NCBI RefSeq assembly: GCF_030128825.1
Contig: NZ_CP119127.1
Location: 850,001-914,000 of the forward strand
Direction: 5' to 3'
Source: Sphingobium sp. WTD-1
GTDB lineage: Bacteria; Pseudomonadota; Alphaproteobacteria; Sphingomonadales; Sphingomonadaceae
Length of the DNA stretch: 64,000 nt
In this document: piece after piece, positions 1 to 64,000 of the stretch
Position numbering within the stretch: the first letter of the stretch is position 1
How the letters are laid out: each line of letters starts with the position of its first letter
The notes under the pieces: model-generated
Seen by the model: only the letters and a program-made list of their open reading frames with translations
What the model was told of the DNA's origin: nothing
The model's database searches: none
Made by a program: the position numbers and the translations under genes

Positions 1-507
1 GCCCTGGTCCTTGCTGCCCTGTCCCGCGACCATATAGGTGGCGATCGTCCAGGGACTGCCTGCAAAGCCCAGGAAGGTCACAGACGGGTCCAGCGCGGCC
101 TTCACCTGCCGCACCGTTTCATACACAGCCTCATATCGGCTGAAATCGGGTGTCAGCGCCGACAGGTCGGTCTCCGCCAGGATCGGGGCGAGACGCGGGC
201 CTTCGCCGGCCTCGAACCAGAGATCCTGTCCCATCGCATAGGGGACGATCAATATGTCGGAAAAGAGGATGGCGCCGTCGAAGCCGAAGCGGCGCAGCGG
301 CTGGAGCGTGACCTCTGCCGCGGCGGCGCTGTCATAGACCAGTTCGAGGAAGCCGCCCTTGTCGGCGCGAAGGGCGCGATATTCCGGCAGATAGCGGCCT
401 GCCTGGCGCATGAGCCACATCGGCGGGACGGGCGGCACCGCGCCGCGCAATACGGAAAGGAGCGGCTTGGCGCTGACTGCGCCGGCGTGAGCGTCGGGAC
501 CCGTCAT
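1..507 (-). CDS. hemE: Uroporphyrinogen decarboxylase, N-terminal part (runs off left edge)
   Basis: The minus strand reads from an ATG at 507 to the left edge without a stop, giving about 169 residues of a roughly 340-residue enzyme. Residues around 29-41 read [14 protein letters not shown], the signature of uroporphyrinogen decarboxylase, and further in come [18 protein letters not shown] and GEGPRLAPI. The enzyme removes four carboxyl groups from uroporphyrinogen III to give coproporphyrinogen III in cytosolic heme synthesis. It is transcribed away from the putative origin, and its promoter must lie in the 508-560 AT-rich stretch. In Caulobacter hemE flanks the chromosomal origin, which supports the oriC call. 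The C-terminal half is outside the window. Confidence 0.95.
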
Positions 508-510
508 GAA

Positions 511-545
511 CTCTCTACTTTATAAAGATATTTAAAAAGGAATGT
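511..545. promoter_or_regulatory. AT-rich stretch: candidate DNA unwinding element / hemE promoter
   Basis: Between the hemE start and the DnaA boxes lies an A/T run, including TTTATAAAGATATTTAAAAA at 520-539, unlike the GC-rich surroundings. It sits at the edge of the box cluster, as unwinding elements usually do. It must also carry hemE promoter elements. A single TTAA at 532 followed seven bases later by TGTT is only a weak CtrA-like match. Confidence 0.45.
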
Positions 546-664
546 TGAGGTTGTTGGGCTGTTGGTTCGGGGGTTTATGCGCTGTCCCCGCTTTTGCCAA
601 CAGCTTGACTCCTGGAGTCACGCGATTCCGCGGCGAGTCATCTGAATCATCCCCATTACCCACA

Positions 665-714
665 GGCTGTGGATAAGATTCCGGCCCTGTTGAGAGGCTG
701 TGGATAAGATTCCG
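665..714. repeat. 19-bp direct repeat carrying DnaA box plus GANTC
   Basis: The 19-mer GGCTGTGGATAAGATTCCG occurs at 665-683 and exactly again at 696-714, a 31-bp period (about three helical turns). Each copy contains a perfect inverted DnaA box followed one base later by a GATTC (GANTC) methylation site. Confidence 0.9.
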
Positions 715-792
715 CTTTCTGGGGACGAAATGGGGCTGCAAAGTTATCCACAACTCTATCCCTTGCTTTATCCACAGGGGACTCACAGAGAT

Positions 793-1626
793 ATGCCTGT
801 GTCACGTATCCATCTTCACCTGCTTTCGGACTCCACCGGCGAGACGCTGGAGAATATCGCCAAGGCGGCGATCGGCCTGTTCGAGAATGTCGAGGCGATC
901 CGCCATTTCTGGCCGATGGTCCGATCCGAAGTGCATCTCGACCGGATCATGGAGGAGATATCCGCCCATCCCGGCCTGGTGCTGTTCACGCTTACCAACC
1001 ATGTGCTGCGACGGCGGCTGGAAACGCGCTGCCGCGCGCTCGGCCTGCCCCATGTCGCCGCGCTGGACAGCGTGGCCGATGCCCTGTCCAACATATTGGG
1101 GCAGGAAACCCGGACCCGGCCGGGCCGCAAGCATATCCTGGACGAAGCCTATTTCGCGCGGATCGAGGCGATCCAGTTCACCATCGCCCATGATGATGGC
1201 GTGGGACATGAGAATTGGGAGGAGGCCGATATCGTCCTGGCGGGGGTGTCGCGCGCGTCGAAGACGCCGACCTCCATCTATCTTGCCAATCGCGGCTACA
1301 AGACCGCCAATATCCCGCTGGTGCCGGAATCGCCGCCGCCGCGCAGCCTTTATGGCCTGAAGCATCCGATGGTGGTGGGGCTGACCATCAGTCCCGAGCG
1401 GTTGATCCAGATACGGCGCAACCGTTTGCTGTCGCTCAACCAGGCGCCAGAGACCGCCTATGTGGATAGCGACAAGGTGCAGGAGGAACTGGCCTTTGCC
1501 CGGCGCATGTTCGCCGACAATGGCTGGCCGGTGATCGACATGACCCGCCGGTCGATCGAGGAAGCGGCCGCCGCCATCATCAACCTGTTCAACGACCGCG
1601 AACTGGCGGAAGGAAATGAAGCATGA
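793..1626 (+). CDS. ppsR: Pyruvate, phosphate dikinase regulatory protein (DUF299 kinase/pyrophosphorylase)
   Basis: The product is a 277-residue bifunctional regulator that phosphorylates PPDK or PEP synthase with ADP and reverses this by phosphorolysis. LLSDSTGET lies near the N-terminus and the P-loop-like GVSRASKTPTSIYLA begins near residue 150, both hallmarks of the family. The frame is open further upstream to 700, but that extension would run through the DnaA boxes; the ATG at 793 gives MPVSRIHLHLLSDSTGET, the normal family start. It is first in a tight operon with maf (ATGA overlap) and aroE. Its place next to the origin matches the first gene of the Caulobacter chromosome. Confidence 0.93.
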   Translation: MPVSRIHLHLLSDSTGETLENIAKAAIGLFENVEAIRHFWPMVRSEVHLDRIMEEISAHPGLVLFTLTNHVLRRRLETRCRALGLPHVAALDSVADALSNILGQETRTRPGRKHILDEAYFARIEAIQFTIAHDDGVGHENWEEADIVLAGVSRASKTPTSIYLANRGYKTANIPLVPESPPPRSLYGLKHPMVVGLTISPERLIQIRRNRLLSLNQAPETAYVDSDKVQEELAFARRMFADNGWPVIDMTRRSIEEAAAAIINLFNDRELAEGNEA

Positions 1627-2216
1627 TCGTCCTAGCCTCGCAGAGCGCCAGCCGGCGCGCCATGCTGAGCGCGGCCGGTGTGCCGTTCGAGGCGCTGTCG
1701 CCGGGTGTGGATGAAGAGGCCGCCAAGGAAGCGCTGCGCGCCGATGGCCATGATGGCCGCGCGCTGGCCGATGCGCTGGCGGAGCTGAAGGCGCTCAAGG
1801 TGTCGCGCCGCGTGCCGGGCGCGCTGGTGCTGGGCTGTGACCAGACCCTGACTCTCGACGACGGGACGATGATCGACAAGGCGATCGACAAGGCGGATGC
1901 CGCGCGCATCCTGCGCCTGCTGTCGGGCCGGGTCCATCATCTCCACAGCGCGGCGGTGATCGTGCTCAACAATGAGCCGATCTGGCGCCATGTCGAGCGG
2001 GTGCGGATGACGGTGCGGCCGTTGTCGGACGGATTCATCGATTCCTATCTGGAGGACGACTGGGACGAATGCCAATGGTGCGTCGGCTGCTACCGGATCG
2101 AGGGGCCGGGCGCGCAACTGTTCGCCAGGGTGGAAGGCAGCCAGTTCGGTATCCAGGGCCTGCCGCTGCTGCCGCTGCTTGACTTCCTGCGCATAAGGGG
2201 CGTTCTGGCGTCATGA
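1623..2216 (+). CDS. maf: Maf-family nucleoside triphosphate pyrophosphatase
   Basis: A 197-residue Maf/HAM1-fold protein that hydrolyses non-canonical or excess nucleoside triphosphates to monophosphates. It begins MIVLASQSASRR, the conserved nucleotide-binding start (S/N-x-S-x-x-R), and carries GCDQ at about residues 71-74 with the catalytic Asp. The ATG overlaps the ppsR stop by four bases and its own stop overlaps aroE by four, so translation is probably coupled. The sequence does not settle whether it acts on dTTP/UTP or on other substrates. Confidence 0.9.
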   Translation: MIVLASQSASRRAMLSAAGVPFEALSPGVDEEAAKEALRADGHDGRALADALAELKALKVSRRVPGALVLGCDQTLTLDDGTMIDKAIDKADAARILRLLSGRVHHLHSAAVIVLNNEPIWRHVERVRMTVRPLSDGFIDSYLEDDWDECQWCVGCYRIEGPGAQLFARVEGSQFGIQGLPLLPLLDFLRIRGVLAS

Positions 2217-3052
2217 CCGACAAGCTTCCCTATGCCCCCCTCCCTTATGCAGAGGTGATCGGCGATCCGATCGACCACAGCAAATCGCCCCTTATCCACA
2301 ATTTCTGGCTGCAGGCGCTGGATATCGAGGCGGAGTATAAGAAGACTCATGTTACGCCCGAGGGGCTGTCCGCCTATTTCCTGCAGCGCCGGGCCGATCC
2401 CGACTGGCTGGGCTGCAATGTCACGATTCCTCACAAGATCGCGGTGATGGACTATACCGACGATCCGGGCGGCGTGCGCGACCGGATCGGTGCGATGAAC
2501 ACCATCGCCAGCGAGACCGCAGGGCCGCTGATCGGCACCAACACCGATGCCGGCGGATTCCTGCAGCCGCTGCTGCGCGATAAGTGGAAGGGCCGCCATG
2601 CGGTGCTGATCGGCGCGGGCGGCGCGGCGCGGGCGATCCTGTTCGCGCTCACCAGCCTGGGCGTGCCGGAGATCACGATCATGGCGCGCGACCCGGCCAA
2701 GGGACAGGCGCTGCTCGACCGGGCCGGGGTGAAGGGCAAGGTGATCGGCATGACCGATGCGCTGCCGGCCGCCGACTTGCTGGTCAACAGCACGTCGCTG
2801 GGCATGGTCGGCCAGCCGGTGCTGGATCTGGACCTGTCGCCGTTGCCGGGCAGCGCGACCGTCTATGACATTGTCTATGCGCCGCTGGAGACCGGGCTGC
2901 TGAAGGCGGCGCGCGACCGGGGCCTCAAGACTCTCGACGGGCTGGAAATGCTGATCGGCCAGGCGGCGCTGGCGTTCGACATCTTCTTCGATGCGGAGGC
3001 GCCGCGCGAGCTGGACGCGGAACTGCGCGCGCTGCTGCTGGCGGCGGACTGA
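2213..3052 (+). CDS. aroE: Shikimate dehydrogenase
   Basis: A 279-residue NADP-dependent enzyme reducing 3-dehydroshikimate to shikimate in aromatic amino acid synthesis. It shows GDPIDHSKSP near residue 17, NVTIPHK at about 69-75 with the catalytic Lys, NTDAGG near 110 with the catalytic Asp, and the nucleotide-binding loop GAGGAARA. The length is normal. It starts inside the maf stop codon (ATGA). A perfect DnaA box lies inside this gene at 2292-2300. Confidence 0.95.
   Translation: MTDKLPYAPLPYAEVIGDPIDHSKSPLIHNFWLQALDIEAEYKKTHVTPEGLSAYFLQRRADPDWLGCNVTIPHKIAVMDYTDDPGGVRDRIGAMNTIASETAGPLIGTNTDAGGFLQPLLRDKWKGRHAVLIGAGGAARAILFALTSLGVPEITIMARDPAKGQALLDRAGVKGKVIGMTDALPAADLLVNSTSLGMVGQPVLDLDLSPLPGSATVYDIVYAPLETGLLKAARDRGLKTLDGLEMLIGQAALAFDIFFDAEAPRELDAELRALLLAAD
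2292..2300 (+). other. Perfect DnaA box inside aroE
   Basis: TTATCCACA, identical to the boxes in the putative origin, occurs 1.5 kb from it within aroE coding sequence. It may be a titration site or chance. Confidence 0.5.
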
Positions 3053-3063
3053 ACGGCGACGGG

Positions 3064-3657
3064 GTGAAGATCTACGGCCTCACCGGCTCGATCGGCATGG
3101 GCAAGTCGGCGGTCGCGGCGATGTTTCGCCGCGAGGGCGTGCCGGTGTTCGATGCCGATGCCGAGGTGCATCGGCTGCAGGGGCCGGGCGGCCGGCTGAT
3201 CCCGGCAATCGAGGCGCGCTTCCCCGGCACCACTGGGCCGCAGGGCGTCGATCGGGCCAAGCTGGGCGCGGCGGTGTTTGGCCATCCCACCGAGCTTAAG
3301 GCGCTGGAGGCGATCGTCCATCCCGCCGTGGGTGAGTCGCGTCGGCGATTCCTCAAATGCCATCGGTCGCGCCAATTCGTGATTCTGGACGTGCCCCTGC
3401 TGTTCGAGACCGGGGGGCACCGGCGCATGGCCGGGATTATCGTGGTCAGTGCGCCCGCCTGGAAACAGCGGCGGCGGGTGTTGGCCCGGCCGGGCATGAC
3501 GGTGGCAAAATTTCGCAGAATCCTGCACTTGCAGCTGCCCGATGCTGAAAAGCGGCTAAGGGCAGACTATATCATCAACACGGGTACGACATTTGCCGCG
3601 ACCCGGGCACAGGTCAGGCGTCTGGTCGCTTGCCTTGGCGCCCGGACAGGCAGATAA
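3064..3657 (+). CDS. coaE: Dephospho-CoA kinase
   Basis: A 197-residue P-loop kinase catalysing the last step of coenzyme A synthesis. Residues 6-15 read LTGSIGMGKS (Walker A), followed by FDADAEVHRL, where family members bind the acceptor, and later DVPLLFETG. It uses a GTG start 11 bp after aroE. This gene is next to dnaQ, as in other alphaproteobacteria. The length is typical, with no sign of truncation. Confidence 0.92.
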   Translation: MKIYGLTGSIGMGKSAVAAMFRREGVPVFDADAEVHRLQGPGGRLIPAIEARFPGTTGPQGVDRAKLGAAVFGHPTELKALEAIVHPAVGESRRRFLKCHRSRQFVILDVPLLFETGGHRRMAGIIVVSAPAWKQRRRVLARPGMTVAKFRRILHLQLPDAEKRLRADYIINTGTTFAATRAQVRRLVACLGARTGR

Positions 3658-3689
3658 GTAGAGTCATAGAGAGTCGGTTCAAAAGGGCG

Positions 3690-4391
3690 ATGCGCGAGAT
3701 CATTTTCGACACCGAAACGACGGGATTTGATCCGGCATCCGGCGATCGGCTGGTCGAAATCGGGTGCATAGAGCTTATCAATCGCGTGCCGACCGGCCGC
3801 ACCTTCCACGCTTATTATAATCCACAGCGCGACATGCCCTCCGCCGCCGAGGCGGTGCATGGCCTGTCGAGCCAGTTCCTGTCGGACAAGCCGCTGTTCC
3901 GCGAGGGCGTGGCCGAACTGATGGATTTCCTGGAGGACAGCCCGCTGGTCGCGCATAATGCGCGCTTCGACTTCGGATTCCTCAATCACGAATTGAAGCT
4001 GTGCGCGCGCGACGCCGTATCGATGGACCGGATGATCGATACGGTCGCGATCGCCCGCACCCTGCATCCCGGCGCCAAGCACAGCCTGGACGCGCTCTGC
4101 ACCCGTTACGGCATCGATCGCAGCCATCGCGTCAAGCATGGCGCGCTGCTCGACGCCGAACTGCTGGCGCAGCTCTATGTCGAATTGACCGGCGGCCGTC
4201 AGATCGGCCTGGGTCTTGCACAGGAGGAAGTCAAAGAGATCGTCAGGGTGGAACTGACGGAAACCGCCGTTGTTCGCCCTGTTCGTCCCGCGCGCGTCTT
4301 CACGGCGAGCGCGGAGGAGCTGGAGAGGCATGCCGCTTTCGTCGCGAAGCTGGACAAGCCGCTCTGGCTTGAGGAGGCACCGCCGGCCTGA
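3690..4391 (+). CDS. dnaQ: DNA polymerase III epsilon subunit (proofreading exonuclease)
   Basis: A 233-residue DEDDh 3'-5' exonuclease. Exo I is IIFDTETTGFDP (Asp7, Glu9), Exo II lies in HNARFDFGFLNHE near residue 90, and Exo III is HRVKHGALLDAELL near residue 148 with the catalytic His and Asp. The frame opens upstream inside coaE, but ATG 3690 gives the standard MREIIFDTETTG start and is preceded by AAAAGGG. The C-terminal tail probably carries the alpha-subunit contact. It is the last gene of the origin-proximal operon. Confidence 0.94.
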   Translation: MREIIFDTETTGFDPASGDRLVEIGCIELINRVPTGRTFHAYYNPQRDMPSAAEAVHGLSSQFLSDKPLFREGVAELMDFLEDSPLVAHNARFDFGFLNHELKLCARDAVSMDRMIDTVAIARTLHPGAKHSLDALCTRYGIDRSHRVKHGALLDAELLAQLYVELTGGRQIGLGLAQEEVKEIVRVELTETAVVRPVRPARVFTASAEELERHAAFVAKLDKPLWLEEAPPA

Positions 4392-4462
4392 ACCTGCCGG
4401 CGTCTGCCACGTGCCAACCGGGCCGCTGATCCGGCGACCCGGCAAGAATAAGGAGAAGGCAT

Positions 4463-5056
4463 ATGGATATTCGTATTTCCGGGCATCAGGTTGAGACGGG
4501 CGAGGCGCTCAAGCAGCACGTCAGCGACCGGCTGGAAGCGATAGCCGAGAAATATTTCTCCCGCACGATTTCCGCCCAGGTCACCTTTCGTCCGGCCCCG
4601 CATGGTGCCTTCCATTGTGACATTGTCTGCCATGTGATGACCGGCCTGATCCTGAAGGGCGCCGGCGAGGCGCAGGAGGCGCATCCCGCCTTCGACCAGG
4701 CATCGGACCGGATCGAGAAGCAGCTGCGCCGCTATATGCGCCGCCTGAAGGATCGCAGCATCCAGGCCGCCGCGGCCGAAGCGCAGCGCGCCAATGGCTA
4801 TAGTGTGGATGATATTGATGGTGCGGGTTACACCATCTTTGCTGCCGGTGTGGACGAGGAAGAGGCGGCCGATGCCCCCCTGATCGTTGCCGAAACGCGG
4901 GTCGATATTCCCGAAGCCAGCGTGTCCGACGCGGTGATGATGCTGGACCTGCGCAACACCAATGCCCTGCTGTTCCTCAACGCCGGGACCGCCGCCTATA
5001 ACATGGTCTATCGTCGCCAGGACGGCACGATCGGCTGGGTCGAGCCGCGCGGCTGA
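4463..5056 (+). CDS. hpf: Ribosome hibernation-promoting factor, long form
   Basis: A 197-residue protein with an N-terminal S30AE domain (MDIRISGHQVETGEALKQHV onward, residues 1 to about 105) and a separate C-terminal domain (about 135-190) of the dimerising long HPF type. The long form pairs 70S ribosomes into inactive 100S particles in starvation. An AAGGAG ribosome site sits seven bases before the ATG. The ptsN gene follows 130 bp downstream, an arrangement common in proteobacteria, where both often lie beside rpoN; rpoN is not seen here. Confidence 0.92.
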   Translation: MDIRISGHQVETGEALKQHVSDRLEAIAEKYFSRTISAQVTFRPAPHGAFHCDIVCHVMTGLILKGAGEAQEAHPAFDQASDRIEKQLRRYMRRLKDRSIQAAAAEAQRANGYSVDDIDGAGYTIFAAGVDEEEAADAPLIVAETRVDIPEASVSDAVMMLDLRNTNALLFLNAGTAAYNMVYRRQDGTIGWVEPRG

Positions 5057-5071
5057 CGCCTCTCCTACCTG

Positions 5072-5103
5072 GGCCGCCTGTTGACCTCTAGGTGCAGGCG
5101 GCC
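5072..5103. terminator. Hairpin between hpf and ptsN
   Basis: GGCCGCCTG at 5072-5080 pairs perfectly with CAGGCGGCC at 5095-5103 around a 14-nt loop. No T-run follows, so it may be a weak or Rho-assisted terminator or an mRNA-stabilising end of hpf. Confidence 0.45.
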
Positions 5104-5186
5104 TATGGGGCCGGGCTTTAGTTTCTCCGAGCAACGCGCATTTTTTTCGACAGGCTGGGCGCGCCTCGGCTGCCCCCGGAAGTAAA

Positions 5187-5654
5187 ATGGTGCATTTCAA
5201 CGATATTGTCTCGCCGGACGCGCTGGCCACCGAGGTGACTGTGAACGGCAAGAAGATGCTGTTCCAGAAGATCGCGGCTCTGGCGGCGCAATCCTATGGC
5301 GTGGATGCCGAAGCGGCCGCCGATGCGCTGCTGGAGCGCGAGCGTCTGGGCTCCACCGGCTTCGGTGGCGGCGTTGCCATTCCCCATGCCAAGCTGCCGG
5401 GCCTCGACCGCATGTGCGGCGTGGTCGTGCTGCTCGATCCGCCGGCGCCGTTCGACGCGGTCGATGATGCGCCGGTCGATATCGTGTTTGCCCTGCTGTC
5501 GCCGCAGGACAGCGGCGCCGAGCATTTGAAGACGCTGGCGCGTGTATCCCGCTATCTGCGCGACGAGGCGCAGGTGACGCGCCTGCGCGGTGCCAAGTCG
5601 GCCGAGGCGCTGCATGCGCTGCTGGCCGGTGGTGAGGCGCGTGACGCCGCCTGA
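5187..5654 (+). CDS. ptsN: PTS IIA-like nitrogen regulatory protein
   Basis: A 155-residue EIIA-Ntr protein. GGVAIPHAKL at residues 61-70 contains the phosphorylatable His67. It is the terminal phosphate acceptor of the nitrogen PTS, linking carbon and nitrogen status to K+ transport and stringent signalling; partners PtsP and NPr are not in this window. The following thioesterase gene overlaps it by 14 bp, so expression is probably linked. Length and motif are typical. Confidence 0.92.
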   Translation: MVHFNDIVSPDALATEVTVNGKKMLFQKIAALAAQSYGVDAEAAADALLERERLGSTGFGGGVAIPHAKLPGLDRMCGVVVLLDPPAPFDAVDDAPVDIVFALLSPQDSGAEHLKTLARVSRYLRDEAQVTRLRGAKSAEALHALLAGGEARDAA

Positions 5655-6111
5655 GGCCGCCGCGCTCGCCAGTGGCGAGGCGGCGCATTTTCGCGCGCTG
5701 GAGCAGCTCTACAACAGCGCGCCGATCAACGACCTGTTTCTGTCGACGCTCCGCATATCGGAACCGGGTCGGTCGGTGATCGATTTCGAGGTCGACGAGC
5801 GGCATTTCCATGCCGCCGGCGCGGTGCATGGCACCGTCTATTTCAAGATGCTGGACGATGCGGCCTTCTATGCCGCCAACAGCCTGGTCAGCGACCGTTT
5901 CCTGCTGACCACCGCCTTCAACCTGCTGTTCACCCGGCCGATCGGCCCTGGAAAGCTGCGCGCCGAGGGGCGCTGGATCAGCGGCAAGCGCCGCGTCTAT
6001 GTCGCCGAGGCGAGTATTCTCGATTCGGACGGGGAAGAGGTGGGCCGGGGCACCGGCACCTTCATGCGGTCACAGATTCCGCTGTCATCGCTGCCGGGAT
6101 ATCATGGCTGA
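5641..6111 (+). CDS. PaaI-type hotdog-fold thioesterase
   Basis: A 156-residue single hotdog domain. VDERHFHAAGAVHGTVYFKMLDDAA contains the HGxxxxxxDD-like pattern of PaaI thioesterases, which hydrolyse acyl- or aryl-CoA; the substrate cannot be read from sequence. I chose GTG 5641, which overlaps the ptsN stop; the upstream ATG in the same frame would give a low-complexity Arg-rich extension. The stop overlaps the next gene by eight bases. This gene appears to be translated as a unit with ptsN and the DUF1491 gene. Confidence 0.8.
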   Translation: MTPPEAAALASGEAAHFRALEQLYNSAPINDLFLSTLRISEPGRSVIDFEVDERHFHAAGAVHGTVYFKMLDDAAFYAANSLVSDRFLLTTAFNLLFTRPIGPGKLRAEGRWISGKRRVYVAEASILDSDGEEVGRGTGTFMRSQIPLSSLPGYHG

Positions 6112-6454
6112 GGATAGTCCGGCCGCGCGGCTGACCAGCGCAATGCTGGTCGGCGCGCTGGTGAAGCGGGTGAATGCCGCCGGCGGCTTTGCCATGATCT
6201 TGGCCAAGGGCGACGAGATGAGCGGCGTCGTCCTGGTCCAGGTGATGGACAAGGGGCGGGAATCCGCAATTTTCGAGCGGGTATCGAACTTTCGCGGCGG
6301 CCATGCATTGATGCGCTGTGGACCCCCTGCGGAAGAGGGGCCTCAGGCGTTCGCTGCCTATGCCGAACGCCGGCGCAGGTCGGACCCCGACCTGTGGCTG
6401 GTGGAGCTTGATATCGCGGATGCGGAACGGTTCGCCGCTCAAACGATCTGCTGA
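6104..6454 (+). CDS. DUF1491 family protein
   Basis: A 116-residue protein with TSAMLVGALVKRVNAAGGFAM near the start and DPDLWLVELDIADAERF near the end, the pattern of alphaproteobacterial DUF1491 proteins. The function is unknown. No signal peptide or membrane segment is visible, so it is presumably cytosolic. The ATG lies within the thioesterase stop region, so the two are probably co-translated. The downstream 175-bp gap to the hydrolase shows no clear terminator. Confidence 0.75.
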   Translation: MAEDSPAARLTSAMLVGALVKRVNAAGGFAMILAKGDEMSGVVLVQVMDKGRESAIFERVSNFRGGHALMRCGPPAEEGPQAFAAYAERRRRSDPDLWLVELDIADAERFAAQTIC

Positions 6455-6629
6455 TCGTTGACTCCTTGCACGCGCGCGGGCAATGGCGGCCAACGCTGAA
6501 CGCGCAGGTTGCCTGCATTCGTCCATGGGGGGCGGGCCGGTAAACACGCAGACGGGGGGCGGCCGAACGTCACAGAATATCGGTTACAATCGACGTTTCT
6601 GGCCAATAACCGCACGATTTTGAGCAATA

Positions 6630-7301
6630 ATGAGTTTTCGTCTGAAGGCCGCGATCATCGCGGCATTTACGCTGTCGGCCGCTGCGGCTGTTACGGCGTC
6701 GGACATGTCGAGCGCCAGCGAGGCCTCCCTGTCCACGGTTTCCCTGCCGGAAACCGCCGCGCTGACTAGCGCACCCACGGCCGGCACCAAGCCAGCCGTC
6801 GTTTTCGCTGCGCCGCAAGAAGTCGCGCAGTCGCTGGATTCCGGCTCCAAGGCTGGCAGCAATTTTTCGACCGATACTGAGCCCAAGGCCGAGACCCTGG
6901 CAGCCCTGGTTGATGCGCAAGGCGCTCCCGAGGATGTCGAAGGCGACATGAAGTGCCTGGCCGGTGCGGTCTATTTCGAATCCAAGGGTGAAACGCTGGA
7001 GGGCCAGCTGGCCGTTGCCCGCGTCATCATCAACCGCGCCAAGTCGGGCCGCTTCGCTAGCAGCCTGTGCGGTGTCATCTATCAGCCGAGCCAGTTCAGC
7101 TTCGTGCGTGGTCACGGCATGCCGCCGATCAACATCGCCAGCGATTCCTGGCGCGAGGCGGTTGCGATCGCGCAGATCGCCCTGGACGACAGCTGGGACA
7201 GCCAGGCCGAAGGCGCGCTGTTCTTCCATGCCCGCCGCGTGTCGCCGGGCTGGGGCAAGACCAAGCTGGCGTCGATCGACAATCACGTCTTCTATCGCTG
7301 A
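6630..7301 (+). CDS. Exported cell wall hydrolase, SleB-like (Hydrolase_2)
   Basis: A 223-residue protein with an N-terminal export signal (residues 1 to about 24, basic start then Ala-rich core), a low-complexity Ser/Ala/Thr linker to about residue 100, and a C-terminal hydrolase domain beginning CLAGAVYFESKGE (Glu117 is a candidate catalytic acid) and ending in SIDNHVFYR. The family cleaves peptidoglycan, as in SleB-type lytic enzymes. It probably acts in the periplasm on the murein. It stands alone, followed by a strong terminator. Confidence 0.88.
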   Translation: MSFRLKAAIIAAFTLSAAAAVTASDMSSASEASLSTVSLPETAALTSAPTAGTKPAVVFAAPQEVAQSLDSGSKAGSNFSTDTEPKAETLAALVDAQGAPEDVEGDMKCLAGAVYFESKGETLEGQLAVARVIINRAKSGRFASSLCGVIYQPSQFSFVRGHGMPPINIASDSWREAVAIAQIALDDSWDSQAEGALFFHARRVSPGWGKTKLASIDNHVFYR

Positions 7302-7337
7302 TCCGCGCTCACCGCGCGACAGTGACGCCCTTTTGAA

Positions 7338-7377
7338 GGCCGGTTCGGACCCCATGTCCGAATCGGTCTTTTCTTTT
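7338..7377 (+). terminator. Rho-independent terminator after the SleB-like gene
   Basis: GGCCGGTTCGGAC at 7338-7350 pairs with GTCCGAATCGGTC at 7356-7368 (11 of 13 Watson-Crick, the rest G-U) around a CCCAT loop, followed by TTTTCTTTT. Confidence 0.9.
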
Positions 7378-7392
7378 GTTCTCTTCTTGTTC
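7378..7392 (+). promoter_or_regulatory. Alphaproteobacterial SOS box (LexA operator)
   Basis: GTTCTCTTCTTGTTC matches GTTC-N7-GTTC, the alphaproteobacterial LexA consensus, exactly. It lies 12 bp upstream of the mmcB ATG, in position to block its promoter or initiation. Confidence 0.85.
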
Positions 7393-7404
7393 TAGTCTGG
7401 TGCC

Positions 7405-7911
7405 ATGACCATCCAAGACGCCCCTCAAGACGCCGGTCGCTCTTCACCGCTGACCGACGGGACCGCGCTGGCGGTTGCGCGCGGTACGCTGCGCTTGTTC
7501 CATCGCCATGACATGAACGGCCTGTTGGAAGTGCCGCTGCCCAATGGCCGACGCGCCGACATCATGGCGATCGACAGCGCCGGGCGCCTGACCATCGTCG
7601 AGATAAAGTGCAGCCGGGCGGACCTGCTGGGCGACATGAAATGGCCGGATTATTTCGATTATTGCGACCGCTATTTCTGGGCGGTGCCATTGGGTTTCGA
7701 CACCAGCCTGTTCGACAGCGAGGCATTGTGGCCGACGCGCACCGGCCTGATCGTCGCCGACCAATATGATGCCGAACTGGTGCGTGCCGCGCCGTTCGAG
7801 CCGCTGGCCGCCGCCCGGCGCAAGGCAGAGACGCTGCGTTTCGCCCGCCGCGCCGCCCGCCGCCTGTCGGCGCTGGCCGACCCGGATTATGCGACGAAAT
7901 TGGGCTGGTAA
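7405..7911 (+). CDS. mmcB: MmcB family DNA repair protein
   Basis: A 168-residue protein with a PD-(D/E)xK-like nuclease core: GRRADIMAID, then LTIVEIKCSRADLLGD (E-x-K near residues 66-68) and KWPDYFDYCDRYFWAVP. The family is named for mitomycin C resistance in Caulobacter, where it is SOS-regulated. Here a perfect GTTC-N7-GTTC box lies just upstream, so LexA control is very likely. It probably acts in interstrand cross-link or other lesion repair. It is monocistronic or followed by the small gene at 7932. Confidence 0.88.
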   Translation: MTIQDAPQDAGRSSPLTDGTALAVARGTLRLFHRHDMNGLLEVPLPNGRRADIMAIDSAGRLTIVEIKCSRADLLGDMKWPDYFDYCDRYFWAVPLGFDTSLFDSEALWPTRTGLIVADQYDAELVRAAPFEPLAAARRKAETLRFARRAARRLSALADPDYATKLGW

Positions 7912-7931
7912 TATCAGAAGAAGGGTGGTCG

Positions 7932-8306
7932 ATGCGCTCGCATCTGGAATTTCGATCGGCAGTTTATGCAGACGATGGGGCGGCCATCGCCCAGGTTCTG
8001 GCCGAACGCCTGCCTCATTATGGCTTTCAAGCCCAGCCGATCGTTCAGGAGGATTGGGGCTGGTGCGTTCCGATCGCGCATGAGGCCTTCTCACTGTGGA
8101 TCGGATGTGGCCACTATCTGGAATATCCTGACGGTGTGCTTTGTTTCATCGAACCTTCACGGCCCTTTGTGAGACGTTGGTTTCGTCGAATCAGCACCAT
8201 GCAGACGGTAGAAAGGCTGGCTGATGCCCTAGAGGCGATTGTCGACGCCAGTGGCGAAGCGAAGCATATCCGCTGGTGGACTGACGATGAAGTGGCCGCG
8301 GGCTAA
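7932..8306 (+). CDS. Uncharacterised protein with EDWGW motif
   Basis: A 124-residue soluble-looking protein. Its core is QEDWGWCVPI, FSLWIGCGHYLEYPDG and LCFIEPSRPFVRRWFR. I recognise this pattern from uncharacterised proteins in many bacteria but know no function. GC is lower than in neighbours and the codon use is somewhat different. AAGAAGGGTGG precedes the ATG. The next gene is convergent. An immunity or stress role would be guesswork. Confidence 0.65.
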   Translation: MRSHLEFRSAVYADDGAAIAQVLAERLPHYGFQAQPIVQEDWGWCVPIAHEAFSLWIGCGHYLEYPDGVLCFIEPSRPFVRRWFRRISTMQTVERLADALEAIVDASGEAKHIRWWTDDEVAAG

Positions 8307-8324
8307 GCACGGCCACCCGGCGTT

Positions 8325-8963
8325 TCAGAAAACCGGACCCTGGACCGGGCCTTTGGGCGCTGCGGCGTTGGCCTTGGCGGAATCGAGCGCCTCGACCAAG
8401 CCGGGCGTACGGCTGTCCCGTTCGGCATAGTCGCGGGCGGACATGCCAGCGATGGTGTCGCGCTTGTCGGGATTGGCGCCCTGGGCCACCAGCAGACGGA
8501 CGAGGCCGATGTCGCGCAGCTGCACCGCGCGGATCAGCGGGGTTTCGCCGCTGCCATTGGCCTTGTCGACCTGCGCACCATGGGCGAGCAACAAGCGCAC
8601 GCCTTCCTCGAACCGGTTCTGCACGGCGAGCAGCAGCGGCGTGGTGCCATTATTGTCGGCAAGGTTCGCATTGGCGCCCTTCGACAGCATGAAGTTGAGC
8701 CAGGTCGTGTCGCGGCGGCCGATGACGATGTGCAGCGCGGTTTCGCCGGTGGTGACGTCACGGCTGTTGATGACAGTCGAACCGGGCTTCTGCAGCAGTT
8801 CGGTCGCCTTGTCGCCGTCGGCGTCCTTCACCGCCTTGAGGAAGTTGTAATTGTTGGAAAACTGGGCCTGGGCCGCAACCGGGGCCATCAGTGCCAGGGT
8901 GATGGCGGCAGGCCGCGCCAGAAACAGCCAGGTGGAAAGTCCGCTCTTCATCCCAATCTTCAT
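8325..8963 (-). CDS. Exported ankyrin repeat protein
   Basis: A 212-residue protein with a signal peptide (MKIGMKSGLSTWLF, hydrophobic core, cleavage near AQAQF) followed by four or five ankyrin repeats: TTGETALHIVIGRRD, NNGTTPLLLAVQNR, GSGETPLIRAVQLRD and a last, weaker one. Repeats of this type mediate protein contacts, here in the periplasm. The frame opens further upstream, but that extension overlaps the divergent SCO gene; ATG 8963 gives a proper signal peptide. The partner is unknown. Confidence 0.85.
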   Translation of the reverse strand: MKIGMKSGLSTWLFLARPAAITLALMAPVAAQAQFSNNYNFLKAVKDADGDKATELLQKPGSTVINSRDVTTGETALHIVIGRRDTTWLNFMLSKGANANLADNNGTTPLLLAVQNRFEEGVRLLLAHGAQVDKANGSGETPLIRAVQLRDIGLVRLLVAQGANPDKRDTIAGMSARDYAERDSRTPGLVEALDSAKANAAAPKGPVQGPVF

Positions 8964-9022
8964 CGTCGCGCGCCCCGTTCGATTTGCAAATCGGCCCATA
9001 GCAAGGCATGGCAGGCGACACC

Positions 9023-9661
9023 ATGAACAAAGCGCTGATCTCGCTCGCCCTGCCGCTTCTGGCCTTGCTGACGGCATGCAATATGGGGGCTGGCGGCAAC
9101 GCATCAAGCGGCGAGAGCGAACAGGGCAATCTGGTCGGCGCGCGCATCGGCGCGCCCTTCACCCTGACCGACCAGGACGGCAAGACCGTCCATTGGGACG
9201 ATTATAAGGGCCAGTATCGGATCGTCTATTTCGGCTACACCTATTGCCCGGATGTCTGCCCGGTCGATCTGCAACGGATCATGCAGGCGTTCAGCGCCTT
9301 CGAGAAGGCAGCGCCCGCCCGCGCCGCGAAGGTGCAGCCGATCTTCATCAGCGTCGATCCCAGGCGGGACACGCCGGCGGTGCTGAAAACCTATGTCGCG
9401 GCCTTCCACCCGCGCCTCATCGGCCTGACCGGCACGCCCGAGCAGATCGCGAAGGTGGCCAAGGACTTCGTCGTCCTCTACAATGCGGAAAAGCCGGAAG
9501 GGGCGAGCGAGTATCTGGTGAGCCACAGCCGCACGCCCTATCTGTTCGGGCCGGACGGCAAGCCGATCGCGCTGGTGCCGGTGGATGATCCGGGCACGCC
9601 GGACGTGGACGAGGGCGCACCCGATATCGTCCGCGCCTTTCTCGAAAAATGGGTCAAGTGA
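9023..9661 (+). CDS. SCO1/SenC family copper chaperone, lipoprotein
   Basis: A 212-residue thioredoxin-fold protein with lipobox LLTAC near residues 15-19. The copper site is complete: CPDVC (Cys75, Cys79) and a later His in SHSRTPYLFG (His168). Such proteins load CuA of cytochrome oxidase at the outer face of the inner membrane. I prefer ATG 9023, which puts the signal directly at the start, over ATG 9008. The ycgN-like gene follows four bases after the stop. Confidence 0.9.
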   Translation: MNKALISLALPLLALLTACNMGAGGNASSGESEQGNLVGARIGAPFTLTDQDGKTVHWDDYKGQYRIVYFGYTYCPDVCPVDLQRIMQAFSAFEKAAPARAAKVQPIFISVDPRRDTPAVLKTYVAAFHPRLIGLTGTPEQIAKVAKDFVVLYNAEKPEGASEYLVSHSRTPYLFGPDGKPIALVPVDDPGTPDVDEGAPDIVRAFLEKWVK

Positions 9662-9664
9662 CAT

Positions 9665-10090
9665 TTGGACTTCTGGGACAAGCCCCTCGACAAGCTGAAC
9701 CGCGCCGAATGGGAAGCGCTGTGCGACGGTTGCGGCAAATGCTGCCTGCACAAGGCGGAAGATGAGGATACGGGCCGCATCTATCCGACCAATGTCGCCT
9801 GTCGACTGCTCGACCGGCATAGCGGCCAATGCACCAACTATCCCGACCGGCGGCGGTTCGTGCCCGATTGCGTGCGGCTGACCCCGGCCAAGGTGAAGCA
9901 GATCAGCTGGCTGCCGCGCACCTGTGCCTATCGGCTGCGCGAGGCGGGGCTGCCGCTGCCCGACTGGCATTATCTGGTCTGCGGCGATCGCGAGGCGGTG
10001 CATCGGGCCAAGGAATCCGTGCGCGGCTGGACCGTGGCGGAGGCCGATGCGGGCGATTGGGAACATCATCTTGTCGACCGAGAGCTCTGA
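9665..10090 (+). CDS. YcgN/UPF0260 cysteine-cluster protein
   Basis: A 141-residue protein with an unusual TTG start directly behind the SCO stop. The Cys cluster CDGCGKCC (residues 20-27) plus later Cys residues in VACRLLD, GQCTNYP, PDCVRL and RTCAYRL define the YkgJ/YcgN zinc- or iron-binding family. The biological role is not established. The C-terminus overlaps the next gene. Translational coupling within a SCO-ycgN-ygjP unit is likely. Confidence 0.85.
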   Translation: MDFWDKPLDKLNRAEWEALCDGCGKCCLHKAEDEDTGRIYPTNVACRLLDRHSGQCTNYPDRRRFVPDCVRLTPAKVKQISWLPRTCAYRLREAGLPLPDWHYLVCGDREAVHRAKESVRGWTVAEADAGDWEHHLVDREL

Positions 10091-10781
10091 GGCAGAAATC
10101 CTGATCGACGGCGTGGCCATGCCGGTGCGGGTGCGCCGGTCGGCCCGCGCACGCGCTTACAAGCTGACCATCGACGGGCTGCGCGGCGAATTGCGCCTGT
10201 CGCTGCCGGCGCGGGCAAACCTCAAGCGCGCGCTGGGCTGGGCGCAGGGGCATGAGGACTGGGTCCGGGCGCAGATGGCGGTGACGCCGGCGGTGACGCT
10301 GCTGGGTGACGGCGCGACCTTCCCGCTGGAGGGGCGCGAGGTTCGCATCTGCTGGATCGCGGGGGCGACTCGGACAATCAGGCTGGAGGGCGACCGGCTG
10401 ATCCTGGGCGGGGCGGCGGAATCGGTCGGTGCGCGGGTGCTGCGCTGGCTGAGGACACGGTCCAAGGCGGTGCTGGAGGCGGAGACGCTGGCGATGGCGC
10501 AGGACCATGGCCTGATCGTCGCCTCGGTCGGCACCGGCGACACGCGCAGCCGCTGGGGCAGTTGCACCTCGACCGGGGCGATCCGCTATAGCTGGCGGCT
10601 GATCCTGGCGCCGGCCTGGGTGCGGCGATCGACCGTGGCGCATGAGCTGGCGCATCTGCTGCACATGGACCATAGCCCCGCCTTCCACGCCGCCCATGCG
10701 CGCATCTATGGCGAGGATCCGCGTCCTGCGCGTGCCTGGCTGAAGGCGCATGGGGCGGGCCTGCACCGCTATCAGGCCTGA
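10071..10781 (+). CDS. YgjP-type (M48-like) zinc metalloprotease
   Basis: About 236 residues of the YgjP/SprT-like family. TRSRWGSCTSTGAIRYSWRL is followed by HELAHLLHMDHSPAFH (HExxH with His191, Glu192, His195 counted from TTG 10071) and a third His. The frame is open far upstream, overlapping ycgN. TTG 10071 or ATG 10047 is the likely start; I chose TTG because the conserved region begins just after it. The substrate is unknown. The location is presumably cytosolic, since no signal is visible. Confidence 0.82.
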   Translation: MSTESSEAEILIDGVAMPVRVRRSARARAYKLTIDGLRGELRLSLPARANLKRALGWAQGHEDWVRAQMAVTPAVTLLGDGATFPLEGREVRICWIAGATRTIRLEGDRLILGGAAESVGARVLRWLRTRSKAVLEAETLAMAQDHGLIVASVGTGDTRSRWGSCTSTGAIRYSWRLILAPAWVRRSTVAHELAHLLHMDHSPAFHAAHARIYGEDPRPARAWLKAHGAGLHRYQA

Positions 10782-10785
10782 ACCG

Positions 10786-11046
10786 ATGGCGCGCCGGAAA
10801 CGCTATCTGACGGCCACCATGCCGGACGGTTATGTGAAGAAGATCGGGCCGACCGCCGACCCCTTCACCCATTATTGGCGGATCGTTGCCATACTGGAAA
10901 ATGGCAAGACCGAAGTCTTCTGGGGCCATACCCGTTCGCTGGCCGAGGCGAAGAAGAAGCGCGCGGCCGCGCCCGATGGCGCACGGATGCGGGGCTGGAA
11001 ATCCTATCAGTTCGAGATGGTCGAACTGGTGGAAAGCGCGGATTAG
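10786..11046 (+). CDS. Small conserved hypothetical protein
   Basis: An 86-residue, Lys/Arg-rich protein. The patterns KKIGPTADPFTHYWRIVA and RSLAEAKKKRAA look like a small alpha/beta fold. I do not recognise a named family. ATG 10786 lies five bases after the metalloprotease stop, which suggests co-transcription. Its stop overlaps the stop of the convergent trhO gene by two bases. Confidence 0.65.
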   Translation: MARRKRYLTATMPDGYVKKIGPTADPFTHYWRIVAILENGKTEVFWGHTRSLAEAKKKRAAAPDGARMRGWKSYQFEMVELVESAD

Positions 11047-11867
11047 CCCCGATGCGGCCAGGCGCCGTCGGCGCCGCCGCCGGGGCAGTCATGGTCGGCA
11101 TCGCGCGGATAGGGCAGGCCACAGGCGCTGCAGGTGGCATAATGGCCCTGTTTGAGGCCATGGCCGACCGCGACCCGCTCGTCGAAGACATAACAGTCGC
11201 CCTGCCAGCGGCTCTTGGCTTCCGGCATTTCCTCCAGATAGCGCAGGATCCCGCCCTTGAGGTGATAGACTTCGTCAAAGCCGCGCGCCTTGACCAGCGC
11301 GGTCGATTTTTCGCAGCGGATGCCGCCGGTGCAGAACATCGCGATCTTGGGGCTGCGGCCTTCGTCGCGCAGCTTCGCGGCGAAATCGTCGAACCAGGCT
11401 GGAAATTCGCGGAAGGAGCGGGTGGCCGGGTCGATCGCATTCTCGAACGTGCCGACCGCCACCTCATAGGCATTGCGCGTGTCGATGATGACGGTGTCGG
11501 GATCGGCGATCAGCGCGTTCCAGTCCACCGGATCGAGATGGACGCCGGCCTGGTGGGCGGGGTCCAGGTCGCCCGCGCCCAAGGTCACGATCTCCGCCTT
11601 CACCTTCACCTTCATCTTGCCGAAGGGGGCACTGTCGGCGGTCGCATATTTCACATCGACATCGGCGCAGCCGGGCAGGGCGCGGATATGGGCGACCAGC
11701 CGCTCGATCGCCTCGGCCGTGCCCGCGACCGTGCCGTTGATGCCCTCGCGCGCCAGGATCAGCGTGCCGCAGGTGCCGAGATCGGCGCACAGCGCGCGCA
11801 GGTCGGCAGCAGTTGCCTGCGGGTCGGCGAAGGTGGCGAAACGGTAGAGGGCTGCGACGGTGAACAT
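11043..11867 (-). CDS. trhO: tRNA uridine hydroxylase, rhodanese-family (UPF0176)
   Basis: A 274-residue protein with an N-terminal acylphosphatase-like half and a C-terminal rhodanese domain. The active loop is FCTGGIRCEKS with Cys179 catalytic and Cys185 nearby. TrhO makes 5-hydroxyuridine at tRNA position 34 using O2, the first step to cmo5U/mcmo5U. ATG 11867 gives the typical MFTVAALYRFA start; the frame continues upstream through pdeM, but that is an overlap artefact. It is convergent with the small gene at 10786. Confidence 0.9.
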   Translation of the reverse strand: MFTVAALYRFATFADPQATAADLRALCADLGTCGTLILAREGINGTVAGTAEAIERLVAHIRALPGCADVDVKYATADSAPFGKMKVKVKAEIVTLGAGDLDPAHQAGVHLDPVDWNALIADPDTVIIDTRNAYEVAVGTFENAIDPATRSFREFPAWFDDFAAKLRDEGRSPKIAMFCTGGIRCEKSTALVKARGFDEVYHLKGGILRYLEEMPEAKSRWQGDCYVFDERVAVGHGLKQGHYATCSACGLPYPRDADHDCPGGGADGAWPHRG

Positions 11868-11932
11868 GGGGAGCCCTATAGGCGCTGGCGCGCATACTTG
11901 AAAGCCGGGCGAAGAGGGCGCATAGCCGGGCG

Positions 11933-12592
11933 ATGGTTCCCCTTTCGTTCGCAGGTCATGATTTCCTGGCTTTGCCGGAGGCGGCTTTGTTCTGGCCGGC
12001 GCAGGGCGCGCTGCTGGTGGCCGACCTGCATTTCGAGAAGGCGAGCTGGTATGCGCGCTTCGGCCAGTTCCTGCCGCCGCACGACAGCGCGGCGACGCTG
12101 GACATGATCGAGGCGCTGGTGGCGCGCACCGGCGCGCGGGCGATCTGGTCGCTGGGCGACAGTTTTCATGATGCCGATGGCGCGGCGCGGCTGGACCCGC
12201 GGGCGCGGGCGCGATTGCAGGCGCTGACCGAACGGCTCGACTGGCTGTGGATAACCGGCAATCATGACGTCGGCGTGGCGCAGATGCCGGGCGGACGCCG
12301 TGCGGTCGAGGCGGAGGTGGACGGCGTCTGGCTGCGGCATGAGGCCGACCCGGCCGATCCCCGGCCGGAGATATCGGGCCATTTCCACCCCAAGCTGCGC
12401 CTGTCGCTGCGCGGCCGGCATGTGTCGCGCCGCTGCTTCGTCGGATCGCCGACCAAGCTGATCCTGCCGGCGCTGGGCGCGCTGACGGGCGGGCTGGATG
12501 CGGGCCATGGCGAGATACAAAGGGCCGTCGGGCCGGGTGCAATGGCGTTGATACCCGTTTCCGACCGATTGCTGCGCTTTCCGCTGACGTAA
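11933..12592 (+). CDS. pdeM: Ligase-associated DNA damage response endonuclease PdeM
   Basis: A 219-residue calcineurin-like metallophosphoesterase with all metal motifs: DLHFEK (31-36), GDSFHD (75-80), GNHD (109-112) and GHFHP (149-153). The family name comes from co-occurrence with an Lhr-type helicase, a DNA ligase and a beta-lactamase-fold exonuclease. Here the helicase is about 39 kb away and no ligase or exonuclease is in the window. A perfect DnaA box (TGTGGATAA, 12246-12254) lies inside the gene over the GNHD region. Confidence 0.88.
   Translation: MVPLSFAGHDFLALPEAALFWPAQGALLVADLHFEKASWYARFGQFLPPHDSAATLDMIEALVARTGARAIWSLGDSFHDADGAARLDPRARARLQALTERLDWLWITGNHDVGVAQMPGGRRAVEAEVDGVWLRHEADPADPRPEISGHFHPKLRLSLRGRHVSRRCFVGSPTKLILPALGALTGGLDAGHGEIQRAVGPGAMALIPVSDRLLRFPLT
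12246..12254 (-). other. Perfect DnaA box inside pdeM
   Basis: TGTGGATAA is the exact complement of TTATCCACA. It lies in coding sequence 11.5 kb from the putative origin; a titration role is only a possibility. Confidence 0.4.
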
Positions 12593-12681
12593 GCAAACGC
12601 TACGGAAACCGGGCGTTAAATTGTTGCTGCTAGGCAACAGGGCCATGCGGCCATCATCACGCAACTGCGGAAAATGCCCGG

Positions 12682-12705
12682 AATCACGCGATATATTGCG
12701 TTATT
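12682..12705. promoter_or_regulatory. Palindromic operator candidate upstream of the TonB-dependent receptor
   Basis: The core ACGCGATATATTGCGT (12686-12701) matches its own reverse complement at 14 of 16 positions, and three A/T pairs extend it to 12682-12705. It lies about 65-90 bp before the receptor start, where a regulator would bind. Confidence 0.5.
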
Positions 12706-12770
12706 CCGACTGTGGCAGCATAATCGCGCATAGTCCCGACCCGGCAAAAAGCCAGGCGGGCCAGGAGAGG

Positions 12771-15578
12771 ATGCACATCATGATGCACAAGAGCCTTTGG
12801 CTGCTGTCCGCCGGTGCCGTCGCACTGGCGGGCGCGATGCCGCTTGCCCATGCCCAGGATGCCGCGCCGCAGGCGGCGGTGGACACCGAAAGCGTCGACA
12901 TCATCGTCACCGCGACCCGCCGTGCCAGCCCACTGTCCGACGTGCCGATCGCGGTATCGGCGGTCGGCCAGCAGGCGATGCAGAATAGCGGCGCCAATGA
13001 TATTCGCGCGCTCAACCAGCTGGCGCCGTCCCTGCTGGTCTCCTCGACCGGGACCGAGGCCAATGGTTCGGCCCGTATTCGCGGCATCGGCACGGTCGGC
13101 GACAATCCTGGCCTGGAAAGCTCGGTCGCGGTGTTCATCGACGGCGTCTATCGTTCGCGCACCGGCGCGGGCCTCAATGATCTGGGCGAGATCGAGCGGG
13201 TCGAAGTGTTGCGCGGGCCGCAGGGCACGCTGTTCGGCCGCAATGCTTCGGCCGGCCTGATCAACATCGTCAGCAAGGCGCCCGAATTCACCCTGGGTGG
13301 CATGGCCGAGGCGACCTACGGCAATTATGATTATTGGCGCCTGGCCGGGCGCATCACCGGCCCGATCGCCAAGGGGATTGCGCTGAGCCTGGACGGCGTC
13401 TGGTCGAAGCGCGACGGTTTCTACGATCTGGTCGATACCAGCGGCAAAAAGGTCGGCGATACCAATGATCGCGACCGCTATTTCCTGCGTGGTCAGGCGC
13501 TGATCGAACCCAATGATGCCCTGTCGATCCGACTGATCGGCGATTATACCAATCGCGACGAAAGCTGCTGTGGCGCGGCCTATGTAGAGACGCGCGAACG
13601 ACGGCCGGCGACCGGCGGCGGCTATAGCACGGCGCCGTTCAACCGCATCGGCGCGATCCTGGCCGGGCAGGGCAGCGTCTTCCCCGCCGATCCCTATGAT
13701 CGCGAGCTGACCATCACCGAAGGGCGCGACTATGTCAGCAAGCTCAAGGATTGGGGCGTGTCGGGCGAGATCAACTATGATCTGGGCGGCGCGAAACTGA
13801 CCAGCATCACCGCCTATCGCGACTATAAATCCCGCGACTATGGCGATTATGACTATTCGGGCGCCGACCTTCTCTATCGCGATCCCAACACCTATCGCCA
13901 GTTCAAGACCTTCACCCAGGAATTGCGGGCGCAGGGTTCGGCCTTCAACGAAGCGCTCGACTGGCTGGTGGGCGGCTATTACGCCAATGAGAAGCTGACG
14001 CTGGAGGATAATATCCGCTTCGGCGCCGACTATGGCCGCTTTGCCGCCTGTCGCCTGATGGCGGGCGCGGGCGTGAACAGCAACTTCACCGCGGCGCAAC
14101 TGGCGGCCTGCGGCAGCGGCCTGGCCACGTCGGCGCTGATTGGCGGCACGCAGGCAAATCTCAACGCCGGACTGACCGCCGCGCTGATCAATGCCGGGTT
14201 GCCGGCCGGCGTTGCGGCGGCGCAGGCGGGGGCGATCTCCACCGGTCTAGGCAATGGCCTGCGCGCGCTGGCGGCGATTCCGGAAGGCACCGGCGACGTT
14301 GCCTCCATCTATCGCCAGAAGAGCGAGAATTGGGCGCTCTTCACCCATAATATCATCCACATCACTAAGCGGCTCGATCTGACCCTGGGCCTGCGCTACA
14401 CCCATGAATCGAAGAAATTCTCTTCGGATTTCAATAACAACAATGCGACTTGCGCGGCCTTGCAGACCTCTTCACTGCCGGCGCTGGCGACCAATGCGTC
14501 GCTGGGCAGTGCGGCGGCGCTGGCGGGCGGCATCCTGACGCTTGGCTGCCTTGGCAACGGCTCGACCACGCTCAATGCGCTCGACCTCAACGACAAGATC
14601 AGCGACGGCGAGTTCAGCGGCACGGCGGTGCTGTCGTGGAAGCCGATCGACGAGATGCTGGTCTATGGCAGCTATTCCAAGGGCTATAAGGCGGGCGGCT
14701 TCAACCTCGACCGCTTCCAGCTGGGATCGACCGGCCTGAACACGGTGCCGGCGGTCTACGCGCCGCGCACCAATGCCGATGTGACGAGCCTGCGCTTTGC
14801 CGCAGAGAAGGTCGACGCCTTTGAAATCGGCCTTAAATATACCCAGCCGAAATGGAGCGCGAACATCGCGGCCTTCCGTCAGGAGTTCAAGAATTTCCAG
14901 CTGAACACCTTCAATGGCACCAGCTTTGTCGTGCAGAATATCAATGGCTGTGACAGCGCCCTGTCGGCGGCGCGGACCTGCGATTCCGGCGATGTCGGGC
15001 CGGGCCTGATCAGCCAGGGCGTGGAATTGGAACTGACCGCTTCACCGGTGCGCCATTTCCGCCTGACCGGCGGCCTGACCTATGCGCGCGCGAAATTCGC
15101 CAAGCGGCTGGTCGGCAGCGGCGATGGCAGCGTGCCGCTCGATCCGGCGCTGTTCCTGTTGCCCGGATCGATCAACAGCAATGCGCCGCAACTGGTGACG
15201 ACCGCGAGCATGGCCTGGACGCCCGATATCGGGTCGAACGGCCTGTCCGCGCTCTTCTACATCGATGGCCGCATGATGAGCGACTATAATACCGGGTCCG
15301 ACCTGTTCCCGGAAAAGGCGCAGGACGGCTTTGCGGTGTTCAATGCGCGCGTCGGTCTGCGGGGCAAGGACCAGCGCTGGGCGGTCGAATTCTGGGGCCA
15401 GAATATCTTCAACCAGGATTATACCCAGGTCGCCTTCAGCAGCCCGCTCCAGTCGAGCAGCCCGGCGACATCGACCACCGGGCAGTTCGCGCAGGGCGCG
15501 CCGATGGCGAACCAGCTGATCTCTGCCTACCTGGCCGAGCCCCGCACCTATGGCATTACCTTGCGGGGGCGTTTCTGA
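12771..15578 (+). CDS. TonB-dependent outer membrane receptor
   Basis: About 935 residues. A signal peptide ends near LAHAQD. The TonB box region reads DIIVTATRRAS. The plug domain contains VEVLRGPQGTLFGRNASAG, and the 22-strand barrel ends ITLRGRF with a terminal Phe. Such receptors import siderophores, vitamins, sugars or aromatic-derived substrates; the ligand is not readable. Two long Ala/Gly-rich insertions (about residues 423-510 and 556-606) with paired Cys are probably extracellular loops. The start is ambiguous: ATG 12771, 12780 or 12783 in the same frame behind AGGAGAGG. The end overlaps the convergent YggS gene by 23 bp. Confidence 0.92.
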   Translation: MHIMMHKSLWLLSAGAVALAGAMPLAHAQDAAPQAAVDTESVDIIVTATRRASPLSDVPIAVSAVGQQAMQNSGANDIRALNQLAPSLLVSSTGTEANGSARIRGIGTVGDNPGLESSVAVFIDGVYRSRTGAGLNDLGEIERVEVLRGPQGTLFGRNASAGLINIVSKAPEFTLGGMAEATYGNYDYWRLAGRITGPIAKGIALSLDGVWSKRDGFYDLVDTSGKKVGDTNDRDRYFLRGQALIEPNDALSIRLIGDYTNRDESCCGAAYVETRERRPATGGGYSTAPFNRIGAILAGQGSVFPADPYDRELTITEGRDYVSKLKDWGVSGEINYDLGGAKLTSITAYRDYKSRDYGDYDYSGADLLYRDPNTYRQFKTFTQELRAQGSAFNEALDWLVGGYYANEKLTLEDNIRFGADYGRFAACRLMAGAGVNSNFTAAQLAACGSGLATSALIGGTQANLNAGLTAALINAGLPAGVAAAQAGAISTGLGNGLRALAAIPEGTGDVASIYRQKSENWALFTHNIIHITKRLDLTLGLRYTHESKKFSSDFNNNNATCAALQTSSLPALATNASLGSAAALAGGILTLGCLGNGSTTLNALDLNDKISDGEFSGTAVLSWKPIDEMLVYGSYSKGYKAGGFNLDRFQLGSTGLNTVPAVYAPRTNADVTSLRFAAEKVDAFEIGLKYTQPKWSANIAAFRQEFKNFQLNTFNGTSFVVQNINGCDSALSAARTCDSGDVGPGLISQGVELELTASPVRHFRLTGGLTYARAKFAKRLVGSGDGSVPLDPALFLLPGSINSNAPQLVTTASMAWTPDIGSNGLSALFYIDGRMMSDYNTGSDLFPEKAQDGFAVFNARVGLRGKDQRWAVEFWGQNIFNQDYTQVAFSSPLQSSSPATSTTGQFAQGAPMANQLISAYLAEPRTYGITLRGRF

Positions 15579-16290
15579 TCATCCCCAGGCCGCTCCGGGG
15601 AACGGGGCGGCTGACGGGGGCGCGTTCGCCGAACAGGGCGGTGCCGACGCGAATGTCGGTGGCGCCCAGCATCAGGGCGGTTTCGAAATCGCCCGACATG
15701 CCCATCGACAGGCGCGGGAGGCCCTCTTCCCGCGCCATTTTCGCGAGCAGGGCGAAATAGGGGGCGGGCTCGACATCGGCCGGCGGCACGCACATCAGGC
15801 CGAGCAGCGGGATGTCGGCGTCGCGCGCGGCGGCGATCAGCGCCGGGACATCGGCGATCGGACAGCCGCCCTTCTGTTCCTCGGCACCGATATTCACCTG
15901 GATGAAGCAGGGCAGGCGCTTGCCTGCGGCGTCCATCGCCTTGGCGAGCGCGGTCAGCAGCGAGAGGCGATCGAGCGAATGGATGACGTCGAACAGGGCG
16001 ACGGCATCGGCGGCCTTGTTCGATTGTAACTGGCCGACCAGATGCAGGGTCAGATCCGAAAATTGCTCGCGCAGGGCGGGCCATTTGTCCTGGCTTTCCT
16101 GGACGCGGTTTTCGCCGAAGACGCGCTGGCCGGCGTGGATCAGCGGAAGGATCGCTTCGGCCGGCTGGGTCTTGGACACGGCGATCAGGCTGATGTCGTC
16201 GGCGCTGCGCTGGGTCAGGCGGGCGGCGCGGTCGATCTGATCGCGCAGGGTGGCGAGGCGGGCCGCAGCTTCGGGGATGTCGGTGGTCAT
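15556..16290 (-). CDS. YggS/PROSC family PLP homeostasis protein
   Basis: A 244-residue PLP-binding alanine racemase-like barrel. ISLIAVSKTQPAE contains the PLP Lys (near residue 35), then FGENRVQE, HLVGQLQSNK and SMGMSGDFETALMLGATDIRVGTALFG, the full YggS pattern. It buffers pyridoxal phosphate and affects amino acid and keto acid pools. ATG 16290 is the natural start; an upstream open frame overlaps the divergent thiE-like gene. Only 17 bp separate the two divergent starts. Confidence 0.92.
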   Translation of the reverse strand: MTTDIPEAAARLATLRDQIDRAARLTQRSADDISLIAVSKTQPAEAILPLIHAGQRVFGENRVQESQDKWPALREQFSDLTLHLVGQLQSNKAADAVALFDVIHSLDRLSLLTALAKAMDAAGKRLPCFIQVNIGAEEQKGGCPIADVPALIAAARDADIPLLGLMCVPPADVEPAPYFALLAKMAREEGLPRLSMGMSGDFETALMLGATDIRVGTALFGERAPVSRPVPRSGLGMIRNAPAR

Positions 16291-16307
16291 GGCGGCTGCT
16301 ATAGGCG

Positions 16308-16868
16308 ATGGCCATGCACGCCCGCCACCGCAAAAAGCTGCCCGGCCTCTGGCTGATGACCGATGAGCGGGTGGAGGATGCGTCCTTGCTGGCAGCGGCT
16401 GCGCGTCTGCCACGCGGGCGCGCGGGAATCGTCTTTCGCCATTATCGCACCGAGGCGGTGAAACGGCGCGCGCTGTTCGAGGCATTGCGGGCGATCGCGC
16501 GGCGACGGCGACTGGTGCTGATGCTGGCGGGGGACGCGCGGACGGCGGCGGCCTGGCGCGCGGATGGCTGGCATGGGCGGGATGGGTCGAAAAATTTCCA
16601 CAGACTTATCCACAGCCAGGCGGCGCATGATCGGCGTGAGCTTCAGGCGGCCGCGCGCGCGGATATGGTTTTCCTGTCGCCGCTGTTCCCGACCCGGTCG
16701 CATCCTGGTGCCGGGGCGCTGGGGCGGATCGGCTTTGCGGCGCTTGCGCGGCAGGCGAAGGCGCCGGTGATGGCGCTGGGCGGGGTGAAAGCCAAGCACC
16801 GGCATATGCTGCGCGGGATCGGCGCGGTGGGTTGGGCGGCGATCGACGGACTGACCGACCATATATGA
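16308..16868 (+). CDS. Thiamine phosphate synthase-like protein
   Basis: A 186-residue ThiE/TenI barrel. LPGLWLMTDERV opens it, AARADMVFLSPLFPTRSHPG corresponds to the conserved phosphate loop, and APVMALGGV is the late conserved strand. It is shorter than typical ThiE (about 210) and its His/Ser segment differs from the usual THT motif, so activity in thiamine synthesis is uncertain. No other thi genes are close. The gene contains a perfect DnaA box at 16606. Confidence 0.7.
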   Translation: MAMHARHRKKLPGLWLMTDERVEDASLLAAAARLPRGRAGIVFRHYRTEAVKRRALFEALRAIARRRRLVLMLAGDARTAAAWRADGWHGRDGSKNFHRLIHSQAAHDRRELQAAARADMVFLSPLFPTRSHPGAGALGRIGFAALARQAKAPVMALGGVKAKHRHMLRGIGAVGWAAIDGLTDHI

Positions 16869-16919
16869 ATCCGGGTCATGGGCCCTAGCGCGGATGTGGG
16901 CCTAATAGCCTGTGGATAA
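16606..16919. other. Pair of perfect DnaA boxes, thiE-like gene and downstream gap
   Basis: TTATCCACA at 16606-16614 (plus) lies in the thiE-like gene, preceded by a degenerate ATTTCCACA at 16594. TGTGGATAA at 16911-16919 (minus) lies in the gap before the CMD gene. Two exact boxes within 315 bp, 16 kb from the origin, could form a DnaA-binding or titration locus. Confidence 0.45.
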
Positions 16920-16964
16920 GTCGGGTAGGTTGGAGAGACGCCGTCCATTTTGCGGAGACCCGAC

Positions 16965-17288
16965 ATGACCGAACCCACCGACGCGCGCCGATCCTTTGGC
17001 GATCTGGCGCCTCATCTGGCGGAAATGACCGACAAGACCCTGTTCGGCGAAGTCTGGGCCGATCCGGCGCTGTCGCCGCGCGACCGCAGCCTGATCACCA
17101 TCACCAGCCTCATCTCGCTCTATCGCGGCAATGAGCTGCCCTTTCACCTGCAGCGGGCGCTCGACAATGGGCTGACGCGCGCGGAGATCATCGCGACCAT
17201 CACCCATCTGGCCTTCTATGCCGGCTGGCCGCCGGCGATGACGGCACTGGGGATCGCCCGCAAGCTGTTCGACGATGCGCAGGACTAA
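16965..17288 (+). CDS. Carboxymuconolactone decarboxylase family protein
   Basis: A 107-residue all-helical protein. LFGEVWADPALSPRDRSLITI and NGLTRAEIIATITHLAFYAGWP match the CMD/AhpD-like fold. Catalytic Cys residues of AhpD are absent, so it is a gamma-carboxymuconolactone decarboxylase-type or unknown relative. ATG 16965 follows GCGGAGA. The next gene starts 14 bp before this stop, so the two form an operon. A DnaA box lies about 50 bp upstream. Confidence 0.85.
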   Translation: MTEPTDARRSFGDLAPHLAEMTDKTLFGEVWADPALSPRDRSLITITSLISLYRGNELPFHLQRALDNGLTRAEIIATITHLAFYAGWPPAMTALGIARKLFDDAQD

Positions 17289-17694
17289 GGCGGCGATGGG
17301 CGTATTGACGCTGGCCGCCTTCATGCTGGGCGTCGGGGCCGGGCGGCAGGCGAGGGCACAGGCCGCGCCGGATAGGCCGATCGTGCGGATCGCGGAGCTG
17401 GAGATCGATCCGGCGCAGATCGAGGATTATAAGGCCTATCTGCGCGAGGAGATTGCCGCATCGGTGGCGCAGGAGCCGGGCGTGCTGTCGCTGTCGGCGG
17501 TGGCGATCGCCGGGAAGCCTGCCAGCATCCGCCTGCTGGAAGTCTATGCCAGTGACGCGGCCTATCAGGCGCATCTCAAGACACCGCATTTCCTGAAATA
17601 TAAGCAGGGCACCGCCGACATGGTGCAGTCGCTACGCCTGATCGAGACGGAGCCGGTCATGCTCTGCGCCAAGGGTGGCGGCAGTTACTGTTGA
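17275..17694 (+). CDS. Exported antibiotic biosynthesis monooxygenase-domain protein
   Basis: 139 residues. A signal peptide (1 to about 28, ending in ARAQA) is followed by one ABM ferredoxin-like domain: IVRIAELEIDPAQIEDYKAYL, then EPGVLSLSAVA, EVYASDAAYQAHLKTPHFLKYK. Such domains act as cofactor-free quinol monooxygenases (YgiN-like), which would suit a periplasmic quinone-related role. It overlaps the CMD gene, suggesting a joint role in oxidising cyclic or quinoid compounds. Substrates are unknown. Confidence 0.8.
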   Translation: MRRTKAAMGVLTLAAFMLGVGAGRQARAQAAPDRPIVRIAELEIDPAQIEDYKAYLREEIAASVAQEPGVLSLSAVAIAGKPASIRLLEVYASDAAYQAHLKTPHFLKYKQGTADMVQSLRLIETEPVMLCAKGGGSYC

Positions 17695-17755
17695 CGCGTT
17701 GGAGCGATCGGCATCAGGCGATGCCGATCATGCGTATCCTTGCCCTTTCAGGCGA

Positions 17756-18484
17756 TCAGAATTTGAAGATGGTGCCCAGATAGACGGCCTGGTTGTCCTG
17801 GCGTTCGTCGGTCATCGGGGTCAGGCGGCCGGCAACGCTGTTGTTGTAGCGGATGCCCGCCGTCACATTCAGGTTGCGGGTCAGCGAGTAGGAGCTGGCC
17901 AGATCCAGCGAATAATCCTTGTCCGCACTGGGGTTGCGGACGGTCGCCGTCGGTTCGCGACGGCTTTCCAGCAGCACCTTGGTGCTGAATCGATCCTTCT
18001 TGCCGTCATCCAGCGAGAAATTCTTCGCATCGACCATGGTTTCGACCGGCACCGGGTCCAGCGCCTTGCGGCCGGTATTTTCCGGCAGGGCGAACTTGCG
18101 CCAGCCATGCTCGCCGTTCAGGCTGAAGCTGACGGGCGCGATGTTGACCGGGACCACCGAGCGGTTGGCGGCGACGCGATCGACGTCGCTGGCGCGGACC
18201 ATGACAGTGATCGAGCGCTGGCCGCTGAGCGAACCGCTGGTCGGCGTGAAGCGGAAATTCTGACGACCGGCCGAGGCGGCGATCTTCGCATAGGCCGCAG
18301 CCAGACGCGAATCCTTGGTCGTGGGGGTGAAGGAGGATATGCTGCCCAGCGCGCCGAGCGACACCGGGGCTTCCTCACGCATGCGGACGAGATCGGTTGC
18401 GGCGCCAAAAGCGGGCGACAGCATGAAGCCAGCGACGGCGATTGCCGAGCCTGCCAATGCCAAATGTCCCCGTTTCACGCGCAT
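17756..18484 (-). CDS. Exported protein of unknown function with barrel-like C-terminus
   Basis: 242 residues with a clear signal peptide (MRVKRGHLALAGSAIAVAGF, cleavage near AFGA). The C-terminal third alternates polar and hydrophobic residues: YSLDLASSYSLTRNLNVTAG, then QAVYLGTIFKF with a terminal Phe, as in outer membrane beta-barrels. The middle part contains Ser/Thr-rich strands. I know no named family. It is divergent from the DUF3576 gene with 234 bp between them. A small outer membrane or surface protein is the best guess. Confidence 0.65.
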   Translation of the reverse strand: MRVKRGHLALAGSAIAVAGFMLSPAFGAATDLVRMREEAPVSLGALGSISSFTPTTKDSRLAAAYAKIAASAGRQNFRFTPTSGSLSGQRSITVMVRASDVDRVAANRSVVPVNIAPVSFSLNGEHGWRKFALPENTGRKALDPVPVETMVDAKNFSLDDGKKDRFSTKVLLESRREPTATVRNPSADKDYSLDLASSYSLTRNLNVTAGIRYNNSVAGRLTPMTDERQDNQAVYLGTIFKF

Positions 18485-18718
18485 GATTCGAATCTCTTCC
18501 CCACCGGTTATTTTTCAAGACGCATTAGACACCAAAAAGCGCCATTGACCAGAGGCGCTATCCGCTTTTTGTCTGAGCTGTTGCACAGAGTACACAGACT
18601 CCGAGGACGGGTTGCGACGATCCGTGGCGTGTCGGACCCGCGCGCCCCCTTGCCCAATGGCGCGCGTCGACTATAGAAGCGGGGCGTTTTTCGTCTTTTT
18701 CAAGCTAGGACATGCCTG
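18485..18718. other. Divergent intergenic region
   Basis: A 234-bp gap between divergent starts of the exported protein and the DUF3576 lipoprotein. It must carry both promoters. A T-rich patch at 18688-18700 precedes the DUF3576 start. I see no clear palindrome or RNA gene. Confidence 0.5.
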
Positions 18719-19165
18719 ATGGTCCGTCGCCTTCCCGTTACCCTTTCCTCCGGTCTTCTGCTGGCTGCGCTCCTGCCGCTTGCCGCATGCGGTGGCGGCG
18801 CGAAGGAACGGCCCAAGGCCGATCTGGCCGCGTCGAAGGTCACCACCATCGGCGTCAACGCCTATCTGTGGCGCGCCAGCCTGGACACGCTGTCCTTCAT
18901 GCCGATGGTGCAGACCGATTCCAACGGCGGCGTCATCGTCACCGACTGGTATACCAATCCCAACACGCCGAGTGAACGGATGAAGGTCACCGTGTCGATC
19001 CTGGATCAGGATCTGCGGGCCGACGCGCTGCGCGTGGCCGCCAGCCGCCAGGTCAACCAGAATGGCCAGTGGGTCGATGCCCCGGTGCAGGCCGCGACGG
19101 TGCAGAAGCTGGAAGAGATCATCCTGACCAAGGCGCGCGACCTGCGCCGCATGGCGATCGGCTGA
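18719..19165 (+). CDS. DUF3576 family lipoprotein
   Basis: 148 residues. The lipobox LAAC ends at about residue 24, followed by GGGAKERPK, then a globular domain with TIGVNAYLWRASLDTLSFMP and GGVIVTDWYTNPNTPSERMK. This family sits upstream of leuS in many alphaproteobacteria and the role is unknown; the position next to lptE suggests the envelope. It is presumably anchored in the outer membrane. Confidence 0.85.
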   Translation: MVRRLPVTLSSGLLLAALLPLAACGGGAKERPKADLAASKVTTIGVNAYLWRASLDTLSFMPMVQTDSNGGVIVTDWYTNPNTPSERMKVTVSILDQDLRADALRVAASRQVNQNGQWVDAPVQAATVQKLEEIILTKARDLRRMAIG

Positions 19166-19218
19166 ACCACCCCTTTCGGGCGCGACTGATACGGTAACGC
19201 CCTGTTTTCAAACCATCG

Positions 19219-19245
19219 GGGCTGGGCTTTTACGGAGCCCAGCCC
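19219..19245 (+). terminator. Hairpin in the leader of leuS
   Basis: GGGCTGGGCT at 19219-19228 pairs perfectly with AGCCCAGCCC at 19236-19245 around TTTACGG. It lies 24 bp before the leuS ATG. It may terminate the DUF3576 transcript or act as a leader structure; the T-run is poor. Confidence 0.55.
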
Positions 19246-19268
19246 GCTTGCATTTGTAAGGACATGAC

Positions 19269-21782
19269 ATGCAAAGGCGCTTCAACCCGCTGGAGGCCGA
19301 CGCCCGCTGGCAGGCCGTCTGGGACGAGAAGCAGAGCTTCAAGGCGGACGATGCCTCGACGAAGCCGCGCAGCTACGTGCTGGAGATGTTCCCTTATCCG
19401 TCGGGGCGCATCCATATCGGTCATGTCCGCAATTACTCGATGGGCGACGTGCTGGCGCGCTTCCGCCGGATGACCGGCCATGAAGTGCTGCATCCGATGG
19501 GCTGGGACGCGTTCGGCATGCCGGCCGAAAATGCGGCGATGGAAAAGAAGGTGCATCCGGGCGAATGGACCCGGTCCAACATCGCCAATATGCGCGCGCA
19601 GCTGAAGAAGCTGGGCTTCGCGATCGACTGGAGTCGCGAACTCGCCACCTGCGAGCCGGGCTATTATGGCCATGAACAGGCGCTGTTCCTGGACATGCTG
19701 GAATCGGGCCTGGTCTATCGCAAGGAAAGCCAGGTCAACTGGGATCCGGTCGACATGACCGTGCTGGCGAACGAGCAGGTGATCGACGGGCGCGGCTGGC
19801 GCTCGGGCGCGCTGGTCGAGAAGCGCAAGCTCAACCAGTGGTTCCTCAAGATCACCCAGTTTGCCGACGATCTGCTGGAGGGCCTCCAGACGCTCGACCA
19901 GTGGCCCGACAAGGTGCGGACCATGCAGGAAAAATGGATCGGCAAGTCGGTCGGCCTGCAGTTCAGCTTCAAGCCGGTCGCGCCGTTCGACAGCGCGATC
20001 GAGGTCTATTCGACCCGCCCCGACACCATCTTCGGCGCCAGCTTCGTCGCGATCGCGGCCGACCATCCGGTCGCGCAGGCCGTTGCCGCGAACAATCCCG
20101 ATGCCGTTGCCTTCATCGAGAAGTGCAAGGAAGGCGGCACCACCGCCGCCGAGCTGGAAACGGCGGAGAAGCTGGGCTTCGACACCGGCTTGACGGTTGC
20201 GCATCCGTTCGATCCCGATTGGCACCTGCCCGTCTTCATCGCCAATTTCGTGCTGATGGACTATGGCACCGGCGCCGTCATGGGCGTGCCCGCACATGAC
20301 CAGCGCGACCTCGACTTCGCGCGCAAATATATGCTGCCGGTCGAGCGCGTCGTCGCGCTGGACGGCGAAGCCGACAAGCCGATCCATGACGAGGCCTATA
20401 CCGGCCCCGGCCATCTGGTTAACTCGCGCTTCCTGGACGGCATGGCGGTCGAAGCCGCCAAGGCCGCCGTCATCGCCCGCGCCGAGGGCGAAGGCTGGGG
20501 CGCGGGCAAGACCGTGTTCCGCCTGCGCGACTGGGGCGTGTCGCGCCAGCGTTACTGGGGCACCCCGATCCCGGTCATCCATTGCGATGATTGTGGTGTG
20601 GTGGGCGTGCCCAAGGACCAGCTGCCGGTGAAGCTGCCTGAGGATGTGACCTTCGACATTCCTGGCAATCCGCTGGATCGTCACCCGACCTGGAAGCATG
20701 TCGATTGCCCGTCCTGTGGCAAGCCGGCGCGGCGCGAGACCGACACGCTCGACACCTTCGCGGATTCGAGCTGGTATTTTATCCGCTTCGCCAGCCAGCC
20801 CGACGACAAGCCGTTCGATCGTGCGACGGTCGAGCAGTGGCTGCCGGTCGGCCAATATATTGGCGGCGTTGAACATGCGATCCTGCATCTTCTCTACGCC
20901 CGTTTCTGGACCCGCGCGCTGCAGCATATGGGCCAGCTCGGCTTTGCCGAGCCGTTCACCGGCCTGTTCACCCAGGGCATGGTGACGCACGAGACCTACA
21001 AGGCCGGCGATGGCAGCTGGCTGTCGCCGCAGGAGATCAAGAAGTCCGGCGACGACTATATCCATATCGAGAGCGGAGCGCCGGTGAGCGTCGGCCGCGT
21101 CGAGAAGATGTCCAAGTCGAAGAAGAATGTCGTCGATCCCGATGACATCATCGAGCAGTATGGCGCCGACGCCGTACGCTGGTTCATGCTGTCGGACAGC
21201 CCGCCCGAGCGCGACCTGCCCTGGACCGAGGCCGGCATCGAGGGCAGCTGGCGCTTCGTCAACCGCGTCTGGCGCCTGTTCGGCGAAGCCGATGCGGCGG
21301 CAGAGGGCCAGGACAAGGCGCTGGACCGCAAGCTGCACCAGACGATCGACGGCGTCGCCAAGGATATCGAGGCGCTGGGCTTCAACAAGGCCGTCGCCAA
21401 GATCTATGAGCTGGTGAACGCGATCGAGAAGGCCAAGCCGTCGGCCAGCCGCACCGCGGCGATCCGCGCGCTGGCGCTGCTGGTGGCGCCGATGACCCCG
21501 CATCTGGCCGAAGAGGGCTGGGCCGAGATGGCGCAGCCGGGCCTGATCGCCGAAGCCGCCTGGCCGGCGGTCGATCCGGCGCTGCTGGTCGAGGATGAAG
21601 TGACCATCGCCTGCCAGGTGATGGGCAAGCTGCGCGACACCATCACCGTCCCCAAGGGTACGCCGAAGGACGAACTGGAAAAGCTGGCGCTGGCCGCGCC
21701 GAACGTCGTTCGCACGCTGGATGGCGCCACCCCCAAGAAGGTGATCGTGGTGCCCGACCGTCTGGTCAATCTGGTCATCTGA
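19269..21782 (+). CDS. leuS: Leucyl-tRNA synthetase
   Basis: An 837-residue class I synthetase charging tRNA-Leu. The HIGH-type motif is [20 protein letters not shown] near residue 42, the CP1 editing domain occupies roughly 220-415 with a [12 protein letters not shown] segment, and [12 protein letters not shown] near residue 617 is the KMSKS loop. A zinc-knuckle-like pair CDDC...CPSC is also present. Length is normal for alphaproteobacteria. lptE and holA follow in the same direction, a conserved trio. Confidence 0.97.
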
Positions 21783-21840
21783 CCTGTGCCCGTCACCCCG
21801 ACCTTTGGTTCGACAAGGGCGGGGTGACGGGATAAGGATC

Positions 21841-22392
21841 ATGCCCATGAAGCGCATCCTTCCCCTCGTCGCCCTCACTCTTCTTACCGCCTGCGGGCTG
21901 CGCCCGGTCTATGGCGGCGGCAGCCATGGCGCGGTGGCGCAGGGGCTGGGCCATGTCGAGGTGCAGGATATTGCGGGCAAGGGCGGCTGGTTGATGCGCA
22001 ATGCGCTCAACGACCGGCTGGGCGCGATCAGCAATGGTTCCGGCCCCAGCTACAAGCTGGTGGTGAAGCTGGATGACCAGATCAGCGGTTTCGGTTTGCG
22101 GTCCGACGCGGCCATCACCCGCGAGCGGCGCACGCTGCGGGCGCGCTATCAGCTGATCGACGAAGCGACCGGCGCGCAGGTGCTGGACGATAGCGCCGGG
22201 TCGGACGCCGGCATCAACGCGACGTCGAGCGAATATGCGACGATCGCGGCGGAAGACACGGCGCTGGAGCGGCTGTCGGAGATCGTTGCCGACCAGATTG
22301 TCACCCGCCTGGCGCTGTATGCGACGCGCAAGGAAGGCGCCCAGGTGGCGCCATCGTCGGCCCCATCGTCGGCGGCATCGACCGGCCAGTGA
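21841..22392 (+). CDS. lptE: LPS assembly lipoprotein LptE
   Basis: 183 residues. MPMKRILPLVALTLLTAC gives a lipobox ending at Cys18, then GLRPVYGG, the typical alphaproteobacterial LptE start. It would form the plug of the LptD channel that inserts lipopolysaccharide, or glycosphingolipid-carrying equivalents, into the outer membrane; sphingomonads often lack LPS, so the substrate is uncertain. The stop overlaps holA (GTGA). A Ser/Ala-rich tail is probably disordered. Confidence 0.85.
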   Translation: MPMKRILPLVALTLLTACGLRPVYGGGSHGAVAQGLGHVEVQDIAGKGGWLMRNALNDRLGAISNGSGPSYKLVVKLDDQISGFGLRSDAAITRERRTLRARYQLIDEATGAQVLDDSAGSDAGINATSSEYATIAAEDTALERLSEIVADQIVTRLALYATRKEGAQVAPSSAPSSAASTGQ

Positions 22393-23417
22393 AAGCCAAT
22401 CGCGGCCAGATAGAAAAGGCGCTCGATGCGCCGCCGTCGGATATCCGCTTCTTCCTGCTCTATGGTCCTGACGAGGCGGGCAGCACCGCGCTTGCCAAGC
22501 GGCTGGAGCGGGCGATGGGGCCGGGGGCCGAGCGGGTCGATCTGGACGTGGCCACGCTGCGCGAGGATCCGGCACGGCTGGCGGACGAGGCGGCGTCCTT
22601 CTCCATGTTCGGCGACAAGCGCTGGGTGCGGATCAACGGCATGGGCGATGAATCGCTGCCGGCGGTCACGGCGTTGCTGGAGGCGGAGGCGGCGGGCAAT
22701 CCGGTGATCGCGATCGCGGGCGCGCTCAAGGCGACGTCGAAGCTGGTCAAGCTGGCGCTCGACCATAAGGGCTGCATGGCCTTCATCTCCTATCAGCCCG
22801 ATGCCCGCGAGGCGGAGCAGATCGCGATGGCGACCGCGCGCGAGAACGGCCTGCGCCTGCCGCAGGAACTGGCGCGCCGCATCGTCGACCTGGCCAATGG
22901 CGACCGGGCGCTGATGGGAATCGAGATCGAGAAGCTGGTCCTCTATCTCGACGCCGCGCCGGAACAGCCGCGCGAGGCGACGGCGGAGGCGCTGGACGCA
23001 TTGTCGGCCGACAATCCCGATTCCGATGCGGCGCCGCTGGTCAATGCGGTGCTGGGCGGCGACCTTCGGGCGATGCACAAGGAACTCAACAATCTGGCGG
23101 AGATCGGCGCGGCCATGGCGTCGGTGATCCGGCCGCTGCTGACCCGTGCCATGCTGATCGCCAATATCCGCGCCGATTTCGACAGTAGCGGACGGCTGGA
23201 GGCGGCGGTGGAATCGGCCGGCAAGGCGGTCTTCTGGAAGGAGAAGGGGCTGGTCACCCGCCAGGTGCGGCTCTGGGACGCGACCGGTATCGCCCGCGTC
23301 ATCCAGCGCCTGGCCCAGGCCGAACGGTCCAGCCGTGGCGGCAAGGGGCTGGGCGACCTGCTGGTGCGGCACGAGCTGCTGGCGATCGCCCGACAGGCGG
23401 CGCGCGAGCGGGCCTGA
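22389..23417 (+). CDS. holA: DNA polymerase III delta subunit
   Basis: A 342-residue clamp-loader subunit, GTG start overlapping the lptE stop by four bases. [19 protein letters not shown] is the degenerate P-loop-like N-terminus of HolA, and [27 protein letters not shown] is the conserved middle part. It opens the beta clamp as part of the DnaX complex. The leuS-lptE-holA order is conserved in alphaproteobacteria. Confidence 0.93.
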
Positions 23418-23460
23418 TCGCGGACTTGATAAGGGCTTCGGCGGACGCCATATTGCGGCC

Positions 23461-23865
23461 ATGGAAAAGCTGGACCTGAGCGAAGCCGAATGGCGTGCGC
23501 GCCTTTCCCCCGAACAATATCATGTGCTGCGCGAAGCGGGCACCGAACGGGCCTTCACCGGCAAATATAACAGCAACAAGGCGGACGGCGTCTATTATTG
23601 CGCCGGTTGCGGCGCGGAGCTGTTCGATGCCGAGGAAAAATATGACAGCGGGTCGGGTTGGCCCAGCTTCACCGCGCCGGTCGATATCGACGCGGTCGAG
23701 GAAATTCGCGATGCCAGCCATGGCATGATCCGCACCGAGGTGCGCTGCGCCACCTGCGAGGGCCATCTGGGCCATGTCTTCCCTGACGGCCCCGGCGTCA
23801 ACGGCCTGCGTTACTGCATGAACAGCGCGTCGCTGGATTTCAAGTCGCGCGACGACGCGGAATAA
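23461..23865 (+). CDS. msrB: Peptide-methionine (R)-S-oxide reductase
   Basis: A 134-residue MsrB. Two zinc CxxC pairs (CAGC and CATC) and the catalytic Cys in [11 protein letters not shown] near the end are present, with GWPSFTAP in between. It repairs methionine-R-sulfoxide in the cytosol; no signal is seen. ATG 23461 gives [15 protein letters not shown], the normal start. A GC-rich hairpin (23890-23920) follows. Confidence 0.95.
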
Positions 23866-23889
23866 GAACGACAGAGGGACGGACCGCTG

Positions 23890-23920
23890 CGGGGCGGGGC
23901 AGCATGTCCTGCCCGCCCCG
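23890..23920 (+). terminator. Hairpin after msrB
   Basis: CGGGGCGGGGCAG pairs with CTGCCCGCCCCG (one bulged base) around CATGTC. No T-run follows, so termination would be inefficient or Rho-dependent. Confidence 0.5.
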
Positions 23921-24054
23921 GCTTGTTCGGACCTCCACCGATAATATTCATCGCGGGTAAAGCCGCATCATCCTTACAGACCGGGGAGTTTTCCGGACGA
24001 GCGCCCTGATTTGCGCTGGTCCGGGCCGGTAATAGCGCGTATCCGGGGCGGCAA

Positions 24055-26148
24055 ATGGCACGATCTGACAAGAGCAAGAAGGCGCCGGGCAAGGCGAAGA
24101 AATGGCTGGTGCGCGGGCTCAAGATCGGTCTGGTCGGCGCCTTTGCCGGTCTGGTCGCGATCGGCGTGGCCGTGTTCATCGCGATGCAGTCGCTGCCCGA
24201 TTATAACAGCCTCAAATCCTCCCCCAATGGCCAGATGATCCGCGTCCATGCGGCGGACGGATCGGTCATCGTCTCCCTGGGGCCGAGCTTCGGCCGCTGG
24301 CTGAGCTATGACCAGATTCCCTCGGTCATGGTCGATGCGATGGTGTCGACCGAGGATCGCCGTTTCTACATGCACCCCGGCGTCGATCCGGTCGGCATGG
24401 CACGCGCGGCCTGGGTCGCGCTGGAACGGCGGGGCAGCGGCCGGCGCTGGCAGGGCGCGTCGACCATCACTCAGCAGGTTGCGCGCAACATCTTCCTCAA
24501 CAACAGCTATAGCTGGGGCCGCAAGGTCCGCGAGATGGTGCTGGCGATGGCGCTGGAGCGCAAATTCTCCAAGCAGCAGATCCTGGAACTCTATCTCAAC
24601 AAGGTCTATTTCGGCGGCGGCGCCTATGGCATCGACGCCGCCAGCCGCAAATTCTTCGGCCATCCCGCACAGAGCCTGGACCTGCCCGAGGCGGCGATCA
24701 TCGCTGGCCTGGTGAAGGCGCCGTCCAGTTACTCCCCCACCGCCGATGCCGAGGCCGCGATCGGCCGCGCCGGCGTGGTGCTCGACCTGATGCAGGAAAA
24801 TGGCAAGATCAGCGCTACCGATCATGCCAATGCCAATCTGGACGGCGTGCGCATGGCGCCCGAGCCGCCGCAGAACAGCGTGCGCTATTTCACCGACTGG
24901 GCGCTGCCGCAGCTCGATACGCTGATCGACGAGCCCAATGAGCCGCTGGAAGTCTATACCACCATTGACCTTGGCATGCAGAATGCGGCGACCGCTGCAG
25001 TGAAGGCCAATGTGTCGAACGGCATGCAGGGCGCGCTGGTCAGCCTGGACCGCGACGGGGCGGTGCGCGCCATGGTCGGCGGGCTCGACTATGTGACGTC
25101 CAACTATAACCGTGCGACGACCGCCGTGCGTCAGCCCGGTTCGGCCTGGAAGATCTTCGTCTATATGGCGGCGCTGGAGGCAGGCTATACGCCCGATACC
25201 GGCGTTACCGATGAGCCGGTGACGATCAATGGCTGGAGCCCGCGCAACAGCAATGGCCGCTTTGCCGGCGCGATCGATATCCGCACCGCCTTTGCCTATT
25301 CGATCAACACGGTCGCGGCGAAGCTGGGCGTGGAGGTCGGCTTCCCGACCGTCGCCGACATGGCGCGCCGCTTCGGCATCACCACGCCGATCAACACCCA
25401 CCCCTCGATGGTGCTGGGCACGTCGGATGTGCGGCTGATCGACATGACCCGCGCCTTCGCCTCGATCGCGCGCAAGGGCGTGGCGGTGACCCCCTATGGC
25501 ATCACCAAGGTGACGACCGCCGACGGGCGGATGCTCTACCAGCATCAGGATGACACCAGCCGCGTGCTGGTGGCGCCCTGGGTCGCGGCGGGCATGACCG
25601 ACCTGATGCAGACGGCGGTCAGTACCGGCACCGGCAGGGCGGCGCAGATCGGTCGCCCGGTCGCGGGCAAGACCGGCACCACCAACAGCGGCAAGGATGG
25701 ATGGTTCCTGGGCTTTTCCAGCGGTATCACCACCGGCGTCTGGGTCGGCCGGGATGACGCCAAGGCGGTGCCTTCGCTCTATGGCGGTCGCGCGCCCGCC
25801 CACGCCTTCGCCGATTATATGAAGGTCGCCGTCGCCAAGCGGCCGGTGGAGCAGTTCGAGACCCAGGTCACCCTGCCCGAATGGCAGCTGGAGCCGGACG
25901 AGGAAGCCTATTACGGCCAGCCGGACAACGGCATGGAAGGCGGCATGATGGTCGATGAAAATGGCCTGCCGATCGACCGTGCCCGGCCGGCCGGCAGCGA
26001 GGCGGAGGATGGCGAGGAGGCGGCCCAGCCCGATCCGGCCGATCGCCCCGCGCCGCCGCGCCTGGACCAGCAGTGGATCGACAATGTGCTGGGCCGCACG
26101 CCGCGCCAGCGCCAGCCGGCCCAGCAGCAGCGACCCGACAATCCCTGA
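24055..26148 (+). CDS. Class A penicillin-binding protein (transglycosylase/transpeptidase)
   Basis: 697 residues. A short cytosolic tail and one membrane helix (about 20-43) lead to a GT51 glycosyltransferase domain with STEDRRFY (catalytic Glu100) and QGASTITQQVARN, then a transpeptidase domain with SxxK at Ser363 (QPGSAWK), SIN near 418, and KTGTTNSGKDGWF (Lys539). It polymerises and cross-links murein in the periplasm. The last 90 residues are acidic, Pro/Gln-rich and probably disordered. The length sits nearer PBP1C/2A types than PBP1a of E. coli. Confidence 0.93.
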   Translation: MARSDKSKKAPGKAKKWLVRGLKIGLVGAFAGLVAIGVAVFIAMQSLPDYNSLKSSPNGQMIRVHAADGSVIVSLGPSFGRWLSYDQIPSVMVDAMVSTEDRRFYMHPGVDPVGMARAAWVALERRGSGRRWQGASTITQQVARNIFLNNSYSWGRKVREMVLAMALERKFSKQQILELYLNKVYFGGGAYGIDAASRKFFGHPAQSLDLPEAAIIAGLVKAPSSYSPTADAEAAIGRAGVVLDLMQENGKISATDHANANLDGVRMAPEPPQNSVRYFTDWALPQLDTLIDEPNEPLEVYTTIDLGMQNAATAAVKANVSNGMQGALVSLDRDGAVRAMVGGLDYVTSNYNRATTAVRQPGSAWKIFVYMAALEAGYTPDTGVTDEPVTINGWSPRNSNGRFAGAIDIRTAFAYSINTVAAKLGVEVGFPTVADMARRFGITTPINTHPSMVLGTSDVRLIDMTRAFASIARKGVAVTPYGITKVTTADGRMLYQHQDDTSRVLVAPWVAAGMTDLMQTAVSTGTGRAAQIGRPVAGKTGTTNSGKDGWFLGFSSGITTGVWVGRDDAKAVPSLYGGRAPAHAFADYMKVAVAKRPVEQFETQVTLPEWQLEPDEEAYYGQPDNGMEGGMMVDENGLPIDRARPAGSEAEDGEEAAQPDPADRPAPPRLDQQWIDNVLGRTPRQRQPAQQQRPDNP

Positions 26149-26155
26149 TCTTGTG

Positions 26156-26183
26156 CCTCAGCGTCCCTGACGGGGCGCTGAGG
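26156..26183. terminator. Hairpin between convergent PBP and protease genes
   Basis: A 12-bp stem (left arm 26156-26167, right arm 26172-26183, one G-U pair) with a TGAC loop overlaps the stop codon of the protease gene. It lies seven bases after the PBP stop. There is no T-run on either side, but it is well placed as a shared transcript end. Confidence 0.6.
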
Positions 26184-27123
26184 CGGCCAGCCGGACCGGA
26201 TCGAGCGCACCGGTATCGGGCAGCAGGAAATCGACCTTGCCCCGGCCGAAGTCGATTGCCACCCGGTCGAACAGCCGCAGCGCGTTCATCCCCAGCATCA
26301 GCGCGGGCTTGTCGGCCAGGCCCAGCTCGGCAAAGGGGCTGGCCTCGGCGAACAGCACTGGCACGCCGGTCAGCTTGACCCGGCCCATGCGCACGAAATC
26401 CAGCCGCCCGACATCGCCGGTCAGCGTGTCGCCGGTCACGCTGATCAGGCTGGCCTGCAGCAGTTCGGGCGCGCGCTTCTTGCGCACCAGCTTGTCGCGC
26501 AGCGCCAGATTGCCGACGCTGAAATTGGCGCCGGTATCCAGGATGATGTTCACCTTCATCCCGTTGACGTCGGAATCGAGCAGGATCAGCTGTCCCTTGC
26601 GCCGGCGCGCCTCGACGATGATCGCATCGGGATCGCGCGGGGGCAGGCGGCGGCTTTCGCTGATCTCCATCCGACCGGTGCGGAAATTGAGCAGCACCCG
26701 CTTGGCATGCAGGCTGTCGAGGCCGAGCAGCCCGGCGGCGCCCAGATGCTCGCCGTTCAGCACCGGCGCCTCTATATCATCCACCGTGGTTGCGCCGAAG
26801 CCAAGCCGGGGCACGGCGACGGTCGGCACCTCCGCCTTGCCGGTCATGCTGAGGATGGTGACGATCCGCCGATTGGGCAAGGCGAGCCGGTCGGCCAGGT
26901 CGCGGGCGATGACCGTGCGCTGCGAGCCGGTGTCGATCACGAAGTTCCACGGCCCCTTGCCGTCGATATTGATGGGAATGGTGACGCGATCGTCGAGCGA
27001 GGGGCCGGTGCGGATGACGGTAGGCGGTATGTCGGGATCGAGCGGGGGGCTGTCCTGCGCGGCGAGTGGCAGCGCGGTGAGCGCGCCCGTGGCGATCGCC
27101 ATCAGGGCACGGAAATAACGCAT
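26158..27123 (-). CDS. Exported retropepsin-like aspartic protease with two DTG domains
   Basis: 321 residues. A signal peptide (1 to about 22, ALPLAAQ) is followed by two retropepsin-like repeats, each with a catalytic triad: FVIDTGSQRT (Asp64) and IILDTGANFS (Asp196). The two halves could pair like eukaryotic pepsins instead of needing dimerisation. AGLLGLDSL and LMLGMNAL are matching late motifs in the two halves. A periplasmic protease is likely; the target is unknown. It is divergent from rho. Confidence 0.85.
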   Translation of the reverse strand: MRYFRALMAIATGALTALPLAAQDSPPLDPDIPPTVIRTGPSLDDRVTIPINIDGKGPWNFVIDTGSQRTVIARDLADRLALPNRRIVTILSMTGKAEVPTVAVPRLGFGATTVDDIEAPVLNGEHLGAAGLLGLDSLHAKRVLLNFRTGRMEISESRRLPPRDPDAIIVEARRRKGQLILLDSDVNGMKVNIILDTGANFSVGNLALRDKLVRKKRAPELLQASLISVTGDTLTGDVGRLDFVRMGRVKLTGVPVLFAEASPFAELGLADKPALMLGMNALRLFDRVAIDFGRGKVDFLLPDTGALDPVRLAASAPRQGR

Positions 27124-27401
27124 TTCCTCATCCTTCCGATATTTTATGTCTCATCATATCATGGGGCAGGATATGTCGTCCATCGCCGCAGATGGGGCAC
27201 CACCTGTCGAAAATCCCCGGATAGCCGATGATTTCAGGCGGAATAGGGAAATGTCCTCGCTTGACTTGGGGGCCGGGCGCTCGCTAAACGCCGACTATTC
27301 CCCTCGCCCGTCCGGCGCGAGGCTTTCCCGAGACATTGACCGGGCAAAATCTCCTTTCTTACCCGGCTATTCTATCCCTCACTCCATCGGACCGACTCGC
27401 A
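27124..27401 (+). promoter_or_regulatory. rho leader and promoter region
   Basis: A 278-bp gap before rho. TTGACT at 27261-27266, a 17-bp spacer and CTAAAC at 27284-27289 make a plausible housekeeping promoter. The resulting leader is about 105 nt. CCGGG at 27340-27344 and CCCGG at 27362-27366 could pair within it. Long leaders are common on rho because of autoregulation; no specific element is evident. Confidence 0.5.
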
Positions 27402-28658
<1,257 letters not shown>

Positions 28659-28713
28659 GCGCGGCGGCGGCTGCGCGGATGTGCGGCCACCCTGCCATAT
28701 ATTTTGCGGTGAG

Positions 28714-28750
28714 AGCCGGGCCATGTATATGGTCCGGCTTTCTTCATTTT
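28714..28750 (+). terminator. Rho-independent terminator after rho
   Basis: AGCCGGGCCAT (28714-28724) pairs with ATGGTCCGGCT (28729-28739; one G-U pair) around GTAT, followed by TTCTTCATTTT. Confidence 0.92.
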
Positions 28751-28774
28751 CACATACAGGGACGTTAGGCCGTC

Positions 28775-29494
28775 ATGCTCGACCTTATCGCCACCGCCGC
28801 TTCGGCCGCCCAGGGGCTCGGCTCCCCGGCGGATATCTGGCAGCATATCGTCAACGACTTCAGCAATATCGGGACGCCCAGCGCCCTGGCCGCTTTTGGC
28901 CAGGTGTTGATGATCGATATCCTGCTGGCGGGCGACAATGCGATCGTCGTTGGCGCGCTGGCCGCCGGCCTGCCGCCCAAGCAGCGCCAGCAGGTCATCC
29001 TGATCGGCATCATCGCCGCGCTGGTGCTGCGCATCGGCTTCGCGCTGGTGGTCAGCCAGTTGATGCAGATTGTCGGCCTGATCCTGGCCGGCGGCCTGCT
29101 GCTGCTGTGGGTCAGCTGGAAGATGTGGCGCGAGCTGCGGCCCAATGCCGGGGCGCATACGCCTGACGATCCGAGCGACGATGATGTGTCGGGCGTGCGC
29201 CCGGCCAAGAGCTTTGCCGCCGCCGCCTGGTCGGTGGCGATCGCCGACGTCAGCATGAGCCTGGACAATGTGCTGGCCGTGGCCGGTGCAGCGCGCGATC
29301 ATCCCGGCATCCTGATCATCGGCCTGATCCTGTCGGTGGCGATGATGGGCATCGCGGCGAACATCATCGCCAAATATATCGAACGCTTCCGCTGGCTGGC
29401 CTATCTGGGCCTGGCAGTGATCGTCTATGTTGCCTGCTCGATGATCTATGATGGCATCATGGATCGGTCGGTGGGCGTTTTGACGCTCTTCTGA
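28775..29494 (+). CDS. TerC/YjbE family membrane protein
   Basis: 239 residues with about seven membrane helices. Two related halves carry the acidic motifs IDILLAGDNAIVVG and IADVSMSLDNVLAVAG, typical of TerC-type proteins, now linked to Mn2+ or other metal export. A charged cytosolic loop (THTPDDPSDDD-like, residues about 127-142) separates them. It stands alone between two terminators, without a visible Mn riboswitch in its short leader. Inner membrane location. Confidence 0.88.
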   Translation: MLDLIATAASAAQGLGSPADIWQHIVNDFSNIGTPSALAAFGQVLMIDILLAGDNAIVVGALAAGLPPKQRQQVILIGIIAALVLRIGFALVVSQLMQIVGLILAGGLLLLWVSWKMWRELRPNAGAHTPDDPSDDDVSGVRPAKSFAAAAWSVAIADVSMSLDNVLAVAGAARDHPGILIIGLILSVAMMGIAANIIAKYIERFRWLAYLGLAVIVYVACSMIYDGIMDRSVGVLTLF

Positions 29495-29520
29495 TCGATC
29501 CTCTCGACGCTATCGCAATC

Positions 29521-29554
29521 GGCCCGCCCACGCTCAGTCGTCGGCGGGCCTTTT
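29521..29554 (+). terminator. Terminator after the TerC-like gene
   Basis: GGCCCGCC (29521-29528) pairs with GGCGGGCC (29543-29550), 14-nt loop, followed by TTTT. It overlaps the end of the convergent dioxygenase gene. Confidence 0.75.
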
Positions 29555-30559
29555 CATGCCTGCCGGCCGCCAGGGATGGCCGATCCAGCGCGCCACGGCA
29601 TCGCGCAGCCCCCAGCGCAGATTGATGCGTCGCTCGGTGATACCTGGCAGGCTCCACAGGTCTAACCCTACCAGCGGACGGAAGGGGTTGCGCCGGCCAT
29701 AGGCCCAGAGTTCGACGCGAGTGGAACGCTGCGTCGCTTCGCCACGCGCATGGAAGCCGAATGTGTCGGCGATCACCAATGTGTTGGCCGGCACCGGAAA
29801 CTTGCGCGGCGGCGGCAGGCCAAGACCGGCCAGCTCGGTTTCCTCGATCCGCAGCGATCCGCGGGCCGACAGGCGGCAATCACCATCGCGTGCTGTCAGG
29901 CTGCGCTGCTTTTCCCATGTCGCGCGCGCCGGAGTCAGTCGGTGCGATCCGGGCACATAGGTGAAGGGGCCACCTTCGGTCGGGACGTCCTCCAGAAACA
30001 GCCAGGCCTTCATCGCGGGATGGAAGGTATCAGCATGCAGTCGGGTCTGCGGATCAGGCGCGCCGTCCCGTCGATGGGTAAGAATGGTCTGGATGTAGAT
30101 CAGCGGCTCTACGTTAAAGCTTGCTGCATAGCGCGCCAGCGCACGCCAGCGAGGGTGACCTAGGAAGTTTGCCAATGCCGGGATGGCGCGCTGGGCAGCA
30201 CCGTCCACCGCATAACGGCGGGTGATGGTATGGCCCTGTGCCATTTCACGTGGAACAGCCTGATAGGCTGCAATCTGCTCCTGCAAGGCGGCAAACTGCT
30301 CCGGCGGCAGGAAGTCGCGAATCTCGATGAAACCGTCGCGATCAAAGGCGAGGCGATCAGCCGGGGATAGAAGAGCGGCCAATCGCGATCGACGGCGGGC
30401 AGTCATGCACTGGGCGAGCCTGACGCGCCCGACATGCAGACCGAGTGCGTTGAGCCGGGGGGAGCCGATCAGGGGATTGTCGAGGAAGGATTTGGCGCCC
30501 GTCGCCAATTGCAGGGTCCACCAGGGAAGCAGCAGCAACCTGGTCAAGATATGTGGCAT
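29534..30559 (-). CDS. Phytanoyl-CoA dioxygenase (PhyH) family Fe(II)/2-oxoglutarate oxygenase
   Basis: About 341 residues from ATG 30559 (ATG 30583 is an alternative). The iron site is HADTF (His175, Asp177) with a distal His270 in FGFHARGEATQRSTR and a 2-oxoglutarate Arg281. EGGPFTYVPGSHRLT is the usual PhyH segment. The family hydroxylates lipids, ectoine, or small secondary metabolites; the substrate is unknown here. The N-terminal 60 residues are basic and hydrophobic. A parS-like sequence (30242-30257) lies inside the gene. It shares its direction with the methyltransferase upstream, but two hairpins separate them. Confidence 0.85.
   Translation of the reverse strand: MPHILTRLLLLPWWTLQLATGAKSFLDNPLIGSPRLNALGLHVGRVRLAQCMTARRRSRLAALLSPADRLAFDRDGFIEIRDFLPPEQFAALQEQIAAYQAVPREMAQGHTITRRYAVDGAAQRAIPALANFLGHPRWRALARYAASFNVEPLIYIQTILTHRRDGAPDPQTRLHADTFHPAMKAWLFLEDVPTEGGPFTYVPGSHRLTPARATWEKQRSLTARDGDCRLSARGSLRIEETELAGLGLPPPRKFPVPANTLVIADTFGFHARGEATQRSTRVELWAYGRRNPFRPLVGLDLWSLPGITERRINLRWGLRDAVARWIGHPWRPAGMKRPADD
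30242..30257. other. parS: parS-like site inside the PhyH gene
   Basis: CATTTCACGTGGAACA; its complement TGTTCCACGTGAAATG matches the rsmG parS site at 14 of 16 positions and keeps the central CACGTG. It is 7.5 kb from parA. Confidence 0.55.
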
Positions 30560-30737
30560 ATTCTTCTTATTGGACAGGATCATCGCCTTGGCAAATACTG
30601 CAATTGCGAACCGATGGGTAAGGCTTTTCCCATGGTGTCCCAAAAAGAAGAGGGTGGTTCATGCTCTCTTTTCCGCAGTGTCTTGGGAGGGTGACCATTC
30701 GCCTGCGCCATTATTGGAATGTCATCTGAAACGCGAA

Positions 30738-30772
30738 CGACCGGGAATTGCCGTTGTGGCAATTCCCGGTCG
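30738..30772 (-). terminator. Strong hairpin downstream of the methyltransferase
   Basis: CGACCGGGAATTGCC (30738-30752) pairs perfectly with GGCAATTCCCGGTCG (30758-30772) around a 5-nt loop. On the minus strand it is followed by TTCGCGTTT, a modest T-run. It probably ends the methyltransferase transcript. Confidence 0.75.
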
Positions 30773-30783
30773 GAGGAGGTTGA

Positions 30784-30817
30784 ACCGGATCGACGCTTCG
30801 GGTTGCTGCGATCCGGT
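30784..30817 (-). repeat. Second inverted repeat next to the methyltransferase stop
   Basis: ACCGGATCG (30784-30792) and CGATCCGGT (30809-30817) are a perfect 9-bp inverted repeat with a 16-nt loop, 14 bp from the methyltransferase stop codon. Confidence 0.65.
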
Positions 30818-30831
30818 CACACTTACTGGCT

Positions 30832-31662
30832 TCAGGCAACGGTCCTGCGATCGACGGTCTGCGCGAACTTGACCTTATCCTTTGCGACCAGTTCGGGCAG
30901 CTTGGTACAGATCATCATGTCCTGCAGGGCCGAGCCAACGCCACCGCCCATCCAGCCACCATATTCAACCTTGGTGATGGCCATGCCGGCATCCCACACC
31001 ATCTTTTCGATCAGCTGGCGGTCAAAGGCGATGAAGGCCAGCGGATCATCCTTGTGACCGATGAGAACATCGCCACCATCTTCGAAAACATGGTCTTCGA
31101 ACGGGAATACCGACTGTCCCTGTTCGATCATGTGCCGAGAATAGCGATTCAATTCAAAGCAGGTCATGAGGAAGCGGCCGCCGGGAACCATCATGCTGGA
31201 AATGAATTTGAGCAGGCCGCCGAAATCTTCCTTGGTGACATGGGTGAAGACGGAGAAGGCATAGCCATCGGTGAAATGCGATGCATATTCCTTCGACAAT
31301 TGCGCTTTGGGTTTCCGAACCTCGTTGCCGATGAACTGATCATAATGATCATTGCTGTCATCGATCAGCTCGAACTTGGTATTGTTGAACCGGGTCGCAA
31401 TCTCGCTCCGGCAGAAATCGATGACCGGGGGCATGATGTCCATCCCGACGATTTCGGCCAATGGATGCGTCTTGCGCAGAGACGCCAGGCCTCGACCGAT
31501 ACCGCAGCCGAAATCGAGAATTCGACTGTCATTAGTAATCGGCAGAAGGTGGCGCATATAATGGGCCGATGCGTCTCCAACACTTTCTGGATCAGTGCCG
31601 CCAACCCAATCATTCATGGGGCTTTTACGCATGAGTTCGAACAACTCTACGGTGGACTGCAT
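30832..31662 (-). CDS. Class I SAM-dependent methyltransferase
   Basis: 276 residues. Motif I is ILDFGCGIGRGL (about 48-59), then EIVGMDIMPPVIDFCR for motif II, YAFSVFTHVTKEDF, and VPGGRFLMTCFE. The acceptor cannot be inferred. A good ribosome site (AGAGGAG on the minus strand) precedes ATG 31662. GC content is visibly lower than in the flanking genes and the codon use differs, suggesting transfer. It has its own palindromic upstream region and hairpins downstream, so it is probably an independently regulated gene. Small-molecule, glycan or lipid methylation are all possible. Confidence 0.8.
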   Translation of the reverse strand: MQSTVELFELMRKSPMNDWVGGTDPESVGDASAHYMRHLLPITNDSRILDFGCGIGRGLASLRKTHPLAEIVGMDIMPPVIDFCRSEIATRFNNTKFELIDDSNDHYDQFIGNEVRKPKAQLSKEYASHFTDGYAFSVFTHVTKEDFGGLLKFISSMMVPGGRFLMTCFELNRYSRHMIEQGQSVFPFEDHVFEDGGDVLIGHKDDPLAFIAFDRQLIEKMVWDAGMAITKVEYGGWMGGGVGSALQDMMICTKLPELVAKDKVKFAQTVDRRTVA

Positions 31663-31689
31663 CGATTACTCCTCTGTTCGCATTATCAT

Positions 31690-31707
31690 TTGTACGGTCG
31701 CGTACAA
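31690..31707. promoter_or_regulatory. Perfect 18-bp palindromic operator candidate upstream of the methyltransferase
   Basis: TTGTACGGTCGCGTACAA: arms TTGTACG and CGTACAA, 4-bp centre. It lies 28-45 bp upstream of the start codon, in the size and position expected for a TetR-like operator. Confidence 0.6.
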
Positions 31708-31752
31708 TGTGGTTCGGACGTCTTGAGAGAACATTCTTTATAATTTTCAATC

Positions 31753-31777
31753 AATGACATGCTTGAAACATGTCATT
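31753..31777. repeat. Perfect 9-bp inverted repeat upstream of the methyltransferase
   Basis: AATGACATG (31753-31761) and CATGTCATT (31769-31777) flank CTTGAAA. It lies about 90 bp before the methyltransferase start and 75 bp after the oxidoreductase end, so it may be a second operator or a terminator for nearby transcripts. Confidence 0.6.
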
Positions 31778-31850
31778 TTGGCCGATTGAAATGGGTTGAT
31801 GCCTCAGATGCTTGGCCATTCATAGTCAATCATTTGGCATGTGATGTCGT

Positions 31851-32822
31851 TTACGGAATAAAAATTGTGCTGCCGGTCGTCTGGCGCCCTTCCAGTGCGC
31901 GATGGGCATCCGCGGCATCGGCGAGAGCGAAGCTCTGGCCGATCTGCGCTGACACGATCCCGCGCGCCATGCGATCGAATAGCCGCTCAGCGGTGTTGGC
32001 CAGATCCTCGGCCGTCGCGACGTAGTCGAACAGGGTCGGGCGGCTGACATAGAGCGAGCCGTTGCGGCTGAGATCGAGCAGGCTGATCGGCGGGACGGCA
32101 CCCGACGCATTGCCATAGCTGACCAGCAGGCCGCGGCGGCGCAGGCTGGCGAGCGAGGCGGCCCAACTGTCCTTGCCGACGCCATCATAGGCAACGGCGA
32201 CACCCTTGCCGTCGGTCAGGTCGCGCACCTGCGCAGCCAGATCGTCGAGCGGACCGGACAGGCTATGGTCAGCATTTACCCTGGCTGCCTTTTCGGGCGA
32301 TCCGCTATGGGCGATCACGACCACGCCCTTGTCGCGCAGCCAGGGCACCAGTACCGATCCGACACCGCCGGCGGCGGCATGGACCAAGGCGACATCGCCG
32401 GGCAGCAGGTCGATCATGTCCTCGGCCAGATAACAGGCGGTCATGCCCTTGAGCATCATTGCGGCGGCATCGCGCGTGCTGACTGCATCGGGGATGCGCA
32501 CCACGCGATCGGCCGGAACGATGCGGTGGGTGGCATAGGCGCCCAGGCCGGCGGCGCAGCCGACCTTGTCGCCCACGGCAATGCCGCTGACGCCCGCACC
32601 AACCGCAACGACGTGGCCCGCACCTTCCGATCCCAGCGTCAGGGGCAGGGGGGCGGGGTAGAGGCCGGTGCGATAATAGGTGTCGATGAAATTGAGGCCG
32701 ACCGCATCCTGCGCGATCAGCACCTCGCCTTCACCGGGCGTGCCCGGATCGAAACGCTCGCGCTCGATCGACTCGGGCCCGCCATGGGCCCGGACGATCA
32801 TCCGCCATGCATCCCCCGACAT
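31851..32822 (-). CDS. Quinone oxidoreductase-like zinc-independent MDR protein
   Basis: A 323-residue member of the medium-chain dehydrogenase family without the structural zinc Cys cluster. NFIDTYYRTGLYP, LGSEGAGHVVAVG and HAAAGGVGSVLVPW (NADPH loop, about 148-161) are the QorA pattern. It would reduce quinones or unsaturated carbonyls with NADPH. The start codon overlaps the stop of the dienelactone hydrolase gene (ATGA), so the pair is co-translated. Confidence 0.9.
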   Translation of the reverse strand: MSGDAWRMIVRAHGGPESIERERFDPGTPGEGEVLIAQDAVGLNFIDTYYRTGLYPAPLPLTLGSEGAGHVVAVGAGVSGIAVGDKVGCAAGLGAYATHRIVPADRVVRIPDAVSTRDAAAMMLKGMTACYLAEDMIDLLPGDVALVHAAAGGVGSVLVPWLRDKGVVVIAHSGSPEKAARVNADHSLSGPLDDLAAQVRDLTDGKGVAVAYDGVGKDSWAASLASLRRRGLLVSYGNASGAVPPISLLDLSRNGSLYVSRPTLFDYVATAEDLANTAERLFDRMARGIVSAQIGQSFALADAADAHRALEGRQTTGSTIFIP

Positions 32823-33523
32823 CAGGCGAGCGTCTGCGCGAAGAAGTCGGCGGTGCGACGGTCGGCCAATTGCGCGGCTTCCTCGACGCGGCGATCGCCC
32901 ATCTCGGCGGCGAAGCCATGATCCAGCCCTTCATAATCATGCAGGGTGACGTGACGGTTGTCCTTCAGCCCGTCATGCATCTTGGCCTGGACGTCGGCGG
33001 GGACGAAGCCGTCATGGGTCGGGATATGCAGCATGGTCGGCTTGCCGATGGCATGCTGTTCGCCCAGCAGCCCGTCGATGCCTACGCCATAATAGCCGAC
33101 AAAGGCATCGCCATCGGTGCGGCAGGCGGTCATGAAGGCAACGCGGCCGCCCAGGCAATAGCCGACGACGCCGACCTTGGCCGGGCCTTCCAGCATCGCG
33201 CGCGCGGCGCGGATGGTCGCCTCGATATCGCGGACGCCCTGATCCTGGTTGAAGCGGGGGATATAGTCGAGCGCCTGCTGCATTTGTTCGGGGATGTCAG
33301 CGTCCAGCTCGATATGCGGATCGATGCGCCAGAACAGGTCGGGCGCGATCGCCAGATAACCGGCGCGGGCCCAGCTGTCGCACTTGCGGCGGATGCCTTC
33401 ATTGACGCCGAAAATTTCCTGGATGACGATGATCGCCGCCTTGGTCGGGCTGTCGGGCGTGGCGACATAGGCGTCGAACTGGCCGTCGCCTTCCAGCGTC
33501 TTGATCGGAATATAGTCTGCCAT
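32822..33523 (-). CDS. Dienelactone hydrolase family protein
   Basis: A 233-residue alpha/beta hydrolase with the DLH triad Cys123 (VGYCLGG), Asp171 (THDGFVP) and His202 (GLDHGFA). The family opens dienelactones in chloroaromatic breakdown, though many members have other roles. ATG 33523 gives MADYIPIKTLEG. It is the first gene of a two-gene unit with the quinone oxidoreductase, which hints at handling of reactive carbonyl or aromatic products. Confidence 0.9.
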   Translation of the reverse strand: MADYIPIKTLEGDGQFDAYVATPDSPTKAAIIVIQEIFGVNEGIRRKCDSWARAGYLAIAPDLFWRIDPHIELDADIPEQMQQALDYIPRFNQDQGVRDIEATIRAARAMLEGPAKVGVVGYCLGGRVAFMTACRTDGDAFVGYYGVGIDGLLGEQHAIGKPTMLHIPTHDGFVPADVQAKMHDGLKDNRHVTLHDYEGLDHGFAAEMGDRRVEEAAQLADRRTADFFAQTLA

Positions 33524-33687
33524 GGGATATCCTTCCGCCTTGGGGAGTCTGTTGGTCGAGGCGCATATTGGCGCCTTGGGCGAGGGGCGCAAGCGCGCTG
33601 TCGCGCCCAAAAAATTTGCCATCGCCGGCCTGTTTGCGGCATGAGATGGAGCGACAGGCGGATGACCGCGACAGGGAAGGGCAGTAG

Positions 33688-33945
33688 ATGAAAGTGACCG
33701 TCGACGTGGATTGCACCCCGGCCGAGGCGCGCGCCTTTCTGGGCCTGCCGGACGTCAGCCCCATCCACGACAAATATATCAAGACGATGCTCGACAGCAT
33801 GGACGGTATTGGCAGCGTCGAGCAGATGGAGACGCTGTTCAAGAGCTTCTCGCCGATGGGCGATGCGGGCGTGCGGCTGTTCAAGCAGATGATGGATATT
33901 GGCCTGTCCGGCATGGCGGGCAAGAATGGCGACAAGAAGGATTAA
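33688..33945 (+). CDS. Small DUF6489-like protein
   Basis: 85 residues: MKVTVDVDCTPAEARAFLGLPDV, then a helical region IHDKYIKTMLDSM. I recognise this as the small family often found before mnmE in sphingomonads and related groups (probably DUF6489). Function unknown. The mnmE GTG starts immediately after its TAA, so it is translated with the tRNA-modification genes. Confidence 0.7.
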   Translation: MKVTVDVDCTPAEARAFLGLPDVSPIHDKYIKTMLDSMDGIGSVEQMETLFKSFSPMGDAGVRLFKQMMDIGLSGMAGKNGDKKD

Positions 33946-35232
33946 GTGAGCGAGACGATCTTCGCCCTGTCGAGCGGTGCGCCGCCGGCGGGGATTGGCG
34001 TGGTGCGCGTCAGCGGCCCGATGGCGGGCAATGCGTTGCAGGCGCTGGCCGGGCGACTGCCCACCCCCCGCATGGCGAGCCTGGCGCTGCTGAGCGATCC
34101 GCGCGACGGTGCGCCGCTCGACCGGGCGCTGCTCTTGTGGTTGCCGGGACCGGGCACCGTGACGGGCGAGGATATGGCCGAGCTACATTGTCATGGCGGC
34201 CGTGCGGTGATCGCGGCGGTCGAGGCAGCGCTGGGCGCGATGCCAGAGTTGCGCCGCGCAACTGCGGGCGAGTTCACCCGTCGTGCCTTTGCCCGTGGCC
34301 GCATGGACCTGAACGAGGTCGAGGGACTGGCCGACCTGCTGGCGGCGGAGACGCAGCAGCAGCGGCGTGCGGCGCTGGCGATGATGGAGGGCCATTTCTC
34401 GCAGCGGATCGACGGCTGGCGGATGCGGCTGCTCGACCTGTCGGCAATGGCTGAAGCGGCGCTCGACTTCTCCGACGAGGATGATGTGCCCGATGCCGAT
34501 ATCGAGGCGCGGATCGGGCAGGGGGTGATGGCACTGGCGGATGATGTCGGCGCGCTGTTATCCGCACCTTCTGCCGAGCGGCTGCGTGACGGCATTCGGG
34601 TGGTGTTGGCCGGGCCGCCCAATGCCGGCAAGTCGACCTTGCTCAACCGGCTGGTGGGGCGCGAGGCGGCGATCGTGTCCGACATTGCCGGCACCACCCG
34701 CGACCGGATCGAGGTGCCCGCCGCGATCGGCGGCACCGCCTTCCTGTTCACCGACACGGCCGGGCTGCGCGACGAGACCGGCGATGCGATCGAGGCGATC
34801 GGCATCGATCGCGCACGCGCCGCGCTGGAGGCGGCGGATATCATCCTGTGGCTGGGCGACCCGGCCGAGGCGCCGCGCGAGGATGCGCTGCTGATCGCGG
34901 CGCAGAGCGATGTCGCGCTATATGGTTCCGACCGGCTCGGCCTGCGTCTGTCGGCGCGGACGGGGGAGGGGGTGGACGCGCTTGTGACGATGCTGCTCGA
35001 TCGGGCGGCGACGCTGCTGCCGGGCGAGGGCGACTATGCCCTGCATGCGCGGCAACGGGACGGCGTGCGCCAGCTGCACGATCATCTGCTCGCGGCAGGA
35101 GTAGCCCGCGACCTGCTGGTGCTGGCGGAGGAATTGCGACTGGGGCGGCGGACGATCGATGCGCTGACCGGACAGGCAGGGACCGAGGATATGCTCGACC
35201 GTCTCTTCTCGGGATTCTGTATCGGGAAGTGA
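33946..35232 (+). CDS. mnmE: tRNA modification GTPase MnmE
   Basis: 428 residues, GTG start directly after the upstream TAA. The N-terminal formyl-THF domain has TIFALSSGAPPAGIGVVRVSG, the helical domain has EVEGLADLLAAETQQQRR, and the G domain has G1 GPPNAGKS (223-230), GTTRDRIE and DTAGLRDE. The C-terminal Cys of FCIGK is present. The G4 motif, normally NKxD, reads AAQSD at 318-322. With MnmG it makes the 5-carboxymethylaminomethyl group on U34. The length is slightly short of the usual 450. Confidence 0.94.
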   Translation: MSETIFALSSGAPPAGIGVVRVSGPMAGNALQALAGRLPTPRMASLALLSDPRDGAPLDRALLLWLPGPGTVTGEDMAELHCHGGRAVIAAVEAALGAMPELRRATAGEFTRRAFARGRMDLNEVEGLADLLAAETQQQRRAALAMMEGHFSQRIDGWRMRLLDLSAMAEAALDFSDEDDVPDADIEARIGQGVMALADDVGALLSAPSAERLRDGIRVVLAGPPNAGKSTLLNRLVGREAAIVSDIAGTTRDRIEVPAAIGGTAFLFTDTAGLRDETGDAIEAIGIDRARAALEAADIILWLGDPAEAPREDALLIAAQSDVALYGSDRLGLRLSARTGEGVDALVTMLLDRAATLLPGEGDYALHARQRDGVRQLHDHLLAAGVARDLLVLAEELRLGRRTIDALTGQAGTEDMLDRLFSGFCIGK

Positions 35233-35266
35233 GCGAAATTTACGCGTGTGATGGCTGATAGTGCGA

Positions 35267-35282
35267 TGTTCCACGTGGAACG
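35267..35282. other. parS: parS centromere site between mnmE and mnmG
   Basis: TGTTCCACGTGGAACG matches the GTTNCACGTGNAAC ParB-binding core perfectly (GTTCCACGTGGAAC is an exact palindrome). It lies in the 89-bp gap, 2.5 kb from parA. Confidence 0.88.
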
Positions 35283-35321
35283 CTTTTGACCGCAGGCCCC
35301 CGAATCTGATATGGGGCCGCC

Positions 35322-37172
35322 ATGCGAACAAGCTATGATGTGATCGTGGTCGGTGGCGGCCATGCCGGCTGCGAGGCGGCCGCTGCGGCAGCGCGCAAGG
35401 GTGCGGCGGTGGCGCTGCTGACCTTCGAGCGGGCGACCGTGGGTGCCATGTCCTGCAACCCGGCGGTCGGCGGTCTGGGCAAGGGCCATCTGGTCCGTGA
35501 AGTCGACGCGCTCGACGGGTTGATTGGCCGCGCCGCTGATGCCGGCGCGATCCATTATCGTATGCTCAACAGCAGCAAGGGCGCCGCCGTGCAGGGGCCG
35601 CGCGTACAGGCCGACCGCAAGCGCTACAAGGCGGCGATCCATCAGATGCTCGACGCCCAGGCGGGACTGGAAATCGTCGAGGGCGAGGCCGTGGGCCTTA
35701 TCGTCCGGGAGGGCACTGTGGCGGGTCTGGCGCTGGCCGATGGCCGGACGCTGGAGGCGCCTTCGGTCGTGCTGGCGACCGGCACCTTCCTGGGCGGCAA
35801 ATTGTTCCGCGGTGAGGATGTGGATGTCGGTGGCCGCACCGGCGAGCGGGCGGCAACGGCGCTGGGCGTGCAGTTGCGCGAGATGGGCCTGCCGATCGGG
35901 CGGTTGAAGACGGGGACGCCGCCGCGCATCGACGGCCGCACCATCGACTGGGCAGTGCTGGAGGAGCAGGCGTCGGACGGCGAGGGCTGGACCATGTCGC
36001 CGCTGTCGGATCATCGGCCGCTGCCGCAACTCGCCTGTGCCATCACCCGCACCAATGAACGGACCCATGCGATCATCCGCGAAGGGCTAGGGCGCTCGCC
36101 CCTGTTCAGCGGCGCGATCGAGGGGCGGGGGCCGCGCTATTGCCCGTCGATCGAGGACAAGGTGATCCGCTTCGGCGATCGCGACGGCCATCAGATCTTC
36201 CTGGAGCCCGAAGGGCTGGACGATGCGCTGGTCTATCCCAATGGCATCAGCACTTCGCTGCCGGCTGACGTGCAGCTGGCGATGATACGATCGATGCGCG
36301 GGCTGGAGCAGGCGGAGATCGTCGTGCCGGGCTATGCTGTCGAATATGACCATATCGATCCGCGTGCGCTGGATGCCAGCCTGGAAGTGCGGGCGCTGCC
36401 CGGCCTCTTCTGCGGGGGGCAGATCAATGGCACGACCGGCTATGAGGAGGCGGCGGCCCAGGGGCTGGTCGCCGGCACCAATGCCGCTGCCCGCGCGCGC
36501 GACGAGGCGCCGATGATCCTCGATCGGGCCAGCTCCTATATCGGCGTGATGATCGATGATCTGGTGCTGCAGGGCGTGACCGAACCCTATCGCATGCTGA
36601 CCGCACGGGCCGAATATCGGCTGCGGCTGCGCGCCGACAATGCCGAGACGCGGCTGGGGGACATAGGCCTGGCCCATGGCATCATCGGTCCGGGTCGGGC
36701 GGCGCGCTTCGCCGCACGGGCCAGTGCGCGCGCTATGATCGAGGCCGAACTGGCCCGGCCCTATACCGCGACCGAGATGGCGCGGGCAGGGGCGAGTGTG
36801 CGGCAGGATGGCGCGCGGCGCAGTCTGTTCGAATGGGCGCGCTTCCCCGAAGTGCAGGCCGACCTGCTGGTGACGCTGGCGCCGAGCCTGGCGGAGGCGC
36901 CGGCCGATCTGCGGACGGAGATTTTGGAGGACGCCCATTATGCACCCTATCTCGAACGACAGGATGCGGAAATCGCCGCCCTGCGTCGGGACGAGCGGGT
37001 GGCCATTCCGGCGGACTTCGACTTTGCCAGCGTCGGCGGCCTGTCGACCGAGATGATCGAGCGGCTGGACGGCGCCCGTCCCGACACGCTGGCCGCTGCG
37101 GGCCGTATCCGCGGCATCACCCCGGCGGCGCTTGCCGCCATCCTTGTCCATGTGCGGCGGAAGGCAGCATGA
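35322..37172 (+). CDS. mnmG: tRNA uridine 5-carboxymethylaminomethyl modification enzyme MnmG
   Basis: 616 residues. The N-terminal FAD site is [21 protein letters not shown], followed by [24 protein letters not shown] and later [21 protein letters not shown], all MnmG landmarks. It partners MnmE in modifying U34 of tRNAs. ATG overlaps no gene, but rsmG starts at its stop (ATGA). The mnmE-mnmG-rsmG-parA-parB order is a classical origin-proximal cluster. Confidence 0.97.
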
Positions 37173-37810
37173 CCGAAGACGAAGCGCGGGCCTGGCTCGA
37201 TGCGCATTTTGATGTTCCACGTGAAACATGGGATCGGCTGGAGCGCTATGTGTCGCTCTTGCTGTCCGCGATGGACGAGCAGAATCTGATCGCCGAATCG
37301 ACCCGGCCCCATGTCTGGGCGCGGCATATCGTCGACTCCGCCCAGTTGCTGTTGCATGCCAAGGATGCGGGGGAGGGGCCTTGGATGGACCTGGGTTCCG
37401 GTGCCGGCCTGCCCGGCATTGTCGTCGCCAGCATGTCCGACCGGCCGCTGATCATGGTTGAATCGCGCCGCAAGCGGATCGACTTCCTCAATGAGGTGAT
37501 CGCGGAGCTGGGGCTGGGCACCGCCTCCGTCTTTGGCGGCCGGGTCGAGGTCACGCCGCCGACCAAGTCGGCCGTCATCAGCGCCCGCGCCTATGCGCCG
37601 CTGCCCAAATTGCTCCAGTCGGCCCAGCATCTGTCCGATGAAAAGACGATTTGGGTGCTGCCCAAGGGACGAAATGCGCAGAATGAACTGGAGGCCGCGC
37701 GTCCGGCATGGCAAGGTGCGTTTCATGTGGAACGCAGCGTGACCGACGCCGACAGCGCCATCATCGTCGCGCGATCCGTCAAACCTGTCAAAAAGAGGGG
37801 TCGAGGATGA
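37169..37810 (+). CDS. rsmG: 16S rRNA (guanine527-N7)-methyltransferase
   Basis: 213 residues. [17 protein letters not shown] is the SAM motif [11 protein letters not shown] follows, and [13 protein letters not shown] is the RsmG signature. It methylates G527 of 16S rRNA. ATG 37169 lies in the mnmG stop. Unusually, one good parS site (37213) and one degenerate one (37719) are inside this short coding sequence. The stop overlaps parA. Confidence 0.95.
37213..37228. other. parS: parS centromere site inside rsmG
   Basis: TGTTCCACGTGAAACA, an almost perfect palindrome matching the ParB core GTTNCACGTGNAAC. It encodes DVPRET residues of RsmG, so it is kept within coding constraint. Confidence 0.9.
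37719..37734. other. Degenerate parS-like site near the end of rsmG
   Basis: CGTTTCATGTGGAACG resembles parS with CATGTG instead of CACGTG at the centre, which is usually important for ParB binding. About 75 bp before parA. Confidence 0.45.
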
Positions 37811-38589
37811 TTTGTATCGCCATCGCCAATCAGAAGGGCGGAGTCGGCAAGACAACCACGGCTATCAATCTGGCGACCGGCCTGGCCGCGACGGGCCTGC
37901 GCGTGTTGCTGGTCGATCTCGATCCGCAAGGCAATGCCTCGACCGGGCTGGGCGTCAATCATGCCGATCGCGAACGGTCGAGCTATGACCTGCTGGTCGG
38001 CAATTGCGAACTGGACGAAGCGGTCGTCACCACCCGCGTGCCCAAGCTGGACCTGATTCCCGCCACCCAGGACCTGTCGGGCGCCGAGATCGAGCTGATC
38101 GACTATGAGCAACGCACCCATCGTCTGGAACGGGTGCTGGCTGAGGCCCCGGCCGGGCGCTGGGACATCTGCCTGATCGACTGCCCGCCCTCGCTCGGCC
38201 TGTTGACGGTCAATGCGATGGTCGCTGCGCAATCACTGCTGGTGCCGTTGCAGTGCGAATTCTTCGCGCTGGAGGGGTTGTCGCAGCTGTTGCAGACGGT
38301 CGAGCGCATCCGCAGTCGGTTCAACACCGGCCTGTCGATTCTAGGCGTGGCGCTGACCATGTATGATCGCCGCAACCGGCTGACCGATCAGGTCGCCGAC
38401 GATGTGCGCGCGGTGCTGGGCGACCTCGTCTTCACCACCGTCATTCCGCGCAATGTGCGCCTGTCCGAAGCGCCGAGCCATGGCGTGCCGGCGCTCATCT
38501 ATGATTTCCGCTGTTCGGGGTCGGAAGCCTATATGCGTCTGGCGCGCGAACTGATCGCGCGTCTTCCCCGGCAGGAGGTAGCGGCTTGA
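37807..38589 (+). CDS. parA: Chromosome partitioning ATPase ParA
   Basis: 260 residues. The deviant Walker A motif KGGVGKTT is at residues 10-17 after [25 protein letters not shown] follows, and CLIDCPPSLGLLTVNAM is Walker B. It moves ParB-parS complexes along the nucleoid. Start and stop both overlap neighbours by four bases (rsmG, parB), giving strong coupling. Confidence 0.97.
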   Translation: MICIAIANQKGGVGKTTTAINLATGLAATGLRVLLVDLDPQGNASTGLGVNHADRERSSYDLLVGNCELDEAVVTTRVPKLDLIPATQDLSGAEIELIDYEQRTHRLERVLAEAPAGRWDICLIDCPPSLGLLTVNAMVAAQSLLVPLQCEFFALEGLSQLLQTVERIRSRFNTGLSILGVALTMYDRRNRLTDQVADDVRAVLGDLVFTTVIPRNVRLSEAPSHGVPALIYDFRCSGSEAYMRLARELIARLPRQEVAA

Positions 38590-39515
38590 GCGACGAGATT
38601 GGGGAAAAGCAGAAGCCGGTAAAGCGGCCGCACGGTCTGGGCCGTGGCCTTTCGGCACTGCTGGGCGATGTGAACCGGGAAGAGCCGGTGGCAGCGAGCG
38701 CGAGCAGCGCCGCGCCGTCGAGCAAGGCGGTCCAGAATATCGAGGTCGCGCTGATCCAGCCGCACCCCGAACAGCCGCGCCGGCATTTCGACCAGGACGC
38801 GCTGCAGGAACTGGCCGACAGCATCGCCAAGCGCGGCGTGATCCAGCCGATCATCGTCCGCCCCCATGGCGGCGGCTTCCAGATCGTCGCGGGCGAGCGG
38901 CGCTGGCGCGCGGCGCAGAAGGCGCAGCTGCACCGCATTCCGGCGATCGTGCGCGACTTCGACGAGCAGGAAACGCTGGAAATCGCGCTGGTCGAGAATA
39001 TCCAGCGCGAGGATCTCAACCCGATCGAAGAGGCCGAGGCCTATCGCAAGCTGATCGGCGAATTTCATCATAGCCAGGAAGCACTGGGCCGCATCGTCGG
39101 CAAGTCGCGCAGCCATATCGCCAATCTGATGCGCCTGCTCGACCTGCCCGATCCGGTGCAGCAGGCGGTGTCGCACGGGCGGATCAGCATGGGCCATGCC
39201 CGCGCGCTGATCGGCGTGCCGGGCTGCGAATCGATGGCGCTGATGGTCGAGCAGAAGGGGCTTTCGGTCCGTGAGACCGAGCAGCTGGTGCGCAAGACCA
39301 AGAAGGGCGAGGATGCCGAGCCCAAGTCGCGCGGCGCAACTCGCGGTGGCAAGGATGCCGATATCGCCGCACTGGAGCAGCATCTGGCCGATATTCTCGG
39401 CCTGAAGGTCGAAATCGCCGATAGCGGCGAGGGGCCAGGCACATTGTCGCTGCGCTATTCGACGCTCGACCAGCTGGATATGCTGTGCCAGCGCCTGTCG
39501 GGCGAGCGGATCTAA
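38586..39515 (+). CDS. parB: Chromosome partitioning protein ParB
   Basis: 309 residues from a TTG start overlapping the parA stop (TTGA). LGRGLSALLGD near the N-terminus contacts ParA. The CTPase/ParB domain has QPRRHFDQDALQELADSI, then VAGERRWRAAQ near residue 104 and ENIQREDLNPIEEAEAY. The HTH segment KSRSHIANLMRLLDLP reads parS. The C-terminal dimer domain is intact. Weak TTG initiation plus coupling probably sets the ParA:ParB ratio. Confidence 0.96.
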   Translation: MSDEIGEKQKPVKRPHGLGRGLSALLGDVNREEPVAASASSAAPSSKAVQNIEVALIQPHPEQPRRHFDQDALQELADSIAKRGVIQPIIVRPHGGGFQIVAGERRWRAAQKAQLHRIPAIVRDFDEQETLEIALVENIQREDLNPIEEAEAYRKLIGEFHHSQEALGRIVGKSRSHIANLMRLLDLPDPVQQAVSHGRISMGHARALIGVPGCESMALMVEQKGLSVRETEQLVRKTKKGEDAEPKSRGATRGGKDADIAALEQHLADILGLKVEIADSGEGPGTLSLRYSTLDQLDMLCQRLSGERI

Positions 39516-39597
39516 AAACGCCGCGTCGGTTCGGTCCCGGATGAGGGGGACGTGCAAAGCGCTTCCCCCTCACAGAATCAGGCACTAGGCTGGTGCC

Positions 39598-42201
39598 ATG
39601 GCCGATATCCAATCCACCCAAGCCGCCGCTCCCGCCATCATCCGCCGCGCCGATTATCGCGTGCCCGACTGGCTGATCCCCGACATCGCCCTCGACTTCG
39701 ACCTGGATGCCGCGCGGACGCGGGTTTGGTCGGACATGTCGGTGGCGCGCAATGGCGACCATGACCGGCCGCTGCGGCTCGACGGCGACGGGCTGGTGCC
39801 GCTGGCGGTGAAGGTCGATGGCCGCACACTCAACGAAACGGAATGGACGCTGGAGGCCGGCGCGCTGGTCGTCCCCCTCGGCGGTGCGACGCACAAGGTG
39901 GAGGTGCTGGTCGAGCTGGCGCCCGAGAGCAACAGCAAGCTGATGGGCCTCTATGCCAGCGGCGGGCTGCTCTGCACCCAGTGCGAGGCGGAGGGCTTCC
40001 GCCGCATCACCTTCTTCCCCGACCGGCCGGATATCCTGTCGCGCTACAGCGTGAAGCTGACCGCCGACAAGGCGCGCTACCCGATCCTGCTCGCCAATGG
40101 CGATCCGGTCGAGCAAGGCGATCTGGAGGGCGGCCGCCATTGGGCGCTGTGGAATGATCCTTTCCCCAAGCCCTGTTATCTGTTCGCGCTGGTGGCCGGC
40201 GACCTCGCCTGCAACGCCGACCGTTTCGTGACGATGAGCGGGCGCGAAGTGGCGCTGGGCATCTGGGTGCGCGAGGCCGACCTGCCGCGCACCGACCATG
40301 CGATGCAGGCGCTCAAGAACAGCATGGCCTGGGACGAGCGCGTCTATGGCCGCGAATATGATCTGGACGTGTTCAACATCGTCGCGGTCGCCGACTTCAA
40401 TTTCGGCGCGATGGAGAATAAAGGCCTCAACATCTTCAATTCGCGCTATATTCTCGCTGACCCCGAGACCGCGACCGATATCGACTATGATGGTGTCGAG
40501 GGCGTGGTGGCGCATGAATATTTCCACAATTGGTCGGGCAATCGCGTCACCTGCCGCGACTGGTTCCAGCTGTCGCTGAAGGAGGGCTTCACCGTCTTTC
40601 GCGACCAGAATTTTTCGGCCGACATGGGCAGCCATGCGGTCAAGCGGATCGAGGATGTGCGCATCCTGCGCGCGGCCCAGTTCCAGGAGGATTCCGGCCC
40701 GCTGGCGCATCCGGTCCGGCCCGAATCCTACATGGAAATCAGCAACTTCTACACCGCGACCATCTATAATAAGGGCGCCGAGCTGATCCGCATGATGGCG
40801 CTGATGCTGGGCGCGGAGCGGTTCCGCGCCGGCACCGACCTCTATTTCGACCGGCATGATGGCGAGGCGGCGACCTGCGAGGATTTCGTCCGCGCGATGG
40901 AGGAGGGCGGCGAGATCGACCTTGGCCAGTTCCGCCGCTGGTATGAGCAGGCGGGCACGCCCCATGTCCGCGCGCTGCTGAGCCATGATCCGGTCAGCCG
41001 CACCGCCGAGCTGCTGCTGGAACAGAACGTGCCGGCGACGCCGGGCCAGCCCGACAAGCGGCCGATGGCGATCCCGCTGCGCGTCGCGCTCTATGATCCG
41101 GCGACCGGCAGCCATCATGGCGACCAGTTGCTGATGCTGACGGAGGCTCAGCAGCGTTTCACGTTCGACAATTTCGCCAGCCTGCCGATCCTGTCGATCA
41201 ACCGCGGCTTTTCCGCGCCGGTGATCGTCGAGACCAATCGCAGCCAGGCCGATCTCGCCTTCCTGTCGGCGCATGATGATGATCCCTTCGCGCGTTATGA
41301 AGCGATGCAGCAGTTGATGGTCAATGTGCTGGTCGGCCAGGTGGCGGGCCAGAGCGTCGATGTGAGCGCGGTGGTCGACGCGGTGCGCAACACCATCACC
41401 GACCCGCTGCTCGATCCCGCCTTCGTTGCGGAGGCGGTGCGCCTGCCGAGCGAAGCCTATCTGGGCGACCAGATGAAGCAGGTGGACCCGGATGCCATCC
41501 ACGCCGCCCGCGATGCCCTCCAGACGCGCCTGGGGGCCGATCTGGAGCCGCTATGGCGCGATATCCATGCCAGGACCAAGGCGAACGGCTTTGCTGTCTC
41601 GCCGGCCGCCAAGGGCGCGCGCAAGCTGCGCAATGTCGCGCTGCTCTATCTGGTCGCCTCGGGCGCGGAGGACGGGCCGGCGATCGCCTATGCCCAGTAT
41701 AGCGAGGCCGACAACATGACCGAACGCCAGTCGGCGCTGGCGACGCTGGCGAGTGGCACCAGCCCGGAACGGGAGGCGGCGCTCGATATCTTCTACAATC
41801 GCTACAGCGACGATGCGCTGACGCTGGACAAATGGTTCCAGACCCAGGCCTTCGCCTTCCATCCCGATACGGTGGAGCTGGTCGCAGAGCTGGGCCAGCA
41901 CAAGGCGTTTACGCTGGGTAACCCGAACCGGGTGCGCTCGCTCTATGGCGCCTTTGCCGGCAACCAATGGGCGTTCCACCACAAGTCGGGCAAGGGCTAT
42001 CGGCTGGTCGCCGACTGCATCATCGCGCTCGACAAGCTCAATCCGCAGACCGCAGCCCGGCTGGTGCCGCCGCTCGGCCGCTGGAAGCGCTTCGATGAAG
42101 GCCGCGCCGCGCTGATGCGGGCGGAACTGCAACGCATCCTGAATGAGCCCGGCCTGTCCAAGGACGTGACCGAGCAGGCGAGCAAGAGCCTGGAGGGATA
42201 A
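39598..42201 (+). CDS. pepN: Aminopeptidase N (M1 family)
   Basis: An 867-residue zinc aminopeptidase. The exopeptidase loop GAMEN is at 270-274, HEYFHNWSGNR supplies the zinc His306 and His310 and Glu307, and KEGFTVFRDQNF contains the third ligand Glu. Length and the C-terminal helical domain match gammaproteobacterial-type PepN. It trims N-terminal residues in the cytosol. A GC-rich hairpin follows. Confidence 0.96.
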   Translation: MADIQSTQAAAPAIIRRADYRVPDWLIPDIALDFDLDAARTRVWSDMSVARNGDHDRPLRLDGDGLVPLAVKVDGRTLNETEWTLEAGALVVPLGGATHKVEVLVELAPESNSKLMGLYASGGLLCTQCEAEGFRRITFFPDRPDILSRYSVKLTADKARYPILLANGDPVEQGDLEGGRHWALWNDPFPKPCYLFALVAGDLACNADRFVTMSGREVALGIWVREADLPRTDHAMQALKNSMAWDERVYGREYDLDVFNIVAVADFNFGAMENKGLNIFNSRYILADPETATDIDYDGVEGVVAHEYFHNWSGNRVTCRDWFQLSLKEGFTVFRDQNFSADMGSHAVKRIEDVRILRAAQFQEDSGPLAHPVRPESYMEISNFYTATIYNKGAELIRMMALMLGAERFRAGTDLYFDRHDGEAATCEDFVRAMEEGGEIDLGQFRRWYEQAGTPHVRALLSHDPVSRTAELLLEQNVPATPGQPDKRPMAIPLRVALYDPATGSHHGDQLLMLTEAQQRFTFDNFASLPILSINRGFSAPVIVETNRSQADLAFLSAHDDDPFARYEAMQQLMVNVLVGQVAGQSVDVSAVVDAVRNTITDPLLDPAFVAEAVRLPSEAYLGDQMKQVDPDAIHAARDALQTRLGADLEPLWRDIHARTKANGFAVSPAAKGARKLRNVALLYLVASGAEDGPAIAYAQYSEADNMTERQSALATLASGTSPEREAALDIFYNRYSDDALTLDKWFQTQAFAFHPDTVELVAELGQHKAFTLGNPNRVRSLYGAFAGNQWAFHHKSGKGYRLVADCIIALDKLNPQTAARLVPPLGRWKRFDEGRAALMRAELQRILNEPGLSKDVTEQASKSLEG

Positions 42202-42212
42202 GGAAAAGGCGG

Positions 42213-42238
42213 CGGCCGGGGCGTTCAAACCCCGGCCG
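42213..42238. terminator. Hairpin between convergent pepN and the MCE operon
   Basis: CGGCCGGGG (42213-42221) pairs perfectly with CCCCGGCCG (42230-42238) around an 8-nt loop, placed between two converging stops. No T-run is seen on either strand. Confidence 0.6.
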
Positions 42239-42243
42239 GCCGA

Positions 42244-42873
42244 TCAGTCCTTTTGCGCCGCGACCCAGGCGGCGACGTCGGTCGCCACCTTGTTGGCGGC
42301 GCTGTTGAGCGGCGCACCGACGCTGCCGGCGTCGATCTTGCCGCCGACCGGCGCGCTGGCGGTGAAGCGCTGGCGGGCGATCGCGACGCCGGCCGGGGTC
42401 ATCAGCGCCGCGTCGAAGGTGACGACGGCGCTGTTGCTGGCCTGGTCGATGGTGAAGCTGATCAACTCGCCGCTCAGGCGCTGGCCGCCGTCACCGGAAA
42501 ACTGGCCGGGATCGAGCACGATCCGGTCGGTGGTGGCCGATACGGTTTCGGCCAGCAGGCGGCGGAACAGATGGCGGGGCGTTTCGGCCCATTGCACCTT
42601 GGTGACATAGGCAACCGAGGTCGGCGTCACCTGCACCGGCACGCGCACCGTGTCGATGACGCGCGCGGCTTCGGGATCGACGATGATCAGGCTGCGGCCA
42701 CCGCCGGCATTGCTTTGCGCGCCGGTCGGCACCTTGTGCGCGGCGTCGAGCGTCAGCAACTGCTGCGGCGGCTTGCTGCCGATCGAGACGCAGCCGGACA
42801 GGGCGATTGCAGCGGCCAGCGCCAGCGATGCGCCACCCAGTTTCTTGTGGACCATCATCCGGCTCCCTTTCAT
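42244..42873 (-). CDS. ABC-type transport auxiliary lipoprotein (PqiC-like)
   Basis: 209 residues with lipobox LSGC near residue 28. The globular part (RSLIIVDPEAARVIDTVRVPVQ and PRHLFRRLLAETVSATTDR) matches the ABC_trans_aux/PqiC family, outer membrane partners of MCE systems. It is last in the mlaE-mlaF-mlaD operon and overlaps mlaD by four bases. It probably receives the end of the MCE tunnel at the outer membrane. Confidence 0.85.
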   Translation of the reverse strand: MKGSRMMVHKKLGGASLALAAAIALSGCVSIGSKPPQQLLTLDAAHKVPTGAQSNAGGGRSLIIVDPEAARVIDTVRVPVQVTPTSVAYVTKVQWAETPRHLFRRLLAETVSATTDRIVLDPGQFSGDGGQRLSGELISFTIDQASNSAVVTFDAALMTPAGVAIARQRFTASAPVGGKIDAGSVGAPLNSAANKVATDVAAWVAAQKD

Positions 42874-43832
42874 GGCTTATAGTCGGGCAGCTGGGGCGAT
42901 CCGACGATCGAGCCCGCGCCCTGCTGGTCGAGTTTTTCGGCGACGCCGCGGAAGGCGCGCGACATTTCACGCAGGTCGCGAACCAGGCGGTTCACTTCCG
43001 GCATGGTCTGGTTGCTGAAGGCATGCACGCCGGGCTGGGCCTCGGCGATCGTCTTGTCGAGCGTGTCGATGCTGCGGCTGGCGGAAGCGACGCTCTTGCG
43101 CAGGTCGGCCATCAGCGGGCGGCCTTCGTCATTGATCAGGCCGTTGGTGGTCGCGGCCAGCTCGCCGATCTGCTGCGCGGCGACACCGGTGCGCTGCACC
43201 GCGATGCGCGCTTCGGCGAGCGTGGCGGCGATTTCCGGGCTGCGATCGGCCAGCGATCCGGTCACGCGGTCAAGATTGGCGAGGATGCCGGCGATCGACT
43301 GCTGATTCTTGTCATCGAGCAGCTCGGTCAGCTTCTCGGTCAGGGTCGACAGCCGCTCCAGCAGTTGCGGCGCATTGTTGAGCAGTTCGCCCAGCGCACC
43401 CGGCTTGGTCGGGATCACCGGCACGCCGTCGGGGCAGGCCGAAGCGATATTTTCGGCCGGGCAGAGGATCGGCGGCGCGCCCTTGACCGCGCCGTCCAGC
43501 ACGATCTCGCTGACGCCGGTGAAGCCGACGCCGGCGATGGTCGCGGTCGTGCCCTGCAGCACCGGGGTGCCGTCCTTCACTGAAATGCGCACCTTCACGA
43601 AGCTGGGGTCGCGCTTCCACAGTTCGATCTTCTCGACCTGGCCGGAAGGGACGCCGGAATAATTGACGCCCGATCCCTTGGCGAGGCCATTCACCGACTG
43701 CTTGAAGAAGATGTCATATTCCTTGTTGTCGCCCTGCGACAGGCGCGAGAACCAGAAGGCCGCCGCCATGATGGCGGCCAGCAGCAGCAGCGTGACCGCG
43801 CCGACCAGCACATGATTGGACCGGGTTTCCAT
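42870..43832 (-). CDS. MCE-domain lipid transport protein (MlaD-like)
   Basis: 320 residues. One N-terminal membrane helix (about 8-29) is followed by one MCE domain (SVNGLAKGSGVNYSGVPSG through TGVSEIVLDG, about 38-120), then a long helical tail rich in LAD and LDR heptads, which could form a coiled tunnel. It binds lipids in the periplasm for the MlaEF transporter. The tail is far longer than in E. coli MlaD (183 residues), closer to alphaproteobacterial types. Confidence 0.9.
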   Translation of the reverse strand: METRSNHVLVGAVTLLLLAAIMAAAFWFSRLSQGDNKEYDIFFKQSVNGLAKGSGVNYSGVPSGQVEKIELWKRDPSFVKVRISVKDGTPVLQGTTATIAGVGFTGVSEIVLDGAVKGAPPILCPAENIASACPDGVPVIPTKPGALGELLNNAPQLLERLSTLTEKLTELLDDKNQQSIAGILANLDRVTGSLADRSPEIAATLAEARIAVQRTGVAAQQIGELAATTNGLINDEGRPLMADLRKSVASASRSIDTLDKTIAEAQPGVHAFSNQTMPEVNRLVRDLREMSRAFRGVAEKLDQQGAGSIVGSPQLPDYKP

Positions 43833-43835
43833 ATC

Positions 43836-44711
43836 CTATTGCCTTCCGTCCGCTTGTTTTTCGGCAGCGGCCTTGCCGCGTTCGCGCGAGACGGCCGCGG
43901 TTGCGGCGCGGCCTCGCGGACCGTTGAAATATTCCTGAATCCAGGGGTGATCGAGCGCCAGCAATTCGTCGATCGTCCCCACCGCGATCACCTTCTTGTC
44001 GGCGAGCACCGCCACACGGTCGCAGATCGAATAGAGGGTGTCGAGATCATGGGTGATGAGGAAGACGGTGAGGCCCAGCGTCTCCTGCAACTTGCGCGTC
44101 TGGTCGTCGAACGCGGCCGCGCCGATCGGGTCGAGGCCGGCGGTCGGCTCGTCGAGGAACAGCAGGTCCGGGTCCAGCGCGAGGGCACGGGCCAGGCCCG
44201 CACGCTTCTTCATGCCGCCCGACAGTTCGGCGGGATATTTGGGGCCGGCTTCGGCCGGCAGGCCGGTCATCCGGATCTTGTAGGCGGCGATCTCGTCGCG
44301 CAGCACCGGGCCGATATTGGGATAATATTCGCGGATCGGCACTTCGACATTCTCGGCCACGGTCAGCGTCGAGAAGAGCGCTCCGCCCTGGAACAGCACG
44401 CCCCAGCGCTTGCGGATCGCCAGCGCCTCGTCATCGTCCAGGCGGCCGACCATATCCTCGCCAAAGACATGGACCTGGCCCTCGTCGGGCACCTGAAGCC
44501 CGATGATCGACCGCATCAGCACCGACTTGCCGGTGCCCGATCCGCCGACCATGCCCAATATCTCGCCCTTGCGCACGTCGAGGTCGAGATTTTCGTGGAC
44601 GGTCTGGTCGCCGAAGCTGTTTTTCAGGCCGCGCACCGAAATGGCGATGTCGTCGGACGCGACCGCGCGTTCGATCCGCTCTTCTTCGGCCTGGCGTTCA
44701 TCGGTGGTCAT
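43836..44711 (-). CDS. MlaF-like ABC transporter ATP-binding protein
   Basis: 291 residues. Walker A is GGSGTGKS, the signature is LSGGMKKRAGLARAL, and Walker B is LLFLDEPTAGLDP. The HQ/loop pattern and length match MlaF. It powers lipid movement through the MlaE permease. The start overlaps the permease stop (ATGA). A single open frame upstream of the ATG runs into mlaE in another phase and is not a fusion. The C-terminal tail is basic. Confidence 0.93.
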   Translation of the reverse strand: MTTDERQAEEERIERAVASDDIAISVRGLKNSFGDQTVHENLDLDVRKGEILGMVGGSGTGKSVLMRSIIGLQVPDEGQVHVFGEDMVGRLDDDEALAIRKRWGVLFQGGALFSTLTVAENVEVPIREYYPNIGPVLRDEIAAYKIRMTGLPAEAGPKYPAELSGGMKKRAGLARALALDPDLLFLDEPTAGLDPIGAAAFDDQTRKLQETLGLTVFLITHDLDTLYSICDRVAVLADKKVIAVGTIDELLALDHPWIQEYFNGPRGRAATAAVSRERGKAAAEKQADGRQ

Positions 44712-45823
44712 CAGTTCCAGCCCACCCAGGTGAAGAACACGGCGAAGAAGGCGTCGAGCACGATCACCAGGAAGATCGCCTGGACCACGGCCGCCGTGGT
44801 GCGCAGGCCGACTTCCTCGGCATTGGCCTTGACCTGCATGCCCTGGAAACAGCCGCTGATGCCGATGATCAGGCCGAAGACCGGCGCCTTGATCAGGCCC
44901 ACCCACAGATCGTGGATCGGCACCACTTCGCGCAGGCGCTGGACGAAGGTGATCGGCGGAATGTCGAGCGACACGGCGCACAGGAAGCCGCCGCCGATGA
45001 TTGCGATGATCGAGGAATAGAAGCCGAGCAGCGGCATCATCACGACCACCGCCAGGGTGCGCGGCAGCACCAGCGCCTCCATCGGCGAGACGCCGATGGT
45101 GCGCATGGCGTCGACCTCCTCGGTCAGCTTCATCGTGCCGAGCTGGGCCGCGAAGGCCGAGCCGGAGCGACCCGCGACCATGATCGCGGTCATCAGCACG
45201 CCCAGTTCGCGGAAGGTGAGGCGGCCGACCAGGTTGATGGTCAGCATCTCCATGCCGAACTGGCGCAACTGGACCGCGCCCTGCTGGGCGATGACGATGC
45301 CGATCAGGAAGCTCATCAGGCCGATGATGCCCAGCGCCGATACGCCGACCACCTCGAACCGCTGGACCACGGCATTGATGCGGAAGCGGCTGGGATGGCG
45401 GATCAGGCCCCAGACCGTGACCAGCACGCCGCCAAAGAAGCCGAGCAGGCCGACCAGCGTGTTGACGGAATTGATCACCGCCTCGCCGATCTGGCCCAAT
45501 ACCCGGTTGAAGGGGGAGACATAGGTCGGGCGGATCTCGACCGGTTCGTCGATCTTGCCGACCGCGCCGATCAGTCGCTTGCAATCCGTGCTGCCGCCGG
45601 ACACTTCGGTTTCCAGCCGCTTGGCGGTGCGATGGATGGTCCAGGCGCCGATCGTGTCCATATGGTCGATATCAGCGACGTCGATGCTGGCGACCGGGCC
45701 GGAAATGGCATCCAGCCGGTTCGGCATGTCGTGCAGACAGGCGATCGACCAGGTGCCGGACAGGCGTATGACCTTGCCGCCGTCGTCGCGGCTTTCCTCA
45801 ACGAGATCAGCGGCTTTGTTCAT
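44711..45823 (-). CDS. MlaE-like permease with fused N-terminal STAS-like domain
   Basis: 370 residues. Residues 1 to about 115 form a STAS-like domain (VIRLSGTWSIACLHDMPNRL and VASIDVADIDHMDTIGAWTI), which in E. coli is the separate protein MlaB. Residues about 120-370 are the MlaE permease with five or six helices and the conserved SFLIGIVIAQQGAVQLRQFG and RSGSAFAAQLGTMKLTEEVDA. It is the first gene of the MCE operon. The system moves phospholipids or other lipids between the two membranes. Confidence 0.92.
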   Translation of the reverse strand: MNKAADLVEESRDDGGKVIRLSGTWSIACLHDMPNRLDAISGPVASIDVADIDHMDTIGAWTIHRTAKRLETEVSGGSTDCKRLIGAVGKIDEPVEIRPTYVSPFNRVLGQIGEAVINSVNTLVGLLGFFGGVLVTVWGLIRHPSRFRINAVVQRFEVVGVSALGIIGLMSFLIGIVIAQQGAVQLRQFGMEMLTINLVGRLTFRELGVLMTAIMVAGRSGSAFAAQLGTMKLTEEVDAMRTIGVSPMEALVLPRTLAVVVMMPLLGFYSSIIAIIGGGFLCAVSLDIPPITFVQRLREVVPIHDLWVGLIKAPVFGLIIGISGCFQGMQVKANAEEVGLRTTAAVVQAIFLVIVLDAFFAVFFTWVGWN

Positions 45824-45921
45824 GTGGAGGGATTAGTGGTCCATTATCGGTTGCGCGGCAAGCCGAAACGGCCCATCCGCCAGACAGAACGACGGGCAGG
45901 GATAAAAGTTTCGGACACGGC

Positions 45922-46596
45922 ATGACATACAGGCTGGCGATTTACGACATGGACCGCACGGTGACCTTTTCGGGTACCTATACCGGCTTTCTCATCCATG
46001 TGGCCGCCCATATGGCGCCCTGGCGATTGATCTTCCTGCCGCTCATTCCCTTCGTCATGCTGGCCTATGTGGTGAAGCTGATCAGCCGCCAGACGCTCAA
46101 GGAAACCAACCAGTGGCTGATGATCGGCGGCCGCGCCGACCGGGCGAAGCTGCAGCCGCATATCGAAAGCTATGCCGACAAGGTGATGGCGAAGAATGTC
46201 CGCGCCGGCGCGCTGGAGCAGATCGCGCAGGATCGCGCGGCGGGTTATCGGCTGGTGCTCGCCACCGCCTCCTACCGCCTCTATGTCGAGGCGATCGCGC
46301 GGCGGCTGGGCTTCGACACGGTGATCGCGACCGACCATGTCGGGCAGGACCTGCCCTATGTCCGAGCCAAGATTTCCGGCGAGAATTGCTACGACACCGG
46401 CAAGCTGCGGATGATCAAGGCGTGGATGGCGGCCGAGGCGATCGACCGCAGCCAGGCGCATATCCGCGCCTATTCCGACCATGTGTCGGACGCGCCGATG
46501 CTGGAATTCGCCGATGAGGCTTTCGCGTCCAACCCGCACCCGCCTCTTGCGAAGCTGGCGGCCGAGCGCGGCTGGACGCGGGTGGACTGGAGCTAA
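45922..46596 (+). CDS. HAD-IB family phosphatase with a hydrophobic insert
   Basis: 224 residues. Motif I is IYDMDRTVT (Asp9, Asp11), the middle motif is LVLATASY, and AYSDHVSDAPML holds the late Asp residues, as in HAD-IB enzymes of the SerB/CicA type. Residues about 24-54 are strongly hydrophobic and could be a membrane anchor or a hydrophobic cap. The substrate could be a phospholipid-like or phosphoserine-type compound. It is divergent from the MCE operon. Confidence 0.85.
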   Translation: MTYRLAIYDMDRTVTFSGTYTGFLIHVAAHMAPWRLIFLPLIPFVMLAYVVKLISRQTLKETNQWLMIGGRADRAKLQPHIESYADKVMAKNVRAGALEQIAQDRAAGYRLVLATASYRLYVEAIARRLGFDTVIATDHVGQDLPYVRAKISGENCYDTGKLRMIKAWMAAEAIDRSQAHIRAYSDHVSDAPMLEFADEAFASNPHPPLAKLAAERGWTRVDWS

Positions 46597-46600
46597 GGGA

Positions 46601-48460
46601 TCAGCGCATCGCGGTGCGGGCGAGGCTATCGCAATCGGCGTCGCCCACGCTCGGCTGCTTCTCGCCGCCGATCGCATCGCCGATCATCCTGATTATGCCC
46701 TTGGCCGAACGGGCGTCGCTGGGCAGCTGAATATCGGGCGTCTTGATCGTGCCGCCGACCGGCACGCTGCCCTTCAGCCGTAACAGGCTGTCCTGCTTGG
46801 GCACGCCGCTCAGTGCCAGCGCCAGCCGCTCGTCCGACAGGCGGATCGTGCCGGTGGCATGGGTCTGGGCGCGGGAGGTGTCGATCAGCACCGGACCCGG
46901 CCGGGCGATACCGTCCCGCACATCCAGCCGGGTGATGATGCAGCGCAGGACGGCCTCCTTCCGCTTCGACAGGGTCAGGCCGCGGCCGACATCCTGCCCC
47001 ATCAGCGCGGCGGTGCGGTCCGGGATACGGCCGTCGCGCGCGACCAGCACGATCGTGCCGGTCGACGCGCCCAGCGCCTGACGGATGGTTCTGCCCCGTC
47101 CCTTGATCGCGACCCGGCCGACCAGGGCGCCGTCGATCCGGGCGTCGGGGAAGAAATCGAGCAGCCGTGCGTTGCGCATCGTCATGGCGATGTCGAGCAG
47201 GGGGCCGCCGTCGCGCTGGTCGACGCCGATCCGGCCGGACAGCGTGCCGCGTGTGAGCCCCAGCGTCAGTGGTTCGACCGACAGCCGGCTGCGTTCCAGG
47301 CTGATCGTGCCATGGAGCGAGCGGAACGGGCTGGGGCCGGGCCAGAGCAATTGCCGGACCTGAAGGTCCAGTTTGCCGTCGGTGCGATCGACGGTGGCGA
47401 GGTCGATCGCCGTATCGGGGATCAGGCGCGGGCCGAGCTGCGCGCGCTTGGCCGCCGCCTTCGCCTTGCCGGCATTGCTCGCCAGATCGTCGAAATCGAA
47501 GCGCTCGGCGCTCAGCGCGCCGTCGATCCGGGTACGGCCGTCGCGCTTGCGGATGGTGGCGTGGCCCGCGATGTCGGACCGGCCGATCGTGCCTTTCAGC
47601 CCCTCGACGATCCAGTCCGGCCGGTCGCGTGTCACCCGCGCGGTCAGGCGGACCGGCTGGGTGCCGGGCAGGCCGGCCTCGATGATGGCGTCGAGCAGGG
47701 CGAGGTCGGTGCCATGGGCGGTCGCTTCGCCGCGCAGATGGCCGATGTCGAGCGGGCCATCCATCGTGCCTTTCAGGGTGAAGCCGACCGCGTCGCCGCT
47801 GATCGCCGCGTCGAACGGCCAGCGCTGGCCCGGCCGGCTGTCGAGGATCGGGCCGCCGGTCGCGGTGACGATCACGGCATGGCCGCGCACATCGCCGCTG
47901 CCCGAAAGGCGCAGGCCGCGCGGATCGACGGTCAGCGCGGCATCGACCGATCGCCCGCGCTTGTCGTCGCGATAGGCGATGTGGCTGTCGGCGACGATCA
48001 GGCTGTGCAGCGCCGGACGGCCACCGCGCCGATCGCTGCCCTTGCTGCGCTCGCCGCTCCAATTCTCGCGGCCCTGCGCGTCGCGATAGAAATGGAGCCG
48101 GGCATGCCGCGCTTCCAGCCGCTCCAGCACCGGCCCGCCGGTCAGCAGGCCCCAGACCGAAAAACCGGCGCGGATCTCGCCGATCCGGGCCAGGTCGGGC
48201 AAAGCGGGCCTGACCCATCCGGGTTGCGGCACGCGCAGGTCGCGCAGGGTGACGACGGGGTGGAAGGACAGGCTGTCCGCCCGCGCCATCGCGCTGATCG
48301 TCACCGGCTTGCCGATATGGTCGGACAGGCGGCGCTCGATCGGCCCCTTCATCCAGCCCCAGGGAAAGGCGGCCAGTGCCAGCAGCAGGATCGCGCAGAG
48401 CAGGATCAGGCCGACCAGCCCACGCACCACCCATCGTCTCGCCCCGCTGGCCATCCGCAT
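46601..48460 (-). CDS. AsmA family protein
   Basis: 619 residues. One N-terminal membrane helix (about 13-34) is followed by ARADSLSFHPVVTLRDLRVP, the AsmA N-terminal pattern, and a C-terminal AsmA_2 segment with RLAGRVAIKGRGRTIRQALGA-like sequence and TGTIRLSDERLALALSG. Such proteins are now seen as bridge-like lipid conduits between membranes. A good ribosome site GGGAGAG precedes ATG 48460. It is convergent with the HAD gene, with four bases between stops. Confidence 0.88.
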   Translation of the reverse strand: MRMASGARRWVVRGLVGLILLCAILLLALAAFPWGWMKGPIERRLSDHIGKPVTISAMARADSLSFHPVVTLRDLRVPQPGWVRPALPDLARIGEIRAGFSVWGLLTGGPVLERLEARHARLHFYRDAQGRENWSGERSKGSDRRGGRPALHSLIVADSHIAYRDDKRGRSVDAALTVDPRGLRLSGSGDVRGHAVIVTATGGPILDSRPGQRWPFDAAISGDAVGFTLKGTMDGPLDIGHLRGEATAHGTDLALLDAIIEAGLPGTQPVRLTARVTRDRPDWIVEGLKGTIGRSDIAGHATIRKRDGRTRIDGALSAERFDFDDLASNAGKAKAAAKRAQLGPRLIPDTAIDLATVDRTDGKLDLQVRQLLWPGPSPFRSLHGTISLERSRLSVEPLTLGLTRGTLSGRIGVDQRDGGPLLDIAMTMRNARLLDFFPDARIDGALVGRVAIKGRGRTIRQALGASTGTIVLVARDGRIPDRTAALMGQDVGRGLTLSKRKEAVLRCIITRLDVRDGIARPGPVLIDTSRAQTHATGTIRLSDERLALALSGVPKQDSLLRLKGSVPVGGTIKTPDIQLPSDARSAKGIIRMIGDAIGGEKQPSVGDADCDSLARTAMR

Positions 48461-48521
48461 CGCTCTCCCGTCCGGCCCGGTCGGCCGTGTCGGCGCTCAA
48501 CGCGCGGCGTTGCGGCTTGGT

Positions 48522-49454
48522 TCAGAGCACGCGATTGGGCAGCGGTTCTTCCGCCACGAAGGCGCGGATATTGGCGAGCAGCATCTGCGCCATCTGCGCC
48601 ACCGCCGCGTCGGTCGCGCCGCCGGTATGGGGGGTCAGGATGCAGTTTGGCACATCGGCCCAGCGCGCCGGATCGGTCGGTTCCTGCGCATAGACGTCAA
48701 GCGCCGCGCCGCCCAGCCGGCCGGCGCGCAGGGCGTCGATCAGCGCATCCTCGTCCACCAGCTGCCCACGCGCGACATTGACGAGCAGGCCGTCGGGGCC
48801 GAGCGCATCGAGGATCGCGGCGGAGATCATGCCGCGATTGTCGTCGGTCGCGCGCGCCGCGACGACCAAGATGTCGCTTTCGGCCGCTAATGCCTCCAAA
48901 CTCTCGCTGCGCGGCCAGGCGAGGCCGGGCTTGTCGCGCGGACCCCACCAGCGGGTCGTCATGCGCAGGACATCGGCGCGGGTGGCGACGCCGATGCCGA
49001 TGCTGCCCATGCCGACGATGCCCAGCCGGGCGCCGGCGATCGATCGGGTGATGGTCTTGCCGCCGGGCAGCCATTCGCCCGCGCGCAACGCCCGGTCGCC
49101 GCTGACGATCTGGCGCCGATGGGCGAGGATCAGGCCGATCGCATGGTCGGCGACATCCTCCGCATTGGCGTCGCCCGCATGGCTGACGGCGATGCCGTTT
49201 GCCCGTGCCCAGTCGAGATCCACCCCGTCATAGCCGACGGTGAAACAGGCGATCAGCCGCAGCCGTGTCATCGCTGCCAGCATAGCGGGATCGAGCCGGA
49301 ACTCGCCGGCCGTCACCACTATCTCCGCCTCGGCGAGGCGGGCGCGCCCGGCCTCCTCCCATAGCCCCATGACGTCATATTGCATCGCCAAAATGGTTAG
49401 CAGCGGCGCCAGATGGGGCTGGGCGATCAGGATGACCGGGCGCAGGCGCTCCAT
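48522..49454 (-). CDS. D-isomer-specific 2-hydroxyacid dehydrogenase (GhrB/HPPR-like)
   Basis: 310 residues. The NAD(P) site is GARLGIVGMGSIGIGVATRA. Catalytic residues are Arg in VNVARGQLV, Glu in YAQEPTD and His in LTPHTGGA. Reduces glyoxylate, hydroxypyruvate or related 2-keto acids. The start overlaps the stop of the upstream PLP gene (TAATG), so the two are co-translated; the dehydrogenase may use the keto acid that PLP enzyme makes. Confidence 0.9.
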   Translation of the reverse strand: MERLRPVILIAQPHLAPLLTILAMQYDVMGLWEEAGRARLAEAEIVVTAGEFRLDPAMLAAMTRLRLIACFTVGYDGVDLDWARANGIAVSHAGDANAEDVADHAIGLILAHRRQIVSGDRALRAGEWLPGGKTITRSIAGARLGIVGMGSIGIGVATRADVLRMTTRWWGPRDKPGLAWPRSESLEALAAESDILVVAARATDDNRGMISAAILDALGPDGLLVNVARGQLVDEDALIDALRAGRLGGAALDVYAQEPTDPARWADVPNCILTPHTGGATDAAVAQMAQMLLANIRAFVAEEPLPNRVL

Positions 49455-50794
49455 TATCCTATCGCCTTCAGCGCCTGGGCGAAGTCGGCGATCAGATCGT
49501 CGGCATCCTCGCAGCCGATCGAGATGCGCACCATATTGTCGCCGATCGCCAGCGCCTTCTTGCGCTCGGCCGGCACCGACAAATGAGTCATCGCGGCGGG
49601 ATGGCTGGCCAGCGTCTCGGTGCCACCCAGACTCACCGCCAGCTTGGCGATCTTGAGCGCGTCAAGGAAGGCAAAGGCCTCCGCCTCGCCGCCCTTCAGG
49701 TAGAGCGAGAAGGTGGAGCCCGCCCCGGTGCAATGGCGGCGATAGATATCGGCCTGCCGCTCGGTCTCCGGAAAGCCGAGATAGACGACCTTCTCCACCT
49801 GCGGCTGGTCCTTCAGCCAGGTGCAGACCTTCTGCGCATTCTCGCCGGCGCGGCTCATGCGCAGTTCCAGCGTCTCCAGGCTGCGCAGCAGCATCCAGGC
49901 GCTGTGCGGGTCCAGGATCGTCCCGATCGTGTTGCGCATCAGGCGAATGCTGTTGATCAGCGCGTTGGAGCCCAGCACGCCGCCCGCGACCAGATCGCTA
50001 TGCCCGCCGGCATATTTGGTCAGGCTGTAGATGACGAGATCGGCGCCATGGTTGATGGGCCGGTGCCACAGCGGCCCCAGGAAGGTATTGTCGATCGCGA
50101 TCGGCGGGACATGATCCTCGCCGGCAAACAGCGCGTCGCGGCGCGCGACCACCGCCTCCAGATCGACCAGCACGTTGGTCGGGTTGGCCGGGCTTTCCAG
50201 ATAGAGCATCGCGACCCGGCCCAGCCCCTTGGCCTTCTCGATCACCGCGCCAATCTCCGCCTCGGTCGCGCCAGCGGGGAAATCGAGCCACTGCACCCCG
50301 AAACGGCCAAGGATGCGGCCGATCAGCGATTCGGTCGCGGCATAGAGGGGGGCGGAATGGACGATCACGTCGCCCGGCTGCACCAGGGCGAGCAGGGTGG
50401 TGGCGATCGCCGACATGCCGCTGGAAAAGAGCAGGGCGTCCTCCGCTTCCTCCCATACCGACAGCCGATCCTCGGCAATTTCCTGATTGGGGCCGTTGAA
50501 GCGCGAATAGACGAGGCCCTCGGCGCCGCCGGGGCGGATGCCGGTCACCCCCTCGAAATGGCGCTTGCCCGCGGCCGCGCTCTCGAAGGCGAAGGTGGAG
50601 GTGAGGAAGATCGGGGGTTTCAATGACCCTTCCGACAGGGTCGGGTCATAGCCATGGCCCATCATCAGGGTCGCGGGCTTCAGCTTGCGGCCGTCAATCT
50701 CCAGGATCGGGGCCTTGGGGCGGCGGCGATTATGGGGCGGCTCGACGCCGGTCAGGTCGGCTTCGGTGACGGGGGGCGGGGTTTCGCCGGTCAT
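49454..50794 (-). CDS. Cystathionine gamma-synthase family PLP enzyme
   Basis: 446 residues. The PLP Lys260 is in LVIYSLTKYAGGHSD; SRFNGPNQEIAEDRLSVWE and SSGMSAIATTLLAL are typical. Candidate activities are cystathionine synthase or lyase, or methionine gamma-lyase. I chose ATG 50794 because AGGAG (50801-50805, minus strand) sits six bases before it; the ATG at 50809 lies upstream of that site. The first 35 residues are an unusual extension. Coupled to the hydroxyacid dehydrogenase. Confidence 0.88.
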   Translation of the reverse strand: MTGETPPPVTEADLTGVEPPHNRRRPKAPILEIDGRKLKPATLMMGHGYDPTLSEGSLKPPIFLTSTFAFESAAAGKRHFEGVTGIRPGGAEGLVYSRFNGPNQEIAEDRLSVWEEAEDALLFSSGMSAIATTLLALVQPGDVIVHSAPLYAATESLIGRILGRFGVQWLDFPAGATEAEIGAVIEKAKGLGRVAMLYLESPANPTNVLVDLEAVVARRDALFAGEDHVPPIAIDNTFLGPLWHRPINHGADLVIYSLTKYAGGHSDLVAGGVLGSNALINSIRLMRNTIGTILDPHSAWMLLRSLETLELRMSRAGENAQKVCTWLKDQPQVEKVVYLGFPETERQADIYRRHCTGAGSTFSLYLKGGEAEAFAFLDALKIAKLAVSLGGTETLASHPAAMTHLSVPAERKKALAIGDNMVRISIGCEDADDLIADFAQALKAIG

Positions 50795-50964
50795 GTCATT
50801 CTCCTGCATCTGGCGACCTCTGCTGTGCCGCTCATGGATGGCGGGACTGTAACGCAGGAGCGGGGCAGGGGGCCAGCGGAGAGTGATATAATCTTTCGTG
50901 ATGGGGTATGATTGTTTCTAGGGCGCGGCGGCTCTCGACTATCGTGCATGGGGCGCCGAACGTC

Positions 50965-51249
50965 TCAATCGCGCAGCGGTGGCCATTGGCGCTTGGTATG
51001 AATGATGGTGAGAACCCAGAGGGTGTCTGCGTGTATCTCATAGATTAATCGGTAACTGCTGTGCGGCGTGAGTTCGCGTGTGCCGGGCACTTCGCCTTCA
51101 TGCCCCAGCATCGGGAAATCGGTAAGTCGGGCGACCGCCTCGCTGAACAGATCATCGATCCTGACGGCGGCGTCGCCATCGCGCGCTACGAGATAGTCCC
51201 ATATATCGGCGCGGTCCTGGCGCGCCTCCGGCGTCCAGAGAATTTTCAC
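50965..51249 (-). CDS. RelE/ParE family toxin
   Basis: 94 residues from a GTG start overlapping the antitoxin stop (GTGA). MKILWTPEARQDRADIWDYL is the usual ParE/RelE opening, and SSYRLIYEIHADTLWVLTIIHTKRQWP the C-terminal strand pair. ParE-type toxins poison gyrase and RelE-type toxins cleave mRNA; the sequence leans to ParE. The antitoxin precedes it in the same operon. Confidence 0.9.
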   Translation of the reverse strand: MKILWTPEARQDRADIWDYLVARDGDAAVRIDDLFSEAVARLTDFPMLGHEGEVPGTRELTPHSSYRLIYEIHADTLWVLTIIHTKRQWPPLRD

Positions 51250-51524
51250 GCTTGATTGGAAAGGCGCGCGCGGCGGTTGGCAAATTCCGCTTCAATCTCG
51301 TCATGGTCATAACCTTGGCCCGCCTGCATCGACGTGCGCGCTAGAGCCACCTTGCGCTCGACGAAACCACTATGTTCACGCTTCATCCGTTGGCGCTCGA
51401 TAAATTCCCGCATCAGTTCCCGCACGACCTGCGACGCCGGTCGATGCAGGGCATCCGTCTCAGCCATGAAATCTGCCCGGAGATCGGCTTCCAGCTTCAT
51501 CGTAAAAACGGCTTCCTTGGCCAT
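51246..51524 (-). CDS. Antitoxin, ribbon-helix-helix type
   Basis: 92 residues. The N-terminal part FTMKLEADLRADFMAETDAL then PASQVVRELMREFIE fits a ribbon-helix-helix DNA-binding domain, and the C-terminal half would wrap the toxin. ATG 51524 is preceded by GGAG; a longer open frame upstream runs through the operator and is not likely used. It probably represses its own operon through the palindrome at 51541-51572. Confidence 0.88.
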   Translation of the reverse strand: MAKEAVFTMKLEADLRADFMAETDALHRPASQVVRELMREFIERQRMKREHSGFVERKVALARTSMQAGQGYDHDEIEAEFANRRARLSNQA

Positions 51525-51540
51525 GATCTCCACTCCGTCT

Positions 51541-51572
51541 GGTAATGATATCGTATATACGTCATCATTACC
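51541..51572. promoter_or_regulatory. Toxin-antitoxin operator palindrome
   Basis: Outer arms GGTAATGAT (51541-51549) and ATCATTACC (51564-51572) are a perfect inverted repeat, and the centre contains the perfect 10-bp palindrome CGTATATACG (51552-51561). It lies 17 bp upstream of the antitoxin ATG and may overlap its -10 element. Self-repression by the RHH antitoxin is the obvious reading. Confidence 0.82.
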
Positions 51573-51756
51573 AACGCGACAAGGCAACCGAGCGTCCTTC
51601 AAAAACATATTGGGATCATGCTGACGGAAATCAGCTGCTGTCCGACACGGCGAGTCTGTCTTTGCACCCGAATGGCCGTCTTTGGCGCCAAGCGGCAGTC
51701 AGCGCCAAAGCCCCCACCACTTCCCCCCATCCGCCACAGCCCCTACATCTCCCCCA

Positions 51757-54168
51757 ATGCCACCCGCGCTTCCTCCCATCCTCACCGACTGGTTCGCATC
51801 GCGCGGCTGGCGGGTGCGGCGGCATCAGGTGGATATGCTGGCGGCGGCGCAGCGGGGGGAACATGCGCTGCTGGTCGCGCCGACGGGCGCGGGCAAGACG
51901 CTGGCCGGCTTCCTGCCGACGCTGGCCGACCTGATCGCCAATCCCGCCGACGGGCTGCATACCCTCTATGTCTCGCCCTTGAAGGCGCTGGCGGTCGATG
52001 TGCGGCGCAACCTGCTGACGCCGATCGAGGAAATGGGGCTGCCGATCCGGGTGGAAACCCGCACCGGCGACACGCCGTCCGACCGTAAGGCGCGACAGCG
52101 GGTGCGGCCGCCGCACATCTTGCTGACCACGCCCGAATCCCTGTCGCTGCTGCTGAGCTATCCCGACGCGGCCCTGCTGTTCGAACATCTGCGCACCGTC
52201 ATCGTCGATGAGGTCCATGCCTTTGCCACGCAGAAGCGCGGCGACCTGCTCAACCTGTCGATGGCGCGGTTGCAGGCGATCAACCCGGACCTGCGCCGGG
52301 TGGCGCTGTCCGCGACGGTGGCCGATGTCGATGCCTATCGCGCCTGGCTGGCACCCGATGGCGATATCGATGCGGTGACGCCGGTGCTGGGGGAGGCAGG
52401 GGCCGAGCCCGACGTCACCATCCTGATCCCGGAGGGGCGGGTGCCCTGGTCGGGCCATTCGGGCAAATATGCCGCCAGCCAGGTGATGGCGGAGATCGCC
52501 GCGCGGCAGACCACGCTCGTCTTCTGCAACACGCGCGGCCTCGCTGAACTCATCTTTCAGGAATTATGGTCGGTCAATGACGCGAACCTGCCGATCGCCA
52601 TCCATCATGGCAGCCTGTCGATCGAGGCGCGGCGCAAGGTCGAATCGGCGATGGCGGCGGGCAAGCTGCGCGCGCTGGTGGCGACCGCTTCGCTGGACCT
52701 CGGCGTCGACTGGGGCAATGTCGACTGCGTGATCCAGATGGGCGCGCCCAAGGGCAGCTCGCGCCTGCTCCAGCGCATCGGCCGCGCCAATCACCGGCTC
52801 GACATGGCGTCGGACGCGATATTGATCCCCGGCAATCGCTTCGAATATCTGGAGGCGCGCGCGGCACTGGACGCGGTCGAGGCGGGCGAGCGGGACGCCG
52901 ATGATTTCCGTCCCGGCGCGCTCGACGTGCTGGCCCAGCATGTGATGGCGATCGCCTGTGCCGGGCCGTTCCGCGAAGAGGAATTGCTGGCCGAAATCCG
53001 ATCCGCCACCCCCTATAGCGCGCTGACCGACGAGGGCTTTGCCCATGTCCTGCATTTCATCGAGGGCGGCGGCTATGCGCTGCGCGCCTATGACCGGTTC
53101 AAGCGGCTGGTGCGCGAGGGCGACGGCACTTGGCGGGTGTCGCACCCCAAATTCATCCAGCAGCATCGGATGAATGCCGGCATCATCGTCGATCAGCCCG
53201 CGCTGGCGGTGCGCTTCGCCAATGGGCGCAAGCTCGGCACGGTGGAGGAGGGCTTTGCCGCCACCCTGCGGCCGGGCGACAGCTTCTTCTTCTCCGGCAT
53301 GGCGCTGGAGGTGGTGCGGATGGACACCAGCGACCTGGTGGTCCGCGCGACGAGCAAGAGTGCGCGCATCCCCAGCTGGGGCGGCACCCGCATGGCGATG
53401 TCGACCCGGCTGGCCGACCGGGTGCGGCATTTCCTGGCCGAACCCGATGCCTGGCACCGTTTCCCCGACGATGTGCGCGAATGGCTGGAGGTGCAGCGCG
53501 CCCGCTCCGCCCTGCCGCAACCGGGGCAGTTGCTGGTCGAAACCTTCCCGCATGAGGGGCGCCATTATATGGTCTGCTACAGTTTCGAGGGCTGGAACGC
53601 GCACCAGTCGCTCGGCATGTTGCTGACCCGGCGGATGGACGCGCAGGGGCTGATGCCGCTGGGCTTCGTGTCGAACGATTATGCGCTGGCCGTCTATGGC
53701 CTCAAGCCCGTGACCGATCCGCAGAGCCTGTTTTCCGCCGACATCCTCGACCATGAATTTGTCGACTGGGTCGAGCAGTCGAGCCTGTTGAAGCGCGCCT
53801 TCCGCGATGTCGCCGTGATCTCCGGCCTGATCGAGCGCCAGCATCCCGGCAAGCGCAAGACCGGGCGACAGGTCACTTTCTCCACCGACCTCATCTATGA
53901 TGTGCTGCGCAAATATCAGCCCGACCATCTGCTGCTGAAGGCCGCCTGGGCGGATGCGCGGGCACGGATGACCGATGTCGGGCGGCTCGGCGATCTGATC
54001 GACCGGGCGGCATCGACCATGCTGCATGTGCCGCTCGATCGGGTCAGCCCGCTTGCCGTGCCGCTGCTGATCCTGATCGGCCGCGAACAGGTGGCGCAGC
54101 GCGATGCCGAGGACGCGCTGCTGATCGAGGCCGAGGCGCTGGTGGCCGAAGCCATGCGCGCGGATTGA
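51757..54168 (+). CDS. Ligase-associated DNA damage response DEXH-box helicase (Lhr family)
   Basis: 803 residues from ATG 51757 (TTG 51682 is possible but adds a Pro-rich stretch). Walker A is APTGAGKT (41-48), the box is VDEVHAF, ALSATVAD is motif III, and LVATASLDLGVDWG and QRIGRANHRLDMASD are motifs V and VI. A long C-terminal Lhr core follows. It belongs to the helicase family normally encoded with a DNA ligase, an exonuclease and PdeM; here only a distant pdeM is in the window. Confidence 0.92.
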   Translation: MPPALPPILTDWFASRGWRVRRHQVDMLAAAQRGEHALLVAPTGAGKTLAGFLPTLADLIANPADGLHTLYVSPLKALAVDVRRNLLTPIEEMGLPIRVETRTGDTPSDRKARQRVRPPHILLTTPESLSLLLSYPDAALLFEHLRTVIVDEVHAFATQKRGDLLNLSMARLQAINPDLRRVALSATVADVDAYRAWLAPDGDIDAVTPVLGEAGAEPDVTILIPEGRVPWSGHSGKYAASQVMAEIAARQTTLVFCNTRGLAELIFQELWSVNDANLPIAIHHGSLSIEARRKVESAMAAGKLRALVATASLDLGVDWGNVDCVIQMGAPKGSSRLLQRIGRANHRLDMASDAILIPGNRFEYLEARAALDAVEAGERDADDFRPGALDVLAQHVMAIACAGPFREEELLAEIRSATPYSALTDEGFAHVLHFIEGGGYALRAYDRFKRLVREGDGTWRVSHPKFIQQHRMNAGIIVDQPALAVRFANGRKLGTVEEGFAATLRPGDSFFFSGMALEVVRMDTSDLVVRATSKSARIPSWGGTRMAMSTRLADRVRHFLAEPDAWHRFPDDVREWLEVQRARSALPQPGQLLVETFPHEGRHYMVCYSFEGWNAHQSLGMLLTRRMDAQGLMPLGFVSNDYALAVYGLKPVTDPQSLFSADILDHEFVDWVEQSSLLKRAFRDVAVISGLIERQHPGKRKTGRQVTFSTDLIYDVLRKYQPDHLLLKAAWADARARMTDVGRLGDLIDRAASTMLHVPLDRVSPLAVPLLILIGREQVAQRDAEDALLIEAEALVAEAMRAD

Positions 54169-54187
54169 GGGGGCGGCCGTCCCAACA

Positions 54188-54261
54188 CCGTTCGCCCTGA
54201 GCGAAGTCGAAGGGCTCGCCCGACCGAAGGGAGGGCACTTCGCTCCGCTCAGCCCGAACGG
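54188..54261. repeat. Palindromic intergenic repeat (REP-like)
   Basis: CCGTTCGCCCTGAGCGAAG at the left is mirrored by CTTCGCTCCGCTCAGCCCGAACGG (split across the right half, with a few mismatches). The motif CTGAGCGAAGTCGAAGGGC is one I recognise from scattered intergenic repeats in sphingomonad genomes. It lies between lhr and the convergent DJ-1 gene and may be a REP-type or terminator-like element. Confidence 0.65.
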
Positions 54262-54274
54262 AATGTAAGATGGC

Positions 54275-55018
54275 TTACCCCGGCAACCCGTTCAGCTTGG
54301 CAAAGGGATCGTCGCTGGCATCCTCCTGCCAGCGATATTCGGTCCGGTTGGCGACCCAGCGGGCCATCTCCTTGCCATAGAGCTTGGCGATCAGGCCCAG
54401 CGCCATGTCCGTGCCCGCCGAAATGCCGGAGGAGGAGATATATTTGCCATCCTCCACCCAGCGTGCATGGGGAATCCAGGCGACCTTGGCCCCCTGCGCC
54501 GTCGCCCAGGCCCAGGCCATCTTGTTGCTGGTCGCCTTCACTCCGTCGATCAGCCCGGTCTTCGCCAGCAGGCCGGAGCCCGTGCAGATCGTGGCTACCT
54601 GCGGCGTATCCTGTGCCAGCGTGCGGACCGCGGCGAGGAAGTCGGGGTTGTTCACCTCCCGCCGGGTGCCGAGGCCGCCGGGAATCATCACGATGTCGAG
54701 TTTGGGCGCGTCGGCAAAGCCATGATCGGCGATCGTCTGCGGCCCGGCGCCGCTGCGCACCGGTCCGGCCTTGTCGGCGATCATGACAATCTCGACCCGG
54801 TCTTTCAGCATGCCGAACATTTCCAGTGGCCCGAACACGTCGAGCAGCTCGAATCCCTCGAACAGCAGCATGCCCAGCTTCTTCCTGGGGCCACTTGGCG
54901 GCACCGGCGGCTGCACGGAAAGTTGCGCGGAGACAGTCGTGCCGGTCGCGGCGAGCGCGATTCCGGCCGTCAGGAGAAAGTTGCGCCGCGCAACATCGGC
55001 TTTGGACTGGTCGCTCAT
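54275..55018 (-). CDS. Exported DJ-1/PfpI family protein
   Basis: 247 residues. A Tat-like start ARRNFLLTAGIALAATG (residues 10-26) is followed by a DJ-1/PfpI domain: KKLGMLLFEGFELLDVFGPLEMF and the nucleophile elbow ATICTGSGLLAKTGLIDG with Cys145. Relatives include isonitrile hydratases and AraC-like regulator domains. The twin Arg suggests folded export. It is convergent with lhr, separated by a palindromic repeat. Confidence 0.85.
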   Translation of the reverse strand: MSDQSKADVARRNFLLTAGIALAATGTTVSAQLSVQPPVPPSGPRKKLGMLLFEGFELLDVFGPLEMFGMLKDRVEIVMIADKAGPVRSGAGPQTIADHGFADAPKLDIVMIPGGLGTRREVNNPDFLAAVRTLAQDTPQVATICTGSGLLAKTGLIDGVKATSNKMAWAWATAQGAKVAWIPHARWVEDGKYISSSGISAGTDMALGLIAKLYGKEMARWVANRTEYRWQEDASDDPFAKLNGLPG

Positions 55019-55070
55019 CGTCACATGCTCCCTGTTTGCCGGGTTAGACGAGCGATGGCGGCGATCCCGC

Positions 55071-55589
55071 CTATTCGCCGCCATCCTTGATGCCGCCGCA
55101 GCCTTTCAGCACGCCTTCGCCGAAGGAAAGCTGCACCCGGTCGGACCAGATGGCGTCGCTCATCCCGTCGCTGCACGGCCCTTCGGTGACGGTCATGGCA
55201 AAGCCGTCGCCCATGAAGCGGATGGCGCGGGGATCGTCGGTGCGGGTGACGGGATAGCGCAGCGGACGATGATCGGGCCGCTGCAAGGTCGCGACCGATC
55301 CGGTGACGATCACCGCCCAGAAAGGCTCGGTGCCGATCGCGCGATACTCCTCAGGGGGAGGAGGGGCGGCGGGTGTTTCACGGGAAACAGCGGCGGGCGC
55401 CGGTTGCGCAGCCGGGGCAGGGGCCGGTTCGGGCGCGGTGCTCTCATTGGCGACGATCGCCTGGTTGAGCGCCGGGGCGGCGTTCGCGATCGCATTGTCG
55501 GCGCGATTGTCGACCCTGTTCGGCGGCACCGGATCACCCGAGCAGGCGGCGAGGGCCAGCAGCCCTGTCACCATCGCCGTCACCTTCAC
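55071..55589 (-). CDS. COG3650-type lipoprotein
   Basis: 172 residues from a GTG overlapping the tag stop. The lipobox is LAAC at about residue 16. A Pro/Ala-rich linker (about 40-75) leads to EYRAIGTEPFWAVIV, the hallmark of the COG3650 family, and PCSDGMSDAIWSDRVQLSFG. Function unknown. The Pro/Ala linker contains a parS-like sequence (55374-55389). Confidence 0.8.
   Translation of the reverse strand: MKVTAMVTGLLALAACSGDPVPPNRVDNRADNAIANAAPALNQAIVANESTAPEPAPAPAAQPAPAAVSRETPAAPPPPEEYRAIGTEPFWAVIVTGSVATLQRPDHRPLRYPVTRTDDPRAIRFMGDGFAMTVTEGPCSDGMSDAIWSDRVQLSFGEGVLKGCGGIKDGGE
55374..55389. other. parS-like site inside the COG3650 lipoprotein gene
   Basis: TGTTTCACGGGAAACA differs from the consensus TGTTTCACGTGAAACA at one central base. 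It is 17.5 kb from parA. A central mismatch may abolish ParB loading. Confidence 0.45.
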
Positions 55590-56143
55590 GCGCCGGCCCG
55601 CCGGAAACAATGGGCGGCATGATCGTCGACCATGCCGATCGCCTGCATCCAGGCATAGACGATGGTCGGCCCGACGAATTTGAAGCCGCGCTTTTTCAGA
55701 TCCCTGGAGATTGCCTCCGACAGGTCGGTCTGCGTCGGGAAGCTCTTGCCGTCGCCGACGATCGGCCCGTCGGGCGCGAAGGACCAGACATAGGCGGCGA
55801 AATCCTCGCCGGCGTCGCGCATCGCGCGATAGATGTGCGCGCCCCTGATCGTCGCCTCGATCTTGGCGCGGGCGCGGACGATGCCGGGATCGGCCATCAG
55901 CCGTTCGACATCATGGGGGCCAAAGGCGGCGACCTTGTCCGGATCGAAGCCGGCAAAGGCGGCGCGAAACCCCTCGCGCTTGCGCAAGATGGTGATCCAG
56001 CTGAGCCCGGCCTGGAACCCCTCCAGCATCAGCATTTCCCACAGCATGCGCGAGTCATGCTGGGGCACGCCCCATTCCGCGTCATGATAATCCCGGTAGA
56101 GCGGGTCCGGCCCTACCCAGCTGCAGCGTGGCAGATCGGTCAT
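55586..56143 (-). CDS. tag: DNA-3-methyladenine glycosylase I
   Basis: 185 residues. The structural zinc site of Tag is complete (Cys7, His20, His175, Cys179 by count from ATG 56143), and ITILRKREGFRAAFAGFD and YVWSF are typical. It removes 3-methyladenine from DNA. A longer frame upstream lacks family similarity. It overlaps the lipoprotein gene by four bases (GTGA). Confidence 0.94.
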   Translation of the reverse strand: MTDLPRCSWVGPDPLYRDYHDAEWGVPQHDSRMLWEMLMLEGFQAGLSWITILRKREGFRAAFAGFDPDKVAAFGPHDVERLMADPGIVRARAKIEATIRGAHIYRAMRDAGEDFAAYVWSFAPDGPIVGDGKSFPTQTDLSEAISRDLKKRGFKFVGPTIVYAWMQAIGMVDDHAAHCFRRAGA

Positions 56144-56182
56144 CGGTTTTCGGTGCGCCTGACGGCGCACGGCGCGGCACCG

Positions 56183-56247
56183 GCCCGCACCCCCACCCGG
56201 CCGCCCAAGAGATTATCCTGATGGGGTGGCCGGGCGGGGGTGCGGGC
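56183..56247. repeat. Long inverted repeat between tag and gyrB
   Basis: A 20-bp arm at 56183-56202 matches the complement of 56228-56247 at 19 of 20 positions, with a 25-nt loop. It lies 17 bp beyond the gyrB stop on the minus strand, so it probably protects or ends the gyrB transcript; there is no clear T-run. Confidence 0.7.
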
Positions 56248-56263
56248 TGGCGCAGTCATCCGA

Positions 56264-58801
<2,538 letters not shown>

Positions 58802-58856
58802 CTAAAGCGAAACATGGCGGCTTCCACCCGGCTTTGGGGCGGTTTATCAGGCGCTC

Positions 58857-59336
58857 ATGCGTGTTGTCCCGATCCTTGCCCTGATGCTGCTTTCCGCCTG
58901 CTCGCGCAGTAGCGAAGTGGCCGACGAATTGCCCAACAGCTCGCTGGCCGGCGCCCCGCGCGAAGCGATGCCCGAAACCCGGATCGAGGCGACCCTAGCC
59001 CGGCCGGTGACGATCGGCGAGGATGGCCCCCGGCTCGATGCCTGCGGCGCGATGGGGCAGGCGACCCGTGTCGGGCCGCAGGGATTGAGCGTCCGGTCCG
59101 CCCCCTTTGCCGAGGCGAAGGCGCTGGCGCAGCTGGCCGAAGGCGCACGGGTGCATGTCTGCACCCGCAGCATCGACCAGAAATGGCTGGGCGTGGTGAT
59201 CCCGCCGCCAGCGACCGAAGGCGCGGCACCGACCGATTGCGGCGTGCGCGAACCGGTCGATCGCAAACAGGCCTATGCCGGTCCCTGCGTCAGCGGCTGG
59301 GTCTCCAGCGCCTATGTCCGGCTGGTGGCGGGCTGA
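58857..59336 (+). CDS. SH3-domain lipoprotein
   Basis: 159 residues. Lipobox LSAC at about residues 12-15. LSVRSAPFAEAKALAQLAEGARVHVC and WVSSAYVRLV are the start and end of a bacterial SH3 domain. Four Cys in the mature domain could form disulfides. Such proteins often bind murein. It is divergent from gyrB (85-bp gap) and ends next to the convergent DUF1993 gene. Confidence 0.75.
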   Translation: MRVVPILALMLLSACSRSSEVADELPNSSLAGAPREAMPETRIEATLARPVTIGEDGPRLDACGAMGQATRVGPQGLSVRSAPFAEAKALAQLAEGARVHVCTRSIDQKWLGVVIPPPATEGAAPTDCGVREPVDRKQAYAGPCVSGWVSSAYVRLVAG

Positions 59337-59843
59337 TTACAGCCCGCCCAGATAGTCCAGCTTGCCCAGCGGCACGCCGGCCTGGCGCAGCAGGGCATAG
59401 GCGGTTGTCAGGTGGAAATAGAAATTGGGCAGCGAAAAGGTCAGCACATGGCTGCGCCCGGTGGAGGAAAATTCACCGCGCGAAGTCTTGAGGACGACGG
59501 TCGCCTCCTCGCGGCCGTCGATCCTGTCGCGCGGCACCGATTCCAGGAAGGCGATGGTGCGGGCGATGCGATCCTGCAGGTCGGCGAACGTCTCCTCCGT
59601 GTCGGGCAGGGGGAAGGGCTCCAACTCGCCGATGCGGATGACCGCGCCCTTGGCGCTGTCGGTGGCAAGCTGCACCTGCGCGGTCAGCGGGCGCATATCC
59701 TCGATCAGGCGGGCGCCGGTCAGCGTGGCGGGATCGATCCCCTGTTCGGCGGCAAAGGCGGCGCCCTTGTCCAGCAGGGTGGACAGAGTGCGCAGGCCAC
59801 GCAGGAAGGCCGGGACGGTCAGGCCGTAGAGTTCGGTCGCCAC
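59337..59843 (-). CDS. DUF1993 family protein
   Basis: 168 residues from a GTG start. YGLTVPAFLRGLRTLSTLLDK, RPLTAQVQLATDSAK and FADLQDRIARTIAFLESV are the DUF1993 pattern, a DinB-like four-helix family of unknown function. The stop abuts the SH3 lipoprotein stop. Cytosolic by lack of signal. Confidence 0.8.
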   Translation of the reverse strand: MATELYGLTVPAFLRGLRTLSTLLDKGAAFAAEQGIDPATLTGARLIEDMRPLTAQVQLATDSAKGAVIRIGELEPFPLPDTEETFADLQDRIARTIAFLESVPRDRIDGREEATVVLKTSRGEFSSTGRSHVLTFSLPNFYFHLTTAYALLRQAGVPLGKLDYLGGL

Positions 59844-59859
59844 GTTGCGAGGATTCCCT

Positions 59860-61053
59860 TCATTCGATGCCGGTGAAGACCAGCTTCTGCACGCGGCGGC
59901 CGGTATTCACCTCGGTCGCATAGATATTGCCGGCGCTGTCGGTATCAATGCTGTGCAGCCAGGTGAATTGCCCCGCCTGCCGCCCGATCCGGCCAAAGGC
60001 GCCAAGCACGGTGTGGGTCTTGCGCTCCAGCACCCAGATGCGGCCGTTCATCATGTCGGCGACATAGAGATAGGTCTGGTCGGGGTCGGGCGAGAAGGCG
60101 ATGTCGGTGACGGTGTGGGTGCCGCCGGTTTCCGGCGCGATCGCCAGGTCGCGCACGAAGGTCAGGCCGCCATCCTTCTCGCGCTTGAACAGCTGCGCGC
60201 GGTTATTGTTGCGGTCGCAGACATAGAGATGGCCGTCCGTCGTCGGCACCACGCAATGGACGATGCTGTTGAAGATGGCGGACTTGGGATCGGCGACCCG
60301 GCTAGGATCGACGGCATGGCTCTGGTCGAACGTGCCTTGCAACACCGGTCCGCTCGGCGGCTTGCCATAGGCGCCCCAGCGGCCCTTATAGGCGTTGCTC
60401 CTGTCGTCGAAGCCGATCACCCGGCGGTTCACATAGCCGTCGGATATCAGCACCATGCCGTCCGAATGATTGACGTCGGACGGGTTGCCCAGCTGGTCGG
60501 TCGCATCATTGCCGCCGGTCTTGTCGCGCCGGCCGAAGCTGCGGATATATTTGCCTTTGGGCGTATAGTTCATGACGACATGGTCGCCCTTGCCATTGCC
60601 GCCGAACCAGACGCTGCCGGCCTTGTCGACGAAGATGCCGTGCAGGCTGGCGGGCCATTGATTGACGCCATCGACCGTGGGCGCGCTGTCGGCGCCGCCC
60701 CAGCCGCCCAGATAGCGGCCATCCCTGGCGAAGCGCACCACCGGCGGGGCCGGCTTGCAGCAGACCGCGGTGGCGGGCGATTCGGCCAGGCCCGTGTCAG
60801 TCGCGGTCAGGCTGTGCGGGCGATGCACGACCCAGACCGAATCGTCCGGGCCGACCGCGACGCCGCTGACCTGGCCCAGCAGCAAATCCCCCGGCATGGC
60901 CGGCCACGCGGCATCGACCTTGAAGCGCGGCATCTTGGTGCCGGCGGGCGCGAACTGTTCGAAGGCGAGGGGAGCGAGCGCCTGCTCCGGTGGCGCGGCG
61001 GAGGCGGCAATGGCGAAGGGCAGGGTGAGGGCAGCGGCGAGGAAGGCGCGCAT
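59860..61053 (-). CDS. Exported beta-propeller protein (NHL-type, amidating-lyase-like)
   Basis: 397 residues. A signal peptide (1 to about 19, AIAASAAPP) precedes NHL-type repeats: LLGQVSGVAVGPDDSVWVVHRP, LHGIFVDKAGSVWFGGNG, GMVLISDGYVNRRVIGFD, HCVVPTTDGHLYVCDRNNNR and WLHSIDTDSAGNIYATEV. The pattern resembles peptidyl-alpha-hydroxyglycine alpha-amidating lyase-like propellers, but lyase activity is unproven. It is 16 bp upstream of the DUF1993 start on the same strand. Confidence 0.78.
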   Translation of the reverse strand: MRAFLAAALTLPFAIAASAAPPEQALAPLAFEQFAPAGTKMPRFKVDAAWPAMPGDLLLGQVSGVAVGPDDSVWVVHRPHSLTATDTGLAESPATAVCCKPAPPVVRFARDGRYLGGWGGADSAPTVDGVNQWPASLHGIFVDKAGSVWFGGNGKGDHVVMNYTPKGKYIRSFGRRDKTGGNDATDQLGNPSDVNHSDGMVLISDGYVNRRVIGFDDRSNAYKGRWGAYGKPPSGPVLQGTFDQSHAVDPSRVADPKSAIFNSIVHCVVPTTDGHLYVCDRNNNRAQLFKREKDGGLTFVRDLAIAPETGGTHTVTDIAFSPDPDQTYLYVADMMNGRIWVLERKTHTVLGAFGRIGRQAGQFTWLHSIDTDSAGNIYATEVNTGRRVQKLVFTGIE

Positions 61054-61108
61054 GGCGGGGACTCCTTGATCGTCGGGAATGGCGGAACCGGGATCATGCC
61101 CGACTGCC

Positions 61109-61157
61109 CGGTCCGGTCAAGGAAGGTCCGGTCAAGGCCGGTCCGGTCAAGGAAGGT
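61109..61157. repeat. Short tandem repeat, about 15-bp period
   Basis: GGTCCGGTCAAGG occurs at 61110-61122, 61125-61137 and 61140-61152. The 19-mer CGGTCCGGTCAAGGAAGGT occurs twice (61109-61127 and 61139-61157). It lies upstream of the propeller gene, between it and the YczE gene. The repeat length is a multiple of three but the stretch is not in a convincing gene. Confidence 0.8.
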
Positions 61158-61221
61158 GCGACGCATTTTCAACGGGAAAAGGACCGGCCGACGGGTTTCT
61201 GTCGGCCGGTCAGGGGGCAAC

Positions 61222-61833
61222 TTATGCCGCGGTCGCCGGGCGTTCGGGCGGCGTGATCGTGAAGAAGGGCAGGGCATGGTGGACGATCCAGCCGATCGTC
61301 GCGGCATAGACGATGGTGCCGATGCCGACCGTGCCGCCCAGCATCCAGCCGGTCGCCAGCACCGCGATCTCGATGCCGGTGCGCACCCATTTGACCGGCC
61401 AGCCGTTGCGGCGGCACAGGCCCGTCATCAGCCCGTCGCGCGGCCCCGGCCCAAGCCCGGCACCGATATAGGCGCCACCGGCAATGCCATTGAGCAGGAT
61501 CCCCGCGCCCAGCCAGGCCGCGCGCATCGCATAGCCGTCCGGCGTCGGCAGATAATGGAGGCTGATGTCCACCGCCGTGCCGATTACCACTATGTTGCAG
61601 ACCGTGCCGATCCCCGGTCGCTGCCGAAGCGGCCACCAGAGCAGCAGCACGACCGCGCCGACCAGGTTGACCGTCATGCCGAAGCTTAGGCCGAGCTTGG
61701 GCGCCAGCCCCTGATGCAGCACATCCCAGGGATCGAGCCCCAGATTGGCGCGCAGCATCAGCGCCATGGCAAAGCCGTAGAGCACAAGGCCCCAGAAGAG
61801 CTGGAAGAGGCGGCGGGTCATCATCATGGGCAT
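61222..61833 (-). CDS. YczE/YyaS/YitT family membrane protein
   Basis: 203 residues with five or six membrane helices. ANLGLDPWDVLHQGLA, GGAYIGAGLGPGPRDGLMTGL and GTVGIGTIVYAATIG fit the YczE family. Function unknown, probably in the inner membrane. Several in-frame ATGs at 61833-61821 make the exact start unsure. It is divergent from a MocR-type regulator across an 82-bp palindromic region, which suggests that regulator controls it. Confidence 0.85.
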   Translation of the reverse strand: MPMMMTRRLFQLFWGLVLYGFAMALMLRANLGLDPWDVLHQGLAPKLGLSFGMTVNLVGAVVLLLWWPLRQRPGIGTVCNIVVIGTAVDISLHYLPTPDGYAMRAAWLGAGILLNGIAGGAYIGAGLGPGPRDGLMTGLCRRNGWPVKWVRTGIEIAVLATGWMLGGTVGIGTIVYAATIGWIVHHALPFFTITPPERPATAA

Positions 61834-61846
61834 CAGGCCTAGTCGA

Positions 61847-61890
61847 ATTGGCCTTTTACAAAAGGACCAATGGCGCGTAAGTGGCCTTCA
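61847..61890. promoter_or_regulatory. MocR-type operator candidates between yczE-like gene and regulator
   Basis: ATTGGCCTTTTACAAAAGGACCAAT (given in two parts: left half 61847-61857, right half 61861-61871) is an imperfect inverted repeat. A further half-site TGGCCTT at 61882-61888 repeats the one at 61849-61855 in direct orientation, 33 bp apart. Inverted plus direct half-sites are typical of MocR/GntR regulators. Confidence 0.6.
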
Positions 61891-61915
61891 AATCTCTCTG
61901 ATTGGATTGATCGCC

Positions 61916-63379
61916 ATGTCCACTTCTTTCCTTCGGCCTCCCTCGCTGCTGCGGTTGCTGGGCGCCTGGCGCGCGCAGGACAGCGCCGAGCCGGCCTATC
62001 GCCAATTGGCGCAGGCGCTGCGGATGCTGGTGCTGGACGGGCGGATCGGCCTCAATGTCCGGTTGCCGGGCGAACGCGAACTGGCCGCCGCGCTGGGGCT
62101 CAGCCGTACCACCATCGCCGCCGCCTTCGACCGGCTGCGCGACGAGGGCTATCTGGAAAGCCGGCAGGGGTCGGGCAGCGTCACCCGCCTGCCGCCCGGC
62201 CGGGTCGAGACCCCGACGCCCGACATCGACGGGGTCACCGGCGACAATCTGCTCAACTGGACCCATGCCGCGCTGCCGGCCGCGCCCGGCGTGGGCCTGG
62301 CCTATGCCCATGCGGTCGAGGCACTGCCCGCCTATCTGGGCGATCTGGGCTATGATCCGCTCGGCTTGCCGGTGCTGCGCCGGGCGATCGCCGCCCATTA
62401 TGAGCGGCGCGGTTGCCCGACAGATCCCGACCAGATCATGATCACCAATGGTGCGCAGCAGGGCTTCTCGCTGCTGCTGCAATGGCTGGCGGGGCCGGGT
62501 GATCGGGCGGTGATCGACCATCCGACCTATCATAATGCGATCCAGGCGTTGCAGCGGGCCAATGTCGTGCCGGTGCCGGTCGGCCTGCCGGTCCATGGCT
62601 GGGATATCGACGCGATGGACGCGGCCTTCCGCCAGACTGCGCCGCGCTTTGCCTATATCATCGCCGATTTCCACAATCCCACCGGCCGCAGCATGGACCC
62701 GGCGACCCGCCGCGCGCTGGTTTCGGTGGCGGCGCGCACCCACACCCCGCTGGTGATTGACGAGACGATGGTGGCGATGGGCCTCGACGGATCGCCGCCG
62801 CCGCCGGTCGCCTGCCATGATCCGTCCGGCCGCCATGTCATCACCTTGGGGTCGGCCAGCAAGATCTTCTGGGGTGGCCTGCGCGTCGGCTGGATCCGTG
62901 CCGATCCGCAAACCGTGGCTGCGCTCGGCCGCATCCGCACGACGATGGACATGGCCAGCCCGGTGGTCGAGCAGCTCGCCGTCGCCCAGCTGATGGACGC
63001 GGACGAGGGGCTGGGGCCGCGCGCGGCGATGCTGCGCGACCGGCGCGACCATCTGCTGGCGCAGCTGGAACAACATCTGCCGCACTGGCGGGTGGAATCG
63101 CCGGCTGGCGGCCTGTCGCTCTGGGCCGAACTGCCCCGCGCGGAGGCAAGCGCGCTCGCCGCGCTGGCGGGCAATCATGGCGTGCGCATAGCCGCCGGCC
63201 CGCGCTTCGGCGTCAATGGCGCGTTCGAGCGGTTCCTGCGCCTGCCCTTCACCCTGCCGGAAGCGCAGCTCGACATGGGCGTCGCGCGGCTGGTGGAGGC
63301 GGACGCGCGGCTCCACGCCCGCACCCCGCGCGGCCGCGATCCGCTGGCCCTCGCCCTGGAGGCCGACCGATTGATCTAG
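61916..63379 (+). CDS. MocR-type GntR regulator with aminotransferase-like domain
   Basis: 487 residues. The N-terminal winged-helix GntR domain has LPGERELAAALGLSRTTIAAAF and LRDEGYLESRQGSGS. The rest is a fold-type I PLP domain with the PLP Lys316 in TLGSASKIFWGGLRVGW and DFHNPTG. MocR proteins sense PLP-linked ligands. Divergent from the yczE-like transporter gene, so it probably controls it and itself. Start chosen at ATG 61916; upstream codons lack domain similarity. The stop lies in a palindromic repeat. Confidence 0.9.
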   Translation: MSTSFLRPPSLLRLLGAWRAQDSAEPAYRQLAQALRMLVLDGRIGLNVRLPGERELAAALGLSRTTIAAAFDRLRDEGYLESRQGSGSVTRLPPGRVETPTPDIDGVTGDNLLNWTHAALPAAPGVGLAYAHAVEALPAYLGDLGYDPLGLPVLRRAIAAHYERRGCPTDPDQIMITNGAQQGFSLLLQWLAGPGDRAVIDHPTYHNAIQALQRANVVPVPVGLPVHGWDIDAMDAAFRQTAPRFAYIIADFHNPTGRSMDPATRRALVSVAARTHTPLVIDETMVAMGLDGSPPPPVACHDPSGRHVITLGSASKIFWGGLRVGWIRADPQTVAALGRIRTTMDMASPVVEQLAVAQLMDADEGLGPRAAMLRDRRDHLLAQLEQHLPHWRVESPAGGLSLWAELPRAEASALAALAGNHGVRIAAGPRFGVNGAFERFLRLPFTLPEAQLDMGVARLVEADARLHARTPRGRDPLALALEADRLI

Positions 63380-63440
63380 AGCCTGATCGTCTGAGGTGGA
63401 AGCGCTTCGCGTTTTCACCGATGGCGTGAATCAGGCTCTA
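63377..63440. repeat. Palindromic intergenic repeat, copy 1
   Basis: TAGAGCCTGAT (63377-63387) and ATCAGGCTCTA (63430-63440) are perfect 11-bp terminal inverted repeats. On the minus strand it begins TAGAGCCTGATTCACGCCAT, a motif I recognise from alphaproteobacterial intergenic repeats. It supplies the stop codon of the MocR gene. Confidence 0.75.
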
Positions 63441-63461
63441 ATCTTAAATCTGACCCATAGA

Positions 63462-63498
63462 AAAAGGGCCGCGCGGATCATCACCGCGCGGCCCTTTT
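63462..63498. terminator. Bidirectional Rho-independent terminator
   Basis: AAAAGGGCCGCGCGG (63462-63476) pairs perfectly with CCGCGCGGCCCTTTT (63484-63498) around ATCATCA. A and T runs on both sides make it work for the MocR gene and the convergent ppa. Confidence 0.93.
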
Positions 63499-63514
63499 CA
63501 ATCGGCTTGGTTTT

Positions 63515-63564
63515 TAGACCTTGATTCACGCTTCAGGCCATTGGCCTGAAACGATCAAGGTCTA
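63515..63564. repeat. Palindromic intergenic repeat, copy 2
   Basis: TAGACCTTGAT (63515-63525) and ATCAAGGTCTA (63554-63564) are perfect terminal inverted repeats, with an inner palindrome around TTCAGGCCATTGGCCTGAA. It shares the TAGANCNTGATTCACG start with copy 1 in the opposite orientation. Confidence 0.75.
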
Positions 63565-63576
63565 TGCCAGAAGGAC

Positions 63577-64000
63577 TCAGCCCTTCTTCTTCTCGGCCTG
63601 ATAGCGTTCGATCGCTTCCAGCGTGATCCGCTTGGCGTCTTCCGCGCCGCCCCAGGTGCCGATGCGCACCCACTTGGTCTTTTCCAGATCCTTATAGTGG
63701 GTGAAGAAATGCTCGATCTGCTCCATCACGATGCCGGGCAGGTCGTCCTTCTCGTCCACATTGCTGTAGTAGGGGAAGGTCTTGTTGTCCGGCACGCAGA
63801 CCAGCTTCTCGTCGCCGCCGGCTTCGTCTTCCAGGTTCAGCACGGCGATCGGGCGTGCGCGCACGACCGAGCCGGGAACGAAGGGCGAGCGGGCGATGAC
63901 CAGCGCGTCGAGCGGATCGCCATCGGGCGACAGGGTGTGCGGCACGAAGCCGTAATTCGCCGGATAGCGCATCGGCGTGTGCAGGATGCGATCGACGAAC
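63577..64000 (-). CDS. ppa: Inorganic pyrophosphatase, C-terminal part (start beyond right edge)
   Basis: The frame is open to the right edge, with FVDRILHTPMRYPANYGFVPHTL at the visible beginning, so the N-terminus of about 35-40 residues is missing. DGDPLDALVI carries the metal-binding Asp residues of family I pyrophosphatases. It hydrolyses PPi to drive biosynthesis. The ATG at 63972 inside the frame is not the real start. It ends just after the second palindromic repeat. Confidence 0.94.
   Translation of the reverse strand, partial: FVDRILHTPMRYPANYGFVPHTLSPDGDPLDALVIARSPFVPGSVVRARPIAVLNLEDEAGGDEKLVCVPDNKTFPYYSNVDEKDDLPGIVMEQIEHFFTHYKDLEKTKWVRIGTWGGAEDAKRITLEAIERYQAEKKKG

Follow-up and report, generated by a model that had tools for sequence, protein, structure and literature searches.

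In oriC of Escherichia coli the array of DnaA boxes adjoins an AT-rich element, and this organism uses Dam/GATC and SeqA; the locus described here carries sites of the GANTC/CcrM type where E. coli uses Dam/GATC. The origins of Caulobacter and Rickettsia are reported to be bounded by hemE and a COG1806 gene (PMC1914354), and our locus resembles Cori of Caulobacter crescentus in its flanking genes, its AT-rich block, its DnaA-box array and its GANTC sites (PMC1914354, PMC8959179, PMC3973325). According to the published accounts Cori has five CtrA sites, two moderate-affinity G-boxes and weak W-boxes (PMC8959179, PMC4468827), whereas our locus contains no CtrA site with at most one mismatch and has four perfect consensus boxes. 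An oriC beside hemE has already been predicted with Ori-Finder/DoriC for most Sphingomonadaceae, and in Sphingopyxis the same locus has conserved boxes and a putative DNA unwinding element (DUE); the Sphingopyxis box set differs from the one found here, and the accessible text of that report mentions no GANTC sites (PMC4741004).

The genome of Sphingobium sp. WTD-1 comprises 5,674,265 bp in 6 contigs, of which C1 (5,078,332 bp) was assumed to be the circular chromosome; the window, by which we mean the whole 64-kb stretch of DNA analysed, is C1:850001-914000. The ORF at 1..507 on the minus strand is presumably hemE, in agreement with the gene order CopD-hemE-ppsR annotated in a relative, and the gene on the other side belongs to the family NF003742, which we take to be COG1806/DUF299. 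Since hemE starts at 507 (-) and ppsR at 793 (+), the gap between them is exactly 508-792, the same hemE-COG1806 (ppsR) intergenic gap that marks an origin of the hemE/COG1806 type. We give a probability of roughly 0.9 to the reading of 508-792 as the oriC of the main chromosome, and the gap is very probably an ordinary origin of that type, placed as in its relatives. The features referred to below are as follows.

1..507, minus strand: 5' part of hemE (uroporphyrinogen decarboxylase), ATG at 507, full ORF 353 aa
504..555, no strand: AT-rich block, probable DUE, recognised by AT content, with unwinding as its presumed role
508..792, no strand: oriC candidate, the whole hemE-ppsR intergenic gap, from box cluster and flanking genes
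558..604, no strand: conserved block with inverted arms GCTGTTGG / CCAACAGC, from the alignment of relatives and an inverted-repeat search
607, 615, 624, 635, 644, 677, 708 and 780 (span 607..784), no strand: eight GANTC sites, probable CcrM targets
647..655, plus strand: B0, weak box TCATCCCCA, 2 mismatches (motif match)
656..664, plus strand: B1, near-match box TTACCCACA (motif match)
664..683, plus strand: 20-bp exact direct repeat, copy 1, holding B2 plus GATTC (repeat search)
668..676, minus strand: B2, exact TTATCCACA box (motif match)
695..714, plus strand: 20-bp exact direct repeat, copy 2, holding B3 plus GATTC (repeat search)
699..707, minus strand: B3, exact TTATCCACA box (motif match)
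744..752, plus strand: B4, exact TTATCCACA box (motif match)
768..776, plus strand: B5, exact TTATCCACA box, beside ppsR (motif match)
793..1626, plus strand: ppsR-type gene (pyruvate, phosphate dikinase/PEP synthase regulator), NF003742 of NCBIfam with E 2.1e-96, above cut-off
37213..37228, no strand: parS-like site, 1 mismatch (C1:887213)
38727..39005, plus strand: ParB_N domain (C1:888727-889005), E 1.7e-36, the top ParB_N match in the genome
55374..55389, no strand: parS-like site, 1 mismatch (C1:905374)

A preliminary description of this DNA had proposed a probable chromosomal origin in the gap, at the position of the Caulobacter origin. The first proposal is supported by the flanking genes, the boxes, the AT-rich block, ParB/parS and a skew flip in the relative G011, and the second by the flanks hemE and COG1806, which are the same in Caulobacter (PMC1914354). 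The boxes were also largely as it had described them. It had counted four perfect boxes and one near-match in 120 bp, and B1 to B5 all lie within 121 bp (656-776); the exact boxes at 668 and 699 face left and those at 744 and 768 face right, as it had said, on strands -, -, + and +. Its 'two opposed pairs' hold for the strands of these exact boxes, but it had overlooked the weak site at 647 and the rightward direction of the near-match at 656, and the full array reads B0+ B1+ B2- B3- B4+ B5+, with B1 (656+) and B2 (668-) forming a head-to-head pair. When the whole 5.67 Mb genome was scanned, four exact boxes in 150 bp were found only at the gap. The window contains 15 boxes with at most one mismatch compared with a shuffle mean of 3.68, and 15 was reached in 0 of 100 shuffles. 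The DnaA-box cluster expected of a hemE/COG1806-type origin is present.

Conservation of the array was followed in relatives. A PpsR scan of named genomes gave at least 569 confirmed loci, of which the best 80 were kept for comparison, and the best 31 of the at least 569 (L014-L044), mostly from Sphingobium with a few MAGs and other genera, formed the closest-relative set. In these best 31 loci the boxes lie at fixed spacings upstream of ppsR. They were counted at a fixed distance from B5, and because small indels shift some of the aligned rows the counts for the other boxes are minimum values. B5, which is also the anchor of the count, was exact in 31 of these best 31 loci, B3 in at least 20, B1 in at least 17 and B4 in at least 3, while at the fixed distance of B2 an exact box was found in 0/31 and TCATCCACA was the commonest sequence (16/31); at B0 the same best 31 of at least 569 loci had mostly CTATCCCCG (8/31) or TTATCCCCG (4/31). 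The per-box counts mean that two opposed perfect pairs are not the conserved design, and the symmetric four-box architecture of the preliminary description needs to be corrected in this respect. An exact B2 is present in the more distant locus L062 and is thus not unique to this genome. Since the relatives mostly have TCATCCACA at B2 and the two 20-bp repeats are identical, a copy of the B3 repeat unit may have replaced the original B2. The other 49 of the best 80 loci had fewer and weaker boxes, and one of the loci, L071, had no box with at most one mismatch in 703 bp. Exact boxes just upstream of ppsR were observed in five of the six genomes with complete box lists (this genome, G007, G009, G010 and G011, the exception being G012). 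The box set of the gap is partly lineage-specific.

The AT-rich stretch that had been noted next to the boxes is real. The top AT 36-mers of the 64-kb window lie at 504-555 (28/36), where they are unsurpassed and tied at least once, at 31733. In the last 320 bp before ppsR in the best 80 of at least 569 loci, the most AT-rich 30-mer had a median position of -286 relative to ppsR, and an AT-rich block occurs at the matching place in relatives, as is characteristic of the hemE/COG1806 type. By analogy with other origins this block is the probable natural unwinding place, on the hemE side and about 100 bp off the boxes. Adjacent to it, the conserved block at 558-604 combines 8-bp inverted arms with a nearly invariant TTGCCAACA; it is possibly a hemE promoter or a structural element. 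Neither terminators nor, in a search covering the sigma-70 type, promoters were matched in 480-820. The motifs used to scan the gap for CtrA, IHF and DnaA-trio sites were those we take to be standard. No CtrA site (TTAA-N7-TTAA) with at most one mismatch was present in 470-800, the nearest being overlapping 2-mismatch matches at 520-522 in the AT-rich block, and in this the gap differs from the CtrA-controlled Cori subtype of Caulobacter and Rickettsia. An IHF-like sequence with 1 mismatch was seen at 598(-), a candidate match to a degenerate consensus. DnaA-trio runs of at least 3 were absent from 470-800 and runs of at least 4 from all 31 of the best 31 of at least 569 loci, which sets the gap apart from DnaA-trio origins. 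The one structured-RNA (Rfam) match in the gap was below cut-off (16.8 vs 41.4 bits, E 0.67) and was deemed due to chance. The CtrA phosphorelay is reported as conserved in Sphingomonadales (PMC2877005), and according to published work origin CtrA sites are unseen beyond the relatives of Caulobacter and possibly Rickettsia (PMC4468827).

The eight GANTC sites in the gap compare with a shuffled mean of 1.34, with 0 of 5000 shuffles reaching 8, and their density tops that of every 200 bp in the window and in a 480-kb sample (sample best 4). Similar results were obtained in relatives, with a mean of 4.4 vs 1.27 shuffled in the best 31 of at least 569 loci and of 3.8 vs 1.18 in the other 49 of the best 80. 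The excess in both sets indicates an order-wide, though uneven, enrichment (range 1-9 per 285 bp). GANTC sites recur in the best 31 loci at three distances from ppsR, about -186 to -194, -158 to -165 and -85 to -92, and those of the third group adjoin B3. The genome encodes a CcrM-like methyltransferase at C1:2386122 (E 4.4e-185; its 614.5 bits are below the 830-bit cut-off of the Caulobacter CcrM model). Speculatively, methylation by CcrM of those GANTC sites that adjoin B2 and B3 may tune the access of DnaA. Caulobacter origins are known to carry GANTC sites, and there the loss of CcrM is reported to have left initiation control undisturbed (PMC3973325). The literature covered, in which subscription papers are scarcely represented, gave no GANTC counts for sphingomonad origins.

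The surroundings of the gap also have the character of an origin domain. The two parS-like sites at C1:887213 and 905374, matched to a consensus that we take to be that of parS, are the only ones in the genome with up to 2 mismatches, and ParB/parS lie 36-55 kb from the gap, near the origin as in the hemE/COG1806 type. The dnaA gene is at C1:4943848, about 0.98 Mb off the gap if C1 is circular. In the congener G008 the ppsR match begins 173 bases into the contig C1 of that genome, from which the contig start is probably inside the gap. Contig C2 of our genome carries a dif-like site (2 mismatches to the consensus presumed for dif) at C2:41196, near a ParB_N match at C2:36572, a chromid-like pairing.

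Read in the light of known oriC biology, the sites observed, the extent to which they are conserved, the AT-rich block and the setting in an origin domain suggest how DnaA binding, unwinding and helicase loading would proceed in the gap. DnaA would bind six positions, B0 to B5. B5 would serve as a fixed high-affinity anchor beside ppsR. B1 and B3 would be strong sites in the majority of relatives, where B0, B2 and B4 would be weak or variable. DnaA-ATP would then assemble along the array and open the AT-rich 504-555 beside hemE, where DnaB would be loaded and from where two forks would leave. An origin at this place was to be expected, and the value of the result lies mainly in a well-supported annotation that gives Sphingobium-like genomes a conserved framework of boxes; this genome is called Sphingobium-like from its nearest PpsR matches.

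What matters more than the annotation of the origin is the distribution of boxes around it. The exact TTATCCACA occurs 54 times genome-wide versus 16 times for the reversed pattern, and 45 of the 52 exact boxes on C1 are within 850 kb of the gap, that is, in a third of the chromosome. After neighbours were merged, 25 of 32 box clusters lay within the same distance, compared with 38% of permuted 9-mers of the same composition (585/1532, uniform sample); with sites treated as independent, the binomial P was 8e-13 for boxes and 5e-6 for clusters. The reversed-pattern control leans likewise, with 8 of its 14 sites on C1 within 850 kb, though the sites are few. The centre of this halo lies left of the gap, at 781 kb for boxes and 684 kb for clusters. 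Flanks were tallied for 51 of the 52 exact boxes on C1, the other two of the genome being on C3 and C4; a G followed the box in 40, an A stood at -2 in 28 and a C at -1 in 27, and 25 of the 51 exact boxes were coding by codon score. With the four origin boxes excluded no strand bias was detected in the halo (right arm 12+/10-, left arm 14+/12-).

Eight congeners had 7-20 exact boxes, with a mean of 13.8 vs 14.4 reversed patterns, and clearly exceeded their own control in G002 (17 vs 10) and G003 (19 vs 7). The non-congeners G009 (32 vs 16), G010 (19 vs 4) and G011 (77 vs 29) also had an excess, with G012 (2 vs 8) as the exception, and with three of four in excess a surplus of boxes is not unique within the order. 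In G007, the sole congener with a full list, 5 of 15 boxes lay within 850 kb of ppsR, which equals the uniform expectation; among the few genomes with known box positions the halo thus appears confined to this one. The 77 boxes on C1 of G011 are polarised by replichore (right arm 11+/31-, left arm 25+/10-) and are scarce near the presumed terminus and right beside the origin. Strand composition may account for part of this polarity.

Such a halo fits titration of DnaA. Tentatively, and with more doubt than confidence, we suggest that this lineage gained perfect boxes around the origin as a titration sink and that the origin's own boxes were sharpened to the consensus as well. The gained boxes would cover about a third of the chromosome, genic and intergenic, in an extended AC-TTATCCACA-G context, and a sink so close to the origin would double soon after initiation and damp re-initiation. 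In the titration model of Berger and ten Wolde, re-initiating too early during fast growth would be averted only if the sites were placed close to the origin, and these authors note that such a placement disagrees with the E. coli data to which they refer (PMC9640692). Olivi et al. later report origin-side enrichment of boxes in E. coli, with 42 of 56 strains having their global maximum close to oriC and a similar picture in Salmonella (PMC12371093). That enrichment includes looser motifs and has a lagging-strand preference (PMC12371093), whereas the halo described here consists of exact boxes only, favours neither strand and is lacking from the congener G007; the enrichment in E. coli is also the milder one. 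No description of a DnaA-box halo in sphingomonads was found in the literature covered, which holds few subscription papers. If the suggestion is true, congeners with few boxes and little or no excess are natural controls, and 45 of 52 boxes on the origin side, beside congeners with 7-20, would open the titration idea to a comparative test.

Two further groups of boxes were observed on C1. The place at 1096889-1096961, 246 kb right of the gap, has five boxes (at most one mismatch) in 200 bp and is the one other five-box place among roughly 0.79 Mb plus small loci examined. It is apparently intergenic and partly an inverted repeat, with exact boxes also at 1094593 and 1094615, and is a possible datA/DARS-like or regulatory site. 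At 730532-730842 four exact boxes occur in 311 bp within one long coding frame.

The GC skew of C1 was fitted with two arcs to 80 evenly spaced 6-kb samples. The maximum was found at 3.17 Mb and the minimum at 317 kb, with a bootstrap 5-95% range of 127-762 kb, and this coarse fit was equalled in 0 of 300 permutations. When 20 extra samples from 235-840 kb and the window were included, the break was at 660 kb, with a residual of 1043 vs 1308 when it was forced to 850.7 kb, a distinctly poorer fit. The skew maximum, at 3.14-3.17 Mb, lies close to a dif-like site at 3.134 Mb, again by the presumed consensus. A skew minimum at the gap, which the preliminary description had made a check of its reading, was not observed: the sampled turnover is at about 650-660 kb, some 190 kb left of the gap at 850.7 kb. 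Because the other evidence is concordant and GC skew has been described as insufficient for several alphaproteobacteria (PMC1914354), we do not count this offset as a refutation. In the order-level single-contig relative G011 the sign flips between 289 and 481 kb (20 samples), an interval that includes ppsR at 436.6-437.4 kb, and in the congener G001 coarse samples gave a best break at 3.18 Mb and a near-tie at 3.51 Mb, with ppsR at 3.459 Mb, which is compatible with the gap in no more than a coarse way.

The stretch C1:660000-850000, left of the gap, has right-arm-like skew, and so do the 20 kb left of hemE in the congeners G001 and G003. Within 20 kb of the gap no flip was seen in G001 (+0.026 left, +0.033 right), and in G003 the sign was equal on both sides. 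Over about 20 kb to the left of hemE the genes keep their order in G001 and G003, and in G007 this order is disrupted; the same order with the same skew in G001 and G003 means that a rearrangement private to this genome is not the whole cause. Other blocks had mixed fates. G001 and G003 have the 670-680 kb block to the left of ppsR with its orientation unchanged, and G007 and G008 have it split. In G001 the 756-760 kb piece occurs inverted at a similar distance, in G008 it is reversed and 218 kb right of ppsR, in G007 it is far off, and G003 has no strong match to it; the 620-630 kb stretch has short matches only in G001, G003, G007 and G008. The left side is accordingly made up of retained, relocated and genome-specific DNA. 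From these comparisons rearrangement would explain the displaced turnover partly at most; as its full cause it was rejected, given the collinear 670-680 kb block and the shared 20-kb skew.

The displaced turnover raises the alternative that the true origin lies near 650-660 kb of C1 and that the gap is no more than a conserved regulatory site to which DnaA binds, which we consider very unlikely. The turnover itself, the halo centre at 684-781 kb and the 670-680 kb block, whose position is not new since it keeps its side of ppsR and its orientation in G001 and G003, speak for it. However, G007 and G008 have that block divided, and the left side is partly rearranged in the genus, with 750-760 kb inverted or moved in G001, G007 and G008 and without a strong match in G003. 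ParB/parS and the conserved gene order are found at the gap. Between 640 and 670 kb there are two isolated exact boxes only (645216 and 651864), both in coding frames, and the loci L187, L227 and L104 contain no group of three or more boxes (at most one mismatch) per 200 bp; an origin at the skew turnover was rejected as being without a box group there.

It is extremely unlikely that the boxes are instead sites of DnaA-controlled hemE and ppsR promoters with no origin. The gap is a divergent promoter region and the conserved 558-604 block could be the hemE promoter, but a match of the sigma-70 type, the type searched for, is absent, and the box density, the AT-rich block and the order-wide synteny exceed what promoters need. 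Promoter and origin roles can be combined in one gap, and hemE transcription is reported to matter for replication at the Caulobacter origin (PMC8959179). Scarcely credible is an origin of a plasmid or chromid carried into the chromosome: the gap has a match (73.6% over 55%) in the plasmid record NZ_CP155751.1 (425 kb), but this was the only one of 72,556 plasmid records to match at E 1e-5. Its match is flanked by rho, hemE, a ppsR-type gene, aroE, coaE and dnaQ, which makes it chromosomal core DNA labelled as plasmid, and the plasmid or chromid origin was rejected since the sole matching record carries these chromosomal core genes. The reading of the gap as a chromosomal oriC was retained. 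The locus in that record (L281, NZ_CP155751.1:134345-146499), which is labelled as a Sphingomonas parapaucimobilis plasmid, includes the origin gap, and the record is either a mislabelled part of a chromosome or one piece of a split chromosome.
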